Below are positions 1-64,000 of a stretch of DNA of 64,000 nt, one piece after another (the first letter of the stretch is position 1; every line of letters begins with the position of its first letter). Made by a program: the position numbers and the translations under genes. The DNA comes from an uncultured Eubacteriales bacterium (lineage in GTDB: Bacteria; Bacillota; Clostridia; Oscillospirales; Acutalibacteraceae). The notes below the pieces were generated by a model that was not told where the DNA came from, made no database searches, and worked only from the letters and a program-made list of their open reading frames with translations. The stretch spans positions 60,139-124,138 of the forward strand of contig ONAL01000002.1 of NCBI GenBank assembly GCA_900315785.1, written 5' to 3'.

Positions 1-1
1 T

Positions 2-772
2 TTGATATTCGTTAACATCTTCGAGGACTTTCTGCTGTTGATTACGGTTAAGAGGATTCTGAGATTAAACACAAAATATTACAGGGTACTGCTTGGAAGC
101 CTTGCGGGCGGTGTTCTGAGTCTCTCGGCGCTGTTTGATTTGCACCCGATAATCGGGTTTGCGGTCAAGATAATCACATCTATGCTGCTCACGCTGATTA
201 GCTTCGGGTACAAATCAAAGAAGCTTTATCTCAAAACGTCGGCTACTCTGTTGATTGTCACATTCCTGCTCAGCGGCGCTCTGATTTGCTTTTACCTTGC
301 AATCAAGCCAAACGGAATGATGATTATCAACGATACGGCGTACTTTGATATTTCGCCCCTGCTGCTTATTATTCTTACCCTCTTCGTGTATTTTATACTT
401 CTGCTCTACAGAAAGCTGTTCAAAAACCACAGCGTTTCATCGCTTACGCACGAGGTTATAATTCGATATTCGAATAATAGCGACTGTGTAAAATGCAAAA
501 CCGACAGCGGTCTGAACGTCAGGGAGCCTTTTTCTGGCTCGGGCGTTATGATTGTTGAAAAGAGCTCAATCAGCCTTTATCCCGAACGTGAAAAGCTGAG
601 GGCTATTCCCTTTAACAGTCTGGGCGGAAACGGAATTATTTACGGCTACCTTCCCGACAGCATAACAGTGGACGGAAAGGAAGTTTCCGAGAAGCTCTAC
701 GTCGGGCTGTGCGAAGGTATTTTTAATACAGAAATCAGAGGGCTTATCCCCTCGGAGATATCGGGAGAATGA
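2..772 (+). CDS. spoIIGA: Sigma-E processing peptidase SpoIIGA (5' end cut by window)
   Basis: Membrane-embedded aspartic protease that, in the mother cell, removes the pro-peptide of sigma-E. The first ~120 visible residues hold about five hydrophobic membrane segments; the C-terminal half is soluble and carries the protease motif DSG at about residue 168 ([11 protein letters not shown]), matching the catalytic Asp loop of the family. The visible 256 residues are shorter than the ~300 of the family, and the reading frame runs open to the window edge with no ribosome site, so roughly ten N-terminal residues lie outside. It overlaps sigE by ATGA (769-772), which means translational coupling to its own substrate, the arrangement seen in Bacillus and Clostridium. 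Confidence 0.93.
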
Positions 773-1476
773 TTATGTTACTGCATAAAATAAAACTCTT
801 ATTTATGAAGCTGTTCGTCACTGACGACGAGGTTTTCTACATAAACGGCTCTGACACTCTGCCGCCGCCTTTGACCAAGGCTGAGGAAACGAGCGTTATC
901 GAAAGAATAAAGAACGGCGACGAGAGCGGCAAGGACGAGCTGATTGTTCATAACCTCAGACTTGTGGTCTACATAGCAAAGCGGTTTGAAAGCGCGGGCG
1001 CAAATCTTGAGGATTTGATTTCGATTGGTACAATCGGGCTGATAAAGGCGACGAACACCTTCAAGCCCGACAAGAACATCAAGCTTGCTACCTACGCTTC
1101 AAGATGTATCGAGAACGAAATTCTTATGTTCCTTCGAAAAAGCTCACAGCTTAAAAACGAGGTGAGCATTGACGAGCCGCTGAACACCGACTGGGACGGA
1201 AACGAGCTATTATTATGCGATGTACTCGGCTCCGAACCCGACATAGTGAACAGGGATATCGAGACAGAGCACGAGCACAATCAGCTTTTGAAGTCCGTAT
1301 CAAAGCTCAACGACCGCGAAAAGATAATTATGGAAATGCGCTTCGGGCTGAACGGACGAAAGGAAAAGACGCAGAGAGAGGTCGCCGACAAGCTCGGGAT
1401 ATCCCAGTCTTACATATCAAGGCTCGAAAAGAAAATAATAAAAAAGCTCAAAAAAGATTTGGAGAAGGTTATATGA
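769..1476 (+). CDS. sigE: RNA polymerase sporulation sigma factor, sigma-E precursor
   Basis: Early mother-cell sigma factor of sporulation, made as an inactive precursor. Residues 1-27 are the hydrophobic/basic pro-sequence and the DEVFYINGS stretch at 20-28 corresponds to the SpoIIGA cleavage site; LPPPLT follows directly as in Bacillus pro-sigma-E. Region 2 ([36 protein letters not shown]) is nearly identical to the family, and the C-terminal region 4 helix-turn-helix ([13 protein letters not shown]) is complete. Length 235 aa is normal. It is translationally coupled to spoIIGA. sigG, which often follows sigE, is absent here: a perfect hairpin begins at the stop codon and the next genes run on the other strand. 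Confidence 0.96.
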
Positions 1477-1505
1477 AACAAAGGCTGCCGACGCAGCCTT
1501 TGTTT
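1476..1505. terminator. Bidirectional terminator between sigE and the small lipoprotein gene
   Basis: Perfect 13-bp stem, arms 1476-1488 (AAACAAAGGCTGC) and 1493-1505 with loop CGAC. The A-rich outer ends give T-rich exits on both strands, so it can stop sigE from the left and the converging 68-residue lipoprotein gene from the right. It starts on the last base of the sigE stop codon. Confidence 0.8.
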
Positions 1506-1710
1506 ATTCGTTGTTGGCTATGTTTCCGTCGCCGTCGCTGACGTTTCCGTCAGTGCTGTCGGTCATATCCTTGGCATTCTCGGACACGGTCTCGGCTGCG
1601 TCGGTGACGAGCTCCTTGGCTTCGTCCATACCGTCCTTTGCGTTGTCGCAGCTAGCGAAAGAAAACAAAGCAATAATCGCGGCAAAAATAACCGCTAAAA
1701 ACTTTTTCAA
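1504..1710 (-). CDS. Small acidic lipoprotein
   Basis: Predicted 68-residue secreted lipoprotein of unknown function. The TTG start at 1708-1710 is chosen because AAGGAG lies 7 to 8 bases upstream and a typical signal peptide follows (MKKFLAVIFAAIIALFSFAS), ending in a lipobox with Cys21. The mature part is acidic and helix-prone (AKELVTDAAETVSENAKDM) with an Asp/Gly/Asn-rich tail, a pattern seen in YtxH/CsbD-like or other small envelope proteins, but no family can be named with confidence. An upstream in-frame extension exists but lacks a ribosome site and would bury the signal peptide. It lies 25 bases after the terminator of the MORN gene. Confidence 0.75.
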   Translation of the reverse strand: MKKFLAVIFAAIIALFSFASCDNAKDGMDEAKELVTDAAETVSENAKDMTDSTDGNVSDGDGNIANNE

Positions 1711-1735
1711 AGCAAACTCTCCTTTATAAAGAAAA

Positions 1736-1761
1736 ATTACCGTCCCATACGGAACGGTAAT
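1736..1761 (-). terminator. Terminator of the MORN-repeat gene
   Basis: Stem of 8 perfect pairs (ATTACCGT) extended by three more to a GTAT loop, followed on the minus strand by TTTTTC. It lies 22 bases after the stop of the MORN gene and 25 bases before the small lipoprotein gene. Confidence 0.8.
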
Positions 1762-1783
1762 AGTATTAGTAATTATTAGTATT

Positions 1784-3064
1784 TTATTCAGGGAGACTGT
1801 CGAGCAAGTCGTCGATACGATATGAAGCAACCACGTTATCGCCCTCGAAAATCGAAACGACAAAGGAACCGTCGTCGTCAAGGGTTATGCCCTTGCCCTC
1901 CTTCTTTCCGTCGCGGTAAGTGCCGAGGAAGATAAAGTTGCCGTCCTCGTCAAACCTTGCGCCGATACCGTCGGGAGAGTTCTTGTCCCATTTTCCGATA
2001 TGTGCCGAGCCGTCTGAGCCTCTAAAGCCGACGCCGAAGCCGTTTCGAAAATTCTCCTTCCAGTCGCCGACATAGTTGATTCGACCGTCCTTATAATAGA
2101 ACACGCCGAAGCCGTGGCGCTTGTCGAGCCTGTATCCGCCCTCGTAGGCAGTGATTCCCTCGGGAGTTACGGTTCTGCCGTTGCCCTCGCGCTTGCCGTC
2201 AACTATTGAGCCGTAATAGCGGTAGCCCTCGCCTGCGCTTTCGATAACCTTGTCGGGAACGGAAGCGTCCTCGTTAAACAGCTCAACCTCGGGTTCAAGC
2301 TCGGAAACGGGGACCTCGGTCTCCTGAACCTGATTGAACGGCTCGTTCGTATCAATATGAATCGGGTCGCCGTTTTCCTCCGTGAGGTATTCTGCGGTGG
2401 TTATATCAAAGGTTGTGTTGAGATTTCGTGTGAGATTAAAGTCGACCGAGTCAAAATTGAAACCGCCGAGATTGCTCACGGACGAATCCTTAATAACCGT
2501 CTTTGAGATAAAAACATCGTTGGGAACGGTGTTGAAATACACAAAGCCTGTATCACAGAACGCGAGTGCGGAATAATCTCCGTCGTCGGGCATTTCGTGC
2601 TTGGGATAAAGATACGATTCCACCTTCGCGTCGGGAGCGTTGTGCTCCTTTAGAATGACGGGCTTATCATCGATAAAGCTCGGAGAAAGTACGTACTCGG
2701 GGTATGCGCTGTCCTTGTCGAAATACTCTGTCTTGAGCCAGTTGTGCTCCAGGTCAAAATAGACGCGCTTGAAAATCCTTCCGCTTTTATTGTAACAATT
2801 TACACGGTAGGTGTTGCCGTCGACGCTCTCCGCCTTTTGGGTGACCTCGCCGTTCTTGCTGATTTTCCAGCTCAGCGGCTTTCCCTTTACCATGTTATAG
2901 ATAAAGAAATACTCGTTATCTCCCAGATACTGTACGCACCTGTTGGACTGAGGCTCAAAGCTGCTGTTAAAATAGTTTGCCCTCACGCCCGAGAGAAAAT
3001 CGTCGGTAAAATCGAGAATATCAAATTTTTCAAATGTAAACCCAAAATATAAGATGTCCTGCAT
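1784..3064 (-). CDS. MORN-repeat protein with a unique N-terminal region
   Basis: Protein of 426 residues with no signal peptide or membrane segment. Residues ~1-270 are a beta-rich region I do not recognise, with an acidic linker (VPVSELEPEVELFNED) before the C-terminal third. That third holds four to five MORN repeats: YYGSIVDGKREGNGR, YEGGYRLDKRHGFG, YVGDWKENFRNGFG, HIGKWDKNSPDGIG and FLGTYRDGKKEGKG. MORN repeats form beta-hairpin rods that bind lipids or proteins; bacterial functions are mostly unassigned. ATG at 3062-3064 is preferred over the adjacent TTG because AGAGG is 6 bases upstream. Only ~20 bases separate the start from the pfkA terminator, so it is probably expressed by read-through from pfkA. 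Confidence 0.82.
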   Translation of the reverse strand: MQDILYFGFTFEKFDILDFTDDFLSGVRANYFNSSFEPQSNRCVQYLGDNEYFFIYNMVKGKPLSWKISKNGEVTQKAESVDGNTYRVNCYNKSGRIFKRVYFDLEHNWLKTEYFDKDSAYPEYVLSPSFIDDKPVILKEHNAPDAKVESYLYPKHEMPDDGDYSALAFCDTGFVYFNTVPNDVFISKTVIKDSSVSNLGGFNFDSVDFNLTRNLNTTFDITTAEYLTEENGDPIHIDTNEPFNQVQETEVPVSELEPEVELFNEDASVPDKVIESAGEGYRYYGSIVDGKREGNGRTVTPEGITAYEGGYRLDKRHGFGVFYYKDGRINYVGDWKENFRNGFGVGFRGSDGSAHIGKWDKNSPDGIGARFDEDGNFIFLGTYRDGKKEGKGITLDDDGSFVVSIFEGDNVVASYRIDDLLDSLPE

Positions 3065-3084
3065 CAATAACCTCTTAGATAAAA

Positions 3085-3107
3085 GAGACTGCCGAGGTGA
3101 CAGTCTC
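3085..3107 (-). terminator. Terminator downstream of pfkA
   Basis: Seven-base-pair stem GAGACTG/CAGTCTC with a 9-base loop, followed on the minus strand by TTTTATC. It lies 21 bases after the pfkA stop and is probably leaky, since the MORN gene begins right after it. Confidence 0.65.
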
Positions 3108-3128
3108 CGAATCTTTTAAATAATTATA

Positions 3129-4097
3129 TCAGATAGAAATAGTCTTAGCAATGTTGTAGAGCTTCTCGTCGAATACTCTGGGCATATCAAGCGCCTCAGT
3201 GATATCGAAATCAACGATTTCGCCGTTCTTCATAGCTACGACACGATTGCCCTTGCCCTCTGCGAGCAGGTCAACAGCCTTGTGACCCATAAGTGAAGCG
3301 ACAACTCTGTCTCTGACAGTGGGAGAACCGCCGCGCTGTACGTGACCGAGGATTGTAGCTCTGGTCTCGATACCGAGTCTTCTCTCAACATACTTTGCAA
3401 GGTCAACAACACCGCCGACGCCCTCGGCTACAACGATGATAAAGTGCTGCTTGCCTGTTTTCTGAGTATCAACGATACGGTCGATGATATCGGTCTCGAT
3501 GTTGTAGGGCATTTCGGGAACGAGAATAGCCGTAGCACCGCAGGAGATACCAACCTGTAAAGCGATATCGCCGCAGCGTCTGCCCATAACCTCAACGATT
3601 GAGCAGCGGTCGTGAGACTGAGCTGTATCACGGATACGGTCAATCATCTGGATAGCTGTGTTCATAGCTGTATCAAAGCCGATTGTGTACTCGGAGCAAG
3701 CGATATCGTTATCGATTGTTCCGGGAACGCCGATGCAGTTGATGCCCGCGTTTGTAAGCGCTCTGGCGCCCGCGAAGGAACCGTCGCCGCCGATTACTAC
3801 AACGCCGCTGATACCAAGCTCCTCACAGTGCTTGGCAGCCTTCTTCTGTCCTTCAAGAGTTTTGAACTCCTCGGAACGTGCTGTGTAAAGAACTGTACCG
3901 CCGTTGCCGATAATATCGGAAACAGAGCGCAGATTCATCTGCTCAACGTCTCCGTTTAATAAACCGTTATAACCTCTGTATACGCCGTAAACGTCCATAC
4001 CCTTGGCAATTGCCGAACGTACAACCGCTCTTACCGCGGCGTTCATACCGGGAGCGTCGCCTCCGCTGGTTAAAACTGCAATTTTCTTTTTGCTCAT
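3129..4097 (-). CDS. pfkA: ATP-dependent 6-phosphofructokinase
   Basis: Phosphorylates fructose 6-phosphate to fructose 1,6-bisphosphate in glycolysis, in the cytoplasm. Visible motifs: SGGDAPGMN at 11-19 (nucleotide binding), GGDGS at 103-107 with Gly104, which marks the ATP- rather than PPi-dependent type, and the catalytic PGTIDND at 125-131. Length 322 matches the allosteric bacterial PfkA of about 320 residues. A clean AGGAGGG ribosome site precedes the ATG, with a good sigma-A promoter upstream at 4133-4161. Pyruvate kinase, often next to pfkA in Firmicutes, is not adjacent. Confidence 0.97.
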   Translation of the reverse strand: MSKKKIAVLTSGGDAPGMNAAVRAVVRSAIAKGMDVYGVYRGYNGLLNGDVEQMNLRSVSDIIGNGGTVLYTARSEEFKTLEGQKKAAKHCEELGISGVVVIGGDGSFAGARALTNAGINCIGVPGTIDNDIACSEYTIGFDTAMNTAIQMIDRIRDTAQSHDRCSIVEVMGRRCGDIALQVGISCGATAILVPEMPYNIETDIIDRIVDTQKTGKQHFIIVVAEGVGGVVDLAKYVERRLGIETRATILGHVQRGGSPTVRDRVVASLMGHKAVDLLAEGKGNRVVAMKNGEIVDFDITEALDMPRVFDEKLYNIAKTISI

Positions 4098-4132
4098 ATC
4101 AAACCCTCCTAAGGGATTATTTATTCTTTTAC

Positions 4133-4161
4133 ATTATAATACAAATTATTCATAAATACAA
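4133..4161 (-). promoter_or_regulatory. Sigma-A promoter of pfkA
   Basis: TTGTAT (4156-4161), 17-base spacer, TATAAT (4133-4138), followed by a ~30-base leader to the pfkA ribosome site. Confidence 0.65.
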
Positions 4162-4179
4162 TAGAATAGTAATAATTAT

Positions 4180-5298
4180 TTACTTAAAATACATATAAAC
4201 CTGACATTTGAGCGTGCCGTTGTAGAGCTTGCGGCGTTTATCGGCTCTTCTGCCGAAAACTTTCTCAAAATCGTCGTCGGGAGTGATTACCGTGTAGTAC
4301 TTTCCTCTTTCCCTTCGGAACTTCTCTCCCATAACTCTGTAGAGCTCCTCGGCTTCGTCGATATCGAGCAGACGCTCACCGTAAGGCGGATTGCAGATGA
4401 CCGTCTCATAGTCGTTGTCAAACTCGAAATCTCTGATATCACGCTTGATAAAAGCTATTCTGTCGGCGACTCCCGCCTTTTCTGCGTTGGACCTTGCAAC
4501 AGCGAGAGCGTTCTCGTCGATATCGTAGCCTATAGCCTTGAAGGTGCAGTCACGGTTTATTATCGACCTTGCCTCTTCCCTCGCCTTTGAGAAAGCGTCA
4601 GCGGGAACCTGAGACCAGGTTTCCGAGACAAAGCTGCGGTTAAGCCCCGGGGCAATTTTGAGCGCTTTCATAGCGGCTTCGATAAGCAAGGTTCCGCTTC
4701 CGCACATCGGGTCTACCACAAAGTGATTGGGACGAACTCTTGCCAAATCAACCATAGCGGCAGCGAGAGTTTCCTTAATCGGAGCGTCGTTTGAATCGGC
4801 ACGATAGCCGCGCTTGTGGAGACCTTCGCCCGAGGTGTCGAGCATAATTCTGACTCTGTCGCTCATAATGAGAAATCTAATCTGATGTACCGCTCCCGAT
4901 TCCTCAAACCAGTCGAGCTTGTACTTTGAGGAAAGTCTCTTTACAACCGCCTTTTTGATTATCTTCTGACAATCGGAAACAGAGCGGAGCTTCGAATCAA
5001 GCGAGCGCCCCTGAACGGGAAACGCGTCGGTTTCGGAAAGGAAGCTTTCCCATTCGATTTTTGCTACGTTATCAAAGAGCTCCTCAAAATCCGTCGCGTA
5101 AAAATCGGCAAGGACGATAAGAATCCTCTCGCAGTAGCGTGAGACGATATTCGCCTTTGCCATTGTATAATAATCGCCTGTAAATATTACTCTGCCGTTT
5201 TCGGCGGTGGCGGAATCTATTCCGTTAAAACGCAGGTCGTTGGCACAGATTCCCTCAAGACCGAGTATGCAGGGAGCCGCGAATGTGAGATTGTTCAT
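4180..5298 (-). CDS. THUMP-domain class I SAM-dependent methyltransferase (RlmL/YpsC type)
   Basis: Predicted N2-guanine methyltransferase acting on 23S rRNA, like the N-terminal half of E. coli RlmL (m2G2445) and Bacillus YpsC. A THUMP RNA-binding domain covers about residues 45-155. The Rossmann methyltransferase follows with the SAM-binding DPMCGSGT at 196-203 and the catalytic NPPYGER at 303-309, the signature of amino-group methylation of guanine. Length 372 agrees with the stand-alone family. It follows the S1-protein terminator with ~30 bases and has no obvious strong promoter of its own; the ATG is preceded by a weak ACAGGAG. The exact target base is inferred from the family. Confidence 0.88.
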   Translation of the reverse strand: MNNLTFAAPCILGLEGICANDLRFNGIDSATAENGRVIFTGDYYTMAKANIVSRYCERILIVLADFYATDFEELFDNVAKIEWESFLSETDAFPVQGRSLDSKLRSVSDCQKIIKKAVVKRLSSKYKLDWFEESGAVHQIRFLIMSDRVRIMLDTSGEGLHKRGYRADSNDAPIKETLAAAMVDLARVRPNHFVVDPMCGSGTLLIEAAMKALKIAPGLNRSFVSETWSQVPADAFSKAREEARSIINRDCTFKAIGYDIDENALAVARSNAEKAGVADRIAFIKRDIRDFEFDNDYETVICNPPYGERLLDIDEAEELYRVMGEKFRRERGKYYTVITPDDDFEKVFGRRADKRRKLYNGTLKCQVYMYFK

Positions 5299-5331
5299 AA
5301 TTACTCCTGTTTATCAGATAACTTCAAAAAA

Positions 5332-5351
5332 GTCGGTTCAAAAGAACCGAC
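5332..5351 (-). terminator. Terminator at the end of the yabP-divIC-yabR operon
   Basis: Perfect 8-bp stem GTCGGTTC/GAACCGAC with a four-base loop, followed on the minus strand by TTTTTTG, 6 bases after the yabR stop. Confidence 0.88.
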
Positions 5352-5357
5352 CCTTCA

Positions 5358-5828
5358 TCATTTCTTCGTTCCGTGACCTCTGCGGCTGTAGCCTCGGCTT
5401 TCGCCCGAAGCACGCTTAAGGTCTGAGATTTTATCCTCGCTTGTTTTCTTGAACGAGGACATCATATCCTCAAAGCTTGAGGGAGCCTCGGCTCTGGCGC
5501 TCTGCCATTCAAAGTCACCGGGGCTGGTGACAGGCGGAGCAGGCTTATAGAGCTTGCGCATCTTGGGCTTTGAAGAACGCTGCGGGCGTTCAACCTTTGG
5601 CTGAGTCTGCTTGATAGAAAGCGCAATTTTGCCCTTCTCACAGGAAAGCACCTTTGCCTTGACGACGTCGCCGACCTTTAAGAATTCGTTAATATCGTTG
5701 ACGTACGACTGAGACACCTCGGATATATGTACCATACCCGTAACGCCTTCGGACAGCTCAACAAAGGCTCCGAACTTTGTAATTCCGGTAACCTTACCCT
5801 CAACAATCTGATTTACTTCAATTTTCAT
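5358..5828 (-). CDS. yabR: S1 RNA-binding domain protein, YabR-like
   Basis: Cytoplasmic protein of 156 residues. An S1 domain fills the first ~75 residues (EGKVTGITKFGAFVEL, GMVHISEVS, VGDVVKAKVL, IALSIKQ), the same core as Bacillus YabR, which ends the orthologous yab cluster. The remainder is a low-complexity tail rich in Lys, Arg, Pro and Ser ending in a basic RRGHGTKK. General knowledge links the family to mRNA or ribosome binding; a precise role is not established. The start is uncertain: an ATG four codons further up (5838-5840) is also possible, but 5826-5828 gives the usual family N-terminus and has a G-rich stretch before it. Confidence 0.87.
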   Translation of the reverse strand: MKIEVNQIVEGKVTGITKFGAFVELSEGVTGMVHISEVSQSYVNDINEFLKVGDVVKAKVLSCEKGKIALSIKQTQPKVERPQRSSKPKMRKLYKPAPPVTSPGDFEWQSARAEAPSSFEDMMSSFKKTSEDKISDLKRASGESRGYSRRGHGTKK

Positions 5829-5843
5829 TCCATGCCCCATTTT

Positions 5844-6203
5844 CTAGTCCCCGGAGATATTGATAAATACCCTCTCTCCGTTCTTTACGTAATCGAGATC
5901 CTCGCGCGCAATGTTCTCAATGTAATCGCTCAGGTCGTCGCCTGTGTAGTTCTTGACCTCCTCGAGATATTCGTTTTCAATCTCGACAATCTCGATTTCA
6001 TGTTTAAGGTTCTTGAGCTGATCGCGCTTTGAGTTAATCTCGACACTCTGACTGATGATTGTATAAGAAGCGTACACCAGAAAAGCAAATGCCGCAACGT
6101 AAAGAATAAGGAACTTCTTGTTACGCTTTCGTTTTTTCGGGCTTACTTCTTTTATATTTGCCGCGTTTTCTTCGCGGGACTGTACTTTCTTTTTTTCTTC
6201 CAT
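5844..6203 (-). CDS. divIC: Septum formation initiator DivIC/FtsB-like
   Basis: Bitopic cell-division protein of the FtsB/DivIC family, which bridges FtsL and FtsQ/DivIB at the septum. Residues ~1-30 are a basic cytoplasmic tail (KKKRKRNKK), ~33-52 a single membrane helix, and ~53-95 a coiled coil rich in Glu, Lys and Asn (KRDQLKNLKHEIEIVEIENE), followed by the short conserved end IENIAREDLDYVKNGERVF. ATG 6201-6203 is chosen because AAGG is 9 bases upstream. The first 83 bases overlap the end of yabQ, unusual but allowed by their different frames. Position after yabP-yabQ and before yabR matches Bacillus. Confidence 0.9.
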   Translation of the reverse strand: MEEKKKVQSREENAANIKEVSPKKRKRNKKFLILYVAAFAFLVYASYTIISQSVEINSKRDQLKNLKHEIEIVEIENEYLEEVKNYTGDDLSDYIENIAREDLDYVKNGERVFINISGD

Positions 6204-6633
6204 AAACAATTACCTTGCTTTTTATAAAACCACAAATGTGAGTACATACACTTCTACTTATATTGATAACATTATACAATAGTCGACGGGCGAATTTCAA
6301 GAGCTTTTCAACAAAAAATTTAAAAATTTTTATTAACGGTGCATAAATTCTGTTCAGCAGAGGACGAAGTGTAAAATAAAACGCGAGAAAGCCTATCCCC
6401 TCGCCAAAAATCACAAAAAACCTGACGCTTCCTTCAAGCATAATCAGCGAATAGAAAAACGTCAGAAACGCGCAGATAATCATAAACAAGGTATCAAAAA
6501 ACAAATACCATTTTGACGAGTTAAGCCCGAGCATATGCAAAAGCCTTATCGGCTCATACAAAACCGCGGCGAAAACTCCGAGCAGCAGCGAGAACAAAAA
6601 CGCTCTGACAAGCTCAAGCAGAGTAAATTCCAT
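6121..6633 (-). CDS. yabQ: Spore cortex protein YabQ
   Basis: Membrane protein of 170 residues needed for cortex formation in Bacillus spores, made in the mother cell. About four hydrophobic segments occupy residues ~5-110 (ending near FYFTLRPLLNRIYAPL), with a strongly basic cytoplasmic tail (PRRKRGKYKRSKPEKTKA). The order yabP-yabQ-divIC identifies it as much as the sequence does, because YabQ is poorly conserved. The ATG overlaps the yabP stop as TAATG, so the two are translationally coupled, and its 3' end overlaps divIC by 83 bases. Confidence 0.85.
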   Translation of the reverse strand: MEFTLLELVRAFLFSLLLGVFAAVLYEPIRLLHMLGLNSSKWYLFFDTLFMIICAFLTFFYSLIMLEGSVRFFVIFGEGIGFLAFYFTLRPLLNRIYAPLIKIFKFFVEKLLKFARRLLYNVINISRSVCTHICGFIKSKVIVYGRKKESTVPRRKRGKYKRSKPEKTKA

Positions 6634-6902
6634 TATGACAGCAGCCTTTGCATAAAGGATTTGTTGCGCTTTGTGTCCGTGTACTGGACAGAGTTTATGT
6701 TTCCGCTGATTTCCACCTCGCCCGTATCGAGGTCAAGCTTATCGATATGAAGCGCAAATCCCCTTATCACCAGTGTTCCGAGAGATGTGACCGCGTTCAC
6801 GGTTTCCTCGTTGAAGCCCGGTACATCCTCCACACCCGTCAGGGACAGCTTCTTTCTGTTGTCAAGGCTCAGGCTGTGAGGCTTCTGAAAGTTTTCCGAC
6901 AT
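6633..6902 (-). CDS. yabP: Sporulation protein YabP
   Basis: Small protein of 89 residues of the YabP/YqfC family, required for spore cortex and coat assembly. The features NRKKLSLTGVEDVPGFNEETV and LVIRGFALHIDKLDLDTGEVEISG match the family core, a beta-rich fold. ATG 6900-6902 is selected by a GGAGGG ribosome site 8 bases upstream, instead of an upstream in-frame ATG that would place the site inside the protein. It is coupled to yabQ by TAATG. In Bacillus the gene is under sigma-E, the factor encoded at the left of this window. Confidence 0.93.
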   Translation of the reverse strand: MSENFQKPHSLSLDNRKKLSLTGVEDVPGFNEETVNAVTSLGTLVIRGFALHIDKLDLDTGEVEISGNINSVQYTDTKRNKSFMQRLLS

Positions 6903-6953
6903 AAAAACACCCTCCATATATTTCTAAATAATTATATGGAGAGCATTTGATTT

Positions 6954-7196
6954 TTATGTCGCCGTTTCATACATATCGGCGGCTGTGTCCTTGGTCGCGT
7001 GTTCGTTAACGGAAACGACCTTGATTTTGAGTTGACGCGTTCCGAAAGAAATCTCGATTATATCGCCGACCTTGACGGCGTATGAAGCCCTTGCGACGTT
7101 ACCGTTTACCAGCACGCGTCCCGCGTCGCAGGCTTCGTTTGCTACGGTTCGGCGCTTGATTACGCGCGAAACCTTTAAATACTTATCAAGTCTCAT
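6954..7196 (-). CDS. rqcP: S4-domain protein RqcP (YabO), ribosome quality control
   Basis: An 80-residue protein consisting almost entirely of an S4 RNA-binding domain (MRLDKYLKVSRVIKRRTVANEACDAGRVLVNG). Bacillus RqcP (YabO) binds stalled 50S subunits and helps RqcH add alanine tails to stalled peptides. The ATG at 7194-7196 follows GGAG by five bases; an upstream extension lacks this. It sits in the yab cluster between hup and yabP. A strong hup terminator lies only ~22 bases upstream, so expression must depend on read-through or on a promoter inside hup. Confidence 0.92.
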   Translation of the reverse strand: MRLDKYLKVSRVIKRRTVANEACDAGRVLVNGNVARASYAVKVGDIIEISFGTRQLKIKVVSVNEHATKDTAADMYETAT

Positions 7197-7217
7197 AATT
7201 ACTCCTGTAAAGCAAAA

Positions 7218-7239
7218 GAGCTGTCCTTTCGGACAGCTC
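7218..7239 (-). terminator. Terminator after hup
   Basis: Nine-bp perfect stem GAGCTGTCC/GGACAGCTC with a GAAA loop on the minus strand, followed by TTTTGCTT. It separates hup from rqcP and may set hup transcript levels above the rest of the operon. Confidence 0.88.
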
Positions 7240-7255
7240 ATCGGTCGCAAATAAA

Positions 7256-7531
7256 TTACTTGTTTACAGCGTCCTTGAAAGCCTTGCCGGCCTTGAAAGC
7301 GGGAACCTTAGAAGCAGCAATCTCAATCTTGTTGCCTGTTCTGGGATCTACACCTGTGCGAGCGTTTCTCTGACGCTGCTCAAATGTACCAAAGCCTACG
7401 AGCTGTACCTTATCGCCGTTAGCGATTGCTTCTACGATTGTGTCAACAGTAGCTGTTACTGCCTTCTCTGCATCCTTCTTGGAAATACCTGTTGCGTCTG
7501 CAACAGCAGCAATTAATTCTGTCTTGTTCAT
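7256..7531 (-). CDS. hup: DNA-binding protein HU
   Basis: Histone-like nucleoid protein of 91 residues that bends DNA as a dimer. The family pattern is complete: [15 protein letters not shown] start, [22 protein letters not shown] (beta arm base), and the conserved end [21 protein letters not shown] stands 10 bases before the ATG at 7529-7531. The gene lies between mazG and rqcP, an insertion relative to the Bacillus yabN-yabO order. It starts 16 bases after the mazG stop. Confidence 0.97.
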
Positions 7532-7547
7532 AATTTGAATTCCTCCA

Positions 7548-8339
7548 TTATTTATTTTTAACTTCATCCCAAAGGGAATTAAGTTCGTTAAGTGACGCGG
7601 ATTTCATATCAATACCGCGCTTCTGAGCCAAATCCTCGACAGCCGAAAACCTTGAGGTGAACTTGTCGCAGGCGTCATAAAGAGCCTTTTCGCTGTCAAC
7701 CTTCAAGAGCCTTGAGACATTGACGACCGCGAAGAGCAAATCGCCGAGCTCCTCACAGATGTGAGCCTCGTCCTTCTCTCCCATCGCTTCCTTAAGCTCT
7801 GAGAGCTCCTCGGAAACCTTGGGCAAAGCCTCGTCCGCGTCGTTCCAGTCAAAGCCTACCTTGGCTGCCTTCTGCTGAATCTTGGTCGCTCTCATCAGTG
7901 ACGGAAGCGCCCTGGAAACGCTGAGCATAGCCTCGCTCTGTTTCCTCTGCGATTTTGTTTTCATCTTGACGTCGTCCCAGCTCTTTAAAGCCTCGTCGGA
8001 GTTATCCGCCTTGACGTCGCCGAAAACGTGAGGATGACGAACCACAAGCTTGCGGCACAAGTCGTTGATAACGTCGTTTATATCGAAGGCGTTATCCTCA
8101 GCCGCCATTTCGCTGTGGAACACAACCTGCAGGAGCACGTCGCCGAGCTCCTCTTTCATCAGCTCATCGTCCTTGGTATCGATAGCCTCGATAACCTCGT
8201 AGGTTTCCTCGATAAGGTTAGACCTGATACTCTCGTGCGTCTGAACCTTGTCCCACGGACAGCCGTCAGGGGCTCTGAGAAACTTCATTATCTCGACAAG
8301 ATCCTCAAATGTGTAAAAATCCTTGTTAAGAAAATCCAA
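7548..8339 (-). CDS. mazG: Nucleoside triphosphate pyrophosphohydrolase MazG
   Basis: All-alpha NTP pyrophosphatase of 263 residues that hydrolyses (d)NTPs, including damaged ones, to monophosphates. Two MazG domains are visible: the first around residues 18-125 with [18 protein letters not shown] and [13 protein letters not shown], the second around 160-235 with [10 protein letters not shown] and [12 protein letters not shown], each giving the ExxE and ExxD metal ligands. A TTG start at 8337-8339 is chosen, with AAGGGGG eight bases upstream. It corresponds to Bacillus yabN without the N-terminal methylase domain and keeps the spoVB-mazG-rqcP order. Confidence 0.93.
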
Positions 8340-8386
8340 GTTTATATCCCCCTTTTATGGGCTGAAATCGCATCAGCATTGATATT

Positions 8387-10204
8387 TTACCCTATAAGGT
8401 TGTATTTTTCAAGTATAGTTACAATTTTTTCACCTTTTGGGATAAATTTAAGCTCATTTCGGGTAAATGTTTTTAAAATTAACAAGAATGTAACATATAT
8501 AATTCCCGCAAGTAAAATTGATAACGCCGTAGCTACCAGAAGCGGCGCAAACATTGAGAAAAGCTTGAAGCCGAAATAAGCTCCCACAGCGCTCAGAACC
8601 GCCGCTACAGCGGGTTTTATGACGGTGGAAACAAAGTTCGGCATTACTCCCGAATGCTTCACCAGCAGGTACATCGCCGCCACAAGCATAAACAAGTGAG
8701 ACACTAGGGTACCTACGGAACCGCCCTGAATATTCACGGACGGAATTCGTACAAACAGGAAGGTGCTGACAACCTTGATTATGATACCGACGCAGAAAAG
8801 CTTCAGCGGCAAATCAACTCTGCCGATACCCTGGAGCATTGAGCACAGAGGTGTGAGACACGCGACAACGAGAGCCGCAAAGCCCATAACCTTGAGCACC
8901 TGAGCGCCGATAATCGCCTGAGTGTCGCTGACGTAAACGATATCCATAATCGGATTCGCGAGCGCGACAAGTCCCAGAGACGCGGGCAGAGCAAAGAGCG
9001 TTGTGAGCCTGAGAACCGTCTCGATAGAGGTCTTGAGCTCCCGTCTGTCTCCCTTTGTCCACGCGCTGGCGACGTTGGGCATCGCCGAGGTTCCGAACAC
9101 CTGAGTAACCGCGGTAACGAGCTGCATAAGCGGCGTAGCCGCTCCGTAGCAGCCCCAGAGGGTTGTATGGAGAGTTATCTTGTTAACGTCCTTGGGCAGA
9201 GTTTCCGAGAGGTCAACTCCGAGCCCTTTGTACTGATTAATTATCTCCTTACCGTCGGAAAGCGCAAGAGAATGGAGCACGTTCTGAATAATCAGCGAAT
9301 CAAAGAACGTACCTATATTCATTACAAGCGCCGTAAGACCAATCGGAATAGCGAGCTTCACCATAAGGAAGAAGGTCTCCTTCTTGGTCTTGGCGTCGAT
9401 TGCGTTATTATAATACTCCTCGGGAATACCGTCTCCGCCGATTCTGTAACGGAAGAAAAGGTACACGAGGGCTACCACGCTGCCCAGTACAATACCCGCA
9501 ATAGCTCCCGCGACGGAGAACGCCATAATGGTATTGTACGCTTCATTTTCGGCTCCCTTTGCAAAGGTGAGACCGAACACGGTTCCCGACGAATCGTACT
9601 CAGACTTGCCGACCTTGAGGATAATAAACGCAATCAAAAGACCGAAAACGAGCTTGCCCGCAGCCTCGAAAATCTCGGAAACAGCCGTGGGTACCATATT
9701 TCTCTGTCCTTCGAAATATCCTCGGTAAATCGACACAAAGCAGCCTACGAGAATCGAAGGCGAGAGCATAAGCATAGCGTAAATCGAGTACGGAGACTGG
9801 ATAGTCTGTACGTAGAAAAAGCTGCCGAAAACCATAACAAGACAGCAAACCGTACCCATTACAACAAAGAACGGGATACTGACCTTGTAAATCTGCTTGA
9901 CGTCCTTGTAGCGCTTTTCGGTTATGCTCTCGGAAATCATTCTTGAAATCGCGATAGGAAAACCTGCCGTGGCGACGGTGAAAATCGGGATATAAATTTC
10001 ATAAGCGTTGTTATAAAGTCCCGTTCCGAAGGCGGCGAAGCTGTCTCCGAAAAAGCTGAACAGATTACTGAGCAGAATTTTGTCAATAAATCCGAACATC
10101 TTGACGACTATCATACTGACAGTCAGGACAGCCGCGCCCTTCAGAAATGTCTGTGACGCGTCGCTCTTGGCGGTTTCTATCGCGTTATATTTCTTTTTAG
10201 CCAA
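8387..10204 (-). CDS. spoVB: Stage V sporulation protein B-like polysaccharide exporter (MOP superfamily)
   Basis: Integral membrane protein of 605 residues with about 14 hydrophobic segments, of the MATE/MurJ/SpoVB superfamily that flips lipid-linked saccharides. It has the MOP-type N-terminus (FLKGAAVLTVSMIVVKMFGFIDKILLSNLF), RMISESITEKRY after the second segment and SPSILVGCFVSIYRGYFEGQRNM. Bacillus has SpoVB and YabM in this class, and YabM heads the orthologous yab cluster, so context favours a spore-peptidoglycan role; a vegetative lipid II flippase (Amj/MurJ-like) role is also possible. A TTG start (10202-10204) with GGGTGA upstream is the only plausible one. Confidence 0.85.
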   Translation of the reverse strand: MAKKKYNAIETAKSDASQTFLKGAAVLTVSMIVVKMFGFIDKILLSNLFSFFGDSFAAFGTGLYNNAYEIYIPIFTVATAGFPIAISRMISESITEKRYKDVKQIYKVSIPFFVVMGTVCCLVMVFGSFFYVQTIQSPYSIYAMLMLSPSILVGCFVSIYRGYFEGQRNMVPTAVSEIFEAAGKLVFGLLIAFIILKVGKSEYDSSGTVFGLTFAKGAENEAYNTIMAFSVAGAIAGIVLGSVVALVYLFFRYRIGGDGIPEEYYNNAIDAKTKKETFFLMVKLAIPIGLTALVMNIGTFFDSLIIQNVLHSLALSDGKEIINQYKGLGVDLSETLPKDVNKITLHTTLWGCYGAATPLMQLVTAVTQVFGTSAMPNVASAWTKGDRRELKTSIETVLRLTTLFALPASLGLVALANPIMDIVYVSDTQAIIGAQVLKVMGFAALVVACLTPLCSMLQGIGRVDLPLKLFCVGIIIKVVSTFLFVRIPSVNIQGGSVGTLVSHLFMLVAAMYLLVKHSGVMPNFVSTVIKPAVAAVLSAVGAYFGFKLFSMFAPLLVATALSILLAGIIYVTFLLILKTFTRNELKFIPKGEKIVTILEKYNLIG

Positions 10205-10220
10205 AAGAGATCACCCGTTA

Positions 10221-10670
10221 TTATTCAGCGTTTTCTTCTGCTGCTACGGGCTCGCCGCACTTATAGCAGAAAGCAGCTCCGCTTACGAGCTCTGCGCCGC
10301 ACTTTTTGCAGCTGGGAGCGGGCTCTGTGGGAACGGGAGCGCCGCAGATATAGCAGAACTGAGCGTTCTTTGCGAGCTTTTCGCCGCAGTTGGGGCACTT
10401 GACTACATTACGGACGGAAGCGAGAACCTTCTCGATATCCTCGATATTCTGCTTTACATCAGCGATATTCTGCTTGATTGCAGCAACCTCTTCCTCGGGC
10501 TCGCTGTTGAAAACTGCCTCGCCGAGTACCTGATACTGCTTGTTAAGCTCAGAGCGAAGGCTCGCGAGTGAAATTCTGAGCTTGGATAAATCGTAGATTT
10601 CTCCTGCCTTTTTGCTGACTGCCGCCGCAGCGGATTTTGCGTTTACTACTACATCGTCAAAAATTGCCAT
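10221..10670 (-). CDS. Double zinc-ribbon protein with N-terminal coiled coil
   Basis: Protein of 149 residues of unknown function. Residues ~1-85 are predicted helical coiled coil (SKLRISLASLRSELNKQYQVLGEAV, IKQNIADVKQNIEDIEKVLASV). Two zinc ribbons follow: CPNCGEKLAKNAQFCYICG and CKKCGAELVSGAAFCYKCG, each with two CxxC knuckles, a double zinc ribbon as in many Firmicute proteins of unknown role. ATG 10668-10670 follows AAGGAAG. It has its own promoter overlapping the end of hemZ and precedes spoVB by 16 bases, so it probably heads the spoVB-mazG-hup transcript. Confidence 0.85.
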   Translation of the reverse strand: MAIFDDVVVNAKSAAAAVSKKAGEIYDLSKLRISLASLRSELNKQYQVLGEAVFNSEPEEEVAAIKQNIADVKQNIEDIEKVLASVRNVVKCPNCGEKLAKNAQFCYICGAPVPTEPAPSCKKCGAELVSGAAFCYKCGEPVAAEENAE

Positions 10671-10702
10671 AGTAAAACTTCCTTTCATAAATTATTATTT
10701 GT

Positions 10703-10731
10703 ATTTTAGCACCGAGGTACTAAAAATTCAA
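10703..10731 (-). promoter_or_regulatory. Promoter of the zinc-ribbon gene and spoVB cluster
   Basis: TTGAAT (10726-10731), 17-base spacer, TAAAAT (10703-10708) preceded by an extended TGC. It overlaps the stop codon of hemZ and is itself part of a 22-base inverted repeat at 10704-10725 (TTTTAG/CTAAAA arms), which could be an operator or a weak hemZ terminator. Confidence 0.6.
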
Positions 10732-12171
10732 TCCATATTTTTCATAAAATGCATATATACCGCGTTTTCTGCCGAGCATTTCATCAAATCGGTCTATATA
10801 TTCATATGGGTATTTGAAATTGAATATACGCTCGAGATATGTGGTGCCGAAGCGCTTGAGCTTCGTAACAGCTCCCGCGCCGCAGCCGAGAATCGTGTGT
10901 GTTTCGTCCATAACGTAGATGTTATAGAGGCTCTCGAAGCCCTGCTTTGACCAGCCCGTGTTCTCGAGATTGCCGACCATTCGGCTCTGACGGTAAAGAT
11001 AATACGGCAGATATTCGCTTTCAAGAAGCCGCTTTGAAGCGTAGGAAAGCATTTGAGCGGTGTTTACAGCGTCGTTTCTGTCGATTGAGGTGCCGTCCAT
11101 TGTGAGCGTCGCGCTGCGCTTCATCGAGAGCGTGTGAACGGTGATACACTCGGGGTCGAGCTTGATTATCCCGTCAATTGAGTTTTTGAAGCTCTCGACC
11201 GTATCAGTCGGAAGTCCCGCGATTAGGTCGGTGTTAATGCTCTTGAAGCCGATTTTTTGAGCCAGCTCATACGATTTGAGGAAATCCTCGGTAGTATGAC
11301 GGCGACCGACGGCCTCAAGCACGGAATCCGACAGGGTCTGGGGATTTATAGAAATCCTGTCGGCGTTATTTTCTTTTATAGAATAAAGCTTATCGGCGGT
11401 TATTGTATCGGGACGACCAGCTTCGACCGTAAATTCTCTGAGATGTGAAACGTCAAAGCTTTGGTTCACGGTTGAGAGCACTCGGTCAAGCTGTTCAGGA
11501 GACAGCGTTGTCGGCGTTCCGCCGCCCATATAGACTGTTTCGAGCCTTAAGCCGAGGTCTGAGGCTATCTCTGCCGTGCGCTTTATTTCCTCGCATAAGA
11601 GCTCTGTATACGGCTCTATGAGGTGCTTGGAGCGCTCGGTCGAGCTCTGCACAAAGGAGCAGTAACGACACCTTGAGGGACAAAACGGAACCGATAGATA
11701 CAGGCTGAACGACCTGGCGACGGAGAGGTCGATTATCCTCTTCTCTATTATCTCTGTGGTCTTTGCCAGTCTGAGCTTTTCGTCGCTTACAAAAAGCTTT
11801 TCCGTGTAGTATTTATCGGCGTTTTCCTCTCCCTCATTCTCCTTGAGATTTCGGTAAAGCTTGACGGGACGAACGCCTGTTATCATACCCCAGGGCGGAG
11901 TTACACCTGTGACCTTCGTCAGAATTTTGTAGAGCATTTCACAGAGCATACGCTCGCTTTCTTCGTCGTCGCTGAGCTCGGAACTTGCTTTTTCCTCAAA
12001 CTCCCCTATCTTCACCTCGACGTACAGCATGTCCGAAACGGACGTAATAATGTACGGAGTCTGAGGGGGTTCGTCTGACTTGATGACGGTTATCTTTTCG
12101 TTGGGATAAAACAGTCGCGTCAGATTTTCGAGCTCGTAGTGAAAGCTGTGATTGATTATATATAGATTCAT
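10720..12171 (-). CDS. hemZ: Radical SAM coproporphyrinogen III oxidase-like protein HemZ
   Basis: Radical SAM enzyme of 483 residues, HemZ branch of the HemN family (oxygen-independent coproporphyrinogen III dehydrogenase). The 4Fe-4S motif CPSRCRYC lies near residue 168 within LYLSVPFCPSRCRYCSFVQS, followed by GGGTPTTLSPEQL and INPQTLSDSVLEAVGRRHT, which bind SAM. The N-terminal ~160 residues form the extra domain typical of HemZ. HemZ is distinct from HemW; heme genes are not nearby, so the substrate is inferred. The ATG overlaps the upstream hydrolase stop as ATGA. Confidence 0.9.
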   Translation of the reverse strand: MNLYIINHSFHYELENLTRLFYPNEKITVIKSDEPPQTPYIITSVSDMLYVEVKIGEFEEKASSELSDDEESERMLCEMLYKILTKVTGVTPPWGMITGVRPVKLYRNLKENEGEENADKYYTEKLFVSDEKLRLAKTTEIIEKRIIDLSVARSFSLYLSVPFCPSRCRYCSFVQSSTERSKHLIEPYTELLCEEIKRTAEIASDLGLRLETVYMGGGTPTTLSPEQLDRVLSTVNQSFDVSHLREFTVEAGRPDTITADKLYSIKENNADRISINPQTLSDSVLEAVGRRHTTEDFLKSYELAQKIGFKSINTDLIAGLPTDTVESFKNSIDGIIKLDPECITVHTLSMKRSATLTMDGTSIDRNDAVNTAQMLSYASKRLLESEYLPYYLYRQSRMVGNLENTGWSKQGFESLYNIYVMDETHTILGCGAGAVTKLKRFGTTYLERIFNFKYPYEYIDRFDEMLGRKRGIYAFYEKYGLNF

Positions 12172-12800
12172 AGTCTGCTCATCAAGGGGTTATACATTCT
12201 CTCGTGATTGAGAGTTGACGCCATACCGTGACCCGACAGGATGTTATATTCGCCGTCGAGGTTTTTGAGCCTTTTCAGCGAGCTTATCATCTCGTAATCG
12301 TTGCCTGTGGGAAGGTCGGTTCTGCCGTAGCTCTCACGGAAAAGAGTATCTCCCGCAATAATCATATTATCGAAGATATAGCAGCCCGAATCCTTGGTAT
12401 GACCGGGGGTTGAAATGTACTTAATCTCGGTGTCACCGAGCTTGAAGGTGTCTCCGTCAGAGAGCAGAATATCGCCCTTGAACGGCTCTATATCAGGAAT
12501 ATCGGGATGATATGCGGAGTGGTTGAGCTCGTTATCGCACAAGAACTCGTTGGTGAGCCTTCCGCAGACAATCTGCGCGTTGTAACGCTTTGCGAGCTGA
12601 TTTGCATAGCCGATATGGTCATAATGACCGTGAGTGAGAATTACATATTTTAATTCTATATCAGAATTATCCAGATAATCCAGAAGCGTTTCGCTCTTTC
12701 CGCCCGGGTCAACAACCGCGATAACTCCCGCCTTTTCGTCGGTGAGGATATAGCAGTTTGTCATAATGGGACCGACGGGCAGTACCTTAATATCAATCAT
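12168..12800 (-). CDS. MBL-fold metallohydrolase (glyoxalase II-like)
   Basis: Metallo-beta-lactamase fold hydrolase of 210 residues. It has the metal motif THGHYDHIG (HxHxDH), a second His in STPGHTKDSGCY, the ligand Asp in IIAGDTLF and the final GHG in ILSGHGMAST, so both metal sites are complete. The size matches the single-domain YqgX/YcbL-like group related to hydroxyacylglutathione hydrolases; the substrate is not known. It overlaps dtd and hemZ by ATGA at both ends, so dtd, this gene and hemZ form a translationally coupled trio. Confidence 0.9.
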   Translation of the reverse strand: MIDIKVLPVGPIMTNCYILTDEKAGVIAVVDPGGKSETLLDYLDNSDIELKYVILTHGHYDHIGYANQLAKRYNAQIVCGRLTNEFLCDNELNHSAYHPDIPDIEPFKGDILLSDGDTFKLGDTEIKYISTPGHTKDSGCYIFDNMIIAGDTLFRESYGRTDLPTGNDYEMISSLKRLKNLDGEYNILSGHGMASTLNHERMYNPLMSRL

Positions 12801-13246
12801 TTCAAATCCTCCGAATCAATAACAAGCGTTACAGGACCGTCATTGAGAAGGCTGACCTTCATATCGGCTCCGAACTCACCTGTCTGAACTTCTACTCCCT
12901 TTTCTCTGAGCTTTTCGCAGAAAAACTCGTAAAGCGGTTCGCTGACCTCGGGTCTTGCCGCGCCTATAAAGCTCGGACGGCGACCGTGCGAGCAGTCGGC
13001 GTATAGCGTGAAGTTTGACACGACAACAACCTTGCCGCCCACATCCGCGAGCGACAGGTTCATCTTGTCGTTTTCGTCATTGAAGATACGTAGACCCGAA
13101 ATCTTATTCGCGAGCTTTATCGCGTCGTTTTCGGTGTCGCCGTTTTTAACTCCCAAAAGCAGGAGAAAGCCTTTGTCTATGTCAGCCGTGGTTCTGCCGT
13201 CAATATCGACCTTGCAGAAGCTCGTCAGCTGTAATACTACTCTCAT
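12797..13246 (-). CDS. dtd: D-aminoacyl-tRNA deacylase
   Basis: Removes D-amino acids (and glycine mischarged on tRNA-Ala) from tRNA; cytoplasmic homodimer. At 149 residues it is full length. The two active-site motifs are present: SNFTLYADCSHGRRPSF (family SQxTL) and NDGPVTLVID with the Gly-cisPro pair near the C-terminus. It follows relA by nine bases, the relA-dtd order known from Bacillus, and is coupled to the MBL hydrolase by ATGA. AGAGGTAATTT precedes the ATG. Confidence 0.96.
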   Translation of the reverse strand: MRVVLQLTSFCKVDIDGRTTADIDKGFLLLLGVKNGDTENDAIKLANKISGLRIFNDENDKMNLSLADVGGKVVVVSNFTLYADCSHGRRPSFIGAARPEVSEPLYEFFCEKLREKGVEVQTGEFGADMKVSLLNDGPVTLVIDSEDLK

Positions 13247-13255
13247 AAATTACCT

Positions 13256-15463
13256 CTAAAATCTGTTTATCGAAACAATGTCCTTTATCTGACCGATGCG
13301 CTTCATAACCGTGTCAAGGTGCTCTCTGCTGACGACGTCGATTGTCGCCGAGATAATCGCCTGGTCGCTGTTAATAGGACGCGTATTGAGCGAATGGATA
13401 AAGATTCGCATTGAGGAAAGCGCGATTGTAACGTCCGCGAGAATTCCCGTTCTGTCCTTGCAGATAATCTCGAGATTTGCGCGGAAATTATCCTTGATAT
13501 CGTCCTCCCAGTAAACCTTCACATAGCGCTCGGGCTCCTCTGCGGTTGAGATATCCTTGGGAACGTTGGGACAGTTTCGCTTGTGGATTGACACACCGTA
13601 GCCGCGTGTGATATAGCCGATGATATCGTCGCCGGGCAAGGGGTTACAGCAGTGCGAGAACTTGATGAGACAGTCCTCCATACCCTCAACGATAACGCCC
13701 GAGCTGATTCTCTTGCGCCGAGGCGGTGTGGGATTGACGATAACGGGTTCTTCGTCGTTATCTTCCTTGAAGATTGCGTTATACTCCTCACGGATTCGGG
13801 GCATAACCTTCCAGAGCTGGATTCCGCCGTAGCCGACAGAGGCGTACAAATCCTCGACCGTGTTGAACTTGTTCTTCTTGAGCATAAACTGCAAGAGACG
13901 CTCGAGCTCTTCGTCGTTCAGGGAAATATTACTGCGCTTGAGCTCTCGCTCGAGCATCATCTTACCCTCGACGATGTTGTCCTCGCGCTTTTCCTTCTTG
14001 AACCACTGACGGATTTTGGAACGCGCTGACGAGGTCTTGCAGATATCGAGCCAGTCACGTCTTGGGTGGCTGTCCTTCTGGGTCAGAATTTCGCAGATTT
14101 CGCCAGTGTTGAGCTTGTAATCAATCGGAACAATCCTCTTGTCAACCTTGGCGCCGACCATATGATGACCAACCTCGGTGTGAATCAGATACGCAAGGTC
14201 GATAGCCGTGGAGCCCGCGGGGAGGTTGAAAACGTCGCCCTTAGGAGAGAACACGTAAACCTCGTTCTGGTCAAAGTCGTTTCGGATATTGCGGATGATA
14301 TCGGTTGAGTCGTCGGTGTCAATCTGAGCCGCGAGCACGTCCTTGATACGGTTGATGTTTTCGTCGAGCTCCTTAGCCTTTTTGTTGTTGACAATTCGCG
14401 TGAAGCCGAGCTTGTACTTCCAGTGCGCCGCGATTCCGTTCTCGGCGGTGTTGTGCATTTCCCACGTTCTTATCTGAACCTCAAACGGAATGCCGTCGCT
14501 GTCGATAACCGTGGTGTGGAGCGACTGGTACATATTAGGCTTCGGTGTGGAGATATAGTCCTTAAAGCGGTTCGGAATCGGCTTGTAGAGGTCGTGGATA
14601 ACGCCGAGAAGGTTGTAGCAGTCCTTAATCTCATCGACGATGATTCTCAGCGCGAAAACATCATAAATCTGGTCGATTGTCTTGCCTCGGACTATGGTCT
14701 TTTTGTAGATACTGTTTATGCTTTTAACGCGTCCGTACACGGTGATTTTGTCGTGCTTCATCTTGGACGCTTTGATGATTTCCTTTTTCTTGCGCTCAAT
14801 GAACTTCTCTCTATCGTCCTCACGGAGCAACAAAGCCTGTTCAATCTCGTTGTAGCCTATCGGGTCAAGATAGCGGAGCGATAAATCCTCGAGCTCTTCC
14901 TTGACGGCTTTCATACCGAGACGGTGAGCTATGGGAGCAAAAACCTCCATATTCTCACGCGATTTGTCGCGGCGCTTCTGCTCGGGCATACACTCAATTG
15001 TGCGCATATTGTGGATTCTGTCGGCAAGCTTTACGATGATTACGCGGATATCGTTCGACATCGCGATAAGCATTTTGCGTACGTTCTCAGCCTGCTGCTC
15101 CTCGCGTGAATAGAGCTTAATCTTCGAAATCTTGGTAACGCCGTCTACGATGTTCGCGACGTCCTTGCCGAATTCCTTGCGGATATAATCAAGGGTGTAT
15201 TCCGTGTCCTCGACAACGTCGTGAAGCAGCGCCGAAAGAATACTGTCGGTATCCATTCCCCACTGGGCGATGATACAGGCGACGGACGTCGGGTGAAGAA
15301 TAAACGGAATACCCGAGATTCTGCGCTGGTCGCCGTGAGCCTTGTCGGCTATGTTGTAGGCTTTCTGGATTTTTCTGGTGTCGTAGTTGTTGCCGCTCTT
15401 CTTGATTATGTTAAGCAAATCCTGAAAATCCTGATAGTGAGCTACTTCGTCGTACTTACTCAT
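13256..15463 (-). CDS. relA: Bifunctional (p)ppGpp synthetase/hydrolase Rel
   Basis: Makes and degrades (p)ppGpp in the stringent response, acting at the ribosome. Domain order in 735 residues: HD hydrolase (HDVVEDTEYT at 81-90, RTIECMPEQKRRDKSRENMEVFAPIAHRLG), synthetase (GRVKSINSIYKK, QIYDVFALRIIV, FKDYISTPKPNMYQSLHTTV), TGS (VFSPKGDVFNLPAGSTAIDLAY), a Cys-rich conserved region (CCNPLPGDDIIGY) and a C-terminal ACT domain. Both catalytic halves are intact. A strong AGGAGGTG site precedes the ATG. It overlaps recJ by 8 bases; apt, which lies between recJ and relA in Bacillus, is missing. Confidence 0.97.
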   Translation of the reverse strand: MSKYDEVAHYQDFQDLLNIIKKSGNNYDTRKIQKAYNIADKAHGDQRRISGIPFILHPTSVACIIAQWGMDTDSILSALLHDVVEDTEYTLDYIRKEFGKDVANIVDGVTKISKIKLYSREEQQAENVRKMLIAMSNDIRVIIVKLADRIHNMRTIECMPEQKRRDKSRENMEVFAPIAHRLGMKAVKEELEDLSLRYLDPIGYNEIEQALLLREDDREKFIERKKKEIIKASKMKHDKITVYGRVKSINSIYKKTIVRGKTIDQIYDVFALRIIVDEIKDCYNLLGVIHDLYKPIPNRFKDYISTPKPNMYQSLHTTVIDSDGIPFEVQIRTWEMHNTAENGIAAHWKYKLGFTRIVNNKKAKELDENINRIKDVLAAQIDTDDSTDIIRNIRNDFDQNEVYVFSPKGDVFNLPAGSTAIDLAYLIHTEVGHHMVGAKVDKRIVPIDYKLNTGEICEILTQKDSHPRRDWLDICKTSSARSKIRQWFKKEKREDNIVEGKMMLERELKRSNISLNDEELERLLQFMLKKNKFNTVEDLYASVGYGGIQLWKVMPRIREEYNAIFKEDNDEEPVIVNPTPPRRKRISSGVIVEGMEDCLIKFSHCCNPLPGDDIIGYITRGYGVSIHKRNCPNVPKDISTAEEPERYVKVYWEDDIKDNFRANLEIICKDRTGILADVTIALSSMRIFIHSLNTRPINSDQAIISATIDVVSREHLDTVMKRIGQIKDIVSINRF

Positions 15464-17501
15464 TGGAATACACCTCCTTTAATCGTTTTATGATAGCTGC
15501 GTCGGGGATATTTACCTTCTGACCTTTGTCGAGCATTTTGACGGAAAGGCGTTTCATATCCTCGTAAATCGCAATAACTCCGAGGTCGTTGAGCGCCTCG
15601 AAAATAACTCTGAGCTGTCCCATCGAAACCGCGTCATTGAGCTCATGGAGAATAACCTCGGGGTGGAGATTGTCGCGGTTTTTGAGACCCTTCAGATAAC
15701 GGAATACAACGGCGAACATTGTCCTTGTCGGAATAATGGAGACAAGCTCCTCACGGCTGAGGACTTCACCCTTGCAGAATGAATCAAACAGCCTCTGGCT
15801 TTTTATATACCTGAGGTTATCGGTATCGGAGAACCTGATATCTCTGATGAAAATCGATAGGCTCTCTTCCCCTCTGTACTCGTTAACATCGAGCGAAACG
15901 GCGATATCGACCTTGTCGCCCACCTTATAGGCAAAGGTCTGGGTGCTCGCCTTAAACTTCATAGCATTGATGTATCTGCCGCTTTTCATAAAGGTTATGC
16001 GGAGATGTGTGTTGTTCTTGACAGGCTGAATCGACGTAATCTGCAAATCCGAGAGCATAAATACGGGAGAAGGATTTCCCGAACCGTAAGGTTCAAGGAT
16101 ATAAAGGCTCTTTGCAACATCTACAGACAACGCGAGAGGATTGAGCTTGCAGTCAATTTTCAGCTTCGGAACAGGCATTGAAACGGTCGCCGCGTACTCG
16201 TTGATACGCTCTCTGAAAGCTTCGATATCAAAGCTTCCGAGCCCGAGTCCGCACGCCATTGTGTGACCGCCGAAGTGTGTGAGAATATCGGAACAGGAGT
16301 TGACGGCTTCCCATAAATCAAAGCCCTCTACGCTTCTGCCCGAACCGCTCGCTTCCTCTCCGTCTCTTGAAATAACGATACAAGGCTTGCCGTAATACTC
16401 CTTAACTCTGGAGCTTACTATGCCGACTACACCCTTCTTCCAGTTCTCGCCGTCAATGACGATAACCCTATCCTGGACAATTGCGGGATTTCTTGCGGTA
16501 ATTGTGTTGATTTCCTCGAGAATCTGTCTCTCAATCCGCTGCCGCTCGGCGTTATCGTCCGAGAGCTTGTGCGCGATTTCAAGAGCTTTTTCGTAATCCT
16601 CGGTGAGGAGCAGTGAAACGCTGTCCTTTGACTGACCGAGACGGCCTACAGCGTTGATTCTGGGAACAAGAGTAAAGCTGATATTTCCTGCGTTCACAGG
16701 CTTATCCTTGTAGCCCGAGGCTTCACACAGAGCTCTGATACCCGCTCTGTCGCCGTTGTTTATGCTCATAAGACCGCGCTTTACAAAGACGCGGTTCTCG
16801 TCCCTGAGCTCCACAATATCGCCGATTGTACCTATACAAACCAAGTCGGCGTAGTTATCAAGAAGCATATCGACATCGGCGTATTCGCCCTCGATAGCCA
16901 TAACAAGCTTGAACGCAACTCCAACGCCCGAAATCAGCTTGAATCTGCTGTTGCAGTCCGGACGGTGCAAGTCGACAACCGCTGCCGCGTCGGGCAAGGT
17001 TTTGCCGACAACGTGATGGTCTGTGACTACCGTATCAATTCCGAGCGAGTTCGCGTAAGCGATTTCCTCGACCGCTGAAATTCCCGTATCGACTGTGACA
17101 ATCAGGGCTACGCCCATATTGTTTATAATATCCACCGCCGCTTTATTCATTCCGTAGCCTTCGGATTCGCGTTCGGGAATATAGTAACAGACATCGGCTC
17201 CGACCGTTTCAAGGTACGAATAAAGCAGAGCCGTGGCGGAAACGCCGTCAGCGTCAAAATCACCGTAAACGCAGATTTTCTCGCCGTTATCTATGGCAAG
17301 CTTTATGCGCTCAACCGCCTTGTCCATATCCTTGATTTCAAAGGGGTCGTCGATAAAAGCTTCGTCGGAAACAAAGCTCTCGATATCGTCCGACAGTCCT
17401 CTTACGTCAAGGAGCATAGCGACAATCGCGGGAAGTCCGTATTCCTCGGAAATTCTGCCTGCGTTTTCCTTATTCAGTTTTGCAACTGACCATTCTTTCA
17501 T
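15456..17501 (-). CDS. recJ: Single-stranded-DNA-specific exonuclease RecJ
   Basis: 5'-to-3' single-strand exonuclease for recombination and mismatch or base excision repair. The DHH phosphoesterase core shows DFDADG at 81-86, VDTG near 137 and VVTDHHVVG with DHH at 161-163; the DHHA1 domain has the HFGGHTMACGLGL motif near 415. An OB-like domain and the C-terminal extension found in Firmicute RecJ follow. At 681 residues it is within the family range. AAGGATATATT precedes the ATG. It is coupled to relA by an 8-base overlap and follows recN by 18 bases. Confidence 0.95.
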   Translation of the reverse strand: MKEWSVAKLNKENAGRISEEYGLPAIVAMLLDVRGLSDDIESFVSDEAFIDDPFEIKDMDKAVERIKLAIDNGEKICVYGDFDADGVSATALLYSYLETVGADVCYYIPERESEGYGMNKAAVDIINNMGVALIVTVDTGISAVEEIAYANSLGIDTVVTDHHVVGKTLPDAAAVVDLHRPDCNSRFKLISGVGVAFKLVMAIEGEYADVDMLLDNYADLVCIGTIGDIVELRDENRVFVKRGLMSINNGDRAGIRALCEASGYKDKPVNAGNISFTLVPRINAVGRLGQSKDSVSLLLTEDYEKALEIAHKLSDDNAERQRIERQILEEINTITARNPAIVQDRVIVIDGENWKKGVVGIVSSRVKEYYGKPCIVISRDGEEASGSGRSVEGFDLWEAVNSCSDILTHFGGHTMACGLGLGSFDIEAFRERINEYAATVSMPVPKLKIDCKLNPLALSVDVAKSLYILEPYGSGNPSPVFMLSDLQITSIQPVKNNTHLRITFMKSGRYINAMKFKASTQTFAYKVGDKVDIAVSLDVNEYRGEESLSIFIRDIRFSDTDNLRYIKSQRLFDSFCKGEVLSREELVSIIPTRTMFAVVFRYLKGLKNRDNLHPEVILHELNDAVSMGQLRVIFEALNDLGVIAIYEDMKRLSVKMLDKGQKVNIPDAAIIKRLKEVYSNE

Positions 17502-17519
17502 AATATATCCTTAAACAGA

Positions 17520-19181
17520 TTATCCTTCATTATAATTCATAAGACGCTCGGCGTGAGCCAGAGCAGTATCGGTGACGTTTACACCGTCAAGAATACGCGC
17601 AAGCTCTCTGAGCCTGCCGTCGTAGTTAAGCAGAGATATCTCAGTATATGTCCTGCCGTCGGAGACGTTCTTCTTTATCAGGAAGTGGCTGTCTGCGAGC
17701 GCGGCAATCTGAGCCTGATGTGTAACGCAGAGCACCTGACGGGAAGCAGAAACCTCCTTGAGCTTCAAGCCGACCTTCTGAGCGGCTGAGCCCGAAACAC
17801 CTGTGTCAACCTCGTCAAAAATGAGAGTATCTATAACGTCGGCAGAAGCCAAAACCGTTTTAATCGCGAGCATCATACGGGAAAGCTCACCGCCTGACGC
17901 GATTTTAGCCACGGGCTTGGGAGCTTCGCCCGGGTTTGCGGAAATCAATAGCTCAATGATATCCTGACCGTCCTCTTTGAGCGCGCAGATTTCACGCTTT
18001 ACAATAAGCTCGACGTTGGGCATATTGAGGAATGTCATTTCGTCCTTTACGCGCTTTTCAAAATCAGTCGAAGCCTTATCTCTGGAAGCCGTGAGCTTAT
18101 CAGCGAGGGCTTTTGCCTTTTGCTCGGCTTCGTCTACCCTTTCGCTGAGAGCTTCGGCGTTGGCTTCAAAGTCGGTCAGAGTTTTGAGCTCAGCTCTCGC
18201 GTTCTCGAGGAATTCGAGCATTTCAGCTTCGGTGCCGCCGTACTTGCGGCTGAGCTTGTTTAACAAGTCAAGGCGTTCCTCGATTTCTTCAAGACGAATC
18301 GGGTTTTCCTCGCTGTCATCAATTGCTTCTGAGATATCGTTGTTGATATCCCTTGCCTCATAATACAAATCATTGAGACGTGTGAAAACAGGCTCAACGG
18401 CGGGGTTCATATCTACCGCCTTACCGAGAGCAGTAACCGCGTCGTCGAGAATATCGAGCGCGCCGTCCGAGCCCATACCCTCAAGAAGCGATTTCGCTTT
18501 ATGGAGTGAGGCTACAGTTTTTTCGGCATTCATAAGGACGCGGCGTTCCTCGGTGAGCGCTTCTGTCTCACCCTCGGTGATGTCGGCGTTTTCAAGCTCC
18601 TCGACCTGATAGGACAGAATATCAATTCTCCTTTCACGGTCGGTCTCGGAGTTCAGAAAATCCCTGAGCTCCTTTTTGAGTTTCCTGTACTCGGAAAACT
18701 TCTCCTTATACTCTTCGAGCAGTTCCTGATTGTTTGCGAGATTATCTATATATGTGATATGAGTATCGGGAGAAAACAGCTCGTAGCTCTCGTGCTGACC
18801 GTGAATGTTGATAAGGTTCAGTCCGAGCTCCTTGAGCAGAGACACATTCGCGGGTCTGCCGTTTACCCTGCAGGTGTTCTTGCCCGAAAGCGACAGAGTT
18901 CTGCTCAGAACCAGCTCGTCATCGACGGGATAGCCGTTTTCCTCGAGCTTCTGTTTTACAATGTCGTTGATATCGGAAAATGACGCAAAAACAGTAGCCG
19001 ACTGTTCACCCGAACGAATCAGCTCCTTGCTTGCCCTCTGACCGAGAACGGCGTTGATAGCGTCTATTACGATACTTTTACCCGCGCCTGTCTCACCTGT
19101 CAGTATGTTCAGACCCGAGTAAAACTCGACCTCGGTTTTTTCGATAACCGCGATGTTTTCTATGTAAAGAGAATTTAACAT
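17520..19181 (-). CDS. recN: DNA repair protein RecN
   Basis: SMC-like ATPase of 553 residues that gathers DNA ends at double-strand breaks. Walker A GETGAGKS is at 29-36, the ABC signature is in IASGGELSRMMLA, and Walker B is LIFDEVDTGVSG. The middle ~350 residues are coiled coil. The gene follows argR, the standard Firmicute order (xseB-ispA-dxs-tlyA-nadK-argR-recN). AAAGGATAAGTT precedes the ATG. Only 10 bases separate it from argR, so it is transcribed with that cluster. Confidence 0.96.
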   Translation of the reverse strand: MLNSLYIENIAVIEKTEVEFYSGLNILTGETGAGKSIVIDAINAVLGQRASKELIRSGEQSATVFASFSDINDIVKQKLEENGYPVDDELVLSRTLSLSGKNTCRVNGRPANVSLLKELGLNLINIHGQHESYELFSPDTHITYIDNLANNQELLEEYKEKFSEYRKLKKELRDFLNSETDRERRIDILSYQVEELENADITEGETEALTEERRVLMNAEKTVASLHKAKSLLEGMGSDGALDILDDAVTALGKAVDMNPAVEPVFTRLNDLYYEARDINNDISEAIDDSEENPIRLEEIEERLDLLNKLSRKYGGTEAEMLEFLENARAELKTLTDFEANAEALSERVDEAEQKAKALADKLTASRDKASTDFEKRVKDEMTFLNMPNVELIVKREICALKEDGQDIIELLISANPGEAPKPVAKIASGGELSRMMLAIKTVLASADVIDTLIFDEVDTGVSGSAAQKVGLKLKEVSASRQVLCVTHQAQIAALADSHFLIKKNVSDGRTYTEISLLNYDGRLRELARILDGVNVTDTALAHAERLMNYNEG

Positions 19182-19191
19182 AACTTATCCT

Positions 19192-19638
19192 TTAGAGATG
19201 TTTTTTTAAATCAAACGTCAGCTTTTCCGCCGCGTTGTTATCGGCGCAGACAATGAAAATTGTATCGTCGCCCGCCAGAGTTCCGATAATACCCTTCAAG
19301 TCCATAGAATCTATGGAAGCACAGATAGCGTTAGCCATACCCGCAAGTGTCTTGATAACAACCATATTCTGAGCGGCTTTGACCGAAATCACGGAGCTGT
19401 TGAAAAATCCGTTGATGTTGCTCTGGGCGTCTATTACGCTGTTCGAAATCGAGGTGTAGCGATACTTGCCGTCGCCTGAAAGCGACTTTAAAAGACGAAG
19501 CTCCTTGATATCGCGGGAAACGGTCGCCTGTGTTACGTTAAAGCCGTTTTCCTTTAGGCGGTAGAGAAGCTCCTCCTGAGTTTCGATGGGATATTCATTT
19601 ATAAGGTCTAAAATAGTAGCTTGTCTTCTGGTTTTCAT
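19192..19638 (-). CDS. argR: Arginine repressor ArgR/AhrC
   Basis: Arginine-responsive transcription regulator of 148 residues. The N-terminal winged helix-turn-helix (ILDLINEYPIETQEELLYRLKENGFNVTQATVSRDIKEL) binds ARG boxes; the C-terminal hexamerization and arginine-binding domain has GMANAICASID and GIIGTLAGDDTIFIV with the paired-Asp-type GDD. The ATG shares one base with the nadK stop (TGATG). In Firmicutes this position between nadK and recN is usual, although arginine genes lie elsewhere. Confidence 0.95.
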   Translation of the reverse strand: MKTRRQATILDLINEYPIETQEELLYRLKENGFNVTQATVSRDIKELRLLKSLSGDGKYRYTSISNSVIDAQSNINGFFNSSVISVKAAQNMVVIKTLAGMANAICASIDSMDLKGIIGTLAGDDTIFIVCADNNAAEKLTFDLKKHL

Positions 19639-20492
19639 CAGGATTTTCTCTCCTTTAGTTTTTCGTTGAGAAGTTGGTAGAAGTTTCGGTCGTAAAGCGT
19701 GATGAGCTTGAGGCTCTTATCTGACTTCTTTATAGTGATAAAATCGTCGGGGGTTATGCTTATATTGCGTTCGCCGTCGATTGAAAGCACCGCAGGGATT
19801 GAATCGTTGAGCTTGATTCTCGCGGTCAGAACCGCGTTGCTGCCGAACACAACCGAGCGTGAAATCAGCGAGTGAGGACACACGGGCGTGAGCAGAATAC
19901 ACTTCATTTCGGGATAGATAACGGGACCGCCCGCGGAAAGCGCGTAAGCCGTGGAGCCTGTGGGAGTTGAAAAAAGCAGTCCGTCGGCGTGGTATGAGGA
20001 AATCGGCGAGTTATCGAGCGATACCGAGATATCAATCATTCTGGAAAGCTGACCTCGGGCGATGTTCGCTTCATTTACGGCGAGGTAGGTTTTCTCCCTG
20101 CCGTCCTTATCACGGACGGTAACGTCGAGGAGCATTCGCTTCTGGACGGAATAATCGCCGATAAGGAGCCTGTTCAAATCCTCGATGTTGTCGGGCTCAA
20201 CCTCGGCGGCAAAACCCAATCTGCCGACGTTTACGCCTATCATCGGCTTGTCAGCCTTTGCGGCGTACTTTGCCGAGTGAATAATCGTGCCGTCGCCGCC
20301 GACCGTAACGGCGAGGTCACATTTCTCAAACAGCGAGCTGTAGTTCTGGGCGGATTCCAAATCCGCGTCAAAAATCTGGTGCTCCTTCAACGCTATCAGC
20401 TCGGCGCCCTGCTTTTGCAGCAGAGTCGCAATATTATAGGCGCAGGAAATCGCCTTTTCTTTGCTTGTGTTTACAATTAACGCTATTTTCAT
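19638..20492 (-). CDS. nadK: NAD kinase
   Basis: Phosphorylates NAD to NADP. GGDGT at 65-69 is the catalytic and nucleotide motif, followed by the NE/D motif in AVNEANIARG and the glycine-rich LLFSTPTGSTAYALSAGGPV that binds NAD. Length 284 is typical. The start at 20490-20492 has only a weak ribosome site (AAGTAGTT) and lies two bases after the tlyA stop, so translation probably depends on ribosomes leaving tlyA. It overlaps argR by one base. Confidence 0.95.
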   Translation of the reverse strand: MKIALIVNTSKEKAISCAYNIATLLQKQGAELIALKEHQIFDADLESAQNYSSLFEKCDLAVTVGGDGTIIHSAKYAAKADKPMIGVNVGRLGFAAEVEPDNIEDLNRLLIGDYSVQKRMLLDVTVRDKDGREKTYLAVNEANIARGQLSRMIDISVSLDNSPISSYHADGLLFSTPTGSTAYALSAGGPVIYPEMKCILLTPVCPHSLISRSVVFGSNAVLTARIKLNDSIPAVLSIDGERNISITPDDFITIKKSDKSLKLITLYDRNFYQLLNEKLKERKS

Positions 20493-20494
20493 AA

Positions 20495-21298
20495 CTACTT
20501 ATCCAATGCTTCGTGAGAGCTCTTGACAAGCTCTGTCGGCGACACCTCGGTAAAGGATTTCGGGGCGTCGGATTTTTCAAGATGTATGAGGTACTCGATA
20601 TTTCCCTCGGGTCCTTTTATCGGGGAATAATCGAGATTCAGAACGCTGTAGCCGTTCCCGAGACAGAAGTCATAAATCGAGCTGACAACCTCGGCGTGAA
20701 CCGCGGGGTCGCGGACTACGCCCTTTTTGCCGACCTTATCGCGTCCCGCTTCAAACTGAGGTTTGATAAGGCAGACTGCCTGAGCGTTATCGGAGAGGAG
20801 CTCTCTAGCAACGGGAAGCAGAAGCTTGAGCGAGATGAAGCTTACGTCAATCGAGAAGAAATCAATCTTATCGGGGACGAGCTCCTCGGTTACGTTTCGC
20901 ATATTGGTTCTCTCGAGGTTCACGACGCGCTCGTCGGTTCTGAGCTTCCACGCGAGCTGACCGTAGCCGACGTCTATGGAATAAACCTTCTTTGCGCCGT
21001 TCTGAAGCATACAGTCGGTGAAGCCGCCCGTTGAAGCTCCGATATCCATTGTGATTTTGTCCTTGAGGTCTATATTAAAATTGTTGATTGCCTTTTCAAG
21101 CTTGAGACCGCCTCGGCTGACGTACTTGGGAGCCTTGCCGCGAAACTCTATGTTCGCGTTTTCATCGTAGCTCTGTCCCGCCTTGTCAGCCTTCTGATTA
21201 TCGACGAAAACCTCTCCCGCCATAATCAGCGCCTTAGCCTTTTCTCTGCTTTCGGCGAAGCCACGCTCGAAAACAAGAATATCAAGTCGTTTTTTCAT
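20495..21298 (-). CDS. tlyA: TlyA-family rRNA 2'-O-methyltransferase / YqxC
   Basis: Protein of 267 residues with an N-terminal S4 RNA-binding domain (KRLDILVFERGFAESREKAKALIMAGEVFVDNQ) and an FtsJ-type Rossmann methyltransferase with the SAM site MDIGASTGGFTDCML near residues 85-98. Mycobacterial TlyA methylates 16S and 23S rRNA 2'-OH groups; Firmicute YqxC-type homologues share the domains but their target is not proven here. The ATG overlaps the dxs stop by ATGA. It sits in the conserved dxs-tlyA-nadK-argR-recN string. Confidence 0.92.
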   Translation of the reverse strand: MKKRLDILVFERGFAESREKAKALIMAGEVFVDNQKADKAGQSYDENANIEFRGKAPKYVSRGGLKLEKAINNFNIDLKDKITMDIGASTGGFTDCMLQNGAKKVYSIDVGYGQLAWKLRTDERVVNLERTNMRNVTEELVPDKIDFFSIDVSFISLKLLLPVARELLSDNAQAVCLIKPQFEAGRDKVGKKGVVRDPAVHAEVVSSIYDFCLGNGYSVLNLDYSPIKGPEGNIEYLIHLEKSDAPKSFTEVSPTELVKSSHEALDK

Positions 21299-23157
21299 AT
21301 ATTGTCCTTAATAATTCTCATCATTCCGCTGTCGTCGAGCTCGAGCTCCGCGAGGGCTTCGAGCACCGTTTCGTGGCGGACGAATCGGTCTTTGATTCCG
21401 TGAATTTTATAGTAGAAGCTTTTACCTGTCTTTTTGAGCTCATAGCCGAAGGATTCGCCTATACCGCCCGCAACGAGACTTTCCTCAAAGAAGAAAATGC
21501 GCGAACTGAGCGACGCAAGCTCGACCGCCTTGGGGTCAATCGGCTTGATACGGCAAAGCTTGATGATGTTGATTTCGATTCCTTCTTTTTTGAGCCTTTC
21601 CTTGGCTCTGCACGCGTAGGAGAAAAGTCTGCCGTAGGTAACGAGAGTTATTCCCGCGTGCTCGTTGCCGTAAAGGTCAAAATCTATGCTGTAGTTGTCG
21701 TAGTCAAACGGTCTGTACAGCTCGCCGCCGCGCGGATAACGCACAGCGACAAGTCCGTCGCACATATACGCCGCCGCGTTCATTGAATGCCTGAGTTCGT
21801 TGAAGTAACAGGGTGAAAAGATTGTGGTGTTCGGGATTGTGTTGAGCATACTCACGTCGAACGTTCCCTGATGAGTTTCTCCGTCGTTGCCGACAATTCC
21901 CGCTCGGTCAATCGCGACAATGACGTGAAGGCTCTGGATAGCCGCGTCGTGGATAAGCTGGTCAAAGCCTCTCTGCAAAAATGAGGAATAAACCGCGAAG
22001 AACGGAATAATACCCTTTGAAGCGAGACCGCAGGCAAAGGTCAGAGCGTGCTCCTCGGCGATACCGACGTCAAAGAACCTTGACTTGTAAAGGTGCGAGA
22101 AATGCGAGAGACCCGTTCCCAGCGTCATCGCGGCGGTGATTGCGACAATCTTCTTGTCCTTTTCCGCCATATTGCAAATCTGTTTTCCGAAAACCGCAGA
22201 AAAGCCCTTATGGCTCGAAAGCGGCTCGCCCGTATTAATATCAAATTTACCGATTCCGTGGAACTCCTTGGGGTGAGTTTCGGCAGGCTCGTAGCCCTTG
22301 CCCTTCTTTGTAACGACGTGAACAAGCACAGGCTCGTTGCATTTCTTTGCGAGCGCCAGAGCATTGTCGAGCTCCTCGAGGTCGTGACCGTCAACAGGTC
22401 CGATATATGTATATCCGAGAGCGTCAAAGAGCGTATTCTTGTAAATCAGATTCTTAATCTTTGACTTGCTTCGCTTGAGAATCTTCTTGAAGAGCTTGCC
22501 GATAATCGGTATGTAGGTAAGGATTTTTTCGGTGCGGCGCTTCGTTCTGATATACGCGGGCTTGATACGCATATGCGAAAGGTGCATAGCAAGACCGCCG
22601 ACGTTGTTGGAAATCGACATTTTGTTGTCGTTGAGAATAACGATAAAGTTCTTCTTGAAACGTCCGGCATTATTCAGCCCCTCAAACGCAAGACCGCCTG
22701 TCAGCGAGCCGTCGCCGATAACCGCGATTGTGTAAGAGGTTTCGCCCTTGAGCACCTTGGCTCTCGCGATACCGTAAGCCGCAGAAATTGAGGTTGAAGC
22801 GTGACCTGCGTTAAACGCGTCGTAAACGCTTTCACTGCGCTTCGGGAAGCCAGCCAGACCGTCCTTCTGACGGATTGTGTCAATCTGCTCGTAGCGTCCC
22901 GTCAGCATTTTGTGAACGTAGCTCTGATGACCCACGTCCCAGACAATGCTGTCCTTGGGGCAGTTGAAGCTCTTGTGAAGCATAACCGTGAGCTCGACTA
23001 TGCCGAGGTTTGACGCGAGATGACCGCCGTTTTCGGACACAACCTCAATGAGCTTTTCACGGATTTCCGCACAAAGTTCCTTGAGCTCTTCGTCGCTGAG
23101 ATTTCTCAGGTTTGAAGGATTTTTAATTGTAGAAAGGATTTTAAATTCATTATCCAT
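21295..23157 (-). CDS. dxs: 1-deoxy-D-xylulose-5-phosphate synthase
   Basis: Thiamine diphosphate enzyme joining pyruvate and glyceraldehyde 3-phosphate, the first step of the MEP isoprenoid pathway. Of 620 residues, the ThDP motif runs from GDGS at 148-151 to NDN at 176-178; the transketolase-like Pyr domain has VGIAEEHALTFACGLA, and the C-terminal transketolase domain is complete. The catalytic His region GGHLASNLGIVELTV is at 44-58. It is followed by ispA on the upstream side, so both supply isoprenoid precursors. ATG is preceded by GGAAGGATT. Confidence 0.96.
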   Translation of the reverse strand: MDNEFKILSTIKNPSNLRNLSDEELKELCAEIREKLIEVVSENGGHLASNLGIVELTVMLHKSFNCPKDSIVWDVGHQSYVHKMLTGRYEQIDTIRQKDGLAGFPKRSESVYDAFNAGHASTSISAAYGIARAKVLKGETSYTIAVIGDGSLTGGLAFEGLNNAGRFKKNFIVILNDNKMSISNNVGGLAMHLSHMRIKPAYIRTKRRTEKILTYIPIIGKLFKKILKRSKSKIKNLIYKNTLFDALGYTYIGPVDGHDLEELDNALALAKKCNEPVLVHVVTKKGKGYEPAETHPKEFHGIGKFDINTGEPLSSHKGFSAVFGKQICNMAEKDKKIVAITAAMTLGTGLSHFSHLYKSRFFDVGIAEEHALTFACGLASKGIIPFFAVYSSFLQRGFDQLIHDAAIQSLHVIVAIDRAGIVGNDGETHQGTFDVSMLNTIPNTTIFSPCYFNELRHSMNAAAYMCDGLVAVRYPRGGELYRPFDYDNYSIDFDLYGNEHAGITLVTYGRLFSYACRAKERLKKEGIEINIIKLCRIKPIDPKAVELASLSSRIFFFEESLVAGGIGESFGYELKKTGKSFYYKIHGIKDRFVRHETVLEALAELELDDSGMMRIIKDNI

Positions 23158-23183
23158 AAATAATCCTTCCTTTCATTAATCTG

Positions 23184-24053
23184 TTAGTTTTTGCGTTTTG
23201 CAAGGTTGAGCGCCAGCTCCCTGAGGGCTTCTGTATCGCCGCCGAGCTTGTCCAAGGTGTTGAGCGCTTCATCGGTAAGTCCGTCGACCATTTCACGGCA
23301 CTTTTCGATTCCGAAAAGGCTGACGTATGTGGACTTGTTGTTGTCCTCGTCGGAGCCTACGGGCTTGCCCAGAACCTCATCAGTTGAGGTTATATCGAGA
23401 ATATCGTCGACAATCTGGAAGGCTATTCCGATAGCCTTGCCGTAGCTCTCGCAGAGCTTTACCTTTGCGTTGTCCGCTCCCGCGCAGATTGCTCCCATAG
23501 CACAGGCAGCCTGAATAAGCGCCGCGGTTTTGAGATTATCACACGCGGAAACCTCGGCATAGGTCGCGACCTTTGTTTCGTTCTCGAGGTCGATTACCTG
23601 ACCGCCTACCATTCCCTTTGCGCCGCAATAGTCTGCGAGCTTAGAGATGCAGCGGACGGCTCTGTCGGCTCCGACCTTTTCGACGGTTGAGTCAAGAGAC
23701 ATAACCTCGAACGCAAGGCTCTGCAAGGCGTCGCCAGCGAGAAGCGCGATATCCTCTCCGAATTTTTTATGGTTAGACGGTTTGCCGCGACGCATATCGT
23801 CGTCGTCCATACAAGGCAAATCGTCGTGAATCAGCGAATATGTGTGAATATATTCCACAGCGCACGCAAACGGCAGTGCCTTTTCGATATCTCCGCCGCA
23901 AAGACGGCAGAACTCCAGCACAAGTCTGGGACGGATACGCTTTCCGCCCGCTTCGACGCTGTAGCGCATAGAGTCAAAGAGTTTTTTTATATATTCGTCA
24001 TTCTTGGGAATATAGGAAAACAGAGATTTTTCAACTAAGGAAACATCATTCAT
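23184..24053 (-). CDS. ispA: Farnesyl/geranyl diphosphate synthase (polyprenyl synthetase)
   Basis: Condenses isopentenyl and dimethylallyl diphosphate into C10-C15 prenyl diphosphates used for undecaprenyl phosphate and quinones. The first Asp-rich motif is DDLPCMDDDD at 77-86, the RRGKPSNHKKFGED region follows, and the second motif is VDDILDITSTDEVLGK. Length 289 matches bacterial IspA. It overlaps the xseB stop by 8 bases and precedes dxs by 26 bases. The product chain length is inferred from family membership. Confidence 0.95.
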   Translation of the reverse strand: MNDVSLVEKSLFSYIPKNDEYIKKLFDSMRYSVEAGGKRIRPRLVLEFCRLCGGDIEKALPFACAVEYIHTYSLIHDDLPCMDDDDMRRGKPSNHKKFGEDIALLAGDALQSLAFEVMSLDSTVEKVGADRAVRCISKLADYCGAKGMVGGQVIDLENETKVATYAEVSACDNLKTAALIQAACAMGAICAGADNAKVKLCESYGKAIGIAFQIVDDILDITSTDEVLGKPVGSDEDNNKSTYVSLFGIEKCREMVDGLTDEALNTLDKLGGDTEALRELALNLAKRKN

Positions 24054-24270
24054 TGCTGCTGCCCTCCTCGCTTATCCACGCGATTTTATCGTTGGCCTGC
24101 TTTATCCTGTCGCCGTAGACCGTGATTTTCTTATAGCAGAAGTTGAGAAGCTCGCAGATTTCCTCGTAGTTTTTGACGAACTCGTCGAAGTTGAGCTCAC
24201 TCTCCTGGAGCTTTTTTACCTTGACCTCAAGCATTTCGTTTGCCTGTTCAAGAGTTAAGTTTTCATTCAT
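24046..24270 (-). CDS. xseB: Exodeoxyribonuclease VII small subunit
   Basis: Small helical subunit of 74 residues of exonuclease VII, which degrades single-stranded DNA from both ends when bound to XseA. The sequence LEQANEMLEVKVKKLQESELNFDEFVKNYEEICELLNFCYKKI resembles the XseB two-helix hairpin. ATG 24268-24270 follows AAGGTGATAACA; it overlaps the whiA stop by eight bases, and its own stop overlaps ispA. The large subunit xseA, which normally precedes xseB, is absent; whiA is in its place. Confidence 0.86.
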   Translation of the reverse strand: MNENLTLEQANEMLEVKVKKLQESELNFDEFVKNYEEICELLNFCYKKITVYGDRIKQANDKIAWISEEGSSNE

Positions 24271-25189
24271 TGTTATCACCTTTTTCATCGGCAATTTTAT
24301 ATAGCCTGTCTATTCTGTGGTTAACACCGCTTCGGGAGATTTTCAGCTCCGCCGCAAGCTCCTTGAGCGACATTTCGGGATTCTCAAGCCGAAGCTCGCA
24401 TAGGCTTCTGAGCTCCTCGGGAAGTGAATCAAGCCCGTCGCGGTCCTTGATGATATTTATGGCGCGAATCTGCTTTGCCGCCGCGTCGGCAAGCTTTCTG
24501 ATATTTGAAAGCTCCGAATTCTGACGGCGAGTGAGGTCGTTTATCATATCCTTATAAGCGCTCGTCTCGATAATCCGCATTACGGAATTACCTGCGCCGA
24601 TAAATCCGAGAAAGTCACATATATTGTCGCTGCCCTTGATATATACAAGGTATGAGCCTTTTCGGGAAATGACCTTGGGATTAACGGAGAACACCTCTAC
24701 CTCACCGATAAAATGCATAAGGTTCTCGGCGAGCGTCTTGTGCCTTACCATAAGCTCCAGATGATTGCCCTTCTGAGGGTCGGTAACGGAGCCGCAGCTC
24801 AGAAAAACACCTCTGAGAAACGGCGCGTAAAGGCTCTCGGCACCGAGGTTAGCCCTGTTGATTCTGAGCTTGATATCCTTGGTTGTATGACCGTAATACT
24901 CAAAAATCCTTCTGCACTCATCGGGAATCATTATAGAAACCTTGTAAAGCCCCGTGTCCTTAACCTTTGGCGCAAGGTCTGACTTCTTCTCGATTATCGG
25001 AGTGAAAAGCTCGGTGAGCAAGTCTTCAAACCTCAGAGCAGAGTATTTGTTTTCAGTTTTATACACAATTTCACGCGAGGAAAACCTGTTGCAGAACAAG
25101 AGCATTCCGTACAGCTCGGCATAAAGCTCCGACTTTTCAGAAGTGCTCACGCCGCACAGCTCGCGTTTTACATCTGCGGAAAATGACAT
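24263..25189 (-). CDS. whiA: DNA-binding protein WhiA
   Basis: Protein of 308 residues conserved in Gram-positive bacteria, linked to sporulation in Streptomyces and to division or chromosome segregation in Bacillus. The N-terminal half is a degenerate LAGLIDADG homing-endonuclease fold (LRGVFLSCGSVTDPQKGNHLELMV); the C-terminal third is a helix-turn-helix region (MSLKELAAELKISRSGVNHRIDRLYKIA). It starts 2 bases after the rapZ stop. glmR/yvcK, which usually sits between rapZ and whiA, is missing. Confidence 0.94.
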   Translation of the reverse strand: MSFSADVKRELCGVSTSEKSELYAELYGMLLFCNRFSSREIVYKTENKYSALRFEDLLTELFTPIIEKKSDLAPKVKDTGLYKVSIMIPDECRRIFEYYGHTTKDIKLRINRANLGAESLYAPFLRGVFLSCGSVTDPQKGNHLELMVRHKTLAENLMHFIGEVEVFSVNPKVISRKGSYLVYIKGSDNICDFLGFIGAGNSVMRIIETSAYKDMINDLTRRQNSELSNIRKLADAAAKQIRAINIIKDRDGLDSLPEELRSLCELRLENPEMSLKELAAELKISRSGVNHRIDRLYKIADEKGDNNE

Positions 25190-25191
25190 AA

Positions 25192-26055
25192 CTACCTGTT
25201 GATATCCCTGTGATACACAGTTGATTTATAGCCCTCGGTTTTGAAATGATTTTTCAGATATTCGGCGAGGCAAACCGAACGGTGATGACCGCCAGTACAG
25301 CCGATACCGACAATAAGCTCAGCCTTGCCCTCTTTCAGATAAAGCGGAACGGCAAAGTCGAGGAAATCGACAAGCTTATTAAGAAATATTGTGGTGTCGT
25401 CGGAGTCAAAAACATAGTCGCGAACGCCCTTGTCAAGTCCTGTCTTTTCCTTCAGCTCGGGTATGTAGAAGGGGTTCGGCAGACAGCGAGCGTCAAAAAT
25501 CGTGTCGCAGTCGGTCGGAGCTCCGTGCTTGAAGCCAAACGACATAAACGTCAGAATAATCTGATTTTTGCTGTCGCCGAGGTACATCTCGGATATGCGC
25601 TCCTTGAGGTGCTTGGTTGTGATGTTTGAGGTGTTTATCGAGTAATCGGCGAGCTTCTTGAACGGCTCAAGATACGAAATCTCAAGCGAAAGCGCGCTGT
25701 CAATTGTGTTGTCGGGAACAGAATCGGCAAGCGGATGACGGCGGCGTGTTTCCTTGAAACGGCGGATAAGCACGTCCTCGTCAGCGTCGAGAAACACAAG
25801 ACTGAACTTCTTGCGGTCATTTCTGAAACGCAGAATATCCGAGTAAAGACCGCTCAAATCGTTGCCGCCGCGCGCGTCGATTACGACCGCTACGCGCTTC
25901 ATACTCTCGTCAGTCGATGATTCACAAAGATTGTAAAAAGTTTTCAAAAGCTCGCTGGGAAGGTTATCGACGCAGTAAAAGCCGATATCCTCAAAAGCGT
26001 GTAGCGCGGAGGTCTTGCCCGCACCCGAAAGTCCCGTTACAATTACAAAATCCAT
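25192..26055 (-). CDS. rapZ: RNase adapter / nucleotide-binding protein RapZ (YvcJ)
   Basis: P-loop protein of 287 residues. Walker A GLSGAGKT is at 8-15 and a Walker B-like VVIDARGG is near residue 70; the C-terminal domain has GIGCTGGHHRSV, the conserved loop that binds GlcN6P or RNA in E. coli RapZ. Bacillus YvcJ hydrolyses GTP and affects competence; RapZ proper controls GlmS through small RNAs only in Enterobacteria, so the target here is unknown. It lies between murB and whiA, 14 bases after murB. Confidence 0.94.
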   Translation of the reverse strand: MDFVIVTGLSGAGKTSALHAFEDIGFYCVDNLPSELLKTFYNLCESSTDESMKRVAVVIDARGGNDLSGLYSDILRFRNDRKKFSLVFLDADEDVLIRRFKETRRRHPLADSVPDNTIDSALSLEISYLEPFKKLADYSINTSNITTKHLKERISEMYLGDSKNQIILTFMSFGFKHGAPTDCDTIFDARCLPNPFYIPELKEKTGLDKGVRDYVFDSDDTTIFLNKLVDFLDFAVPLYLKEGKAELIVGIGCTGGHHRSVCLAEYLKNHFKTEGYKSTVYHRDINR

Positions 26056-26069
26056 ATCTATCCTTAATT

Positions 26070-26978
26070 CTAATTCAGAAAAATAATCTCTCTTTTCAGC
26101 TCGTAGCCCGTCTCCTTTTTGACGGTTGACTGGATAAGCTCTACGAGGTTCTTGACGTCCTCAAAGGTCGCTCCGCCGATGTTCACAATAAAGCCCGCGT
26201 GCTTGGGGCTTACCTGAGCGCCGCCTACGGTCTTGCCCTTGAGACCGCACTGCTCAATAAGCGCTCCGGCAAAGGCTCCTTCGGGACGGCGGAAAACAGA
26301 ACCCGCCGACGGAAACTCAAGCGGCTGTTTATCCTTGCGTCTGCCCATAAAATCGTCCATACGGTTGCGGATTTCGGTGCGGTTGTCGAGCTTGAGCTTG
26401 AAGGTCGCGCCGATAATGGTGAAGCCGTTGTGCTTATAAACGCTGTGACGGTAGCCGAAATCGAGGTCTTCGCCCTTGATTGTGCCGATTTTGCCGTCGT
26501 TGTCGATATGCGTTACGGAATACACGACGTCCTTAATCTCGCCGCCGTAAGCGCCCGCGTTCATAAACACAGCGCCGCCGACCGAGCCCGGGATTCCCCA
26601 GGCAAATTCGAGACCTGAAAGGCTGTTGTTCTCGGCGTCGCGGCAAAGTCCAGCGAGCGAAAGTCCCGCGCCGCAGTGAATCGTTGTATCGTCGAGACGA
26701 GTAACCTTGGCAAGGTCGCCTGTGAGACGGATAACGAGCTTGTCAAGACCGTCGTCATTGACAACGATGTTGCTGCCCTTGCCGATAACTATGTAGTCGA
26801 CGTCGTACTTTCTGCAGGCTTTTATAAGCTCGCTGACGTGAGAGGAATTCTCCGCCTCGGCGTAAAGCTTAGCGTTGCCGCCGATTTTGAAGGTTGTGAG
26901 GTTCTTCATTGAGACATCATACTTTGCGTTGATGCCGTGCTCCTCACATAAGCTGTAAATCTTAGAAAAATTATCCAT
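26070..26978 (-). CDS. murB: UDP-N-acetylenolpyruvoylglucosamine reductase
   Basis: FAD enzyme reducing UDP-GlcNAc-enolpyruvate to UDP-MurNAc in peptidoglycan synthesis. FAD-binding features are YIVIGKGSNIVVND near 70 and GIPGSVGGAVFMNAGAYGGE near 125; the catalytic Ser is in FPSAGSVFRRP near 230 and the final Glu in the C-terminal SPKHAGFIVNIGGAT segment region. At 302 residues it is a type II MurB (no long insert). ATG 26976-26978 is preferred over an upstream start because AAAGGATAG is 4-5 bases before it. It follows hprK by 31 bases. Confidence 0.95.
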   Translation of the reverse strand: MDNFSKIYSLCEEHGINAKYDVSMKNLTTFKIGGNAKLYAEAENSSHVSELIKACRKYDVDYIVIGKGSNIVVNDDGLDKLVIRLTGDLAKVTRLDDTTIHCGAGLSLAGLCRDAENNSLSGLEFAWGIPGSVGGAVFMNAGAYGGEIKDVVYSVTHIDNDGKIGTIKGEDLDFGYRHSVYKHNGFTIIGATFKLKLDNRTEIRNRMDDFMGRRKDKQPLEFPSAGSVFRRPEGAFAGALIEQCGLKGKTVGGAQVSPKHAGFIVNIGGATFEDVKNLVELIQSTVKKETGYELKREIIFLN

Positions 26979-27009
26979 AAAACTATCCTTTATATAAATT
27001 TGCAATTAT

Positions 27010-27975
27010 TTAGTCCCAATTGTCGATGACGCGCTTCTCGGTCATTTCGCTGTCAATCTCCATTCCGAGGCTCGTGAGAAGGTCCTGAGCAGCGTTATAG
27101 CCCATCTTCTTCTGACGGTTGTTCATAGCCGCAACCTCGATGATATTCGAAAGATTTCGACCAGGCTTTACGGGGATTGTCATAATGGGAACGTCGATAC
27201 CGAGGATTTCCATATACTCGTTTTCAAGTCCCATACGGTCGTAAACCTTCTTGGAATCCCACAGCTCAAGGTTGATTACCATATCAATCTTTTCCGTAAG
27301 CTTGATAGCTCCCATACCGAAGAGATTTCGCGCGTTAATAATACCTACTCCGCGGAGCTCAACAAAATGACGAATATTCTGAGGAGACTGTCCCATAAGG
27401 GTACGGCTGTTGATTCGGCGGATTTCAACCGCGTCGTCGGCGATAAGTCGGTGACCGCGCTTGATAAGCTCGATTGCGGTCTCGCTCTTACCCACTCCGC
27501 TGTCGCCGATGATGAGACAACCTTCGCCGTATACCTCGACCAGAACGCCGTGGCGCGTGATTCTCGGAGCCAGCTCGGCGCTTAAATAAGTAACAAGCCC
27601 CGCAACCAGCGACGAGGTCATATCCTCGGACTGGAGAATCGGGATTTTGTGTTCCTCAGCCGCTCTGAGCATAGGCACGTTCGGCTCGTAGCTGCGAGCT
27701 AAAATAACCGCAGGCGGTCCGAACTTGAACAGCGAGCTGATTACGTGATACTGCTGCTCCGCTCCGAAACGCGAAAGGAACGAAAACTCGGTATGACCGA
27801 ATACAATAATTCTCGTCTTATCGAAGAAGTCAAAGTAACCCGTAAGCGGCAAACCAGGACGGCTGACGCTGTAGCTTGTAATCATAAGCTCTTCGGGATT
27901 ACCCGGCATATAAATCGGCTCAAGAGAGAGCTCGTCGATAATATGTTGAATCGGAACAGAAAAACCAGTAGCCAT
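27010..27975 (-). CDS. hprK: HPr kinase/phosphorylase
   Basis: Phosphorylates Ser46 of HPr in response to glycolytic intermediates and reverses it, controlling carbon catabolite repression with CcpA. Of 321 residues, the catalytic His lies in ITRHGVLVEVYG near 141 and Walker A is GDSGVGKS at 157-164; the second family signature, ELRGVGIINARNLFG, is intact. AAGGCGGG before the ATG at 27973-27975 fixes the start. hprK heads an hprK-murB-rapZ-whiA-xseB string, with the promoter at 28028-28056 and a dyad between promoter and start. Confidence 0.95.
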   Translation of the reverse strand: MATGFSVPIQHIIDELSLEPIYMPGNPEELMITSYSVSRPGLPLTGYFDFFDKTRIIVFGHTEFSFLSRFGAEQQYHVISSLFKFGPPAVILARSYEPNVPMLRAAEEHKIPILQSEDMTSSLVAGLVTYLSAELAPRITRHGVLVEVYGEGCLIIGDSGVGKSETAIELIKRGHRLIADDAVEIRRINSRTLMGQSPQNIRHFVELRGVGIINARNLFGMGAIKLTEKIDMVINLELWDSKKVYDRMGLENEYMEILGIDVPIMTIPVKPGRNLSNIIEVAAMNNRQKKMGYNAAQDLLTSLGMEIDSEMTEKRVIDNWD

Positions 27976-27995
27976 AACAAACCCGCCTTTTTTAC

Positions 27996-28013
27996 TGCAC
28001 GCATATGCGCGCA
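27996..28013. repeat. 18-base dyad between the hprK promoter and start codon
   Basis: TGCACGCAT next to ATGCGCGCA forms an 18-base inverted repeat with one mismatched pair, inside the expected 5' untranslated region of hprK. It has no loop, so it reads better as a DNA operator or dimer site than as an RNA hairpin. Confidence 0.4.
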
Positions 28014-28027
28014 TTTATACAGATTCT

Positions 28028-28056
28028 ATTATACTACAAAATAATCGGTTTGAAAA
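28028..28056 (-). promoter_or_regulatory. Sigma-A promoter of the hprK operon
   Basis: TTTTCA (28051-28056), spacer of 17, TATAAT (28028-28033). The expected transcript starts near 28021 and has a ~45-base leader. Confidence 0.6.
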
Positions 28057-28069
28057 GACAAATATGGAA

Positions 28070-28975
28070 TTATTTTGTATTTTTATTCATAATTTGCAAA
28101 TCTTTTACTCCCGCACAAAGCAGCGCCAACACAAGCGAAACCGAAGCCGAAATCAAAACCGCGTCGCTCCTCAGAAAATGACTGAGATTATCGCTGTAAA
28201 GCAGAGCGGTCACAAGCCCGAAAACCGTGATAAACAGTATCGGGAAGGTGATTCTCTTGTGCTGATATCCGCTCAGGATTGAGGTGGCGGAACCCGACAG
28301 CGCGTACACAGCCGAAACGCTGAGAATTGCCGAGAGCAGACCGTCGGCTCCCTTGAATATTCCTACAGCGACTTTATTGTCGGGCAGAAAATAATAGAAC
28401 GCGATTACAAAAAGCAAAATCGCCGAGAGGACATATAAAGTATATTTCTTTTGTGGAATAATATTCTCATATAAAAGCACATAGACCGCCGACGGAAACA
28501 GCAGCATAAACGGCAGAATAAAGCCCGAATACCCCGAAAAGCTGAACTCAGGCTCAATCTTAAAGAACGACAGCGCAGCGACGGCGGACAGCGCCGTGAA
28601 CACGAAGAACGAGATAATAACCGACGCTCTCGAGAGCGCCTCTACCCCTTTGACCGAACAGAGGTAAGCGAAGAACACAGTCAGCAAGGCGAGCGCCCAA
28701 TAGGGACCGTAGCCGAGATCTTTGTAGAGAAACTCGCAGAACTTCTCACCGACTATCAGACAAAATACCAAGAGATAAACGGATATGACAGACCTTATAA
28801 ATATTCCCGCTCCGCCCTTATAGAGAATTACGGTTAATATATTTATTATCAGCGGAACAATTACCGCGACAAGGTTAGGCATTGAGGGCTCGCCCTCGAT
28901 AAACAGCAGAGTTGAGAGCAGTGAAAGGAACATCATAAAGCCGTACTGCGGCAGTGTTATCCTGTTATTTTTCAT
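28070..28975 (-). CDS. GerAB-like spore germination transporter
   Basis: Integral membrane protein of 301 residues with about ten hydrophobic segments, APC-superfamily fold, resembling the B subunit of GerA germinant receptors. The start RITLPQYGFMMFLSLLSTLLF and the mid region SFSGYSGFILPFMLLFPSAVYVLLYENIIPQKK follow the GerAB pattern, but it is some 60 residues shorter than Bacillus GerAB. It overlaps the GerAA-like gene by 11 bases. No GerAC lipoprotein gene follows: hprK comes next. In Bacillus the B subunit binds the germinant amino acid; a ligand cannot be read here. Confidence 0.82.
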   Translation of the reverse strand: MKNNRITLPQYGFMMFLSLLSTLLFIEGEPSMPNLVAVIVPLIINILTVILYKGGAGIFIRSVISVYLLVFCLIVGEKFCEFLYKDLGYGPYWALALLTVFFAYLCSVKGVEALSRASVIISFFVFTALSAVAALSFFKIEPEFSFSGYSGFILPFMLLFPSAVYVLLYENIIPQKKYTLYVLSAILLFVIAFYYFLPDNKVAVGIFKGADGLLSAILSVSAVYALSGSATSILSGYQHKRITFPILFITVFGLVTALLYSDNLSHFLRSDAVLISASVSLVLALLCAGVKDLQIMNKNTK

Positions 28976-30416
28976 ACGCGCTTCCCCCTTCGAGGTTCTG
29001 GACGTTCATCTCATATTTACTCAGCTTTTTCCAGCCCATTCTGACAAAAACGTCGCGCATATGGCGTTTTGAAAACGGAGTCAGAGGGCTCATATAAATA
29101 ACGCCGAGGGTGGATTTTGAGCACATATGAATCAGCACAACAGCCGAAAGCGCCGCCACGCCGAAGATTCCGAGCATACCGCCCGCAATGATAAACGACA
29201 GTCTGAGAACGGTTATCTGCGGATACAAATCAGGTATTACATAGCTGCAAATCGCCGCGATAGCGACCGACATCAACGTCGGAGCTCCGATTATTCCTGC
29301 GTTTATCGCGCAGTCGCCGATTACCAGAGCTCCGACGATACTGACCGCGTGACCGAGCACCTTTGGAAGTCTGAGCCCCGATTCACGCATTACCTCGTAG
29401 ATGAAGTCAATCACAAGCACCTCGAAAATCAGCGGAAGCGGCGTGTGGTCTATGCTCTCTCGGATATTATGGAGCAGCGGCTTCGGGAAATAATCGGGGT
29501 GAAAGTTCACGAGAGCTATATATATTCCCGGAAAAAGGATTGCGGCAAAGTAGGAAATATACTTCAATACTCTTATAATCGCTGCGAAATACGGGCGGTT
29601 TGAGTAGTCGTCCACGGACTGGAAATTCTCAACAAACAAATGCGGAATAATCAGCACGGACGGCGTACCGTCGACGATTATTCCGATTCTGCCCTCTGTG
29701 AGCTTTCCGCAGAGCGTGTCGGGACGCTCGGTAATTCCGACGCCCGTGAAAACCTCGTTTTTGCCGCTGTCCTCGAGATACGGAACGAGGTAGCCGCTTC
29801 CGAGCAGCGTCTTGATATCACAGGATTTCAGTCTTTTCCGAACCTCGTTTACCGACGACCTGGTAGCCTTATCGCTCAGAAAAACCATTATCAATTCAGT
29901 TGAGGAAAGCTTTCCGACGGTCATTGTCTCGAACACAAGCTTCGGGGATTTTATCCGACGTCTGATGAGCGTCATATTGACCCTTGCGGCTTCGGTAAAA
30001 CCCTCTCGGCTTCCGCGCTGAACAAGCTCGCTTTCAGGCTCTGAAACCGAGCGGTGCGAATAGCCCTGAACTCCGATTGCGAGCATTTGCTTTGAGCCGT
30101 CAACAAGGAGCACAGCAAAGCCCGACATTGAGTATCTGAGGGCTTCGTTGAGGGTGTTCACCCTGATTACCTCACTCGCCGAGAGTACATTATCGACAAG
30201 AAAGTTAAAGAGCTCTTCCCCCTTTTTGTCGGGAGCTGAGCGCAGCATAGGGTTAACAACCGAGATTGCGAGGCTCTCCTTGTCGGTCATTCCCTCGGTC
30301 GTGATAATCGCAGTTTTTGCGTTATTACTCAGAACAAACTCTCTGACCGTGAAGTCAGCCGACGAAGAGGTCAGCTTTTTCAGTTCGGATATATTTTCTT
30401 TTAAAGAATTAAACAT
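28965..30416 (-). CDS. GerA/SpoVAF family spore germination protein
   Basis: Protein of 483 residues with the GerAA architecture: a soluble N-terminal region (~1-260) and four or five membrane segments at 270-430. Family signatures are GRIGIIVDGTPSVLIIPHLF near 225 and the long conserved helix PLPLIFEVLVIDFIYEVMRESGLRLP, followed by GHAVSIVGALVIGDCAINAGIIGAP. GerAA is the ion-channel subunit of germinant receptors; SpoVAF is a close paralogue. The gene is translationally coupled to the GerAB-like gene. It lies behind a sigma-G-like promoter and is divergent from yetF, another spore-type membrane gene. Confidence 0.9.
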   Translation of the reverse strand: MFNSLKENISELKKLTSSSADFTVREFVLSNNAKTAIITTEGMTDKESLAISVVNPMLRSAPDKKGEELFNFLVDNVLSASEVIRVNTLNEALRYSMSGFAVLLVDGSKQMLAIGVQGYSHRSVSEPESELVQRGSREGFTEAARVNMTLIRRRIKSPKLVFETMTVGKLSSTELIMVFLSDKATRSSVNEVRKRLKSCDIKTLLGSGYLVPYLEDSGKNEVFTGVGITERPDTLCGKLTEGRIGIIVDGTPSVLIIPHLFVENFQSVDDYSNRPYFAAIIRVLKYISYFAAILFPGIYIALVNFHPDYFPKPLLHNIRESIDHTPLPLIFEVLVIDFIYEVMRESGLRLPKVLGHAVSIVGALVIGDCAINAGIIGAPTLMSVAIAAICSYVIPDLYPQITVLRLSFIIAGGMLGIFGVAALSAVVLIHMCSKSTLGVIYMSPLTPFSKRHMRDVFVRMGWKKLSKYEMNVQNLEGGSAYEK

Positions 30417-30430
30417 CTAATCACCGTAAT

Positions 30431-30458
30431 TATTTTGCCCTCTGATAATGTATTATTC
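30431..30458 (-). promoter_or_regulatory. Possible sigma-G promoter of the gerA pair
   Basis: GAATA (minus strand, 30454-30458), a 16-base spacer and CAAAATA (30431-30437), close to the sigma-G pattern GMATR-N17/18-CATNHTA with one mismatch in the -10 and a spacer one base short. Forespore expression fits a germination operon, but the match is weak evidence alone. Confidence 0.35.
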
Positions 30459-30492
30459 AGTCTTATTAAACAATAATAATCGTGGTGATAAA

Positions 30493-31164
30493 ATGTTCAT
30501 AACGATAGTCAGAACCGCGATTCTGTACGCGGTGATAATCTTTGCTGTACGAATAATGGGAAAACGTCAGCTCAGCGATATGCAGCCGTCCGAGCTTGTG
30601 ATTACGCTGATAATTGCCGATATCGCGTCAATACCTATGGAGGACACGAAGCGTCCGATTCTGTCGGGGTTTATCCCGATGATAATCCTCGTGTCGCTGG
30701 AGCTGATTGTCAGCGTGCTGATGATGAAAAGCCCGAGATTTCGGAAGCTTATCTGCGGCAGTCCGATTATGATTATCGAGAACGGAGAGATTCAGCAGAA
30801 GCAGATGAAGCGGCTGAGGCTTACCACCGAGGATTTGTGCGTTCAGCTCAGAGAACAGGGCGTGTTCTCTCTTGACGACGTCAAGTACTGCATTGCCGAG
30901 ACAAACGGAAAGCTAAGCGTGCTTGAAAAGCCGTCAAAGCGGAACCCGACCGCCGAGGATATGAACCTCACAATCCCCGACAACGGAATTGAGGCGGTTG
31001 TAATCAACGACGGAAAGTTCCTCAACAACTCAATCAAGCTGGTTAATGCCGACAAAAAAGAGCTACAAAAGCTTCTCAAAAAAGAGGGCGTTAAGGAAAG
31101 GGACGTGTTTATTATGACGTGCGACTGCACGGGAAAAGCCAAAATAATCAGGAGACAGCTATGA
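30493..31164 (+). CDS. YetF/DUF421 family membrane protein
   Basis: Protein of 223 residues with three N-terminal membrane segments (residues ~1-80) and a soluble C-terminal DUF421 domain. Conserved YetF features are visible: FAVRIMGKRQLSDMQPSELVITLIIADIASIPMED near the start, then GSPIMIIENGEI, LTTEDLCVQLREQGVFSLDDVKYCIAETNGKLSVL and a C-terminal extension. Homologues are found in spore membranes, including 2Duf from the spoVA-2mob operon, which raises spore heat resistance in Bacillus; function is otherwise unknown. ATG 30493 follows GGTGATAAA. It is coupled to the DUF4363 gene by ATGA and diverges from the gerA-like pair. Confidence 0.88.
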   Translation: MFITIVRTAILYAVIIFAVRIMGKRQLSDMQPSELVITLIIADIASIPMEDTKRPILSGFIPMIILVSLELIVSVLMMKSPRFRKLICGSPIMIIENGEIQQKQMKRLRLTTEDLCVQLREQGVFSLDDVKYCIAETNGKLSVLEKPSKRNPTAEDMNLTIPDNGIEAVVINDGKFLNNSIKLVNADKKELQKLLKKEGVKERDVFIMTCDCTGKAKIIRRQL

Positions 31165-31544
31165 AAAGGATAATTGCGGCATTTGTACTGATTCTGATTA
31201 GCATTGCGGTCGGAATAACTCAAATCAGCTTAGTGAACTGCACAGCCGACAGGACTATAAACAATTTGAACAGAATTGAAAAGCTTGTCAAAAGCAACAA
31301 GGTCAGGCGTGCCGAAAAGCTCGCCGAGAAAACCGCAAAGGATTTTGAGAGCTTCAGCAGCACATATCTGTACTGCTTTTACCGTCACGACGATTTGTCC
31401 GTGATTTCCGACAGTATCTACAGCCTCGAGGATTACCTCGACGACAAGCGTATCGAGGATTTTCACGAGAAGTGTCATTACGCGAAAAAACAGCTCCTTT
31501 CCATAAAAGAAAAGGAGCTGATAAATCTTCAGAATATTTTATAG
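31161..31544 (+). CDS. DUF4363 family protein
   Basis: Protein of 127 residues with one N-terminal membrane helix (MKRIIAAFVLILISIAVGITQ) and an extracellular helical part with several Glu/Lys-rich helices (KLVKSNKVRRAEKLAEKTAKDF, SLEDYLDDKRIEDFHEKC). This agrees with the DUF4363 family, whose genes often follow yetF/DUF421 genes in Clostridia. ATG at 31161 follows AGGAGACAGCT and overlaps the yetF stop as ATGA. The last 6 bases overlap the end of znuB, and bases 31491-31520 also encode a hairpin used by the opposite strand. Confidence 0.82.
   Translation: MKRIIAAFVLILISIAVGITQISLVNCTADRTINNLNRIEKLVKSNKVRRAEKLAEKTAKDFESFSSTYLYCFYRHDDLSVISDSIYSLEDYLDDKRIEDFHEKCHYAKKQLLSIKEKELINLQNIL
31491..31520 (-). 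terminator. znuABC terminator inside the convergent DUF4363 gene
   Basis: Minus strand: CAGCTCCTTT, 10-base loop, AAAGGAGCTG, then TTTTTTCG. It starts about 18 bases after the znuB stop. The whole element is inside the coding sequence of the plus-strand DUF4363 gene, so its bases serve two purposes. Confidence 0.75.
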
Positions 31545-32348
31545 GAATTTCATTCGTATCCGTGAGATTACGTAAAAAATAATCAGAACGGCGCAGTTGA
31601 ACAGCACAACCGTCGGACCCGTAGCAATATCGAGGTAATAGCTGAGAATCAGTCCGAAGATAAAGCAGAACACGGACAGGATTCCCGAAACAATGATAAC
31701 GGACTTGAAGCTCTTGCAAAGCCGCATTGCCGAAAGCGCGGGAAAAATGATGAGCGCCGAGATAAGCAGCGTACCCATAATTTTCATACCGATAACGATT
31801 GTGAGCGCTGTGAGCACCGCGATAATCATATTATAAACCGCGGGACGCGCGCCTGTCGCGGCGGCGAAGCTCTCGTCAAATGTAACGGAGAAAATCTTGT
31901 TGTAGAAAACAAGGAACACAACAATAACCACAATCGCGAGGACAACGCACATAACAGCGTCCGCGTTGGTCGTTGCGAGGATTGAACCGAACAGATACGA
32001 GTTGAGGTCGGTGTTCAAACCCGCAACTCCCGCGACAATTACGCCGATTGCAAGCGCGGTTGTCGAGATAACAGCGATAGCCGCGTCGCCGTTCAAGCCG
32101 GACTTTTTGGAAAGTCTGAGCAGAAAGAACGCCGCAATCAGAACTATCGGCACGGCGACCTGAAGCTCCGCAAGATTTGCCGCGGCAGCGATTGCCAAGG
32201 CACCGAAGCCGACGTGTGAAAGTCCGTCGCCTATCATCGAATAACGCTTGAGCACGAGGATAACGCCGAGCAGAGCAGCGCAAAGTGATACAAGCGTTCC
32301 GACAATCAGCGCCCTTATCATAAAGTCATAGGTAAAAATCTCAAACAA
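31539..32348 (-). CDS. znuB: Metal ABC transporter permease ZnuB-like
   Basis: Integral membrane permease of 269 residues with about eight hydrophobic segments, ABC-3 family (zinc/manganese). The family pattern is visible at the start: SLCAALLGVILVLKRYSMIGDGLSHVGFGALAIA, and AVISTTALAIGVIVAG, where the His/Asp near GDGLSHVGFG line the path. It overlaps znuC by 8 bases and converges on DUF4363 with a 6-base overlap. The metal, Zn or Mn, cannot be told from the permease. Confidence 0.93.
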   Translation of the reverse strand: MFEIFTYDFMIRALIVGTLVSLCAALLGVILVLKRYSMIGDGLSHVGFGALAIAAAANLAELQVAVPIVLIAAFFLLRLSKKSGLNGDAAIAVISTTALAIGVIVAGVAGLNTDLNSYLFGSILATTNADAVMCVVLAIVVIVVFLVFYNKIFSVTFDESFAAATGARPAVYNMIIAVLTALTIVIGMKIMGTLLISALIIFPALSAMRLCKSFKSVIIVSGILSVFCFIFGLILSYYLDIATGPTVVLFNCAVLIIFYVISRIRMKFL

Positions 32349-33087
32349 GCTTATTACCTCCTTTATGTGTGTGCTGACAATCGTCGCAAGGACAGTCTGT
32401 AATCAAGAATTTTGCTCCGTAGGGCGAATGCATATATTCGTGCGTTGTGCCGTAAAAATAGCTGTCGCCCGAAAGGTGCAGAATATGCGAGGCGTGAGTA
32501 ACCGCCGACTTGATATCGTGCGAAACCATTACGACTGTTATGCCGTCCTTGTTGAGCTTCTGAACCAAATCATACAAATCCTGAGAAGCCAGAGGGTCAA
32601 GACCCGTAATCGGCTCGTCGAGGATAATCAGCTTGGTGGTAGCGCAGAGAGCTCTTGCCAGAAGAACACGCTGCTGCTGACCGCCCGAAAGGTCCTGGAA
32701 GCACTTGCTCTTGAGGTCAAGAATACCGACTCTGTCCATATTCGAGAGCGCAATCTTCTTTTGTTCCTTGGAGTAGAAAGGAATACGTCTGAGGTTGAGC
32801 GTGCCCGAAAGCACAACCTCATACACGGAGCTGGGAAAATCGGACTGAATATCTGTCTGCTGAGGAAGGTAGCCTATCCCCTTTTTCTCGAGGCCTTCAC
32901 CGTATTCAATTGAACCGCCGAGGGGATTTACAAGACCGAGAAGTCCCTTCATAAGCGTGGACTTTCCGCTTCCGTTCTCGCCGACAATACATAAATATTC
33001 GCCCTTATTGACCGAGAAGCTGAGGTTTTCGAACACAACTCCGTCCTCGTAACCCATCTTCAAATCAGAGCATTTTATATAGGACAT
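32341..33087 (-). CDS. znuC: Metal ABC transporter ATP-binding protein ZnuC-like
   Basis: ABC ATPase of 248 residues powering uptake. Walker A GENGSGKS near residue 37, Q-loop in GYLPQQTDI, signature LSGGQQQRVLLARAL, Walker B LIILDEPITGLD and a switch His in VVMVSHD. The C-terminus has a Cys/His tail (CPCDDCQHTH), a metal-binding stretch common in zinc-transport ATPases of Firmicutes. The ATG shares its A with the znuA stop (TGATG). Confidence 0.94.
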   Translation of the reverse strand: MSYIKCSDLKMGYEDGVVFENLSFSVNKGEYLCIVGENGSGKSTLMKGLLGLVNPLGGSIEYGEGLEKKGIGYLPQQTDIQSDFPSSVYEVVLSGTLNLRRIPFYSKEQKKIALSNMDRVGILDLKSKCFQDLSGGQQQRVLLARALCATTKLIILDEPITGLDPLASQDLYDLVQKLNKDGITVVMVSHDIKSAVTHASHILHLSGDSYFYGTTHEYMHSPYGAKFLITDCPCDDCQHTHKGGNKLV

Positions 33088-33989
33088 CAGCCTAATGCCT
33101 CCTTGAGAGCCTTTAAGTTTAATTCCATAAGAGAAATATATGTTTCATTTTTGTCAAACTGCTCCTTGGTCACGTTATGAACGGAATAGAGCGTTTTGAC
33201 GTTATCGCCGAGGATTGTTTTGCCGAGGGAATCTGAGGAATTGTCTATCTTGAAAACAACCTTGATATCGTTATCCTTGACAAATTCAACAAGCTTTGCG
33301 ACCGTCTTGGGTGACGGCTGAGTTTCCGCTGTACAGCCCGGGAAAGCGCTCTCGCACTTGATATCAAACTCCTTGAAAAGATAAAGGAGCGGGAACCTGT
33401 CGGCAATTACAACTGTTTTCTTCGCGGAAGCCTTTACCGTCTCATCATAGCTGTCAATAAGCTTTGAGAGCTGTTTGTCATAAGCGTCGGCGTTTTTGGA
33501 ATAAGCTTCCTTATTCTTTCCGTCGAGCTTTATGAGCTCGTCCTTGAGGGCTTTTGTAAACTTTTGGAAGTTCGCAACGGAAGTCCAGATGTGCTCGTCG
33601 TACTCGTCGCCTTTTTTGTGGTTGATATCCTCTTCGTACTGAAGGTCGGCATAATCAAACATTTTGAGAATCTTGACGTCCTTGCCGACTGAGCCGAGGA
33701 TTCCCTCTACCCACTCGTCGCTTTCACCGCCGTTATAGATAAAGAGGTCGGCTTCCTTGATACGGACGATATCCTTTGGCGTGGGCTCATAATCATGAGG
33801 CTCCGCACCCGGAGAAATGAGCAGAGTTACGTCGGCTTTATCGCCCGCAACCTGCTTGACCAAATCATAGTACGGAAAAATTGTTGTGATAATGCTTAAC
33901 TTATCGCCCTTGCTCTCGGACTTTGAACAGCCCGAAAACGCGCAAACAGCCACAACAACCGCCAGAATTACCGAAAGTATTTTCTTCAT
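33087..33989 (-). CDS. znuA: Metal-binding lipoprotein of ABC transporter, ZnuA/AdcA-like
   Basis: Cluster A-I substrate-binding lipoprotein, 300 residues. Signal peptide with Cys20 in AVCAFSGCSKSESK. The metal-site His residues are seen in PGAEPHDYEPTP and DEHIWTS. The third ligand position, normally HxAF, reads ADRFPLLYLFKEF, so the third His is absent; the downstream motif AFPGCTAETQPS is typical of a clostridial branch with this change. ATG 33987-33989 follows GGTGATTTT. Only ~25 bases separate it from the secF terminator, leaving no obvious promoter. Confidence 0.9.
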   Translation of the reverse strand: MKKILSVILAVVVAVCAFSGCSKSESKGDKLSIITTIFPYYDLVKQVAGDKADVTLLISPGAEPHDYEPTPKDIVRIKEADLFIYNGGESDEWVEGILGSVGKDVKILKMFDYADLQYEEDINHKKGDEYDEHIWTSVANFQKFTKALKDELIKLDGKNKEAYSKNADAYDKQLSKLIDSYDETVKASAKKTVVIADRFPLLYLFKEFDIKCESAFPGCTAETQPSPKTVAKLVEFVKDNDIKVVFKIDNSSDSLGKTILGDNVKTLYSVHNVTKEQFDKNETYISLMELNLKALKEALG

Positions 33990-34013
33990 AAAATCACCGC
34001 TGACTGTTAACAA

Positions 34014-34042
34014 AAAGGCTGTCCCACGCTGAGACAGCCTTT
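34014..34042 (-). terminator. Terminator after secF
   Basis: Ten-bp stem AAAGGCTGTC/GACAGCCTTT with a 9-base loop, followed on the minus strand by TTGTTAAC; the A-rich left side extends the stem. It lies 15 bases after the secF stop and 25 before the znuA start. Confidence 0.75.
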
Positions 34043-34056
34043 TGTCTTTATTGAAA

Positions 34057-35043
34057 TTATTTATCAGACTTTTTATCTCTCTTTTTCCACATAACCCAAA
34101 GAGGACCTGCGATACAAAGCGAGGAATAACAACCTGATACGAGACCGATAATCATCGGAAGCGCGAATGCCTTTACGGAATCGAGGTTGTAGATAAACGC
34201 TAAAACGTAAACAATAACTACCGCTGTGATTGTTGTAATCGAGGTAATGATTGTACGGCGCATAACCTTTGTAGCCGCTACGTTGAATACGTCCTTGATA
34301 TCAGCCTTGTAGCCGATTCTCTTTCTCTCCTCACGGACACGGTCGTAAACAACGACTGTATCGTTCAGTGAGTAACCGAGAATCATAAGCGCTACAGCCA
34401 TGAAGCTGGAGTCGATAGGCATACGGAAGATTACATAGAAGAAGTAGATGATTGCGATATCGTGGAACAGAGCTACGAGACCGAACACACCAGCGGAGAA
34501 ACCGCCGATTTTCTTGAATCGGATTGTAACGTAGAGTACCATGAGTACCGCAGCAATCGCAACAGCGAACAAGCACTTGAGCAGGAAGCTGAAGCCCATT
34601 GTCGCGTCAACGGAAGAGTTCTGCTCGAGAACAAACTTGTTGTCGGGGAACTTCTCCTGAATCTGCTTTGTGATGCTCTTCTGGAGCTTTGTTGTGATTG
34701 TGTTTGTGCCCGAGAACTGAACTGTGAGAACGTTCTTGTCGTTAACCATATCCTTGGAGTCGGAGAATGTAACAACGTCGTCGGGTGTAGCCTTCTGAAC
34801 AAGGGACTTGAGCTCGTCTAACTTGAAGTCCTTTGTCTCGGTATAGCTGTACTTAATCATGGAACCGCCTGTGAACTGAATGTCAAGCGTTGTGCCGAAG
34901 ATGAAGTTACAGATAAGACCGATACCGATAATTGCTAAGGAAAGGATAAAGAATATCTTGCGATGTCCTACAAAGTCCTTAGCGGGTTTGCCCTTTACGA
35001 GCAGCTTTTCTTCTTCGGTCATTCTAACAAAATTATTTGCCAT
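34057..35043 (-). CDS. secF: Protein translocase subunit SecF
   Basis: RND-like membrane subunit of 328 residues which, with SecD, uses the proton or sodium gradient to help pull secreted proteins out of SecYEG. Family features: residues ~30-60 first membrane helix with GLICNFIFGTTLDIQFTGGSMIKYSY, and the five-helix domain with GYSLNDTVVVYDRVREERK and TSITTITAVVIVYV. ATG 35041-35043 follows GGAGGTGTTAAGG, excluding an upstream extension. It overlaps secD by 11 bases. Confidence 0.95.
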   Translation of the reverse strand: MANNFVRMTEEEKLLVKGKPAKDFVGHRKIFFILSLAIIGIGLICNFIFGTTLDIQFTGGSMIKYSYTETKDFKLDELKSLVQKATPDDVVTFSDSKDMVNDKNVLTVQFSGTNTITTKLQKSITKQIQEKFPDNKFVLEQNSSVDATMGFSFLLKCLFAVAIAAVLMVLYVTIRFKKIGGFSAGVFGLVALFHDIAIIYFFYVIFRMPIDSSFMAVALMILGYSLNDTVVVYDRVREERKRIGYKADIKDVFNVAATKVMRRTIITSITTITAVVIVYVLAFIYNLDSVKAFALPMIIGLVSGCYSSLCIAGPLWVMWKKRDKKSDK

Positions 35044-36448
35044 CCTTAACACCTCCGAAAAGCCACTTATGACGGGCGAACTTGAAGCCTGCAACCGCTC
35101 TGAGCATTACACGGCTGAGACCTACGCCCATGATGAAGTTCGAGATAACACCGACGAGGAGTGTGTAACCGAACGAGTAGATTGTACCTGTTGTGGACTG
35201 ACCGAAAATCCATGAAAGGATGTTTGTGGGTCCGAATACAAGCAGAAGGATAATCGCTACGATAACGATGGTCATATTACCGTCGATAATCGCTGAGAGC
35301 GAGCTCTTTGTACCGCGGTCAAGCGCGCCGTCAAGAGTACGTCCCGAACGCATTTCCTCAATGATACGCTCGGATGTGATAACGTTTGCGTCAACACCCA
35401 TACCGATTGAGAGGATAAGACCCGCAATACCGGGAAGCGTCATTGTGAAGGAATTGAATGCGGGGAAATAACCCGAGATAGCCGCGATTGTGATACCCAT
35501 CTGACCGATAAGAGCGATAACCGCAACAACACCGGGGAGACGGTACATAACAATCATAAAGATACCGATAAGGATAAATGCGATAATGCCCGCAAGTCCC
35601 ATAGCTGAAAGCGAGTTCTCACCGAGTGAAGCGGATACGGAACCGAAGGACGAGGTTTCAAGCTTGAAGGGAAGCGCACCTGCCTGAATTTTATTGGCAA
35701 GAGCAGTAGCCTCGGAAGCTGTGAAGTTACCTGTAATCTGAGCCTTACCGCCTGTGATAACAGCCTGAATTGTGGGAGCGGATAACATAATATCATCCAT
35801 CCAGATTGAAACAATCTTTCCGTTGTACTTTTCTGTGATATCGGCAAACTTCTTTGCGCCCTCATCGTTAAACTCGAGGTATACGAGATACTGAGAGTTG
35901 TTAGAGGAAGAAGCCTCCTGGTCTACGCCTGCCTTAGCAGACTTGACATATGAACCGTCCATAAGAACTGTCTCTGTGTCGCCTGTGGGCTTGGAGTAAA
36001 CGGGCTTGCCGTCTGAGCCGATAGTAGTCTCGGAATAGCTGTTTCCGGGACGGAATGTAAGCTGAGCTGTGGAGCTGATTTCTTCGATAGCAGCTTCTAC
36101 GTCGTGCTTTTTGTCGTCGTTTTTCCAGGGATAACGAACAATAATACGGTCAGTATTATAGTCTGCGTAAAGCTCATAATCTGTGATACCCGAGCTAACC
36201 ATACGGGTTTCGATAATAGCTTTAGCTGAATCGAGCTGTGTATCGGTTGCGTTGTAGCCGTCTGCGGGCTCGAACGTAGCCTCTACGCCGCCTCGAATAT
36301 CGGTGCCCCAACGAATGTCAAAAATACCCTTGAGCGAGGTTTCCTTGTTATCGCCTACATAGTAGGAAACGCCGAACACTGCGGTAAAGGAAAACGCGAG
36401 GATAAGAATGGCAACGATGAAAAACACCGGCTTTGGGATTCGTTTCAT
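35033..36448 (-). CDS. secD: Protein translocase subunit SecD
   Basis: Membrane subunit of 471 residues. The first helix lies at ~8-28, followed by DIRWGTDIRGGVEATFEP (the DLxGGxxxxxE motif of SecD with D-I-R-G-G), two periplasmic-side domains, and a C-terminal five-helix domain with ILSIGMGVDANVITSERIIEE and GTKSSLSAIIDGNMT. GGAGG stands 9 bases before the ATG. A strong sigma-A promoter is at 36538-36566 and the ~85-base leader holds an inverted repeat. secD and secF are separate genes, as in Clostridia but unlike the Bacillus fusion. Confidence 0.95.
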   Translation of the reverse strand: MKRIPKPVFFIVAILILAFSFTAVFGVSYYVGDNKETSLKGIFDIRWGTDIRGGVEATFEPADGYNATDTQLDSAKAIIETRMVSSGITDYELYADYNTDRIIVRYPWKNDDKKHDVEAAIEEISSTAQLTFRPGNSYSETTIGSDGKPVYSKPTGDTETVLMDGSYVKSAKAGVDQEASSSNNSQYLVYLEFNDEGAKKFADITEKYNGKIVSIWMDDIMLSAPTIQAVITGGKAQITGNFTASEATALANKIQAGALPFKLETSSFGSVSASLGENSLSAMGLAGIIAFILIGIFMIVMYRLPGVVAVIALIGQMGITIAAISGYFPAFNSFTMTLPGIAGLILSIGMGVDANVITSERIIEEMRSGRTLDGALDRGTKSSLSAIIDGNMTIVIVAIILLLVFGPTNILSWIFGQSTTGTIYSFGYTLLVGVISNFIMGVGLSRVMLRAVAGFKFARHKWLFGGVKDGK

Positions 36449-36479
36449 GCCATAAGACCTCCAAATGTTTATAAATTCC

Positions 36480-36522
36480 GTACGTATAATGAAATAAATC
36501 CAAAAAACGATTGCATACGTAC
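36480..36522 (-). promoter_or_regulatory. Inverted repeat in the secD leader
   Basis: GTACGTAT (36480-36487) and ATACGTAC (36515-36522) form a perfect 8-bp inverted repeat around 27 bases inside the predicted secD 5' untranslated region, about 32 bases before the secD start. It could fold in RNA or be a DNA operator. Confidence 0.35.
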
Positions 36523-36537
36523 AGACGTAACAGAGTT

Positions 36538-36566
36538 ATTATACGTTTTTTTAACAAAAAAGTCAA
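36538..36566 (-). promoter_or_regulatory. Sigma-A promoter of secDF
   Basis: TTGACT (36561-36566), 17-base spacer, TATAAT (36538-36543). Confidence 0.75.
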
Positions 36567-36615
36567 TATTTTTTTATAAACTTCATAAACTTTAGAGGGA
36601 ATATTATATAAATAA

Positions 36616-36643
36616 TCAGGGTAAGGCTTCTGCCCTACCCTGA
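36616..36643 (-). terminator. Probable terminator after the aminotransferase
   Basis: Stem TCAGGGTA/TACCCTGA (36616-36623, 36636-36643), extended partly through AAGG/CCC, about 20 bases after the stop, followed on the minus strand by a T-rich TTATTTATA. Confidence 0.55.
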
Positions 36644-36662
36644 ATAATTTGAACCTTTCGGT

Positions 36663-37940
36663 TTATTTAAGTAATTTTTCTACTGCCGCGAGCTTTGCGC
36701 AGGTACAGAAAATGTCCATAGCCTTTGTGAGCTCATCAACAGACGGGAACGACGGAGCAACTCTGATGTTTGAATCATCGGGGTCGTTGCCGTACGGGAA
36801 TGTTGCGCCCGCGCCTGTGAGCACAACGCCTGCTTCCTTACAGAGCTCTACAACTCTCTTCGCGGTGCCGCCCAGAACATTTACGCTTACGAAGTAACCG
36901 CCGTTGGGGTTTGTCCATTCAGCGATTCCCGCGTCCTTTAACTGACTGTCGAGCTTTGAAAGAACGACGTCAAACTTGGGAGCGAGGATGTCTCTGTGCT
37001 TCTTCATATGAGCCTTGATACCGTCAAAGTTCTTGAAATACTTGGTATGACGGAGCATATTCACCTTGTCATAGCCGATTGTCGCGAAGTTGTATCTGCT
37101 CTTGAAATAGTCCATATTATACTTGGAAGCCGACATAGCAGCCACGCCGCCGCCCGAGAATGTAACCTTTGAGGTCGAGCAGAACATAATCGGCAAATCC
37201 TCGTTGCCTGTCTTTTTGCACTCGTCCATAAGATTGAGAAGAGTGTCGGGAGTGTCACTGATATCGTGAATGCAGTAAGCGTTATCCCACATAATACGGA
37301 AATCCTTCGCCGCGGGCTTTAACGCCGCGAAACGCTTTACAACCTCGTCGGAATATGTGATACCTGTGGGGTTGCTGTACTTGGGAACGCACCAGATACC
37401 CTTGATTGACGGGTCGCTTGACACGAGCTTCTCAACTACGTCCATATCGGGACCGTCGCTGGTCATCGGAACGGGAATCATCTCAAAGCCGTAGAAGCCT
37501 GTGATTCCGAAGTGGCGGTCATATCCCGGAGCGGGACATAAGAACTTTCTGTCGGGAACATTAAGCCACGGAGTTGTGTCCTCGTAGAGAGGTGTGGTCA
37601 TAAACGCCGTGATTGTGTCAAACATCATATTAAGGCTTGAGTTGCCGCCGATAAATACCGACTCGGGATCTACGCCGAGCAAATCCGAAAAGAGCATACG
37701 GCACTCGAAAATACCCTCGAGCTCGCCGTAGTTACGGCAGTCAAGTCCGCTCTCAGCCTTGCACTCAACCGCGCTGTGAATAATATCGAGCATAGGCATT
37801 GCAAGGTCAAGCTGCTCGGGAGAAGGCTTTCCTCTCGCCATATTGAGGCTGAGTCCCTGAGCCTTGTAACCCTCGTATTCGTTTAAGAGAGATTTCTTTT
37901 CATTCTCCAGCATTTCCTTAGAAGAATTCAAATAACTCAT
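36663..37940 (-). CDS. PLP-dependent aminotransferase (class I/II, MocR-like aminotransferase without HTH)
   Basis: Cytoplasmic PLP enzyme of 425 residues, fold type I. Visible features: LNMARGKPSPEQLDLAMPML at ~30-50, GNSSLNMMFDT in the cofactor-binding loop, PKYSNPTGITYS near 205 (substrate loop, NPTG), DNAYCIHD for the ring Asp, and the Schiff-base Lys in CSTSKVTFSGGG near 255. The conserved C-terminal Arg is in RVAPSFPSVDEL. The family is often annotated as aspartate aminotransferase of a MocR-related group; actual amino donor unknown. A single gene between terminators, with its own promoter. Confidence 0.85.
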   Translation of the reverse strand: MSYLNSSKEMLENEKKSLLNEYEGYKAQGLSLNMARGKPSPEQLDLAMPMLDIIHSAVECKAESGLDCRNYGELEGIFECRMLFSDLLGVDPESVFIGGNSSLNMMFDTITAFMTTPLYEDTTPWLNVPDRKFLCPAPGYDRHFGITGFYGFEMIPVPMTSDGPDMDVVEKLVSSDPSIKGIWCVPKYSNPTGITYSDEVVKRFAALKPAAKDFRIMWDNAYCIHDISDTPDTLLNLMDECKKTGNEDLPIMFCSTSKVTFSGGGVAAMSASKYNMDYFKSRYNFATIGYDKVNMLRHTKYFKNFDGIKAHMKKHRDILAPKFDVVLSKLDSQLKDAGIAEWTNPNGGYFVSVNVLGGTAKRVVELCKEAGVVLTGAGATFPYGNDPDDSNIRVAPSFPSVDELTKAMDIFCTCAKLAAVEKLLK

Positions 37941-37981
37941 TTATGATTACCCCTTAATCAAAAGTTTCATATATCTCTAAT

Positions 37982-38010
37982 ATAATACTACGAACGACCG
38001 AAAAATGCAA
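37982..38010 (-). promoter_or_regulatory. Promoter of the aminotransferase, overlapped by a dyad
   Basis: TTGCAT (38005-38010), 17-base spacer, TATTAT (37982-37987). The inverted repeat GCAAGTT (38007-38013) with AACTTGC (38024-38030), 10 bases apart, overlaps the -35 and extends upstream, a plausible operator. Confidence 0.45.
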
Positions 38011-38122
38011 GTTTTTTAAGGCTAACTTGCGTTTTCTGTAACAATACACAAATTAAACCTTTTAAAACGTCAAGTTTTGGACAATAATTATTCATAATAC
38101 ATATTTTTTGCAGGCAAAACAA

Positions 38123-38144
38123 AAAGCTGCCTTTCGACAGCTTT
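38123..38144 (-). terminator. Terminator after the tyrosine kinase gene
   Basis: Nine-pair stem (AAAGCTGTC/GGCAGCTTT with one G-T pair) and GAAA loop on the minus strand, followed by TTTGTTTTG, ten bases after the stop codon. Confidence 0.8.
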
Positions 38145-38154
38145 CGTTTCGGTA

Positions 38155-38919
38155 TTAATAATACTGATAATAGTAGTAGTAATAGTAACCGCGTTTGCCT
38201 CTCTTGCCCTCTCTGGTAACACCTACTCTAATAAAGCCGAGCGGCTTGGAATCAGTTACCTTGATGTTCTGAAGAAGCTTTTCGATATCGCCGTGGGTTG
38301 TCTTTCTCTCACGTGTTACGAGGATATAACCTGCGATATACTCTTTAAGAAGGAGCGCGTCCGCAACAACGCCGACAGGCGGTGAGTCGAAGATGATATA
38401 ATCATACTCGCGGTTAAGGCGCTCGATAAATCTTGTTACCTCAGGTGAGCCGATAAGCTCCGAGGGGTTCGGAGGAATCGTTCCCGCGGTGAGAACGTCG
38501 AGACACGGAAGCACGTCACGGTGAACAACATCGTCAAATACTACCATTCGACCGACCATATCGGAGAAGCCGGCCTTGTTCTCGAGCTTGAGAATGTTAT
38601 GAACATTGGGACGGCGAAGGTCGCAGTCGATAAGAATGACCTTCTTGCCCATTTTTGAGAACGAAATCGCAAGGTTAGCGGCAACTGTACTTTTACCGTC
38701 GCCCTTTGCGTAAGAGGTTACGGCAAACGCCTTTTTATCTGTGGCTGAAAGTGAGAACATAATATTGGTTCTCGCAGCCTTGTACGCCTCAACTATGGCA
38801 AATTTACTTTTTTCGGAAAGGACGTTTTTATTCTTTTTGTCGTTTTTCTTTTTGCCCGTCTCGGCTGCCTCAACAGCCTTGTTCTCTCTGATTTTCTGTC
38901 CGGGTAATTTAATTTTCAT
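38155..38919 (-). CDS. BY-type tyrosine kinase (CpsD/YwqD-like)
   Basis: Cytoplasmic ATPase/tyrosine autokinase of 254 residues that controls exopolysaccharide or capsule synthesis with a membrane modulator. Walker A AKGDGKST near residues 71-78, Walker A' VILIDCDLRRPN near 94-105 and Walker B YIIFDSPP are present, as is EAYKAARTN, which helps activate neighbouring subunits. The C-terminal Tyr cluster GYYYYYYYQYY (ten tyrosines in eleven residues) is the phosphorylation tail. The Wzz-like membrane partner is the adjacent upstream gene, 3 bases away. No polysaccharide glycosyltransferase genes are next to it. Confidence 0.9.
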   Translation of the reverse strand: MKIKLPGQKIRENKAVEAAETGKKKNDKKNKNVLSEKSKFAIVEAYKAARTNIMFSLSATDKKAFAVTSYAKGDGKSTVAANLAISFSKMGKKVILIDCDLRRPNVHNILKLENKAGFSDMVGRMVVFDDVVHRDVLPCLDVLTAGTIPPNPSELIGSPEVTRFIERLNREYDYIIFDSPPVGVVADALLLKEYIAGYILVTRERKTTHGDIEKLLQNIKVTDSKPLGFIRVGVTREGKRGKRGYYYYYYYQYY

Positions 38920-38922
38920 AGC

Positions 38923-39609
38923 TTACCCCTCTCTCTGGAAATCAACAATCTCGGCAAATACGGGGAGACCGTACATCTTGGCAAGGTCGTCGCCCGGCTT
39001 GAGCGTTGTATCGATAATCTCGAGGAAGAACGCGAGAAGTACGCCGAGTACAAGACCGATTCCGAGTCCGAAAAGTGTGTTCTGGTTGACGTTAGGCGAA
39101 ACGGGGGTTGACGGAGCCGTTGCGCTCTGGATTGTGTCAAGTCGACCCTTGTTCTCAAAGAACTTTTTAAAGGTCTTGGGAGCCTGCTCCGCAAGCTGGT
39201 TGGCTACGTTAGCGGCAACCTGAGGGTTCGAGGACGAAGCTGTAAACTTGAGGAAGTTACTGTCGTCAACCTGAGTGATTGTAACCGAAGCGTCGGACAT
39301 AAGCGAAGTCATTTCGGGAACGTTGCTGAACAGCGTTACGCAGCTAGCCGCGATTGTCGAGGACGCGGTGATACGGCTTGTATCAATTCGCTTACCGTTA
39401 TTATTGTAGCTTGCGGTAGGCTGAGTTGATGAGAAATCCTCGTTGGTATCCTGAACCATAACAAGCGACGACGCCGAGTAAACAGGCGTGATAAAGAAGC
39501 TTGAATAACCGTAGGCAATAAGCGTTACAAGCGCGCCGATAAGGATAATCAGCTTGATGTGACGCAGAAGCATACTTAGAATTTTTTGAGGAGTTAAATC
39601 TTTTGGCAT
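38923..39609 (-). CDS. Wzz/CpsC-like chain length and kinase activator membrane protein
   Basis: Polysaccharide co-polymerase-type membrane protein of 228 residues that activates the BY-kinase. Two membrane helices frame an extracellular domain: residues ~18-40 (LLRHIKLIILIGALVTLIAYGYSSFF) and ~175-200 (LFGLGIGLVLGVLLAFFLEI). The proline-rich segment before the second helix is the family hallmark and TTLKPGDDL follows. ATG 39607-39609 follows GGGAGGGTATACT. The last bases abut the kinase gene; both probably form one two-gene operon. Confidence 0.88.
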   Translation of the reverse strand: MPKDLTPQKILSMLLRHIKLIILIGALVTLIAYGYSSFFITPVYSASSLVMVQDTNEDFSSTQPTASYNNNGKRIDTSRITASSTIAASCVTLFSNVPEMTSLMSDASVTITQVDDSNFLKFTASSSNPQVAANVANQLAEQAPKTFKKFFENKGRLDTIQSATAPSTPVSPNVNQNTLFGLGIGLVLGVLLAFFLEIIDTTLKPGDDLAKMYGLPVFAEIVDFQREG

Positions 39610-39716
39610 AGTATACCCTCCCAAAATGTTAGTTAAACATACGAAGTTATTATATACTATCAACTAAAAGATATATTTCTAATATAGAATTATAATAAAA
39701 TAGTTGTACGAAAAAA

Positions 39717-39740
39717 GAATCGGCTCCGAAGAACCGATTC
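39717..39740 (-). terminator. Terminator after oadB
   Basis: Ten-pair stem (GAATCGGTTC/GAGCCGATTC, one G-T pair) with a TTCG loop, followed on the minus strand by TTTTTTCG. A strong rho-independent terminator 14 bases after the oadB stop. Confidence 0.9.
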
Positions 39741-39754
39741 CTGATAGTATTTGA

Positions 39755-40987
39755 TTATTTTAAAACACTGAGAAGTACGCCCGCTGCAACCGCCGAGCCG
39801 ATAACACCTGCGACGTTCGGACCCATAGCGTGCATAAGCAGGAAGTTGCCCGGGTTTTCCTCCTGACCGACCTTCTGCGAAACACGCGCCGCCATTGGTA
39901 CGGCGGATACGCCCGCAGAGCCGATAAGCGGATTAACCTTGCCGCCTGTGAGCTTATACATAATCTTACCGAAGAGAACGCCGAACGCGGTACCCATCAT
40001 AAACGCGATAAGACCGAGAGCGATAATCTTGAGTGTGGAGAGCGAAAGGAAGTTTTCGCCTGTCGCTGTAGCGCCTACCGTTGTGCCGAGGAATATCGTG
40101 ATGATATTCATAAGCTCGTTCTGAGCTGTCTTTGACAGACGGTCGCACACACCGCTTTCCTTGAGCAGGTTGCCGAACATCAGCATACCTACGAGCGGAG
40201 CCGCGTCGGGAAGCAGAATCGAAATGATAACCACGATGAGCACGGGGAAAATAATCTTTTCGAGCTTCGATACGGGACGGAGCTGCTTCATAACGACAGC
40301 TCTCTCCTTCTTTGTTGTGAGAGCTCGCATAATCGGGGGCTGAATAATCGGCACCAGAGCCATATACGAATAAGCCGCGATAGCGATTGAGCCGAGCAGG
40401 TGCGGAGCGAGCTTTGTGGTAACGAAGATAGCCGTAGGACCGTCAGCGCCGCCGATAATACCGATAGCACCAGCCTCGGAGCCTGTGAAGCCGAGGAATA
40501 CAGCGCCTACAAATGTAACAAAGATACCAATCTGAGCCGCAGCGCCGAGGATAAAGCTCTTGGGGTTAGCGATAAGAGGACCGAAGTCTGTCATAGCGCC
40601 GACGCCTAAGAAGATAAGCGGCGGATAGATACCGAGCTTTACGCCTTGATACAGATAGAAGAACAGACCGCCGCTTGTCGGTTTGCTGACAAAGGTCTGA
40701 CCGTCAATAATCGTCTTGGCGTAGTTTGAGTAATGGTCAAGCTCTTCGGGCTTGACGGGAATCATCTCGGTTGTCGGACCCGCGACAATTGCGGGAAAAA
40801 GGTTTACAAGCAGCATACCGAAGGCAATCGGTAAGAGCAGAAGCGGCTCAAACTGCTTCTTGATAGCCAAGAAGAACAGCACGCACGCTATACCTATCAT
40901 AAGATAATTACGCCAGTCAAGGTTCATAAGACCCGAGCCCTGATAAATTCCCTTGAGGGCGTCCCAAAATCCGTTAATTATTTCCAT
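39755..40987 (-). CDS. oadB: Sodium-translocating decarboxylase beta subunit
   Basis: Integral membrane ion pump of 410 residues, beta subunit of the oxaloacetate/methylmalonyl-CoA/glutaconyl-CoA decarboxylase family, which couples carboxybiotin decarboxylation to sodium export. The signature GIIGGADGPTAIF near residue 170 contains the Asp that binds Na+; other conserved parts are PPLIFLGVGAMTDFGPL and ENFLSLSTLKI. It follows oadG by 14 bases. No alpha (carboxyltransferase) or biotin-carrier gene is present here, so substrate specificity cannot be read. GGAGG lies upstream of its ATG. Confidence 0.93.
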   Translation of the reverse strand: MEIINGFWDALKGIYQGSGLMNLDWRNYLMIGIACVLFFLAIKKQFEPLLLLPIAFGMLLVNLFPAIVAGPTTEMIPVKPEELDHYSNYAKTIIDGQTFVSKPTSGGLFFYLYQGVKLGIYPPLIFLGVGAMTDFGPLIANPKSFILGAAAQIGIFVTFVGAVFLGFTGSEAGAIGIIGGADGPTAIFVTTKLAPHLLGSIAIAAYSYMALVPIIQPPIMRALTTKKERAVVMKQLRPVSKLEKIIFPVLIVVIISILLPDAAPLVGMLMFGNLLKESGVCDRLSKTAQNELMNIITIFLGTTVGATATGENFLSLSTLKIIALGLIAFMMGTAFGVLFGKIMYKLTGGKVNPLIGSAGVSAVPMAARVSQKVGQEENPGNFLLMHAMGPNVAGVIGSAVAAGVLLSVLK

Positions 40988-41001
40988 TATATCGGTTCCT
41001 C

Positions 41002-41403
41002 CTAAAATGGTCTGGTGTTCTCGATAACACCTGCGTTAGCCCAAGCAGAACGCTTTTTGGAGCGCTTGACGCTCTTTATGCGTACCTTTTCCCTGGAACC
41101 GTACATCGAATAAACCGCTGCGGAGATAACCGCGATTACCTCGTCGGGGACGGAATCGTCGACGACAGGCGCTCTCACGGGCTTGACCGCGACAGGTTCA
41201 ACCGAAGGAATTTCGGGATTGTCGTTCTTGATTTTCTCAAGCTCTTTTCTGGTTTTCCGCTCATGATGCTTTGTCTGAGCAGTGGATACAATCTTTCCGT
41301 AACCCCAGATAATAAAAATCAGGAACACGAGCACCGCGAACACTATCGCGAAGCCTGTTAGAAGGATTGTAGCGGAAAGGTTAAACTTCCCAATAAAATC
41401 CAT
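41002..41403 (-). CDS. oadG: Sodium-translocating decarboxylase gamma subunit (OadG-like)
   Basis: Small single-pass membrane protein of 133 residues. One N-terminal helix (ILLTGFAIVFAVLVFLIFIIWGYGKI, ~12-37) followed by a charged linker (HHERKTRKELEKIKND) and a proline-rich part, ending in EVIAVISAAVYSMYGSREKVRIKSVKR and a short tail. This is the OadG/MmdD scaffold pattern of membrane helix plus C-terminal segment that binds the other subunits. Starting at ATG 41401-41403 (GGGGG seven bases up). Directly upstream of oadB, consistent with a two-gene unit. Confidence 0.82.
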   Translation of the reverse strand: MDFIGKFNLSATILLTGFAIVFAVLVFLIFIIWGYGKIVSTAQTKHHERKTRKELEKIKNDNPEIPSVEPVAVKPVRAPVVDDSVPDEVIAVISAAVYSMYGSREKVRIKSVKRSKKRSAWANAGVIENTRPF

Positions 41404-41554
41404 ACACAAAACCCCCATAATAAATTATAATCATACATATTGATTATACTTAATCACAGAGTAAACTTCAACGGTCAATTCTGATTTTTCGGAAAATTTG
41501 TTGATTTTTACAGTTTTTATTTTTGTTTATCGATTAATTTGTGGATAAATAAAG

Positions 41555-41580
41555 GAGGGGCTAAATCACCTTAGCCCCTC
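41555..41580 (-). terminator. Terminator after the alpha-amylase
   Basis: Perfect 10-bp stem GAGGGGCTAA/TTAGCCCCTC with a 6-base loop, followed on the minus strand by CTTTATTTA. It lies 13 bases after the stop. Confidence 0.82.
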
Positions 41581-41593
41581 GAATATTTAACCT

Positions 41594-43627
41594 TCAATCG
41601 ACACTGTACTTGCCTCCGCTTTCGAGGTCAAGTCCCTGTTCGTTCTGTCCTGGATACTGCTCTGTTCCGTCATTGAAAATGACGTAGCCCATATCCCAGT
41701 CATTCTGTAATTCATATGTATATGTGTTGCCGTCCTTTTTGGTCATAGCGTTGCCCGGCCAGGCGGCTTCCTGATTGTCGCCGTAGTAAATGTACGCGTT
41801 AATGCTGTTGCCCCAGCTGTCGGGCTTTGTAAAGGTGATTGTGTCACCCTTCTTGGCGCCCTTGCCCTCAAACATCGCCTTCTTATTTGTAATGATATAC
41901 TTGACGTAGCTGTGAACGCCCTTGTCGTTCTCGCCGAAGAGCTCGACTGTCGCCGTGCCCTTGCTCATTTCGTCAGCCTTAACGGTAACGGAGTCGCCGT
42001 TCTTGAACTCCTTCTCTTCCCCGTCGTTTACCTTATATGTCGACTTGACGCTGTTCTCGCTTACGAGCTTCGCGGAAAAGTCGCCGTCTGTAACAAACTG
42101 TGCTCCGTCGTCAAACTTAACGGTTGCGGGAGCATAGTTGTCGGCGTAGTTGTCGTTATAGAGAACTACAACGCTCTCGGCGGGAATGGGCTTGTCGCAA
42201 ATAAGCTTGCCGCCCTTTACGGTGTACTCGGTCTTGTTGTCCACTCTGTTAACATATGTGCCGTCGGGAAGGTCAGTCTTGAACTTGCCCTTGAGGTCAA
42301 ACGCTGTGTTAATGATAACCGCGCCCTTTTTGCCGCGGCAAATCTCAAGAGCTGTGCCGTTCTCGTCGAGGTCGATAAAGTCGTTCTCCTCGCCTACCAT
42401 AGCGTTTCTGAAGAAGTTGACGGCTCTTACAACGTCGTTTTTATAGAAAAGGTCGCCGTTCGTACCGATGCGGTTCTCTGTTCCCCACTGGTTTTCAACT
42501 GAGTTGCCCATCGGACGGTCGAAGAAAAGCGGTGTGCCGCCGTCTCTTGCCGCGATAATCGCATAGCCGAGGAGCACCTGATTGTCGTCCATCTGACTCC
42601 AGTTGCCGTCGTTGATGTAGTTATCGTGAGACTCAACCCACGTTACGCAGTTGGAGCTTGAACCGACGCGCAAATCGGAAATCTTCGCGGAAGAAATGCT
42701 TGTCGAGGTGATTCCCTGACGGATATATCCGCCGTAGGAGCTTGCCGTACAAGCGCCGATTGTGTCGATATAATCGGAAATGCGGTCATTTGAGCCCTGA
42801 AGAACCTCGCCGTAGTTGAAGATTCTGTCGGCGTCGGTGATTTCGGAGGTTACACGGGTCCAGAAGTTGTTCTTTCTGCCGTTCTCCTTGGGGTCATCGG
42901 GAAGTCCGATGTGCTTTGCCGCGTCATAACGGAAGCCGTCGGCTCCGCACTCAATACAATCGTTGAGGTACTTGATAAAGTAATCCTGGAAATCCTTGTT
43001 CTCGGTATTGATATCGGGAAGTCCGCCCATTTTGTAGGTGGTACACTGCAGACGGTTGCCCCAATCCATAATATCCTTGCTGTTGCCGTCGTGATAGAGC
43101 TTATCAAGACCGCCGACAGCGTCGATTAAGTTCTTGTTAATCTTGTCGGTTGTCGGTGTTGTGTGGTTGGGAACCACGTCAACGATAACCTTGATACCGA
43201 GCTCGTCAGCCTTTTTGCACATCGACTTGAACTCGTCGCGTGTTCCGAGCTGATAGTTTCCTATAGTATAGTCAGTCGGCTGGAAATGATAGTACCACTT
43301 GCCGTCGCCGTAGAGCTGCATTCCGCCGTTCTCGCCCTCGAGGCACTCGTTAATCGGAGAAGTCTGGATTGAGCTGAAGCCCTGAGCGGCGATATCCTCG
43401 AGCGAGTTTTCAATTGTCTTGAAATCCCAGCAGAAGCAGTGGAGAATAGCTCCGTCCTTTACCTTTGTTGTGAGGTTGTTGGAGGTGCGGGTTTTAGAGT
43501 CGTCAATTACTACCTTTGAGGATTTTGACGATGATTTTGAATTTTTATTATCTCCGCAGGACGAAAGTCCCACAGCTGTCACAAGAATCAGCGCGGAAAC
43601 AAGTATTGATGTAATTCTTTTGAGCAT
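41594..43627 (-). CDS. Secreted alpha-amylase lipoprotein, GH13 with C-terminal starch-binding module
   Basis: Surface-anchored enzyme of 677 residues. A lipoprotein signal peptide ends in AVGLSSCGDNK, then a Ser/Lys linker. The GH13 barrel shows all four conserved regions: VVPNHT, GFRYDAAKHI (nucleophile Asp), NYGEVLQ (acid Glu) and ESHDNY. A C-terminal beta-sandwich (ITFTKPDSWGNSINAYIYY, EAAWPGNAMT, YVIFNDG) resembles CBM26. No dockerin is visible. ATG 43625-43627 follows GGAGG. It diverges from the cohesin-like gene and likely degrades extracellular starch, its oligosaccharides then fed to the pullulanase and glycolysis. Confidence 0.92.
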   Translation of the reverse strand: MLKRITSILVSALILVTAVGLSSCGDNKNSKSSSKSSKVVIDDSKTRTSNNLTTKVKDGAILHCFCWDFKTIENSLEDIAAQGFSSIQTSPINECLEGENGGMQLYGDGKWYYHFQPTDYTIGNYQLGTRDEFKSMCKKADELGIKVIVDVVPNHTTPTTDKINKNLIDAVGGLDKLYHDGNSKDIMDWGNRLQCTTYKMGGLPDINTENKDFQDYFIKYLNDCIECGADGFRYDAAKHIGLPDDPKENGRKNNFWTRVTSEITDADRIFNYGEVLQGSNDRISDYIDTIGACTASSYGGYIRQGITSTSISSAKISDLRVGSSSNCVTWVESHDNYINDGNWSQMDDNQVLLGYAIIAARDGGTPLFFDRPMGNSVENQWGTENRIGTNGDLFYKNDVVRAVNFFRNAMVGEENDFIDLDENGTALEICRGKKGAVIINTAFDLKGKFKTDLPDGTYVNRVDNKTEYTVKGGKLICDKPIPAESVVVLYNDNYADNYAPATVKFDDGAQFVTDGDFSAKLVSENSVKSTYKVNDGEEKEFKNGDSVTVKADEMSKGTATVELFGENDKGVHSYVKYIITNKKAMFEGKGAKKGDTITFTKPDSWGNSINAYIYYGDNQEAAWPGNAMTKKDGNTYTYELQNDWDMGYVIFNDGTEQYPGQNEQGLDLESGGKYSVD

Positions 43628-43664
43628 AAATCTGCCTCCTAAAGCTTGCTGGGAATATAATAAC

Positions 43665-43693
43665 ATATTAATGTAATAAATGCCTATATTCAA
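43665..43693 (-). promoter_or_regulatory. Promoter of the alpha-amylase gene
   Basis: TTGAAT (43688-43693), 17-base spacer, TAATAT (43665-43670). It shares a 165-base intergenic region with the divergent cohesin-like gene. Confidence 0.5.
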
Positions 43694-43734
43694 AAGCACC
43701 AAAATTTTACCTGAAAAATATACATATTTAACGA

Positions 43735-43763
43735 TAGACTTTACGCAAATAATATGTTACAAT
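43735..43763 (+). promoter_or_regulatory. Promoter of the cohesin-like surface protein gene
   Basis: TAGACT (43735-43740), 17-base spacer, TACAAT (43758-43763) with an extended TG one base before the -10. AAGGAGG follows at the start of the gene. Confidence 0.6.
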
Positions 43764-43792
43764 TAAATAGATTAAAAGGAGGTTTTTCAAAA

Positions 43793-44815
43793 ATGAAAAA
43801 ATCGATAGCAATTTTATTATCAGTGATTATGCTCTTAAGCTGTGTTTCCGTTATCTCGGCAAGCGCCGCTGACACCACGGCAACAGTAAACGTTGCAGGT
43901 TCAGACGCAAGCTTCGCAAAGGGCGACACACTGGTATATTCAGTGAAGCTTAAAACAGCTAATCCCATTGTAAACGGTCAGTTCTACCTTGACTATCCCG
44001 CGAATGTTCTCTCTATTCAGGAGGTTAACTTCCCCGTTGTCGGCAGCACTATGGTTTACAATTACACCGAAAACAGCGATAATCTTCTGAGCTTCAACTT
44101 CTCAAAGACATCGAGCCTTGACTTTACAGGCGGCGCAGTTCTTGCAAACGTATACTTCAAGGTTACAAACACAGGCGCAGGCGCAGTTCCCTTCAAGCTC
44201 AACATCGAGGCTATGAGCTCTCTCGGCTCCGACCTTATCCTCAAGGACGAAATCGAAGGCTCAACAGTTGAGGAGTCCATCAGAAAGCTCAACACAAAGG
44301 TTACAGTTAAGGCTGCTAGCACCAAGATTAAGCTCGGCGCAACAACAACGGTTAAGGCTACCGTTACTGACCAGCTCGGCAAGACAACATTCAAGAGCTC
44401 CGACTCTAAGATTGCGTCGGTTTCAAGCACAGGTAAGGTAAAGGGTATCAAGGCAGGTTCTGTTAAGATTACAGCTACAAACAACGGCAAGTCCGCTTCT
44501 GTTACAATCAAGGTTGAGAAGAAGGCTCAGACAATGAAGGTTGCAACCAAGGCTGCTACAGCTAAGGTAAGCGCTCTCAAGAAAAAGGCTGCTACAGTTG
44601 CTCCTATCAAGGTTACAAAGAACCAGGGTAAGGTTACTTACAAGAAGGTTTCAGGTAAGGCTCAGCTCACAATTAACAAAACTACAGGTAAGGTTACAGT
44701 TAAGAAGGGCACCAAGAAGGGCAAGTACACAGCAAAGATTAAGGTTACCGCAGCAGGCAACGCTACATACGCAAGCGGCTCAAAGACAGTAACAATCACA
44801 GTTAACGTAAAATAA
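43793..44815 (+). CDS. Secreted cohesin-like and Big2-domain surface protein
   Basis: Protein of 340 residues with a signal peptide (cleavage near SASA/ADTTA). Residues ~30-165 look like a cohesin/CBM2-type beta-sandwich (GDTLVYSVKLKTANPIVNGQFYLDY, GGAVLANVYFKV). Residues ~170-245 are a Big_2 Ig-like domain (STKIKLGATTTVKATV, KIASVSSTGKVKGIKAGSVKITA). The final ~95 residues are a Lys/Ala/Thr-rich repeat common on Firmicute surface proteins (VTYKKVSGKAQLTINKTTGKVTVKKG). No sortase motif or membrane tail is present. Divergent from the amylase gene, which suggests a role in substrate or enzyme display, but that is inference. Confidence 0.8.
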   Translation: MKKSIAILLSVIMLLSCVSVISASAADTTATVNVAGSDASFAKGDTLVYSVKLKTANPIVNGQFYLDYPANVLSIQEVNFPVVGSTMVYNYTENSDNLLSFNFSKTSSLDFTGGAVLANVYFKVTNTGAGAVPFKLNIEAMSSLGSDLILKDEIEGSTVEESIRKLNTKVTVKAASTKIKLGATTTVKATVTDQLGKTTFKSSDSKIASVSSTGKVKGIKAGSVKITATNNGKSASVTIKVEKKAQTMKVATKAATAKVSALKKKAATVAPIKVTKNQGKVTYKKVSGKAQLTINKTTGKVTVKKGTKKGKYTAKIKVTAAGNATYASGSKTVTITVNVK

Positions 44816-44828
44816 TAATCATATCATA

Positions 44829-44858
44829 AAAAACGGCTGTCTCAGGACAGCCGTTTTT
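44829..44858 (+). terminator. Terminator after the cohesin-like gene
   Basis: Perfect 13-bp stem AAAAACGGCTGTC/GACAGCCGTTTTT with a TCAG loop, followed by TTGTTTCC on the plus strand; T-rich on both sides, so it may also back up the rpsR terminator. Confidence 0.88.
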
Positions 44859-44893
44859 GTTTCCCCTATTCCCTTTTTATGAGCATAAAAAAA

Positions 44894-44916
44894 AGAGCCG
44901 ACCAAAAGTCGGCTCT
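44894..44916 (-). terminator. Terminator of the rpsF-ssb-rpsR operon
   Basis: Nine-bp perfect stem AGAGCCGAC/GTCGGCTCT with a 5-base loop, followed on the minus strand by TTTTTTTATG, 10 bases after the rpsR stop. Confidence 0.9.
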
Positions 44917-44925
44917 GATTTATTA

Positions 44926-45162
44926 TCAGTCTGTTGTATAAGGAAGAAGCGCAACCTGACGAGCTTTCTTGATAGCTGTTGTCAAAGCTCTCTGATGTCT
45001 TGCGCATGTACCTGTTACACGGCGGGGTAAAATCTTACCGCGCTCGCTCATATAACGGCGTAAACGGGCAATATCCTTATAATCGATTGTCTCAACCTTG
45101 TCTACACAGAAGGCGCAGACTTTTCTGCGACCCTTACGGCCGCGAATCGGACGATCTGCCAT
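44926..45162 (-). CDS. rpsR: 30S ribosomal protein S18
   Basis: Ribosomal protein of 78 residues that binds S6 on the platform of the small subunit. The family pattern [31 protein letters not shown] is clear, and Cys residues in CAFC and GTCARHQR identify the zinc-binding C+ form of S18. ATG 45160-45162 follows GGAGAAATAATC. It is the last gene of rpsF-ssb-rpsR, before a strong terminator. Confidence 0.97.
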
Positions 45163-45223
45163 GATTATTTCTCCTTTCAAAAATTAGAAGCTTTCTATAT
45201 CTCCCAAAGGGATTAAGAATCAA

Positions 45224-45706
45224 TTAAAACGGTAAGTCATCGTCAAACGGCATCTCCTGGAAATCGGAGTTTGAACCGCTCTGATAACTCGGCGCGGGCT
45301 GAGTCTGCTGAGGAGCCGCGGGCTGCTGGGGAGCGTAGCTCTGACCATATGACTGGTTATAGCTGTTGTTATATCCCGAGTTGTCGCGTTTCTCACCTGT
45401 GAAGCTGATGTTATCAGCCACAACCTCAACCACATAACGATTTGAGCCGTCCTTAGCCTGATAAGTGCGTGTCTGGAGCTGTCCCTCAACCGCGATGAGC
45501 GAACCCTTGCCGAAGTAACGGCATACGAACTCTGCCTGCTGACGCCAGCATACGATGTCGATGAAGTCAGCCTTGCGCTCCTCACCCTGCTTTACGTAGC
45601 TGCGGTCAACCGCGATACGGAAGCTTGTCACGCTGATGCCCGAGCCTGTAGTTTTGAGCTCAGGATCCGCTACCAAACGACCCATTAAAATTACTCTGTT
45701 CAACAT
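45224..45706 (-). CDS. ssb: Single-stranded DNA-binding protein
   Basis: Protein of 160 residues. The OB fold occupies ~1-105 (LNRVILMGRLVADPELKTT, FIDIVCWRQQAEFVCRYFGKGSLIAVEGQLQTRTY); a disordered Gln/Pro/Tyr-rich linker follows (SYGQSYAPQQPAAPQQTQP) and the tip DDDLPF is the conserved acidic end that binds repair proteins. ATG follows AAAGGATG. Between rpsF and rpsR, the usual Firmicute order. Confidence 0.97.
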   Translation of the reverse strand: MLNRVILMGRLVADPELKTTGSGISVTSFRIAVDRSYVKQGEERKADFIDIVCWRQQAEFVCRYFGKGSLIAVEGQLQTRTYQAKDGSNRYVVEVVADNISFTGEKRDNSGYNNSYNQSYGQSYAPQQPAAPQQTQPAPSYQSGSNSDFQEMPFDDDLPF

Positions 45707-45749
45707 AAGTCTTCATCCTTTCATTCGCTTTTAAAAAGCGTACCAAAAA

Positions 45750-46043
45750 TTATTCGCCCTTCTTAATAATCATAGAACGGATAACGCCGTCTGTGATTTT
45801 GAATACACGGTCAAGCTCAGCCGGGAAAGCTGCTTCAGACTCAAAGTTCATAAGAACATAGTAGCCTTCGCTCTCCTTGTTGATAAGATAAGCGAGTCTT
45901 CTCTTACCCCACTCATCAACATTCTGCAGAGTTGCGTGCTTTTCGATTAAAGCCTTGAACTTCTCGATGATAGCCTGAATGCCCTCTTCGCCCTGCTTTA
46001 ACGAAATAATCATTACTGTCTCGTAATTTGCCTTTACTGCCAA
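45750..46043 (-). CDS. rpsF: 30S ribosomal protein S6
   Basis: Ribosomal protein of 97 residues that pairs with S18. The sequence has YETVMIISLKQGEEGIQAIIEKFKALI, the GKRRLAYLINKESEGYYVLMNFES core and the C-terminal FKITDGVIRSMIIKK. A TTG start at 46041-46043 is used, with GGAGG eight bases upstream. It follows a strong promoter at 46125-46152 and a structured ~75-base leader that could carry the S6-S18 autoregulatory binding site. Confidence 0.96.
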   Translation of the reverse strand: MAVKANYETVMIISLKQGEEGIQAIIEKFKALIEKHATLQNVDEWGKRRLAYLINKESEGYYVLMNFESEAAFPAELDRVFKITDGVIRSMIIKKGE

Positions 46044-46118
46044 TGTCTACACCTCCTTCTGGACTTAATGGCGGCATAAATGCCGCAAGGATATATTTGT
46101 TATGCCGTAAGGCTTAAC
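46044..46118 (-). promoter_or_regulatory. rpsF leader with two hairpins, possible S6-S18 binding site
   Basis: The predicted transcript begins near 46118 with hairpin GTTAAGCC-TTAC-GGCATAAC (46099-46118, one A-A mismatch), followed by a perfect hairpin at 46071-46086 (GCGGCA/TGCCGC). Many bacteria autoregulate rpsF-rpsR through a leader motif bound by S6-S18. The match to that motif is not demonstrated here; only the position and structure are. Confidence 0.4.
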
Positions 46119-46124
46119 ATTACT

Positions 46125-46152
46125 ATTTTAGCACAAATATATTATTTGTCAA
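46125..46152 (-). promoter_or_regulatory. Strong promoter of rpsF-ssb-rpsR
   Basis: TTGACA (46147-46152), 16-base spacer, TAAAAT (46125-46130) preceded by an extended TGC. It overlaps the last codons of the upstream pullulanase gene. Confidence 0.75.
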
Positions 46153-48118
46153 GCTTTTGCTTCTCGGATTTTGCCTCACGTTCCGCCAAAACTCTGTCGT
46201 AGCTCTTATCGTCTACAAGAATCAGCGCGGTCATCGGAGGAATTTTGATATCATTTCCATCGATTCTCTTAATTTCCTCAAAGCCCGCGTGGTCGTAGTT
46301 TGCGACAACAACCCATGAATGCGGCAGAGTTGTGTGAGACTTGAGCGTGATTGTAGCAGGCTCGTCGCCGTTGTTGAAGAGAATCGCGAGCATATCCCAC
46401 TCGCCGTGAGTGATATTCGGAACGGTATACGCGATAGCGCGTCCGTTCGTTTCGAAATAAGTGTTGCTTACCGTAATTGTAGAAGGCTCTCTAAGCGGAG
46501 AGAAGTTCTTACGGATTTCGATAAGACCCTTATAGTAATTTACAAGATTTCTGTAGGTTCTTGTTCTTGTCCAGTCAATGGCGTTAATTGAAAGCGGCGT
46601 TTTGTAGCTGTTGTGGTCGCCGTGCTTTGAACGCGCCATCTCCTCGCCCGCGAGGAAGAACGGAATACCCTGAGAAGTGAACACAAGCGCCGCGGAGAGC
46701 TTGTTCATCGCGATAACGCTCTCGTCTGTCGTATCGTAGTCACAGCGTCCGCTGGATTTGAGGAGCTTATCCCAGAGCGTAAGGTTATCATGAGCCGAAT
46801 CATAGGTAACGCACTGAGTAGGACGCTTTGCCCATTTGAGGAAGGTTGTGGAGGAGCAAGCGAGGATACCCGAGATTACGTAGTAAATGTTATGATTGTT
46901 GCCCTGAGTATAACCGATTGAAGCGTCGTCGTTATTGCCCTTGAGCGCGTTTCTGAACGAATCGTTGAACATAGCGATTCTGGAGCTGAGCTTGTGAGCG
47001 TTCTCCTTGACGCACGCGTCGTCAAAGGAAATACCGTTTTCGCCGAGGTCGGCTGTCCAAGGCTCGCCGTAGATGAGAATTCTGTGGTCAATTTCATCAA
47101 GAGCGAGTCGAACCATATTCATTGTTGTGGTATCGATACAGCCCATAAGGTCAAAACGGAAACCGTCGATGTGATACTCGTTTGCCCAGTAGGTAACGGA
47201 ATCAACGATGTAGCTTCTCGCCATTTCCTTTTCACTTGCAAAAACGTTGCCGCAGCCCGAGGAATTGAGGAATCTGCCGTCATACTTGCGGTAGTAATAA
47301 TCGGGAACCGTGCGGTTAAAGCAAGAGTCAGTCGAGCTTGTGTGGTTATATACAACGTCCATAATTACGCCGATACCTGCGTTATGGAGAGCCTGTACCA
47401 TCTGCTTGAACTCTCTGATACGGACGTTACCGTCAAAGGGATTTGAGGAATAGGAGCCCTCGGGAACGTTATAGTTTGAAGGGTCATATCCCCAGTTGTA
47501 CTCACCCTTTTCGGGATGAGCCTCGTCTACGCTGTCAAAGTCGTAAACGGGATTTAAGTGGACGTGAGTGACGCCCAGTTCCTTGAGATAATCAAGGCAG
47601 GTCGGGAACTTGCCCGTGCCGTTTATGGTTGTGCCTGTCTCGGTGAAGGCGAGGTACTTGCCTCGATTCTCGGGAGAAACACCCGATGTAGGGCTTCCCG
47701 AGAAGTCGCCTACGTGAACCTCCCAGATTACCGCGTCGGTGGAGTTCTTGACCAGAATGTGCTTGTCAGCGCTCCAGCCCTCGGGGTCGGTATCCTTGAG
47801 GTCGCAGACCATGCTTCGGCGTCCGTTAACGCCTACAGCCTTGGAATATACGTCCTGAGTTTCACGGGTTACGCCGTCAACCGTTACAAGGTAAGTGTAG
47901 TAAAGATTCTTTAAATCACCGAAAACGATGATAGACCATACTCCCGTCGTACCGTCGAATTTCAAGCCGTAGCTTTCGAGTTTCTGAGCACCTGCCTCTT
48001 CATCAGAGCCAGTCTTGTAGAGCTGAACTCTGACGTCGGAAGCGTTGGGAGACCAGACCTTAAATAAAGTTCTGTCGCTGAAATAGGTGCAGCCGAGGTC
48101 GTTGTTGGTATAAGTCAT
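46142..48118 (-). CDS. pulA: Type I pullulanase, GH13
   Basis: Debranching enzyme of 658 residues hydrolysing alpha-1,6 bonds of pullulan, amylopectin or glycogen; no signal peptide, so intracellular. An N-terminal CBM48-like domain (FKVWSPNASDVRVQLYK) precedes the barrel. The pullulanase signature YNWGYDPSNYNVPEGSYS is present, with region I DVVYNHT, II GFRFDLMGC (nucleophile), III YGEPWTADL (acid) and IV AHDN. ATG 48116-48118 follows AGGAGTTGTTTTTA. It lies behind the GH25 gene in one probable transcript, and its end carries the rpsF promoter. Confidence 0.94.
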   Translation of the reverse strand: MTYTNNDLGCTYFSDRTLFKVWSPNASDVRVQLYKTGSDEEAGAQKLESYGLKFDGTTGVWSIIVFGDLKNLYYTYLVTVDGVTRETQDVYSKAVGVNGRRSMVCDLKDTDPEGWSADKHILVKNSTDAVIWEVHVGDFSGSPTSGVSPENRGKYLAFTETGTTINGTGKFPTCLDYLKELGVTHVHLNPVYDFDSVDEAHPEKGEYNWGYDPSNYNVPEGSYSSNPFDGNVRIREFKQMVQALHNAGIGVIMDVVYNHTSSTDSCFNRTVPDYYYRKYDGRFLNSSGCGNVFASEKEMARSYIVDSVTYWANEYHIDGFRFDLMGCIDTTTMNMVRLALDEIDHRILIYGEPWTADLGENGISFDDACVKENAHKLSSRIAMFNDSFRNALKGNNDDASIGYTQGNNHNIYYVISGILACSSTTFLKWAKRPTQCVTYDSAHDNLTLWDKLLKSSGRCDYDTTDESVIAMNKLSAALVFTSQGIPFFLAGEEMARSKHGDHNSYKTPLSINAIDWTRTRTYRNLVNYYKGLIEIRKNFSPLREPSTITVSNTYFETNGRAIAYTVPNITHGEWDMLAILFNNGDEPATITLKSHTTLPHSWVVVANYDHAGFEEIKRIDGNDIKIPPMTALILVDDKSYDRVLAEREAKSEKQKLDK

Positions 48119-48146
48119 TAAAAACAACTCCTGAAATAAAAACTTA

Positions 48147-48950
48147 TCAGTCTGTAGTATATTTTACGAGCTTTTGTCTGAACTCGTTAATTAACTTTGG
48201 ATAATCTACGTAGGCGACGTTGAGGTCCACGTCGGAATCAATTCCGTCAATCGAGCCCTGATTCGAATACTGCCACATCGAGAATTCACTCGAATATTTG
48301 TCGGATTCGCAGGTGTGGTCGTCGTAGCTTGCTATCCAGAAATCCCACTCGGAACCGAGGGAGATAGTCTCCAGATAGTTTTCGTAGATTGATGCCGAGG
48401 TATAAACGCCCGGGTAATAGCCTTTCTTCTTAACAGCAGAGCAGAAGGCGTTAACCATAGCCGTGTTCTCGTCAATCATATCGGCGGACATCGCTGCCTC
48501 TTCCTCAAAGTCAAGGAAAACGGGGTAAGTGAAGGTCTTGCCGTTTATTATGCTCAAAAGCTCCTCAGCGTCCTTCTGCACTCCCTCAACCGAGGTCGAG
48601 TAGGTGTAGTAGTAGCAGCCGACATCAAGTCCGACCGCCGTCGCCTTTTCATAGTATTCCTCAAATCTGTCGTCGGAACCGAAGCCCGTTATGCCTGCTC
48701 TGAGAATAACGAAGCTGATTCCGCTGTCCTTGACCTTCTGGAAATCAACATCCCCCTGATAAAAGGATATGTCGATACCGTGAGTAACTATTCTGCCCTC
48801 AGGCTTGGAGCATGTAGATATATCCTTGATAATATCCTCGCTCGATTTCTTGGGCTCAGTAACCGCCGCGGTTGTGAATATAAAGGTAAGAACAAGGATA
48901 ATGACCGTCAGGAATACAGGTCTTTTGTGCTTGAGAAAAAAGTTTTTCAT
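48147..48950 (-). CDS. GH25 lysozyme-like membrane-anchored protein
   Basis: Protein of 267 residues. An N-terminal membrane segment (~11-30, VFLTVIILVLTFIFTTAAV) is a signal anchor or signal peptide, and the rest is a GH25 (Chalaropsis-type lysozyme) domain: HGIDISFYQGDVDFQKVKDSGISFVILRAG, YPVFLDFEEEAA (catalytic acids) and WIASYDD near the end. GH25 enzymes cleave the MurNAc-GlcNAc bond of peptidoglycan. GAGGATTTGCT precedes the ATG and a good promoter is at 48972-49000. Cotranscribed with pullulanase is possible but functionally unrelated. Confidence 0.9.
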   Translation of the reverse strand: MKNFFLKHKRPVFLTVIILVLTFIFTTAAVTEPKKSSEDIIKDISTCSKPEGRIVTHGIDISFYQGDVDFQKVKDSGISFVILRAGITGFGSDDRFEEYYEKATAVGLDVGCYYYTYSTSVEGVQKDAEELLSIINGKTFTYPVFLDFEEEAAMSADMIDENTAMVNAFCSAVKKKGYYPGVYTSASIYENYLETISLGSEWDFWIASYDDHTCESDKYSSEFSMWQYSNQGSIDGIDSDVDLNVAYVDYPKLINEFRQKLVKYTTD

Positions 48951-48971
48951 AGCAAATCCTCACTCCCTGTA

Positions 48972-49000
48972 ATTGTACTATTAATCGACGGATTTTTCAA
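48972..49000 (-). promoter_or_regulatory. Promoter of the GH25-pulA unit
   Basis: TTGAAA (48995-49000), 17-base spacer, TACAAT (48972-48977). The transcript would start ~15 bases before the ribosome site. The rest of the gap (49001-49157) is AT-rich with no gene or clear structure. Confidence 0.55.
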
Positions 49001-49157
49001 GGTAAGTAACCAATTTGTTAAGTTTTGCATAAAAATACGGGTGTGAACCTCAGAATTATATTTACAATTAAAAAACCCAGTATTTATGGTACTTTCACGA
49101 TTATTCTTTTGCACAGTTTTTTCTTATAAACAATTATAAATGTGACAAATATAGCAA

Positions 49158-49179
49158 CAGGAAGCCATAAGGCTCCCTG
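49158..49179 (-). terminator. Probable terminator after mrnC
   Basis: Nine-pair stem CAGGGAGCC/GGCTTCCTG (one G-T pair), TTAT loop, followed on the minus strand by TTGCTATATTTG; the T tract is weak. It is 11 bases after the stop. Confidence 0.6.
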
Positions 49180-49190
49180 TCTGCAGATTA

Positions 49191-49583
49191 TTATGAGATT
49201 ATGATGGTGAACAAATTATTGATTCTGTCTATATCTCCCTTGAGATACAGAAATCCAAACAGAGCCTCAAGCCCCGTAGCGCTGTGATAATCGGCTACAG
49301 AGGAGTTCTTCGGCGTATTTTTTGTAAAAGCGTTTCTGCCGCGCCTGTAAATGTCGATTTCTTCCTCGGTAAGGCTGGGTGTGAGCTTTTTGACCGCCTC
49401 AGCCTGAGCCTCGCAGTTGACGAGCTTCACCTTTTGCCTGTTCAGCTCCCCCACGGGTCGCTGAGCCGTGCTCGCGAGATATCCTCTTACGAGCAAATCA
49501 TAGACAGTATCGCCGACAAAAGCCAGCGTCTGCGGCGAAAGCTGCTTGGGGTTTTCGACCTTTTTGTTTAATAAGCTCTCCAT
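49191..49583 (-). CDS. mrnC: Mini-ribonuclease III
   Basis: Dimeric double-strand RNase of 130 residues, lacking the dsRNA-binding domain, that in Bacillus matures 23S rRNA ends. The catalytic Asp is in LAFVGDTVYDLLVRGYL near 25 and the Glu in TGLEALFGFLYL near 107; the middle helix set includes RRGRNAFTKNTPKNSSVADYHSATG. GGAGTAATT precedes the ATG, and the gene starts 2 bases after the obg stop. In many Firmicutes mrnC lies near cysS and rlmB; here it follows obg. Confidence 0.93.
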   Translation of the reverse strand: MESLLNKKVENPKQLSPQTLAFVGDTVYDLLVRGYLASTAQRPVGELNRQKVKLVNCEAQAEAVKKLTPSLTEEEIDIYRRGRNAFTKNTPKNSSVADYHSATGLEALFGFLYLKGDIDRINNLFTIIIS

Positions 49584-49585
49584 AA

Positions 49586-50857
49586 TTACTCCACAAAATC
49601 AAACTCAACATCATAAAGGGACACTGTGTCGCCCTCGTTTATGCCCGCTTCACGCAGCGCGTCAAACACGCCGTTGTTCATCAGCACGTTCTGGAAATAG
49701 TTGAGGCTCTCGTAATCGTCAAAGTTAATCGAGCGCATTACGTTATACAGCCACTTTGCTTCTACCGTATAGATTCCGTCAACCATGTTGATTGTCACGC
49801 TGTGGTCATCAAAGTCCTCAGCCTTAACCACAGGTGCGGGCTCAGGCTCGTAGCGCTCAATCGGCGGAAGCTTCGAGAGCATTTCCTGAATCTTCTTGAG
49901 CAGAGGGTCAACGCCGTAGCGGATTGCCGCCATAATCGGGAAAAAGTCATAGCCCATATCCTCGATATATTTGCGGTATTCCTCAATCTGCTCGTCCGTG
50001 CACATATCGCACTTGTTGCCCGCAACAATCATCGGGCGCTTGCTGAGCTCGGGGTTGAACTTTTCGAGCTCTGAGTTGATAATCTTGAAATCCTCATAGG
50101 GGTCGCGTCCGTCGGAGCCGCTTATATCCACGATATGAACAAGCATACGGCAGCGTTCAACGTGGCGCAGAAACTGATGTCCGAGACCTATTCCCTGCCA
50201 CGCGCCTTCGATAAGGCCAGGGATATCAGCCATAACATAGCTCTGTCCCTCACCCATCGAAACCACGCCCAATACGGGATTAATAGTTGTGAAATGATAA
50301 TTTGCGATTTCGGGCTTTGCCTCGCTTACTACGGAAACGAGAGTGGATTTTCCGACATTCGGGAAGCCCACAAGTCCGACGTCAGCCAAAAGCTTGAGCT
50401 CGAGTGTTACGTCAAACTCCTCTCCCGGCAGACCCGGCTTTGCAAATCTCGGAACCTGACGGACTGCGGTTGCGAAATGAGGATTTCCCCAGCCGCCCTT
50501 ACCGCCCTTCGCGATAATAACGGGCTCCTCGGTGCTTACGTCGGCGATAACTCTGCCTGTCTCAGCGTCCTTGACGAGGGTTCCGAGGGGAACTCTGACA
50601 ATTAAGTCCTCGGCATTCTTGCCGCGCTGGCGGTTGCCGCGACCGTTCTCGCCCTTTTTTGCTGCATACTTTCTTTTGTATCGGAAATCGGCAAGAGTAG
50701 AAAGATTGGTGTCAGCCACAAATACCACGTTGCCGCCGCGACCGCCGTCGCCGCCGTCGGGACCGCCTGCCGCTACATACTTTTCACGGTGAAAGGCTAC
50801 CGCTCCGTCGCCGCCGTCGCCTGCTTTGACGTGTATTCTAGCTACGTCTACAAACAT
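49586..50857 (-). CDS. obg: GTPase Obg/CgtA
   Basis: Essential ribosome-associated GTPase of 423 residues, linked to 50S assembly and, in Bacillus, to sporulation and stress response. The N-terminal Gly-rich Obg fold (KAGDGGDGAVAFHREKYVAAGG, GGDGGRGGNVVF) fills ~1-155; G domain motifs G1 GFPNVGKST, G3 DIPGLIEGAWQGIGLG and G4 NKCDM follow; the C-terminal OCT domain covers ~345-423. AAGGAGGTAAGAAT precedes the ATG. It precedes mrnC by 2 bases. rplU-rpmA-obg clustering is standard. Confidence 0.97.
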   Translation of the reverse strand: MFVDVARIHVKAGDGGDGAVAFHREKYVAAGGPDGGDGGRGGNVVFVADTNLSTLADFRYKRKYAAKKGENGRGNRQRGKNAEDLIVRVPLGTLVKDAETGRVIADVSTEEPVIIAKGGKGGWGNPHFATAVRQVPRFAKPGLPGEEFDVTLELKLLADVGLVGFPNVGKSTLVSVVSEAKPEIANYHFTTINPVLGVVSMGEGQSYVMADIPGLIEGAWQGIGLGHQFLRHVERCRMLVHIVDISGSDGRDPYEDFKIINSELEKFNPELSKRPMIVAGNKCDMCTDEQIEEYRKYIEDMGYDFFPIMAAIRYGVDPLLKKIQEMLSKLPPIERYEPEPAPVVKAEDFDDHSVTINMVDGIYTVEAKWLYNVMRSINFDDYESLNYFQNVLMNNGVFDALREAGINEGDTVSLYDVEFDFVE

Positions 50858-50869
50858 ATTCTTACCTCC

Positions 50870-51226
50870 TTAGTGTCTTTTGTCCTTGTCAATGTCGTTC
50901 GGGAACAGTGAGTCAAAGCCTGTCATCTCATAATCGCTCTTGTCCTCGAACATCTTGTCCTTTGGAGCTACAATCACCGAAGCGATAATCACTCCGACGA
51001 TGAGCGCAAACGGAAAGAACATAACAATATTCTTCCACAGTGCGTCAAAGGTTATTACCGCGTAGCTGTATAAAAGGAAATACATCAGAAATACTGAGAA
51101 ACACACAATATACTTTACGGTGAGCTTAGATTTGAGATTCGGAAAAAAGGCGCCAATCGCCACAGACGCAACAAACGCCATAAGCAGCGGGTCGCCGATG
51201 AATAAAATAAATGTCAATACTTTCAT
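50870..51226 (-). CDS. Predicted membrane protein of unknown function
   Basis: Protein of about 118 residues with three hydrophobic segments (FILFIGDPLLMAFVASVAIGAF, VKYIVCFSVFLMYFLLYSYAVI, IVMFFPFALIVGVIIASVIVA) and a charged C-terminal tail with several Asp (FEDKSDYEMTGFDSLFPND). I do not recognise a family. Start is uncertain: ATG 51224-51226 is taken, but ATG 51245-51247 is possible; an upstream GTG is excluded because it lies in the rpmA terminator hairpin. It sits between rpmA and obg, 12 bases before obg, so it may be transcribed with obg. Confidence 0.65.
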   Translation of the reverse strand: MKVLTFILFIGDPLLMAFVASVAIGAFFPNLKSKLTVKYIVCFSVFLMYFLLYSYAVITFDALWKNIVMFFPFALIVGVIIASVIVAPKDKMFEDKSDYEMTGFDSLFPNDIDKDKRH

Positions 51227-51256
51227 AGTCTTAAATAAAATGGTCATTAAAAAAAC

Positions 51257-51278
51257 AAGGGTGGATTGCTCCACCCTT
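51257..51278 (-). terminator. Terminator after rpmA
   Basis: Perfect 9-bp stem AAGGGTGGA/TCCACCCTT with a GCAA loop, then GTTTTTTTA on the minus strand, 13 bases after the rpmA stop. obg therefore needs read-through or a promoter beyond it. Confidence 0.9.
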
Positions 51279-51291
51279 TTTAAGCAAATTA

Positions 51292-51576
51292 TTACTGCTC
51301 AACAGGATAAACGCTTGCGCGCTTTCTATCCTTGCCGACGCGCTCAAAACGGAGTACGCCGTCAACCTTAGCGAAAAGTGTGTCATCCTTACCGATGCCT
51401 ACGTTTTCGCCGGGATGAATGTGAGTTCCTCTCTGCTTAACGAGGATGTTTCCTGCGAGAACCTTCTGGCCGTCAGCGCGCTTTGCGCCGAGACGCTTGG
51501 ACTCGGAGTCACGACCGTTCTTGGTCGAACCCATACCTTTTTTATGAGCGAATAACTGGATATTTATCTTAAGCAT
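51292..51576 (-). CDS. rpmA: 50S ribosomal protein L27 (precursor with N-terminal extension)
   Basis: Ribosomal protein of 94 residues whose N-terminal tail reaches the peptidyl transferase centre. It begins [32 protein letters not shown]-like; the first nine residues ending in LF are the Firmicute extension removed by Prp to leave AHKKG. The conserved [22 protein letters not shown] follows. It starts 4 bases after prp. In Staphylococcus this cleavage is essential. Confidence 0.97.
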
Positions 51577-51580
51577 TACC

Positions 51581-51889
51581 TTACACCTCCGAAATTTTAA
51601 GTTTAATGTCGTTTTCGTATTGCTCCTCTAGCTGGAGCGTGTGCCGATACAGTCCTTCGATAAGAAGCGAAGCCTTGTCGGCATTTTCGACGGTCAGCTT
51701 CATATAACCGTCCGAAAGGGTAACATCTGTTTTGACTGAGAAAAGCTCGAGGTTGTTTGCCGTGAGGTAAGCCGCTGAGCTGACCGCCGCGCAAACTATG
51801 TCAAAGCCTTCCTCGGCATAATCCGAATGACCTGAGAATTCAAAGCCTGTGAAATCCGAGCCATTCTTATAGAATATTACCGAAATCAT
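51581..51889 (-). CDS. prp: L27-processing cysteine protease Prp (YsxB)
   Basis: Protein of 102 residues. The catalytic dyad is in [21 protein letters not shown], with His21 and Cys33. Prp removes the N-terminal extension of L27 during ribosome assembly; its substrate, rpmA, is the next gene. It overlaps the rplU stop by one base (TAATG), so rplU, prp and rpmA are translated together. Confidence 0.94.
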
Positions 51890-52197
51890 TAAGCCGTAAT
51901 TGACTTAACCTGTACCTTTGTGTAAGGCTGTCTGTGACCGAGTGTTCTCTTCTCGCCCTTCTTAGGCTTGTAAGTAGCAACTCTGATTTTCTTACCCTTA
52001 CCGTTCTTTAATACCTCGGCTGTAACCTTAGCGCCCTCAACGTAGGGTGTGCCAACCTTGATGCCGTCATCAGTGCCGACAGCAACTACATCAAAAGCTA
52101 CCTCATCACCGGCTTCAGCATTAAGCTTCTCGATAAATAATACCTGATCCTCGGAAACCTTGTACTGCTTTCCGCCTGTTTCAATAACTGCGAACAT
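51889..52197 (-). CDS. rplU: 50S ribosomal protein L21
   Basis: Ribosomal protein of 102 residues that binds 23S rRNA domain II near L20. The start [18 protein letters not shown] and the end [21 protein letters not shown] are exactly the family pattern. GGATGG lies upstream of the ATG. It heads rplU-prp-rpmA behind a strong promoter (52276-52304) and a structured leader. Confidence 0.97.
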
Positions 52198-52269
52198 TTT
52201 AGTACCATCCTTTATTTAGTCTCGCTATTCGTAGGCGGCTTTACGCACTTATAGCCCACAATATGCGGC
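52198..52269 (-). promoter_or_regulatory. rplU leader resembling the L21 leader RNA
   Basis: About 72 transcribed bases precede rplU. They contain ATATTGTGGGCTATAAG and AGTGCGTAAAGCCGCCTACG, with complementary GGGCT/AGCC segments. This resembles the L21 leader known upstream of rplU in Firmicutes, thought to control L21 expression; I base this on position and remembered motifs only. Confidence 0.5.
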
Positions 52270-52275
52270 TTATAT

Positions 52276-52304
52276 ACTATACCACAACGAAAAATGGTTG
52301 TCAA
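52276..52304 (-). promoter_or_regulatory. Strong sigma-A promoter of rplU-prp-rpmA
   Basis: TTGACA (52299-52304), 17-base spacer, TATAGT (52276-52281), immediately after the end of the SMR-like transporter gene. Confidence 0.82.
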
Positions 52305-52312
52305 TAGTTTTT

Positions 52313-52657
52313 TTACAGGGAGTAGATTATTATTCCTATCACAATAATCGAAAGTCCAAGCACCTTCTGCTTCGAGATTTTCTCCTTTAAAAACAGCCAG
52401 CTCATAAACGCAACAAAGATGTAGCCCGCCGATTCGAGAATCGGTCCCAGCGACAGCGGGATAACCTTATACGCCATAATTGAGCAGAGCGTCGCCGCAA
52501 AGAATATTATGTACGCGAAGATTACGCGCGGATTCATATACTCCTTAATCTTGCTGTCGTACTGTTTGAGAGCGGCTTTTTTGAGAATAATCTGGGAAAT
52601 AGAGGAAATGAAAACTCCGAACAGAAAAATCAGCGCGAAAAGTATCTTCTCATTCAT
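52313..52657 (-). CDS. SMR/EamA-type half transporter (ArnF-like)
   Basis: Membrane protein of 114 residues with four hydrophobic helices and the size and layout of small multidrug resistance-type proteins, including half-size flippase subunits ArnE and ArnF. The segment SLGPILESAGYIFVAFMSWLFLKEKISKQKVLGLSIIVIGI is typical of the SMR/EamA end (loop followed by Lys-Gln-Lys and a final helix). It overlaps the second half transporter by 8 bases, and both follow an ArnC-like gene, so the pair likely flips a lipid-linked sugar. This is inference from context. Confidence 0.72.
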   Translation of the reverse strand: MNEKILFALIFLFGVFISSISQIILKKAALKQYDSKIKEYMNPRVIFAYIIFFAATLCSIMAYKVIPLSLGPILESAGYIFVAFMSWLFLKEKISKQKVLGLSIIVIGIIIYSL

Positions 52658-53012
52658 CGGCTCTCACCACCACAATCACGCCGATTACAACAATCACAGC
52701 GCCCAGAATCATATTCCACTTGACGGCTTCGCCGAAGAACAGCGCTCCCCAGAGTATTCCCCACGCTATGATGACCGCCTTATTCGAGTAGGCTGTATTG
52801 AGCGGAAGCTTCTTGATAATCTGCTGCCAGACTATCGCATAAACTCCGAGGTTTAAGATAATCAATCCGTACCAGAAGATAAAACTGAACGACAAGAAGT
52901 CGCATTTACCCGCGTACTTGGTACAGATACCGCCGAGCGAATAGAGAAACAGCTCGATGTGAAGAGCTATGAAATATTTAATTTTGGTCTTTTTGTCAAT
53001 CGTTGTCGTCAA
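52650..53012 (-). CDS. SMR/EamA-type half transporter (ArnE-like)
   Basis: Membrane protein of 120 residues with four hydrophobic segments (FIALHIELFLYSLGGICTKYAG, FIFWYGLIILNLGVYAIVWQQI, KAVIIAWGILWGALFFGEAV, MILGAVIVVIGVIVVVRADE) and GWGLWGALFFGE-like SMR end. It probably forms a heterodimer with the next gene's product, as paired SMR proteins do. It overlaps the GT2 gene by 17 bases and the second half transporter by 8, so all three are coupled. Substrate inferred as an undecaprenyl-phosphate sugar. Confidence 0.72.
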   Translation of the reverse strand: MTTTIDKKTKIKYFIALHIELFLYSLGGICTKYAGKCDFLSFSFIFWYGLIILNLGVYAIVWQQIIKKLPLNTAYSNKAVIIAWGILWGALFFGEAVKWNMILGAVIVVIGVIVVVRADE

Positions 53013-53934
53013 AATTAATCGTCTCTTTCACTACAAACTGCGGAGAATCATTGAGGCTGATATAAATTCGTCCGAGGTACTCGCCTATCATACCGAGCAT
53101 AAGCATAATAAGACCGCCGACAAAGAGCATAATCGCGACGGTTGAGCTCCAGCCGACGCTGATGTCGGGACGGACGAGCTTCTGGATAACCGTAATAATA
53201 CCGAATACAAAGCCGATAATAGCGCAGATAACGCCGATTAGAGACGAAAATCTCAGAGGCTTTATCGAGAACGCCGTAAGACCGTTCAGCCACAAGCCGA
53301 GCATTTTGAAGAAGGTGAAGGTTGTGGTTCCCGAAATACGCTCTCTCTCCTCCATCTCGACATTGATGATGTCCGAGGTTGTGCGGAGCAGAAGTCCCGT
53401 AAAGTACGGATACGGATTCTTGTACTTGATAATCTCCTTTACGATAAAGGAGCGCATAATCATAAAGTTTGTGAACTGGCTTTTCTTCGGCTTGTCGAGG
53501 ATAAACTCGGTCATTTTGCGGTTTACGAAGGTGCCGAAGTTTTTGAAAACAGACTGCTTGCGTTCGGGATACGCGGCGATGCTTACGTCGTGACCCTCCT
53601 CGATAGGCTCAAAAAGCTTCCAGAAGTTTTCCATGGGACACTGACCGTCGTCGTCCATTACAACAACATAATCGCCTGTTGCGTAGTTAAGCCCAGCCAT
53701 TACCGCGCCCGGACGGTTCATATTCTTGGCAAAGTTGATAACCTTGAAACGCTTATTGTCGCGCGCGAGCGTTCTCAGCTTTCCGAGAACGTTATCGGGT
53801 GAGCAGTCGTTTACCGCAATAATCTCGTAATCGTACTCATACCGCTGCGATACGACCGAAATAATCTCCTCCGTTACTGGCTCAATTGTCTTTTCGCTGC
53901 CGTAGCAGGGAATTACAAAGCTTATTTTTTCCAA
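52996..53934 (-). CDS. ArnC/DPM1-like polyprenyl-phosphate glycosyltransferase (GT2)
   Basis: Glycosyltransferase of 312 residues. The GT-A fold shows SFVIPCYGSEKTIEPV, YEIIAVNDCSPDN and the metal motif VVMDDDGQCPMENFW near residue 93; two C-terminal membrane helices (~230-250 and ~265-290) and GEYLGRIYISLNDSPQFVVKE are the DPM1/ArnC/GtrB pattern. Such enzymes load a sugar from a nucleotide onto undecaprenyl phosphate at the inner leaflet. TTG start 53932-53934 with AGGGGG nine bases up. It overlaps the ArnE-like gene and follows the epimerase. Confidence 0.88.
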   Translation of the reverse strand: MEKISFVIPCYGSEKTIEPVTEEIISVVSQRYEYDYEIIAVNDCSPDNVLGKLRTLARDNKRFKVINFAKNMNRPGAVMAGLNYATGDYVVVMDDDGQCPMENFWKLFEPIEEGHDVSIAAYPERKQSVFKNFGTFVNRKMTEFILDKPKKSQFTNFMIMRSFIVKEIIKYKNPYPYFTGLLLRTTSDIINVEMEERERISGTTTFTFFKMLGLWLNGLTAFSIKPLRFSSLIGVICAIIGFVFGIITVIQKLVRPDISVGWSSTVAIMLFVGGLIMLMLGMIGEYLGRIYISLNDSPQFVVKETINFDDND

Positions 53935-53936
53935 GC

Positions 53937-54920
53937 TTACAGCCCCCTAAATCTATCTGAATTCATTTCCTTTTTGTAGTCCTCGAGGTAGGAAATATAA
54001 TCGTACTCAGGCTCGTAGCCCAAAAGCTCGCGCGCCTTGTCAATATTCATATGGCTGTCGTCGCAGGAGCGCTTTTCGGGACAGGGAATGATCTTTGAGG
54101 GGTTGTCCTTAGGTGAAAAGACCTTGATGATACCCTCAATCTGGTCTCTCATTGTGACCATCAAATCCGCCCCGACGTTGAAGTAACCGCTTTCGCAGTC
54201 CGCGAACAGAGCCTTGTATATAAACTGACAGAAATCCTTGACGTAGACAATATCGCGCTTCTGGTCGGGATTGCCCCAGAGCTCGATGTCCTCGCCGTTA
54301 ATCGCTCTGTCGATGATATATCTGTAAGAAATCTTTCTGAGCTCGCCGTCAACATAATACTCTTTCTCGGGAGAATAGAGGTAAATGTTGGGAAGTCTGA
54401 GGATAAAATACCTGATACCGAAGTCGTGGAAATAGGTTTTGATAATCTGGGTAGCCGCCGTCTTGGTAATCGCGTAAATTGTGTGGTCTGTGCCGTACTT
54501 GTAGCGTATCGGCATATCGGGCAGAAATTCCTTGTTTTCAGGGAGATAGCCGTGCAAGTCGGAAATTGAGATTGTGTAGATAACACGGTTGATTCCGCTG
54601 TGCTTGAGGTGCTCCATAATGTTGAGCGTGCCCTTGATATTTACGTCAACATAATCCTCTGGGGTGTAGCCCTTCATTCTGGCAGGCAGAACGCCCGAAA
54701 GGATAACCGAAGCGTATACATCATCGGTCGGAATCTGCTTGTATTCTTCCTTGCTGCAAACGTCTACCGAATAATACTTGATACCGAAACGGTCAAAGTA
54801 GTCTGTCTTTCTTCTGCCGACCGCGATAATCTCATACTTATCCTTGAGCTTTTCGCAGAGATAATCCGTAAGGTAAACGCCTGTGGAGCCTGTAGCGCCG
54901 AAAATAATTATCTTCTTCAT
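53937..54920 (-). CDS. NAD-dependent epimerase/dehydratase (extended SDR)
   Basis: Nucleotide-sugar enzyme of 327 residues. The Rossmann start IIIFGATGSTGVYLTDYL holds the GxxGxxG motif; the catalytic YxxxK is YAITK in DHTIYAITKTAATQII near 150; TISISDLHG precedes it. The second half includes NIYLYSPEKEYYVDGE and DIVYVKDFCQFIYKALF, typical of dTDP- or UDP-sugar epimerases and reductases. The specific reaction (4-epimerization, 4,6-dehydration or 4-reduction) cannot be read. It is 2 bases after the GT2 start region and follows the ATP-grasp gene by 3 bases. Confidence 0.88.
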   Translation of the reverse strand: MKKIIIFGATGSTGVYLTDYLCEKLKDKYEIIAVGRRKTDYFDRFGIKYYSVDVCSKEEYKQIPTDDVYASVILSGVLPARMKGYTPEDYVDVNIKGTLNIMEHLKHSGINRVIYTISISDLHGYLPENKEFLPDMPIRYKYGTDHTIYAITKTAATQIIKTYFHDFGIRYFILRLPNIYLYSPEKEYYVDGELRKISYRYIIDRAINGEDIELWGNPDQKRDIVYVKDFCQFIYKALFADCESGYFNVGADLMVTMRDQIEGIIKVFSPKDNPSKIIPCPEKRSCDDSHMNIDKARELLGYEPEYDYISYLEDYKKEMNSDRFRGL

Positions 54921-54923
54921 AAC

Positions 54924-56027
54924 CTACCTCTTGTCAGTGATAATATAGTAACCAAGCCTTGTGGAGCTGTCGGTAATATGTCCCAGATTTGAGTAATCAA
55001 TATCGGAAACGCGGTAGAGCTTGTCCTTCGGGAACTTGTTCATCTCCTCGATATCCTCCTCGGTAAAGAGGAAGTGAATCTCCGCGCTGTTATTGTCGGG
55101 TGTTTCCTTAATCTCGGGCTCATTTCCGCAGGCGATGTCGATGACCATTTTCATAAAGTCGTTGCCTGTGGAGAGATACACAAGGTCGGAGCCTATGCAG
55201 TCGCCGCCCATTCTCGCGCCGATTTCGATAATACCGATGTTTCCGTCCTTATCGACCTTGAATTCGGAATGGCCCGCGCTGTTTCTGACGTTAAGCGCGT
55301 CAAGCGCCTTGAAAACCTCGCGGATTGCCTTTTCCTCGAGCTCCTTTGAGAGACCCGACGGTTCCCTGTGCCCTGTCTCGATAAAGTGCGGAGCACCTGT
55401 GGTAAACTTCTTGGTGGTCGCAAGGTGATGATGAACGCCGCCGAAGGAGACCGTCTCCATACTGTATTCGTCGCCCTCGATGAATTCCTCGACAACCGCC
55501 GATTTCTCGAACGAATAGCCGCAGGCTTCTCTGACGGCTTCCTCTATGCCGTCGAGGGTTTCGAGCTTCATAATGCCTCGGCTGCCCGAACGGTCGGTGG
55601 GCTTTACAATTACGGGAAATCTGAAATCGGATATCAGATTTTTGTCGAAGCTCTCCCCTGTTTTCACAAACCTCGGACAGCTCACGCCGCCGTTGAGAAA
55701 CGCCTTTCGCATTTCCGCCTTGTTGGTCTGCATAGCCGTAAAGCGCGTGGGATTACAGGTGAGCCCGAGCTTTTCGGCGACGTAGTTTACCGTCACCGAA
55801 GCCAGATCAGAGCCTATGGAGCAGACTCCGTCGGGTTCAATCTCCCTGCACTTTTCGAGGATTTCGTCCTTTTCGATAATGCTCACGGGATAGAAATAAT
55901 CCGCCGTGTATTTTCCTACGGCTCCGTCCTCCCACGCGAAAACGTGGGTTTCGTAGCCTAAGGATTTCGCCTTTAAAATGAGCTGATTCTGAAAATCGTT
56001 AGCTCCTATGATTACAAGCTTCTTCAT
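54924..56027 (-). CDS. ATP-grasp enzyme, carboxylate-amine ligase-like
   Basis: Protein of 367 residues. A pre-ATP-grasp Rossmann domain (KLVIIGANDFQNQLILKAKSLGYETHVF) is followed by the grasp: PVIVKPTDRSGSRGIMKL near 140, VVEEFIEGDEYSMETV near 185 and the metal-binding NIGIIEIGARMGGDCIGSDLV near 260. Members ligate a carboxylate to an amine via an acyl phosphate. Inside a sugar-amine operon, a likely job is aminoacylating or otherwise acylating the sugar amine, but that is inference. ATG 56025-56027 is chosen; it overlaps the aminotransferase stop by 4 bases. Confidence 0.85.
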   Translation of the reverse strand: MKKLVIIGANDFQNQLILKAKSLGYETHVFAWEDGAVGKYTADYFYPVSIIEKDEILEKCREIEPDGVCSIGSDLASVTVNYVAEKLGLTCNPTRFTAMQTNKAEMRKAFLNGGVSCPRFVKTGESFDKNLISDFRFPVIVKPTDRSGSRGIMKLETLDGIEEAVREACGYSFEKSAVVEEFIEGDEYSMETVSFGGVHHHLATTKKFTTGAPHFIETGHREPSGLSKELEEKAIREVFKALDALNVRNSAGHSEFKVDKDGNIGIIEIGARMGGDCIGSDLVYLSTGNDFMKMVIDIACGNEPEIKETPDNNSAEIHFLFTEEDIEEMNKFPKDKLYRVSDIDYSNLGHITDSSTRLGYYIITDKR

Positions 56028-57151
56028 CTGAAAAACTCTTTTACCTTCTCGCAAATAAACTCAACCTGGTTTTCCTTAAGTCCGTAGTAAAGCGGAAGTC
56101 TCAGAAGTCTTTCGCTCTCTCTTGTGGTGAACACGTCATCGCCGAAGAAGCGTCCGAAGCGCTGACCCGCGAGCGATGTGTGAAGCGGAATATAATGGAA
56201 AACAGAGCCGATTTCGTACTGACGAAGGTGCTTTATCATCGCCGAACGCTCGTCGATATCCTTAAGCTTGATGTAAAACATATGCGCGTTGTGCACACAG
56301 CCGTCAGGAATAACAGGTAACTCGAGCTTACCCTCGTCCTCGAGAGGCTTCAGGAGCTTATAATATGTATTCCAGGAGTTGAGCCTGTCGTCGTTTATTA
56401 AGTCGGGGTTTTCAATCTGAGCGTAAAGATACGCGCAGTTGAGCTCGCTCTGGAGATATGACGAGCCCACATCTACCCACGTGTATTTATCAACCTGACC
56501 GCGGAAGAACTTGGAACGGTTTGTTCCCTTTTCGCGGATAATCTCGGCGCGTTCGACGTCGCACTCGTTATTGATGAGAATCGCGCCGCCCTCGCCCGAG
56601 GAATAGTTCTTGGTTTCGTGAAAGGAGAAACAGCCGAAGTCGCCCATTGAGCCGAGCGCCTTGCCCTTGTAATATGCGTTAACGCCCTGAGCCGCGTCCT
56701 CGATAACCTTGAGGTTGTGAGCCTTGGCAATGCTGAGAATCTTGTCCATCTCACAGGAAACGCCCGCATAATGAACGGGAACAACAGCCTTTGTCAAAGG
56801 AGTGATTGCGCCCTCGATGAGGTTCTCGTCGATATTCATTGTATCGGGACGGATATCGACAAACACAATCCTCGCACCTCTGAGCACAAAGGCGTTAGCC
56901 GTGGAAACAAATGTATACGACGGCATAATTACCTCGTCGCCTTCCTTGATTTCGGCAAGAATTGACGCCATTTCGAGAGCCGAGGTTCCCGAGGTGGTGA
57001 TAAGCGCCTTTTTGGTTTTTGTCATTTCCTCGAGCTTTGAGTTGCACAGCTTCGTGAACTCACCGTCACCGCAGATTTTGTGGTTCTCAACAGCCTGTTT
57101 TATGTAGTTTTGCTCGTTGCCGACATACGGCGGTACATTAAAACTAATCAC
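56024..57151 (-). CDS. Sugar aminotransferase, DegT/DnrJ/EryC1 family, WecE/ArnB-like
   Basis: PLP enzyme of 375 residues. It resembles E. coli WecE (dTDP-4-amino-4,6-dideoxygalactose transaminase) from its first residues (ISFNVPPYVGNEQNYIKQAV), with TTSGTSALEMA, the Asp motif VIEDAAQGVNA and the Schiff-base Lys in SFHETKNYSSGEGG near 180. It transfers an amino group to C4 of a keto sugar nucleotide. A GTG start (57149-57151) with GGAGAACAAAA upstream is used; it overlaps the stop of the GT-C gene (GTGA) and the start of the ATP-grasp gene. Confidence 0.92.
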   Translation of the reverse strand: MISFNVPPYVGNEQNYIKQAVENHKICGDGEFTKLCNSKLEEMTKTKKALITTSGTSALEMASILAEIKEGDEVIMPSYTFVSTANAFVLRGARIVFVDIRPDTMNIDENLIEGAITPLTKAVVPVHYAGVSCEMDKILSIAKAHNLKVIEDAAQGVNAYYKGKALGSMGDFGCFSFHETKNYSSGEGGAILINNECDVERAEIIREKGTNRSKFFRGQVDKYTWVDVGSSYLQSELNCAYLYAQIENPDLINDDRLNSWNTYYKLLKPLEDEGKLELPVIPDGCVHNAHMFYIKLKDIDERSAMIKHLRQYEIGSVFHYIPLHTSLAGQRFGRFFGDDVFTTRESERLLRLPLYYGLKENQVEFICEKVKEFFR

Positions 57152-58980
57152 TTTTGTTCTCCTTGGTTTGATATGACTTGGTATAAAACTACCGAGCCAA
57201 ATTTATTTAATTCCTTAAACGAAATATGATTACCGTTTTCGGAATAATGGTCGTTAAAATACTGCTCCAGCTTTTCCCTATAGCTTTCGATTGAAATATA
57301 GACAATCCCGCTGTCAACCATTTCGCGGTAAAGCTTTCCGACGCCGTTGTCAGCCTTGATTTTTTCGCATATATCCAGACCGACTAACGAAGTTGATGAA
57401 GGGATAAGATTATCGGGAATCTTAGAAAGCGAGAGGCAGTTATCGGGATTCTGGAACATCGCAGGCATTCCTGCGCCCGCGCCGAGCACGAACACCTTAT
57501 TGCTGTTATCGGTGATATAATCGTATAATCCTGTATAGTCGCGGTCGTAAACCTCCGACTTGTATACCTTGAATCCTGCCAATGCGGAAAATACCGCCAG
57601 CACAACGCTGAGAGCGATAATACAATATTTCCTTAAGTCAGGCTTATACTGATTCAGTTCCTGTCTGAGATTTGATTTATCGATGAAAAGCAGCAGCGAG
57701 ATAATTGCGGGGAAATACAGCGTAAAGGTTGACCTGAAATTAACTCTGGTAAAGAAAAGGTAAAGCTGCAGAGCGCACACAACCATTGAAAGCGACGCGA
57801 TAAACCCGAAATGATATCGGTTGAATGTATACGCGGTCAGCATAACAGCGCCGAACACAAACACCGCGAGGATATTATAATCGTGCACCTTTACTATCGC
57901 AAAGGTTATTACCCAAATCAATGTCAGAAGAATCGGCAGCAACAACCTGAGCTTTTTTCTCAGCAAAACTGCTAAAACGAGCGCCAAGACAACAATCGCC
58001 GCCAAGGCTATCGAAACGACTTTGTTCTCTGCAAAATAGTCTTTGATATTATTGATTGCGGAGAGCTTGTCCGAGTTTATATCACTGATTTTTGAAAGCC
58101 TGTCCGCAGTGAAGAAATCATCATCTAAAGCGCAGCGTAGAAATACGTCGATATCGTTCTGAGAGTTAATTCCGACGCTCTGATACGCCTTTTCGTTTCC
58201 TTCAAACGGCAATGACGGATAATCGTAAAGATTGCTGCGGTTCTCGCTGTAGTTATAATATTCCCGATATCCTTCGGTATTTGACTTGACAGCGTTGGAG
58301 TATAGCTGAAGTCCCGAGAGTGAAACAAACAGTACCAGGAACAAAACAGCAAGTTTAAAGTTCCTGTCCTTTGAGGTGAATCTCTTTGATTTTATTACAG
58401 GCAAAGCCGCGTTATACAATACGCAAACGCCGATTACGACACTTGCCGACAGAAACGCGTTGAACCTTATCAGCGACGAATAGATTATCAGAATAACCGC
58501 AAGAATTCTTTGAATCGCCTTTATGTACCCTTTATCGGCTTTATAAGAGGCGTAATACAGCAGCAGATAACCCGCCGTAACCGATACCACCGAAATCATC
58601 GTCCACTGAAGATGAACAAAGTAAAGGCTAGAAAACAGAACTGCTATTATAAAACAGGTGAAAATCGCTCTTTTCGGCGAACCATTAAGCAAACCGAGCG
58701 TGACATAATACACGGAAGCAGCCGAGAGAAAGCCGACAACAAGCATAAAAACCGAGTAAACATTCACGTTACCGAATACACTCTGAATCGGAATTAACAA
58801 ATCCGAGAGAAAACGGCTGATAAATATACCGCGATTATTGCCTTTGATTATCAGAAACGCGTTAGTGTAGTCATCACCCGAGCAAAGGATTTTGAACCCG
58901 CTGAGAGCAAAAAACATGAGAAATGTTGTCAGGGTGATAACACACGCGTAAAAGAGATTACTTCTTAGAATTCGTTTCAT
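57148..58980 (-). CDS. Multi-membrane glycosyltransferase, GT-C fold (GtrII/ArnT-like)
   Basis: Membrane protein of 610 residues with about 10-12 hydrophobic helices in ~1-460 and an extracytoplasmic C-terminal region (~470-610). The first external loop has CSGDDYTNAF, an acidic DD pair like the catalytic Asp of GT-C enzymes, and the C-terminal part is soluble. This matches GtrII and ArnT-like enzymes that take a sugar from a polyprenyl phosphate carrier and attach it to a surface polymer. Its start shares a base with the folD stop (TGATG). It heads the sugar operon; the acceptor is unknown. Confidence 0.75.
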   Translation of the reverse strand: MKRILRSNLFYACVITLTTFLMFFALSGFKILCSGDDYTNAFLIIKGNNRGIFISRFLSDLLIPIQSVFGNVNVYSVFMLVVGFLSAASVYYVTLGLLNGSPKRAIFTCFIIAVLFSSLYFVHLQWTMISVVSVTAGYLLLYYASYKADKGYIKAIQRILAVILIIYSSLIRFNAFLSASVVIGVCVLYNAALPVIKSKRFTSKDRNFKLAVLFLVLFVSLSGLQLYSNAVKSNTEGYREYYNYSENRSNLYDYPSLPFEGNEKAYQSVGINSQNDIDVFLRCALDDDFFTADRLSKISDINSDKLSAINNIKDYFAENKVVSIALAAIVVLALVLAVLLRKKLRLLLPILLTLIWVITFAIVKVHDYNILAVFVFGAVMLTAYTFNRYHFGFIASLSMVVCALQLYLFFTRVNFRSTFTLYFPAIISLLLFIDKSNLRQELNQYKPDLRKYCIIALSVVLAVFSALAGFKVYKSEVYDRDYTGLYDYITDNSNKVFVLGAGAGMPAMFQNPDNCLSLSKIPDNLIPSSTSLVGLDICEKIKADNGVGKLYREMVDSGIVYISIESYREKLEQYFNDHYSENGNHISFKELNKFGSVVLYQVISNQGEQK

Positions 58981-59831
58981 CAGTCGATATTATTCTGAAG
59001 CTTCGCGGCTTTGAGCGTGTTTTTCATAAGAGTCGCGATTGTCATGGGACCTACTCCGCCCGGAACGGGAGTGATAAAGGAGCACTTGTCCTTCACATCG
59101 TCAAAGTCCACGTCGCCGCAGAGCTTATTATTCTCGTCGCGGTTCATACCGACGTCGATAACCACAGCGCCGTCCTTGACCATATCAGCCTTGACGAACT
59201 TTGCTACGCCGATTGCCGCAACAAGGACATCGGCTTCGCGTGTGATTTCGCTGAGGTTCTTTGTATGGCTGTGGCAAACGGTTACGGTGCCGTTCTCGTG
59301 AAGCAAAAGCATTGCCATAGGCTTGCCGACGATGTTGCTTCTGCCGATAACCACACAGCGTTTGCCGTCAACCGAGATATCATACGAATGGAGCATTTCC
59401 ATAATGCCCGCGGGAGTACAGGGCAAAAAGTCATAGTCGCCGAGCATTATTCTGCCGACGTTCTGCTTATGGAACGCGTCAACGTCCTTTAAGGGGCTGA
59501 TTGCCTCGATAACCGCGGCGTCGTCAAGTCCCTTTGGCAAGGGAAGCTGGCAGAGGATACCGTTGATATCCTTTCTCTCGTTGAGCTCGTTTACCAGCGC
59601 GAGCAGCTCTCCCTGAGTTGTAGTTGCAGGCAGGGCGTACTCTACCGATTTGAAGCCTACGAGCTCACAGGCTTTCTTCTTGTTATTCACATAAACTCTT
59701 GAGGCAGGGTCGTCGCCGACAAGAATTACCGCAAGACCCGGGGTTACGCCCTTAGCCTTGAGCGCTTCCGTCTCAATTCTTACTTGCTCTTTTACCTCTG
59801 CCGAGACTTTTTTTCCGTCTATAATCGTCAT
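58980..59831 (-). CDS. folD: Bifunctional methylene-THF dehydrogenase/cyclohydrolase FolD
   Basis: Interconverts 5,10-methylene-THF and 10-formyl-THF. Of 283 residues, the catalytic Lys lies in [13 protein letters not shown] near 55, the substrate loop [16 protein letters not shown] and DVDAFH are present, and the NADP-binding part ends with [18 protein letters not shown] near 270. ATG 59829-59831 follows AAGGAGGACGAATTCT. It overlaps the end of lgt by 59 bases and its stop overlaps the GT-C gene, joining it to the sugar operon. Confidence 0.96.
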
Positions 59832-60624
59832 AGAATTCGTCCTCCTTGTTTCTGTTGACAATCAGCATAATAATTCCGAAAATCAGAATCAACGCCGAAA
59901 TAACCTGACTTACCCTCAAGCCCCAGAACGGGAGCATAAGGCTGTCGGTTCTCAGACCCTCAACTATCATTCTCTCAAAGCCGTACCAAACGAGGTAGGC
60001 ATAGAGCACCTGACCTGGGTATTTCTGGAATTTCTTTGATAAAAAGTGAATAAGTACAAAGCCCAGCAGACACCAGAGCGATTCGTACAGAAAGCACGGA
60101 TGTACTCCGACGAGCCCTGTGTTTTCGCTGACCATTCTCCACGGAAGGTCGGTCGTGGTGCCGAACGCTTCCTGGTTGAAGAAGTTGCCCCAGCGGCCTA
60201 TTCCCTGTCCGATGAGGAAGCCGAGCACGGCGACATCGAGAATCGGTAGAATCTTGGCTTTCTTAACCTTCGCGACAATCACGCCGCCGATAAAGCCGCC
60301 GATGATTCCGCCGTAGATTGCGAGTCCGCCCTCGTGTATCTTGAAAATATCGAGCGGATTGTTGATATATTTATCGAGCGAGAACAGCACAAAGAAAAGT
60401 CTCGCGCCGATGATTCCCGTTACAATTCCGACGAGCACACAGTCAAAAAGCGTGTCCCACTCCACGTTGAAGCGTTTTGCGGAAAAATAAGCATACGCAA
60501 GCGCCAAAAGCATTCCGCAGGTGATGATGATACCGTACCAGCGGACGTCATAGGTGCCGATTGAGAAGGCTACGGGGTTAATCTTGAAATCGAGCCCCAA
60601 GCCCGGAAAAGATACATTATACAT
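59773..60624 (-). CDS. lgt: Prolipoprotein diacylglyceryl transferase Lgt
   Basis: Membrane enzyme of 283 residues that adds a diacylglyceryl group to lipoprotein Cys. Seven hydrophobic helices are visible, with the signature [21 protein letters not shown] near 140, and the YGGIIGGF motif near 100. The predicted lipoproteins in this window (small lipoprotein, ZnuA, amylase) would be its substrates. GAGGTGAGTT precedes the ATG. The basic C-terminal tail ([16 protein letters not shown]) overlaps folD. Confidence 0.95.
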
Positions 60625-60627
60625 AAC

Positions 60628-61896
60628 TCACCTCGGCAAAACTACTGAAAGCGTGGAGTTGTTGACGTCGAGCATTGAGGCAAGTCGCTTTTCAACGTCC
60701 TCGAGCGTACAGGCGGCAATATCGTCGATAATCGAGAAGATATCCATTCCGTTGAAGTGAAAATCCGCCATCATATTCGCGATACTGTCGACAGAATTGA
60801 GTGACGAAATCGCGTCACCGTAAACCTCACGCTTGGCGATTTCAAAGTCCTCTTTGTCGATTCCGTTTTTCCTGAGGTCTGAAATATAGCTTCTGATAAC
60901 CTCGCACGCTTCCTGAGGCTTGCGGGATTCGCCGCTGAAAATCACGGCGTTGTAGCCCTGACCGTAGAAATACTCGTTGTCAAAGCTCTGGTTAATGAGC
61001 TTTTTGTCATCGAGCAGCTTGTAGAGCTTTGACGAAGCAGAGGTCAAAAGCTCGCAGATAATCTCAATCTCAGCCATTTCCTTCTGGCTGACCTTGTGAG
61101 CCTTGTCCTTGAAGCCGAGGTTGAACAGCGGAACGGACACAGGAAATTTCTGCTCGACGTAATCGCTGACAATCTCGTAGGGCTCGTCCTCGAAATATGA
61201 TTTTATATCGTGCTTTTCGCAGGGCTTGAGCAGCCTATCGGCTGTTTTGAGGATATCCTCAGGCTCCATATCGCCCGCAATGCAGAGCACCATATTGTTC
61301 AGATTATAGAAAGTGTAGTAGCAATCGTAGAGAAGCTCAGGGGTAATCTCGGCAATGGACTCAACCGTTCCCGCGATATCGAGCTGAACGGGGTGGTTGT
61401 GGTACATATTTTCGAGCATATTGAACATAACGCGCCACTCGGCGGAATCGTCGTACATACGGATTTCCTGACCGATAATGCCCTGCTCCTTCGCGACTGT
61501 CTCCTCGGTAAAGTACGGACGCGAGACGAAATCGAGCAGAATTTCAAGGCTCTCGTTAAAGTTGTCGGCACATCCGAAAAGATAACAGGTTTTGTCAAAC
61601 GAGGTATAAGCGTTCGCGTTCGCGCCTGTTTTGGCATATTTCAGAAAAGCGTCGCCGTCCTCGCACTCGAACATCTTGTGCTCAAGGTAATGAGCAATTC
61701 CGTCGGGAACACGCTTGACCTCACCGCCGTCAAGCGAAAAGGCATTGTTCACGCTTCCGAAGCGGGTTCCGAAAATTGCGTACTTTGAGTTATAATCCTT
61801 CTTGGGATAAAGATAAATCGTAAGACCCGAATTGTGGTCAATTTTATAATATTTATCGCCTGTTAAGGCGGATTTTACTTCTGTGATATTATTCAT
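60628..61896 (-). CDS. M16 family zinc metallopeptidase (YmfH-like)
   Basis: Pitrilysin/insulinase-type protein of 422 residues. The inverted zinc motif HxxEH is HYLEH at 69-73 (GIAHYLEHKMFECEDG), and the distal Glu is in KEQGIIGQEIRMYDDS near 150. The second M16 domain follows at ~190-400. In Firmicutes, YmfH (with motif) and YmfF (without) form a conserved pair; Bacillus genes are unassigned. The partner is the next gene upstream, nine bases away. The peptide substrate is unknown. Confidence 0.9.
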   Translation of the reverse strand: MNNITEVKSALTGDKYYKIDHNSGLTIYLYPKKDYNSKYAIFGTRFGSVNNAFSLDGGEVKRVPDGIAHYLEHKMFECEDGDAFLKYAKTGANANAYTSFDKTCYLFGCADNFNESLEILLDFVSRPYFTEETVAKEQGIIGQEIRMYDDSAEWRVMFNMLENMYHNHPVQLDIAGTVESIAEITPELLYDCYYTFYNLNNMVLCIAGDMEPEDILKTADRLLKPCEKHDIKSYFEDEPYEIVSDYVEQKFPVSVPLFNLGFKDKAHKVSQKEMAEIEIICELLTSASSKLYKLLDDKKLINQSFDNEYFYGQGYNAVIFSGESRKPQEACEVIRSYISDLRKNGIDKEDFEIAKREVYGDAISSLNSVDSIANMMADFHFNGMDIFSIIDDIAACTLEDVEKRLASMLDVNNSTLSVVLPR

Positions 61897-61904
61897 ACTC
61901 CACC

Positions 61905-63170
61905 TTACCTCGACTTTAATGTAAATATTGTATCAAGACTGAGCTTGTTCGCCGCGGCAACAATCTCGTCCTTTGTGACAGCGTTGATTTTTTCAGCCGC
62001 CTGTTCGGGCGTATCGACGGAGCTGTCCATAAGCTGTGAGCTGTACCAGCTCGCAAGTCCCGTGTCGGTATCGACAATACTGCGGAAGCTGTTGACTATC
62101 GCGAGCTTTGCGGAATTAATCTCAAAGTCAGTGATATTGCCCTTCTTGAGCTCCTCAATCTCACCGAGAATCGCGGACTTCGCCGCCTCAAGGTTGGTGT
62201 TCTCAACACCCGACTCGACAATCATAATGCCCTTGAGCCTGAAATAGCGGCTCATACAGTAGTAGCAAAGGCTCTTTTTCTCTCGTACATTGAGGAAAAG
62301 CTTTGACGAAGCAGTGCCGCCGAGAATCGCACACATAAGCCTTGTGGCGACAGTCTCGCTGTCAGGCTCCGCAACGCCTGTTCTGAAACCGATTTCGAGC
62401 TTCGACTGGGCTACGTCCATTTCCTCCTCAACGTCCTTCTGTGCTTCGACAGTACGGACAACCTCGTTGTTGAGGGTTATGGGAGTTCTTTTAATTTCCT
62501 TAAAAGAATTATGAATAACGTCTACAGCTTTCTGAGGGTCGCTTGAGCCGACAAAGGTGAACTCGAAATGCGCGTCGCTGAGCATTCTGAGCCACGAAGT
62601 GTAGATATCCTCTGTGGTGAGGGCTTCGATGTCTTCCTTTGAGCCGTAGCGTCTGAGACCGTAGACCTCGTCTGAGCACATATTCTTCATAAGCTGAATC
62701 AGCGCGTAGGTGCGCTTGTCGTTGAACTCGGAATCAATCATATCGAAAAGCTGGCGCTTCTCCTGCTTCATATCTTCCTCGTCAAAACGTCTGTCCTCGA
62801 CCTTGGGGTTAAAGATAACCTCGCAGAGCAGCTCTCCGAGCTGTTCGCTGACGCTCTCGTCGCCGAGCGCGTATTTGTCGTCGATACCTCCGACGGAAAT
62901 CGTGAGGCACTGCATATCCCCCACCTTTGAAACCGAACCGTCAAGCATGGCTCCGTAAAGCGAGCCGAGCTTGCGCGAAAGCGTGGTGAAGTCGGGGTAC
63001 TTCTTACAGCAGCGAACAAGCAGATAGCAAAGCAGCGCGTTTGACGCCGCGGTTTCCTTCTTCATCGGAAGATAAATATTTGCAATCAGCTTCATTGTTT
63101 TGAACCGATTATCGTGGATTGTGTTGAACACAACGCCGTCGGCGATTTCCACGGTTTTCATTGGATTCAT
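61905..63170 (-). CDS. Inactive M16 peptidase homologue (YmfF-like)
   Basis: Protein of 421 residues with the two-domain M16 fold but no HxxEH: the corresponding stretch is TAASNALLCYLLVRCCKKYP near 40-60. The remaining core is conserved (LGSLYGAMLDGSVSKVGDM, NVREKKSLCYYCMSRYFRLKG). As in mitochondrial processing peptidase, an inactive subunit likely partners the active one encoded just downstream. GGAGTGATTAT precedes the ATG. A TATACT box lies near 63229-63234 as a weak promoter candidate. Confidence 0.88.
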   Translation of the reverse strand: MNPMKTVEIADGVVFNTIHDNRFKTMKLIANIYLPMKKETAASNALLCYLLVRCCKKYPDFTTLSRKLGSLYGAMLDGSVSKVGDMQCLTISVGGIDDKYALGDESVSEQLGELLCEVIFNPKVEDRRFDEEDMKQEKRQLFDMIDSEFNDKRTYALIQLMKNMCSDEVYGLRRYGSKEDIEALTTEDIYTSWLRMLSDAHFEFTFVGSSDPQKAVDVIHNSFKEIKRTPITLNNEVVRTVEAQKDVEEEMDVAQSKLEIGFRTGVAEPDSETVATRLMCAILGGTASSKLFLNVREKKSLCYYCMSRYFRLKGIMIVESGVENTNLEAAKSAILGEIEELKKGNITDFEINSAKLAIVNSFRSIVDTDTGLASWYSSQLMDSSVDTPEQAAEKINAVTKDEIVAAANKLSLDTIFTLKSR

Positions 63171-63286
63171 ATAATCACTCCATAAATCGTCGGCTGAGAT
63201 AGCCGTCTAAACTTTTATATACCGTTTTAGTATAACACATTTACAGAATATATAAAAGGGTTTTAGCAATTTTTTCTTTACTAACT

Positions 63287-63315
63287 TTGAAAAAACTGTT
63301 AAAATGGTATAAAAT
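63287..63315 (+). promoter_or_regulatory. Promoter of the DUF4250 gene
   Basis: TTGAAA (63287-63292), 17-base spacer, TAAAAT (63310-63315). Confidence 0.5.
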
Positions 63316-63345
63316 ACTCACGTTGAATTTGTATGAGGTGATAAT

Positions 63346-63522
63346 ATGTCTTTACCAAACGATAAAATGATGCTACTTTCCGTGGTGAATACCAAGCTGA
63401 GGGATTTTTACAAAAGCATTGACGAGCTTTGCGAGGACCTGGGCGAGGATAAGGAAAGTATTGTTGAAAAACTCAGAGAGATTGATTACGAGTACAACGA
63501 GGAACTCAACAGATTTATGTAA
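63346..63522 (+). CDS. DUF4250 family small protein
   Basis: Protein of 58 residues. Sequence pattern: KMMLLSVVNTKLRDFYKSIDELCEDLG followed by IVEKLREIDYEYNEELNRFM, matching what I know of the DUF4250 family, a short helical protein of unknown function found in Firmicutes and Bacteroides. ATG 63346 is preceded by GAGGTGATAAT, a good ribosome site. It stands alone, with its own promoter and the hairpin at 63531-63552 after it, and runs toward the tRNA gene. Confidence 0.82.
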   Translation: MSLPNDKMMLLSVVNTKLRDFYKSIDELCEDLGEDKESIVEKLREIDYEYNEELNRFM

Positions 63523-63530
63523 AAGAAAAG

Positions 63531-63552
63531 CCTCAGAGCTTTTGCTCTGAGG
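63531..63552. terminator. Hairpin between DUF4250 gene and the broken small gene
   Basis: Perfect 9-bp stem CCTCAGAGC/GCTCTGAGG with a four-base loop. Read on the minus strand it is followed by CTTTTCTTTT, so it terminates the minus-strand small reading frame; on the plus strand the T run is missing (TAAGTT). Confidence 0.75.
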
Positions 63553-63556
63553 TAAG

Positions 63557-63745
63557 TTATCTGTGAATGTAGAGTCTTGTGAGGTCGTCCTCACCGCCTC
63601 CCTGAGCCATACAGAAGAATTCCCAGCCGTATTCGGTCTCTCCCGAAAGGTACGCGTCCATACATTCGTGATAGGCTTCCTTGGAAACTCCTTTTCTTTA
63701 TATTGTAGGGTTTACTCTGAGAGTAATATAGTTTAAGCTGTTCAT
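63557..63745 (-). pseudogene. Small gene split by an in-frame TAA
   Basis: An ATG (63743-63745) with AAAGGA six bases upstream starts MNSLNYITLRVNPTI and then meets TAA at 63698-63700. The same frame continues for 46 codons (RKGVSKEAYHECMDAYLSG, then EYGWEFFCMAQGGGEDDLT) and stops at 63557, right before a terminator on this strand. Both ends look like a real gene of 62 residues, so a nonsense mutation, a sequencing error, or two tiny peptides are the options. No family recognised. The remaining bases of this 394-base stretch (63523-63916) hold only the tRNA promoter and AT-rich sequence. Confidence 0.45.
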
Positions 63746-63862
63746 AATTATTCCTTTCATATGTGGCGGTAGTTGATAGAACTATAATATCAAATCACAT
63801 ATGATTATGCAACACGGTTTTTCAGAGGATATTAAAAACTTCGAAAAAAATAAAAAAAGTTC

Positions 63863-63891
63863 TTGACAAATATATATCAGAGTGCTATAAT
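63863..63891 (+). promoter_or_regulatory. Consensus sigma-A promoter of tRNA-Leu
   Basis: TTGACA (63863-63868), exactly 17 bases, TATAAT (63886-63891): both hexamers are perfect. The transcript would start about 20 bases before the tRNA. Confidence 0.9.
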
Positions 63892-63916
63892 CTAAAGGCT
63901 GATGAAAATTGCATAT

Positions 63917-64000
63917 GCGAGTGTGCTGGAATAGGCAGACAGGCACGTTTGAGGGGCGTGTGTCTTTGACGTACGGGTTCAAGTCCCGTCACTCGCACCA
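63917..64000 (+). tRNA. tRNA-Leu (anticodon GAG), complete with encoded CCA
   Basis: Acceptor stem GCGAGTG pairs with CACTCGC before discriminator A and CCA at 63998-64000. The anticodon arm CACGT-TTGAGGG-GCGTG gives anticodon GAG. A long variable arm (TGTCTTTGACGTA) marks a class II tRNA, and the T arm is ACGGG-TTCAAGT-CCCGT. The gene ends exactly at the window edge; further tRNAs may follow. Confidence 0.95.

Follow-up and report, generated by a model that had tools for sequence, protein, structure and literature searches.

Analysis of the window, the whole 64,000-nt stretch of DNA under study, whose positions are used throughout, revealed seven open reading frames without internal stops on the minus strand between 52313 and 58980. 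In order of transcription these encode a GT-C-like polytopic membrane protein (57148..58980, 610 aa), predicted to take the sugar off undecaprenyl phosphate and attach it to an external acceptor; a WecE-type dTDP-4-keto-6-deoxyglucose C4 aminotransferase (56024..57151, 375 aa); an ATP-grasp ligase (54924..56027, 367 aa when started at the ATG), which is predicted to attach an acyl group, probably an amino acid, to the 4-amino group; an extended SDR of the epimerase/reductase type (53937..54920, 327 aa); a PgfS/ArnC-like GT2 polyprenyl-phosphate glycosyltransferase (52996..53934, 312 aa); and two SMR half-transporters, SMR1 (52650..53012, 120 aa), a predicted flippase subunit, and SMR2 (52313..52657, 114 aa), its predicted partner. 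The GT-C and WecE genes overlap by 4 bases, as do the WecE and ATP-grasp genes when the latter is read from the ATG at 56027 (31 bases from the TTG at 56054); the ATP-grasp/SDR and SDR/GT2 junctions are gaps of 3 and 2 bases, and GT2/SMR1 and SMR1/SMR2 are overlaps of 17 and 8 bases. Directly upstream on the same strand, the ORF list gives a gene (58980..59861) that shares one base (58980) with the GT-C gene; its product, which from reading the protein we take to be folD-like, lies outside the function of the cassette. The downstream boundary is an L21 leader RNA (52208..52281, minus strand; Rfam RF00559, 37.9 bits, gathering 36). The seven coupled minus-strand genes described in an earlier sequence-only reading were thus confirmed by ORF positions, strand and junctions (overlaps or gaps of 1-17 bases), and the protein classes it had named (GT-C-like, SDR, GT2, ATP-grasp and two SMR half-transporters) were upheld by profile searches and by a model of the 610-aa protein.

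Pfam and NCBIfam profile searches indicated that the aminotransferase has a DegT domain and passes the cut-offs of the WecE models PRK11706 (623 bits, cut-off 375) and TIGR02379 (617 bits, cut-off 434.85). E. coli WecE is 64% identical to it over 375 columns while ArnB is 29% identical, and an ArnB identity was ruled out by PRK11658 (181 bits against a cut-off of 631), so that only the first half of the earlier label "WecE/ArnB-like" stands. Since the enzyme is a WecE and not an ArnB, a dTDP-4-amino-4,6-dideoxyhexose is the most likely sugar, in place of UDP-Ara4N; judged by homology, this would most likely be dTDP-Fuc4N. A profile search of the window's genome (91.5% complete) gave neither RmlA nor RmlB above cut-off. 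Of the 15 genomes of the genus that have WecE, 13 gave an RmlB match above cut-off, and at the nearest related locus (L015) RmlA and RmlB lie directly after SMR2.

The ATP-grasp protein contains an ATP-grasp_4 domain (Pfam, 68.5 bits), and its profile matches included 4dim (143.8 bits), the L-amino acid ligase BL00235 (142.9) and BacD (85). Its predicted model (pLDDT 90.7) matched 4dim, 3vot, BacD/YwfE and RizA in the PDB, with 17-24% identity to the L-amino-acid ligases in the fold alignments. Residues K140, E178, E253, E266 and R270 (numbered on a 365-residue stretch, two less than the ATG numbering), which presumably have ATP and metal roles, are invariant in 42 sequences, and the E and R of an E-x-x-A-R segment align with those of the L-amino-acid ligases. 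The fold together with these conserved ATP/metal segments has the character of an L-amino-acid ligase, and by profile and predicted fold the protein is nearest to BL00235 and BacD. The earlier idea that the sugar may carry an acyl or amino-acid group in amide linkage is supported by this kinship.

Comparison of 25 loci found with WecE as seed showed that a GNAT acetyltransferase is present in 11 and the ATP-grasp in 9, with no locus having both. The GNAT gene directly follows WecE in 10 of its 11 loci, and five of them (L113, L115, L117, L118 and L121) have the order WecE-GNAT-GT2-SMR-SMR-(483-aa membrane protein)-RmlA-RmlB. For the ATP-grasp, a place directly after WecE is seen in only 2 of 9 loci, the window and L138, so that the sameness of position is clear for the window and not general; all 9 GNAT rows in the GT2 tree fall on one side of one branch, and the mutual exclusivity may therefore be a single event. 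At L139 and L142 WecE and the SMR pair are neighbours and no acyl enzyme separates them, and at L070, from Treponema, ATP-grasp and GNAT are both present. The N-acyl step appears exchangeable among the relatives, with GNAT, other ATP-grasps, other acyltransferases or no such enzyme beside WecE. Because operons of genus mates carry GNAT instead of the ATP-grasp, the latter is probably the N-acylating enzyme for Fuc4N, a role that WecD has in the enterobacterial common antigen (ECA) pathway, with an amino acid as the group added here. The ATP-grasp had been placed earlier in the position of the ArnA formyltransferase and ArnD deformylase. Neither domain was found by Pfam or NCBIfam in the seven products, in agreement with that reading; as a counterpart, the WecD-like N-acetyltransferase of related cassettes (a GNAT) appears to fit the ATP-grasp better.

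The SDR (PF01370, 103 bits) has a Gly motif and Y149/K153 that are invariant in 21 aligned sequences, the window included, and its best PDB profile match was 4zrm, a GalE-like epimerase. It is 20% identical to E. coli RmlB (E 2.9e-10) and reaches only E 0.083 against ArnA, so that its proposed role as the ArnA step was not borne out. The Thr-Asp-Glu stretch, which we take to be the mark of a 4,6-dehydratase, is absent from residues read off the alignment of the 21 sequences. Given these three results, the SDR is assignable neither to the ArnA nor to the RmlB step.

Nearly full-length matches of the GT2 (Pfam, 98.7 bits) to NCBIfam PgfS (161.8 bits) and ArnC (127 bits, cut-off 529) were both under cut-off, and E. 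coli ArnC aligned over residues 1-306 with E 3.6e-34. A simple hydropathy count placed hydrophobic stretches at 222-240 and 258-276, bearing out the two C-terminal helices reported earlier; by profile and hydropathy the protein would be a GT2 of the kind found in multi-component transmembrane glycosylation systems. The 610-aa protein had no Pfam or NCBIfam match above cut-off and shows twelve hydrophobic helices by the same count. Its AlphaFold model (pLDDT 76.5, pTM 0.80) had two ArnT structures as best PDB matches, 5f15, the sole one with E below 0.001 (5.6e-4), and 5ezm, followed by DPY19, AglB, DPY19, PglB and PglB; the best seven are all GT-C proteins, the match being weak (TM 0.34-0.38, rmsd 19). 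D36, D253, T127 and three Arg are invariant in 26 aligned sequences including the window.

For both SMR proteins the best NCBIfam model was ArnE, with 30 and 28 bits, far under the cut-off of 92, and ArnF gave 19-23 bits (cut-off 99), so that the curated ArnE/ArnF scores are not reached; EamA scored 22.7 bits on SMR1, under its cut-off of 28.2, and 36.9 bits on SMR2, over it. The ArnE model was matched by 24 of 28 members of the SMR1 family; in the SMR2 family alignment, whose 28 rows include E. coli ArnF, 18 matched it. No column of helix 1 is 30% or more acidic in 28 SMR1 and 27 SMR2 sequences, and thus no conserved acidic residue is present there. According to an excerpt of a published account, Asn often replaces the central Glu in lipid-transporting SMRs, and pairs of this type are uncommon and mainly proteobacterial (PMC9574504). 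Both the helix 1 without central Glu and the pairing of SMR genes in an operon with undecaprenyl-phosphate sugar enzymes, seen in the window and related loci, agree with the lipid (ArnE/F) subtype.

Recurrence of the gene set in other genomes, proposed earlier as a check, was observed at two levels. The SMR1 profile was found in 14 of 60 genomes of the genus, 13 of which carry WecE (both 13, SMR only 1, WecE only 2, neither 44; Fisher 2.7e-10); DltA was found in none of the 60. Within 9 kb of this ATP-grasp, 79 loci contained WecE in 63, GT2 in 61, the SMR pair in 53 and a GT-C-type protein (six families of large membrane proteins being counted as such) in 51, and all four together in 39, these counts being lower bounds since many contigs are short. 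The SMR pair is lacking within 9 kb in the other 26 loci, in some because contigs end, and is present in 18 of the 25 WecE-seeded loci. Co-location of ATP-grasp, WecE, GT2, SMR pair and GT-C-type protein exceeds chance, and similar cassettes occur in many other gut bacteria.

We propose, with a probability of about 0.58, that the seven genes form one cassette for the synthesis and export of an N-acylated 4-amino-4,6-dideoxy sugar that decorates a surface polymer. WecE, on strong homology, would aminate dTDP-4-keto-6-deoxyglucose to dTDP-Fuc4N; the ATP-grasp would activate a carboxylate, with an amino acid as its most likely source, and join it to the 4-amino group, as its fold, its nearest relatives and the acetyltransferase replacement in sister cassettes suggest. 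The SDR is a candidate modifier of the sugar or its acyl group. From its homology to ArnC and PgfS, the GT2 would load the sugar onto undecaprenyl phosphate, SMR1 and SMR2 would as a pair flip the lipid-borne sugar, and the GT-C protein may then, on the outer side of the membrane, attach it to a wall polymer, a glycolipid or a protein.

The nature of the acyl donor allows another reading. The model also matched PurK and PurT (1kjq, 1kj8), and since PurT is N-formylating, formate or some other acid might serve as donor; in that case the ATP-grasp would use free formate to N-formylate the amino sugar, in the manner of PurT acting on GAR, or would add a non-amino-acid acyl group, the rest of the cassette being unchanged. 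With a formyl group the parallel to Arn would be regained, and PRK09288 (PurT) gives 33.7 bits, but the L-amino-acid ligases outscore PurT both by profile, where PurT is not named among 45 matches, and by fold (3vot and BacD at ranks 2-6, PurT at 41 and 49 among the best 50 matches), and we regard this reading as unlikely. Somewhat less likely still is that the ATP-grasp acts off the sugar, for example by making a dipeptide or other metabolite, and lies near WecE only through a shared surface-polysaccharide region. Its characterised relatives make free dipeptides, as stated in an excerpt of PMC6920838, its place within the cluster varies, and it accompanies WecE without the SMR pair at some loci (e.g. 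L041, L043 and L056); against this, its gene begins no more than 200 bases past WecE in 38 of the 63 loci having both, and GNAT occupies that place in sister cassettes.

The least probable reading is an ordinary capsule-type sugar pathway with a cytoplasmic glycosyltransferase as user, the SMR pair exporting an unrelated drug or polyamine. Such exporters do exist among the SMR families (excerpt of PMC9574504), and L012, L024 and L070 lie amid many polysaccharide-type genes without the pair; this is opposed by the joint occurrence of WecE, GT2, SMR pair and GT-C-type protein in about half of the loci, by the tracking of WecE by SMR1 across the genus and by the helix 1 composition. Continuing with the sugar-decorating cassette, a broader proposal is tentative and rather less likely to be right than wrong: gut Clostridia and neighbours would have a widespread modular system that, in the cytoplasm, couples an amino acid by an amide bond to a 4-amino sugar on its lipid carrier, moves the product across the membrane with an ArnE/F-like SMR pair and puts it on surface polymers, a non-Dlt route to amino-acid-bearing, positively charged envelopes, with the N-acyl module (amino acid, acetyl, other acyl or none) swapped on a constant chassis. 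If true, such swapping would tune surface charge and antigenicity. With a recurrent cassette that combines an SMR pair and its own sugar synthesis, the range of ArnE/F-like flippases would come to include gut Clostridia, a Fuc4N-type surface sugar would be expected in many gut species not yet studied, and a ligase that may attach amino acids to sugars would be identified.

By analogy, the cassette would work like the Arn, GtrABC and CsbB-GtcA-YfhO systems, yet it is not the Arn pathway. With E. coli arnBCADTEF it shares a compact operon and, as predicted, a C4-amino sugar, an ArnC-like GT2 acting on undecaprenyl phosphate, two SMR half-flippases and an ArnT-like GT-C protein. It differs in having WecE and a dTDP-hexose where Arn has ArnB and a UDP-pentose, and an ATP-grasp and a separate SDR are added while the formyltransferase and deformylase of Arn are missing from its seven products; no lipid A acceptor is expected, the host being of a Clostridia lineage. 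Of the Arn parallel drawn earlier, the analogies of SMR to ArnE/F, GT2 to ArnC and GT-C to ArnT survive and the equivalences to ArnB and ArnA/ArnD do not; the ArnC-, ArnE- and ArnT-type proteins appear, from profiles and models, to be kin and not members (the ArnT likeness by fold only). The ECA Fuc4NAc branch (RmlA/RffH, RmlB/RffG, WecE, WecD) has in common WecE, the RmlA and RmlB of related loci and an N-acyl enzyme beside WecE, but there WecD stands in the place of the ATP-grasp and WecF uses the sugar, while here single loading on undecaprenyl phosphate and SMR flipping are predicted. The L-amino-acid ligases BL00235, BacD/YwfE and RizA share the ATP-grasp_4 fold and are, with 4dim, the best profile and fold matches; their acceptor is an amino acid, whereas a sugar amine is predicted here.

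The Gram-positive CsbB-GtcA-YfhO, GtlA-GtcA-GtlB and GacI-GacK-GacL systems combine a polyprenyl-phosphate GT2, a small flippase and a GT-C transferase, as is predicted for the cassette, but the latter has an ArnE-like SMR pair instead of a GtrA- or Wzx-type flippase and, unlike them, a built-in amino-sugar synthesis module. The excerpt of PMC8035078 on such multi-component systems names GtrA and Wzx flippase types, and the terms SMR and small multidrug are absent from it. Mycobacterial Rv3789 and Citrobacter youngae ORF14, small four-helix SMR- or EmrE/ArnE-like proteins, have been proposed in the excerpts seen as flippases of polyprenyl-phosphate sugars for GT-C enzymes (PMC11127046, PMC5836110); compared by description only, they are single genes with pentofuranose donors and no amino-sugar or ligase genes. 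The earlier claim of an undescribed system holds within the literature searched, in part as excerpts, except that an SMR-like flippase had already been proposed outside Gram-negatives for Rv3789 (PMC5836110, PMC11127046). What would be new here is the combination of an ArnE-like SMR pair with an aminoacyl-type ligase in Clostridia.

Analysis of the ORF list of the window indicated that positions 52313-58980 of the minus strand are occupied by seven ORFs without internal stops, whose neighbours abut or overlap (1-17 bases). The order of transcription given in the sequence-only reading was borne out by this list, namely a GT-C-like protein of 610 aa, the aminotransferase WecE, an ATP-grasp protein, an SDR, a GT2 and the two small transporters SMR1 and SMR2. 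The likely start of the ATP-grasp ORF is the ATG at 56027; in some analyses the ATP-grasp and SMR1 proteins lacked their first few residues (54924-56021 and 52650-52997, respectively, were used). A ribosomal protein L21 leader RNA (52208-52281, minus strand) begins about 31 bases past the last cassette gene, and the ORFs beyond it are presumably rplU, prp, rpmA and, further on, obg, as read from the proteins, while the other flank is a gene that we take, from reading of its protein, to be folD-like. With a G+C content of 46.5%, the cluster did not depart clearly from stretches of equal size (mean 47.9%, s.d. 1.0), and a recent foreign origin by base composition was rejected. At third positions the GT-C gene alone was low in G+C (0.507), the nine other computed genes lying at 0.60-0.66.

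The aminotransferase scored over two curated NCBIfam cut-offs for WecE (623 and 617 bits). Its identity is 64% with E. coli WecE and 29% with ArnB, and on these values an ArnB-like substrate was rejected. The GT2 reached 162 bits with PgfS and 127 bits with ArnC, each below the NCBIfam cut-off; the alignment with E. coli ArnC spans its residues 1-306, and two hydrophobic stretches lie near the C terminus. ArnE was the best NCBIfam model for both SMR proteins, yet neither of them reached the curated cut-off for ArnE or for ArnF. ArnE was matched by 24 of 28 SMR1 sequences at 0.001, the most of any model, and by 18 of 28 SMR2 alignment rows, one row of that alignment being ArnF itself. Direct BLAST against E. 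coli ArnE gave E 0.51 for SMR1, which is not significant, and no match for SMR2; among PDB sequences EmrE was a weak match of both profiles (best E 0.044 and 3.5e-4), and a conserved acidic residue looked for in helix 1 of the SMR1 and SMR2 families was found in neither. The 610-aa protein matched no Pfam or NCBIfam family over cut-off. Its predicted structure (pLDDT 76.5, pTM 0.80) had ArnT as best PDB match (E 5.6e-4, the sole match below 0.001), and ranks 1-7 were all GT-C proteins, with low TM-scores of 0.30-0.39.

To describe the recurrence of the cassette, the best 80 of 219 relatives in a scan of genome contigs, chosen for the ATP-grasp, were taken; L046, with its ATP-grasp match in two pieces (tree label ATPG2), was left out, giving 79 loci. 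L010 equals L024 in sequence, and L138 shares its stretch with L041. With families assigned by our own profiles from one seed each and score thresholds set after the scores were known, WecE was found within 9 kb of the ATP-grasp in 63/79 loci, GT2 in 61/79, the SMR pair in 53/79, a large membrane protein of six families taken as GT-C-type in 51/79, and RmlA and RmlB in 17/79 each; WecE, GT2, SMR pair and large membrane protein were all present in 39/79. These six comprise YfhO, DUF2142 (with PMT hits), DUF6056, that of the window, the 560-aa f14 and a 483-aa family. Pfam supports a GT-C assignment for YfhO and DUF2142 only, and for that of the window the assignment comes from its structural model; the window's family, f14 and the 483-aa family have no Pfam match over cut-off, and DUF6056 is a domain of unknown function.

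The hosts of the best 80 of 219 were mostly gut or rumen Clostridia, with some Erysipelotrichaceae, Treponema ruminis and four records titled Saccharibacteria; one locus, L072, belongs to the cultured Longicatena caecimuris DSM 29481. The Saccharibacteria cassettes (L026, L028, L036 and L038, titled Candidatus Saccharibacteria) are unexpected for such reduced genomes, and an error of naming or binning is possible. Lachnospiraceae and some other Clostridia share a fixed layout (L054, L055, L061, L062, L063, L076, L080 and L085; domains from one representative each): the cassette GT2 lies on the opposite strand, and genes for GtrA, a CotH kinase and a VTC-domain protein come after it. Within the taxonomic family of the window the distribution of the ATP-grasp is patchy, since a close ATP-grasp occurs in 3/120 genomes, the window's own among the three.

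Co-occurrence was also seen without the ATP-grasp as seed. Among 60 genomes of the genus, WecE was over cut-off in 15 and the SMR1 profile matched 14 at E 1e-12; both were present in 13, SMR1 alone in one, WecE alone in two and neither in 44 (Fisher 2.7e-10, from tables compiled manually from the per-genome profile results, and with related genomes that are not counts of independent events). RmlB was over cut-off in 35/60 genus genomes and in 13 of the 15 WecE-positive ones (p = 0.015, from a table likewise compiled manually), the two exceptions being the window's own genome and one that is 77% complete.

WecE neighbourhoods from the genus and from an order search (11/295 genomes) gave 25 loci, the window counted in, with the SMR pair in 18. 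A WecD-like acetyltransferase (GNAT; one representative called by Pfam, the rest by our own profile) was found in 11 of these loci and the ATP-grasp in nine, both in none and neither in five. Of the last, L120 and L125 lie on contigs of about 4 kb, L124 has instead an acyltransferase-3 and a hexapeptide protein, and L139 and L142 carry the SMR pair directly after WecE. The GNAT directly follows WecE in 10/11 loci, the exception being L123, and the operon of L113, L115, L117, L118 and L121 reads WecE-GNAT-GT2-SMR-SMR-(483-aa membrane protein)-RmlA-RmlB; wecD adjoins wecE in E. coli. The ATP-grasp directly follows WecE in 2/9 of these loci (the window and L138) and, with a start within 200 bases, in 38/63 loci of the ATP-grasp-seeded set that have WecE. 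The plain reading of these gene orders is that GNAT and ATP-grasp alike would acylate the 4-amino group of the sugar, although one ATP-grasp locus, L070, carries a GNAT too.

In a tree of 66 GT2 rows, built by a quick method, the nine GNAT rows fell on one side of a single branch (SH-aLRT 98), and the window's GT2 grouped with that of L015, an ATP-grasp cassette (77% identity), apart from its GNAT-bearing genus-mates; the tree was midpoint-rooted, so that the direction of the swap is not readable from it. The exchange of ATP-grasp and GNAT may be one event, and since the nine GNAT rows share one branch, the Fisher value of 0.001 for the 25 loci is not independent evidence.

The SDR is an epimerase-type enzyme with the Tyr-Lys pair present in the alignment and a GalE-like protein as its best PDB match. 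Its identification as RmlB was rejected, TIGR01181 giving 55 bits against a cut-off of 365 and the active-site stretch reading S-I-S-D and not Thr-Asp-Glu, the stretch of the 4,6-dehydratase (RmlB type). A role as a requirement of the chassis was likewise rejected, the SDR being present, among the WecE-seeded loci, in 0/11 with GNAT and 4/9 with ATP-grasp, and in 25/79 of the ATP-grasp-seeded set. In eight loci (L013, L026, L027, L046, L082, L087, L143 and L144) a second DegT-type aminotransferase adjoins an SDR variant inside the ATP-grasp cassette, a pair that looks as if it made a precursor resembling an amino acid, or a further amino group.

As to the donor, the ATP-grasp profile (42 sequences) matched 4dim (143.8 bits; annotated as phosphoribosylglycinamide synthetase), BL00235 (142.9; an L-amino-acid ligase) and BacD (85), and the same three were the first fold matches of the predicted model (pLDDT 90.7). 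PurT, an enzyme of formylation using formate, also matched by fold, but more weakly. In BL00235 and BacD the segments aligned with the invariant E266 and R270 have E and R at these positions, and E215 and H218 align with E and H of the BacD E-T-S-H stretch, where BL00235 keeps E only and has Tyr at the H position. The invariant D274 aligns with BacD Trp332, a key residue for substrate choice according to passages of a review (PMC6920838). An amino acid is thus our best guess for the donor of the predicted ligase. Two to four distinct ATP-grasp genes occur in some cassettes (e.g. L016, L017, L025 and L072), which could add residues stepwise, as a short peptide, to the sugar.

Neither RmlA nor RmlB was found over cut-off in the window's genome (91.5% complete). 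In L015 both directly follow SMR2, a place taken in the window by the L21 leader. Either the two genes lie in the part of the genome that is missing, or the substrate has another source. The genome has three LCP-family proteins, which fit a wall polymer as putative acceptor without proving it, and one GtrA protein away from the cassette.

Among the matches listed in the open-licence PMC literature those on ATP-grasp enzymes with 4-amino-4,6-dideoxy sugars included, there was no report of the cassette. The closest of them include a paper predicting that flagellin of Clostridium butyricum carries Fuc4N (PMC13317340) and one in which an ATP-grasp enzyme amidates glucuronate of the Campylobacter capsule (PMC11800379). 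DltA, the D-alanine ligase for teichoic acid and the one Dlt protein searched, was found in 0/60 genus genomes at E 1e-100, a search that recovered 2/14 controls (B. subtilis and L. lactis). In the boldest reading, surface sugars bearing amino acids may occur in a genus with no DltA hit. Passages of two reviews give the flippases of Gram-positive multi-component systems as GtrA- and Wzx-type (PMC8035078) and the SMR lipid subtype as mainly proteobacterial (PMC9574504), and in part of a Listeria/Bacillus paper the SMR proteins, ArnE/F for example, form one class of flippases to which phage GtrA is also assigned (PMC7389260). SMR-like flippases have already been proposed in mycobacteria (Rv3789) and Citrobacter, according to sections of two papers (PMC11127046, PMC5836110). 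Compared with the Arn system, the cassette differs in its aminotransferase, in the formylation and deformylation steps and in its host.
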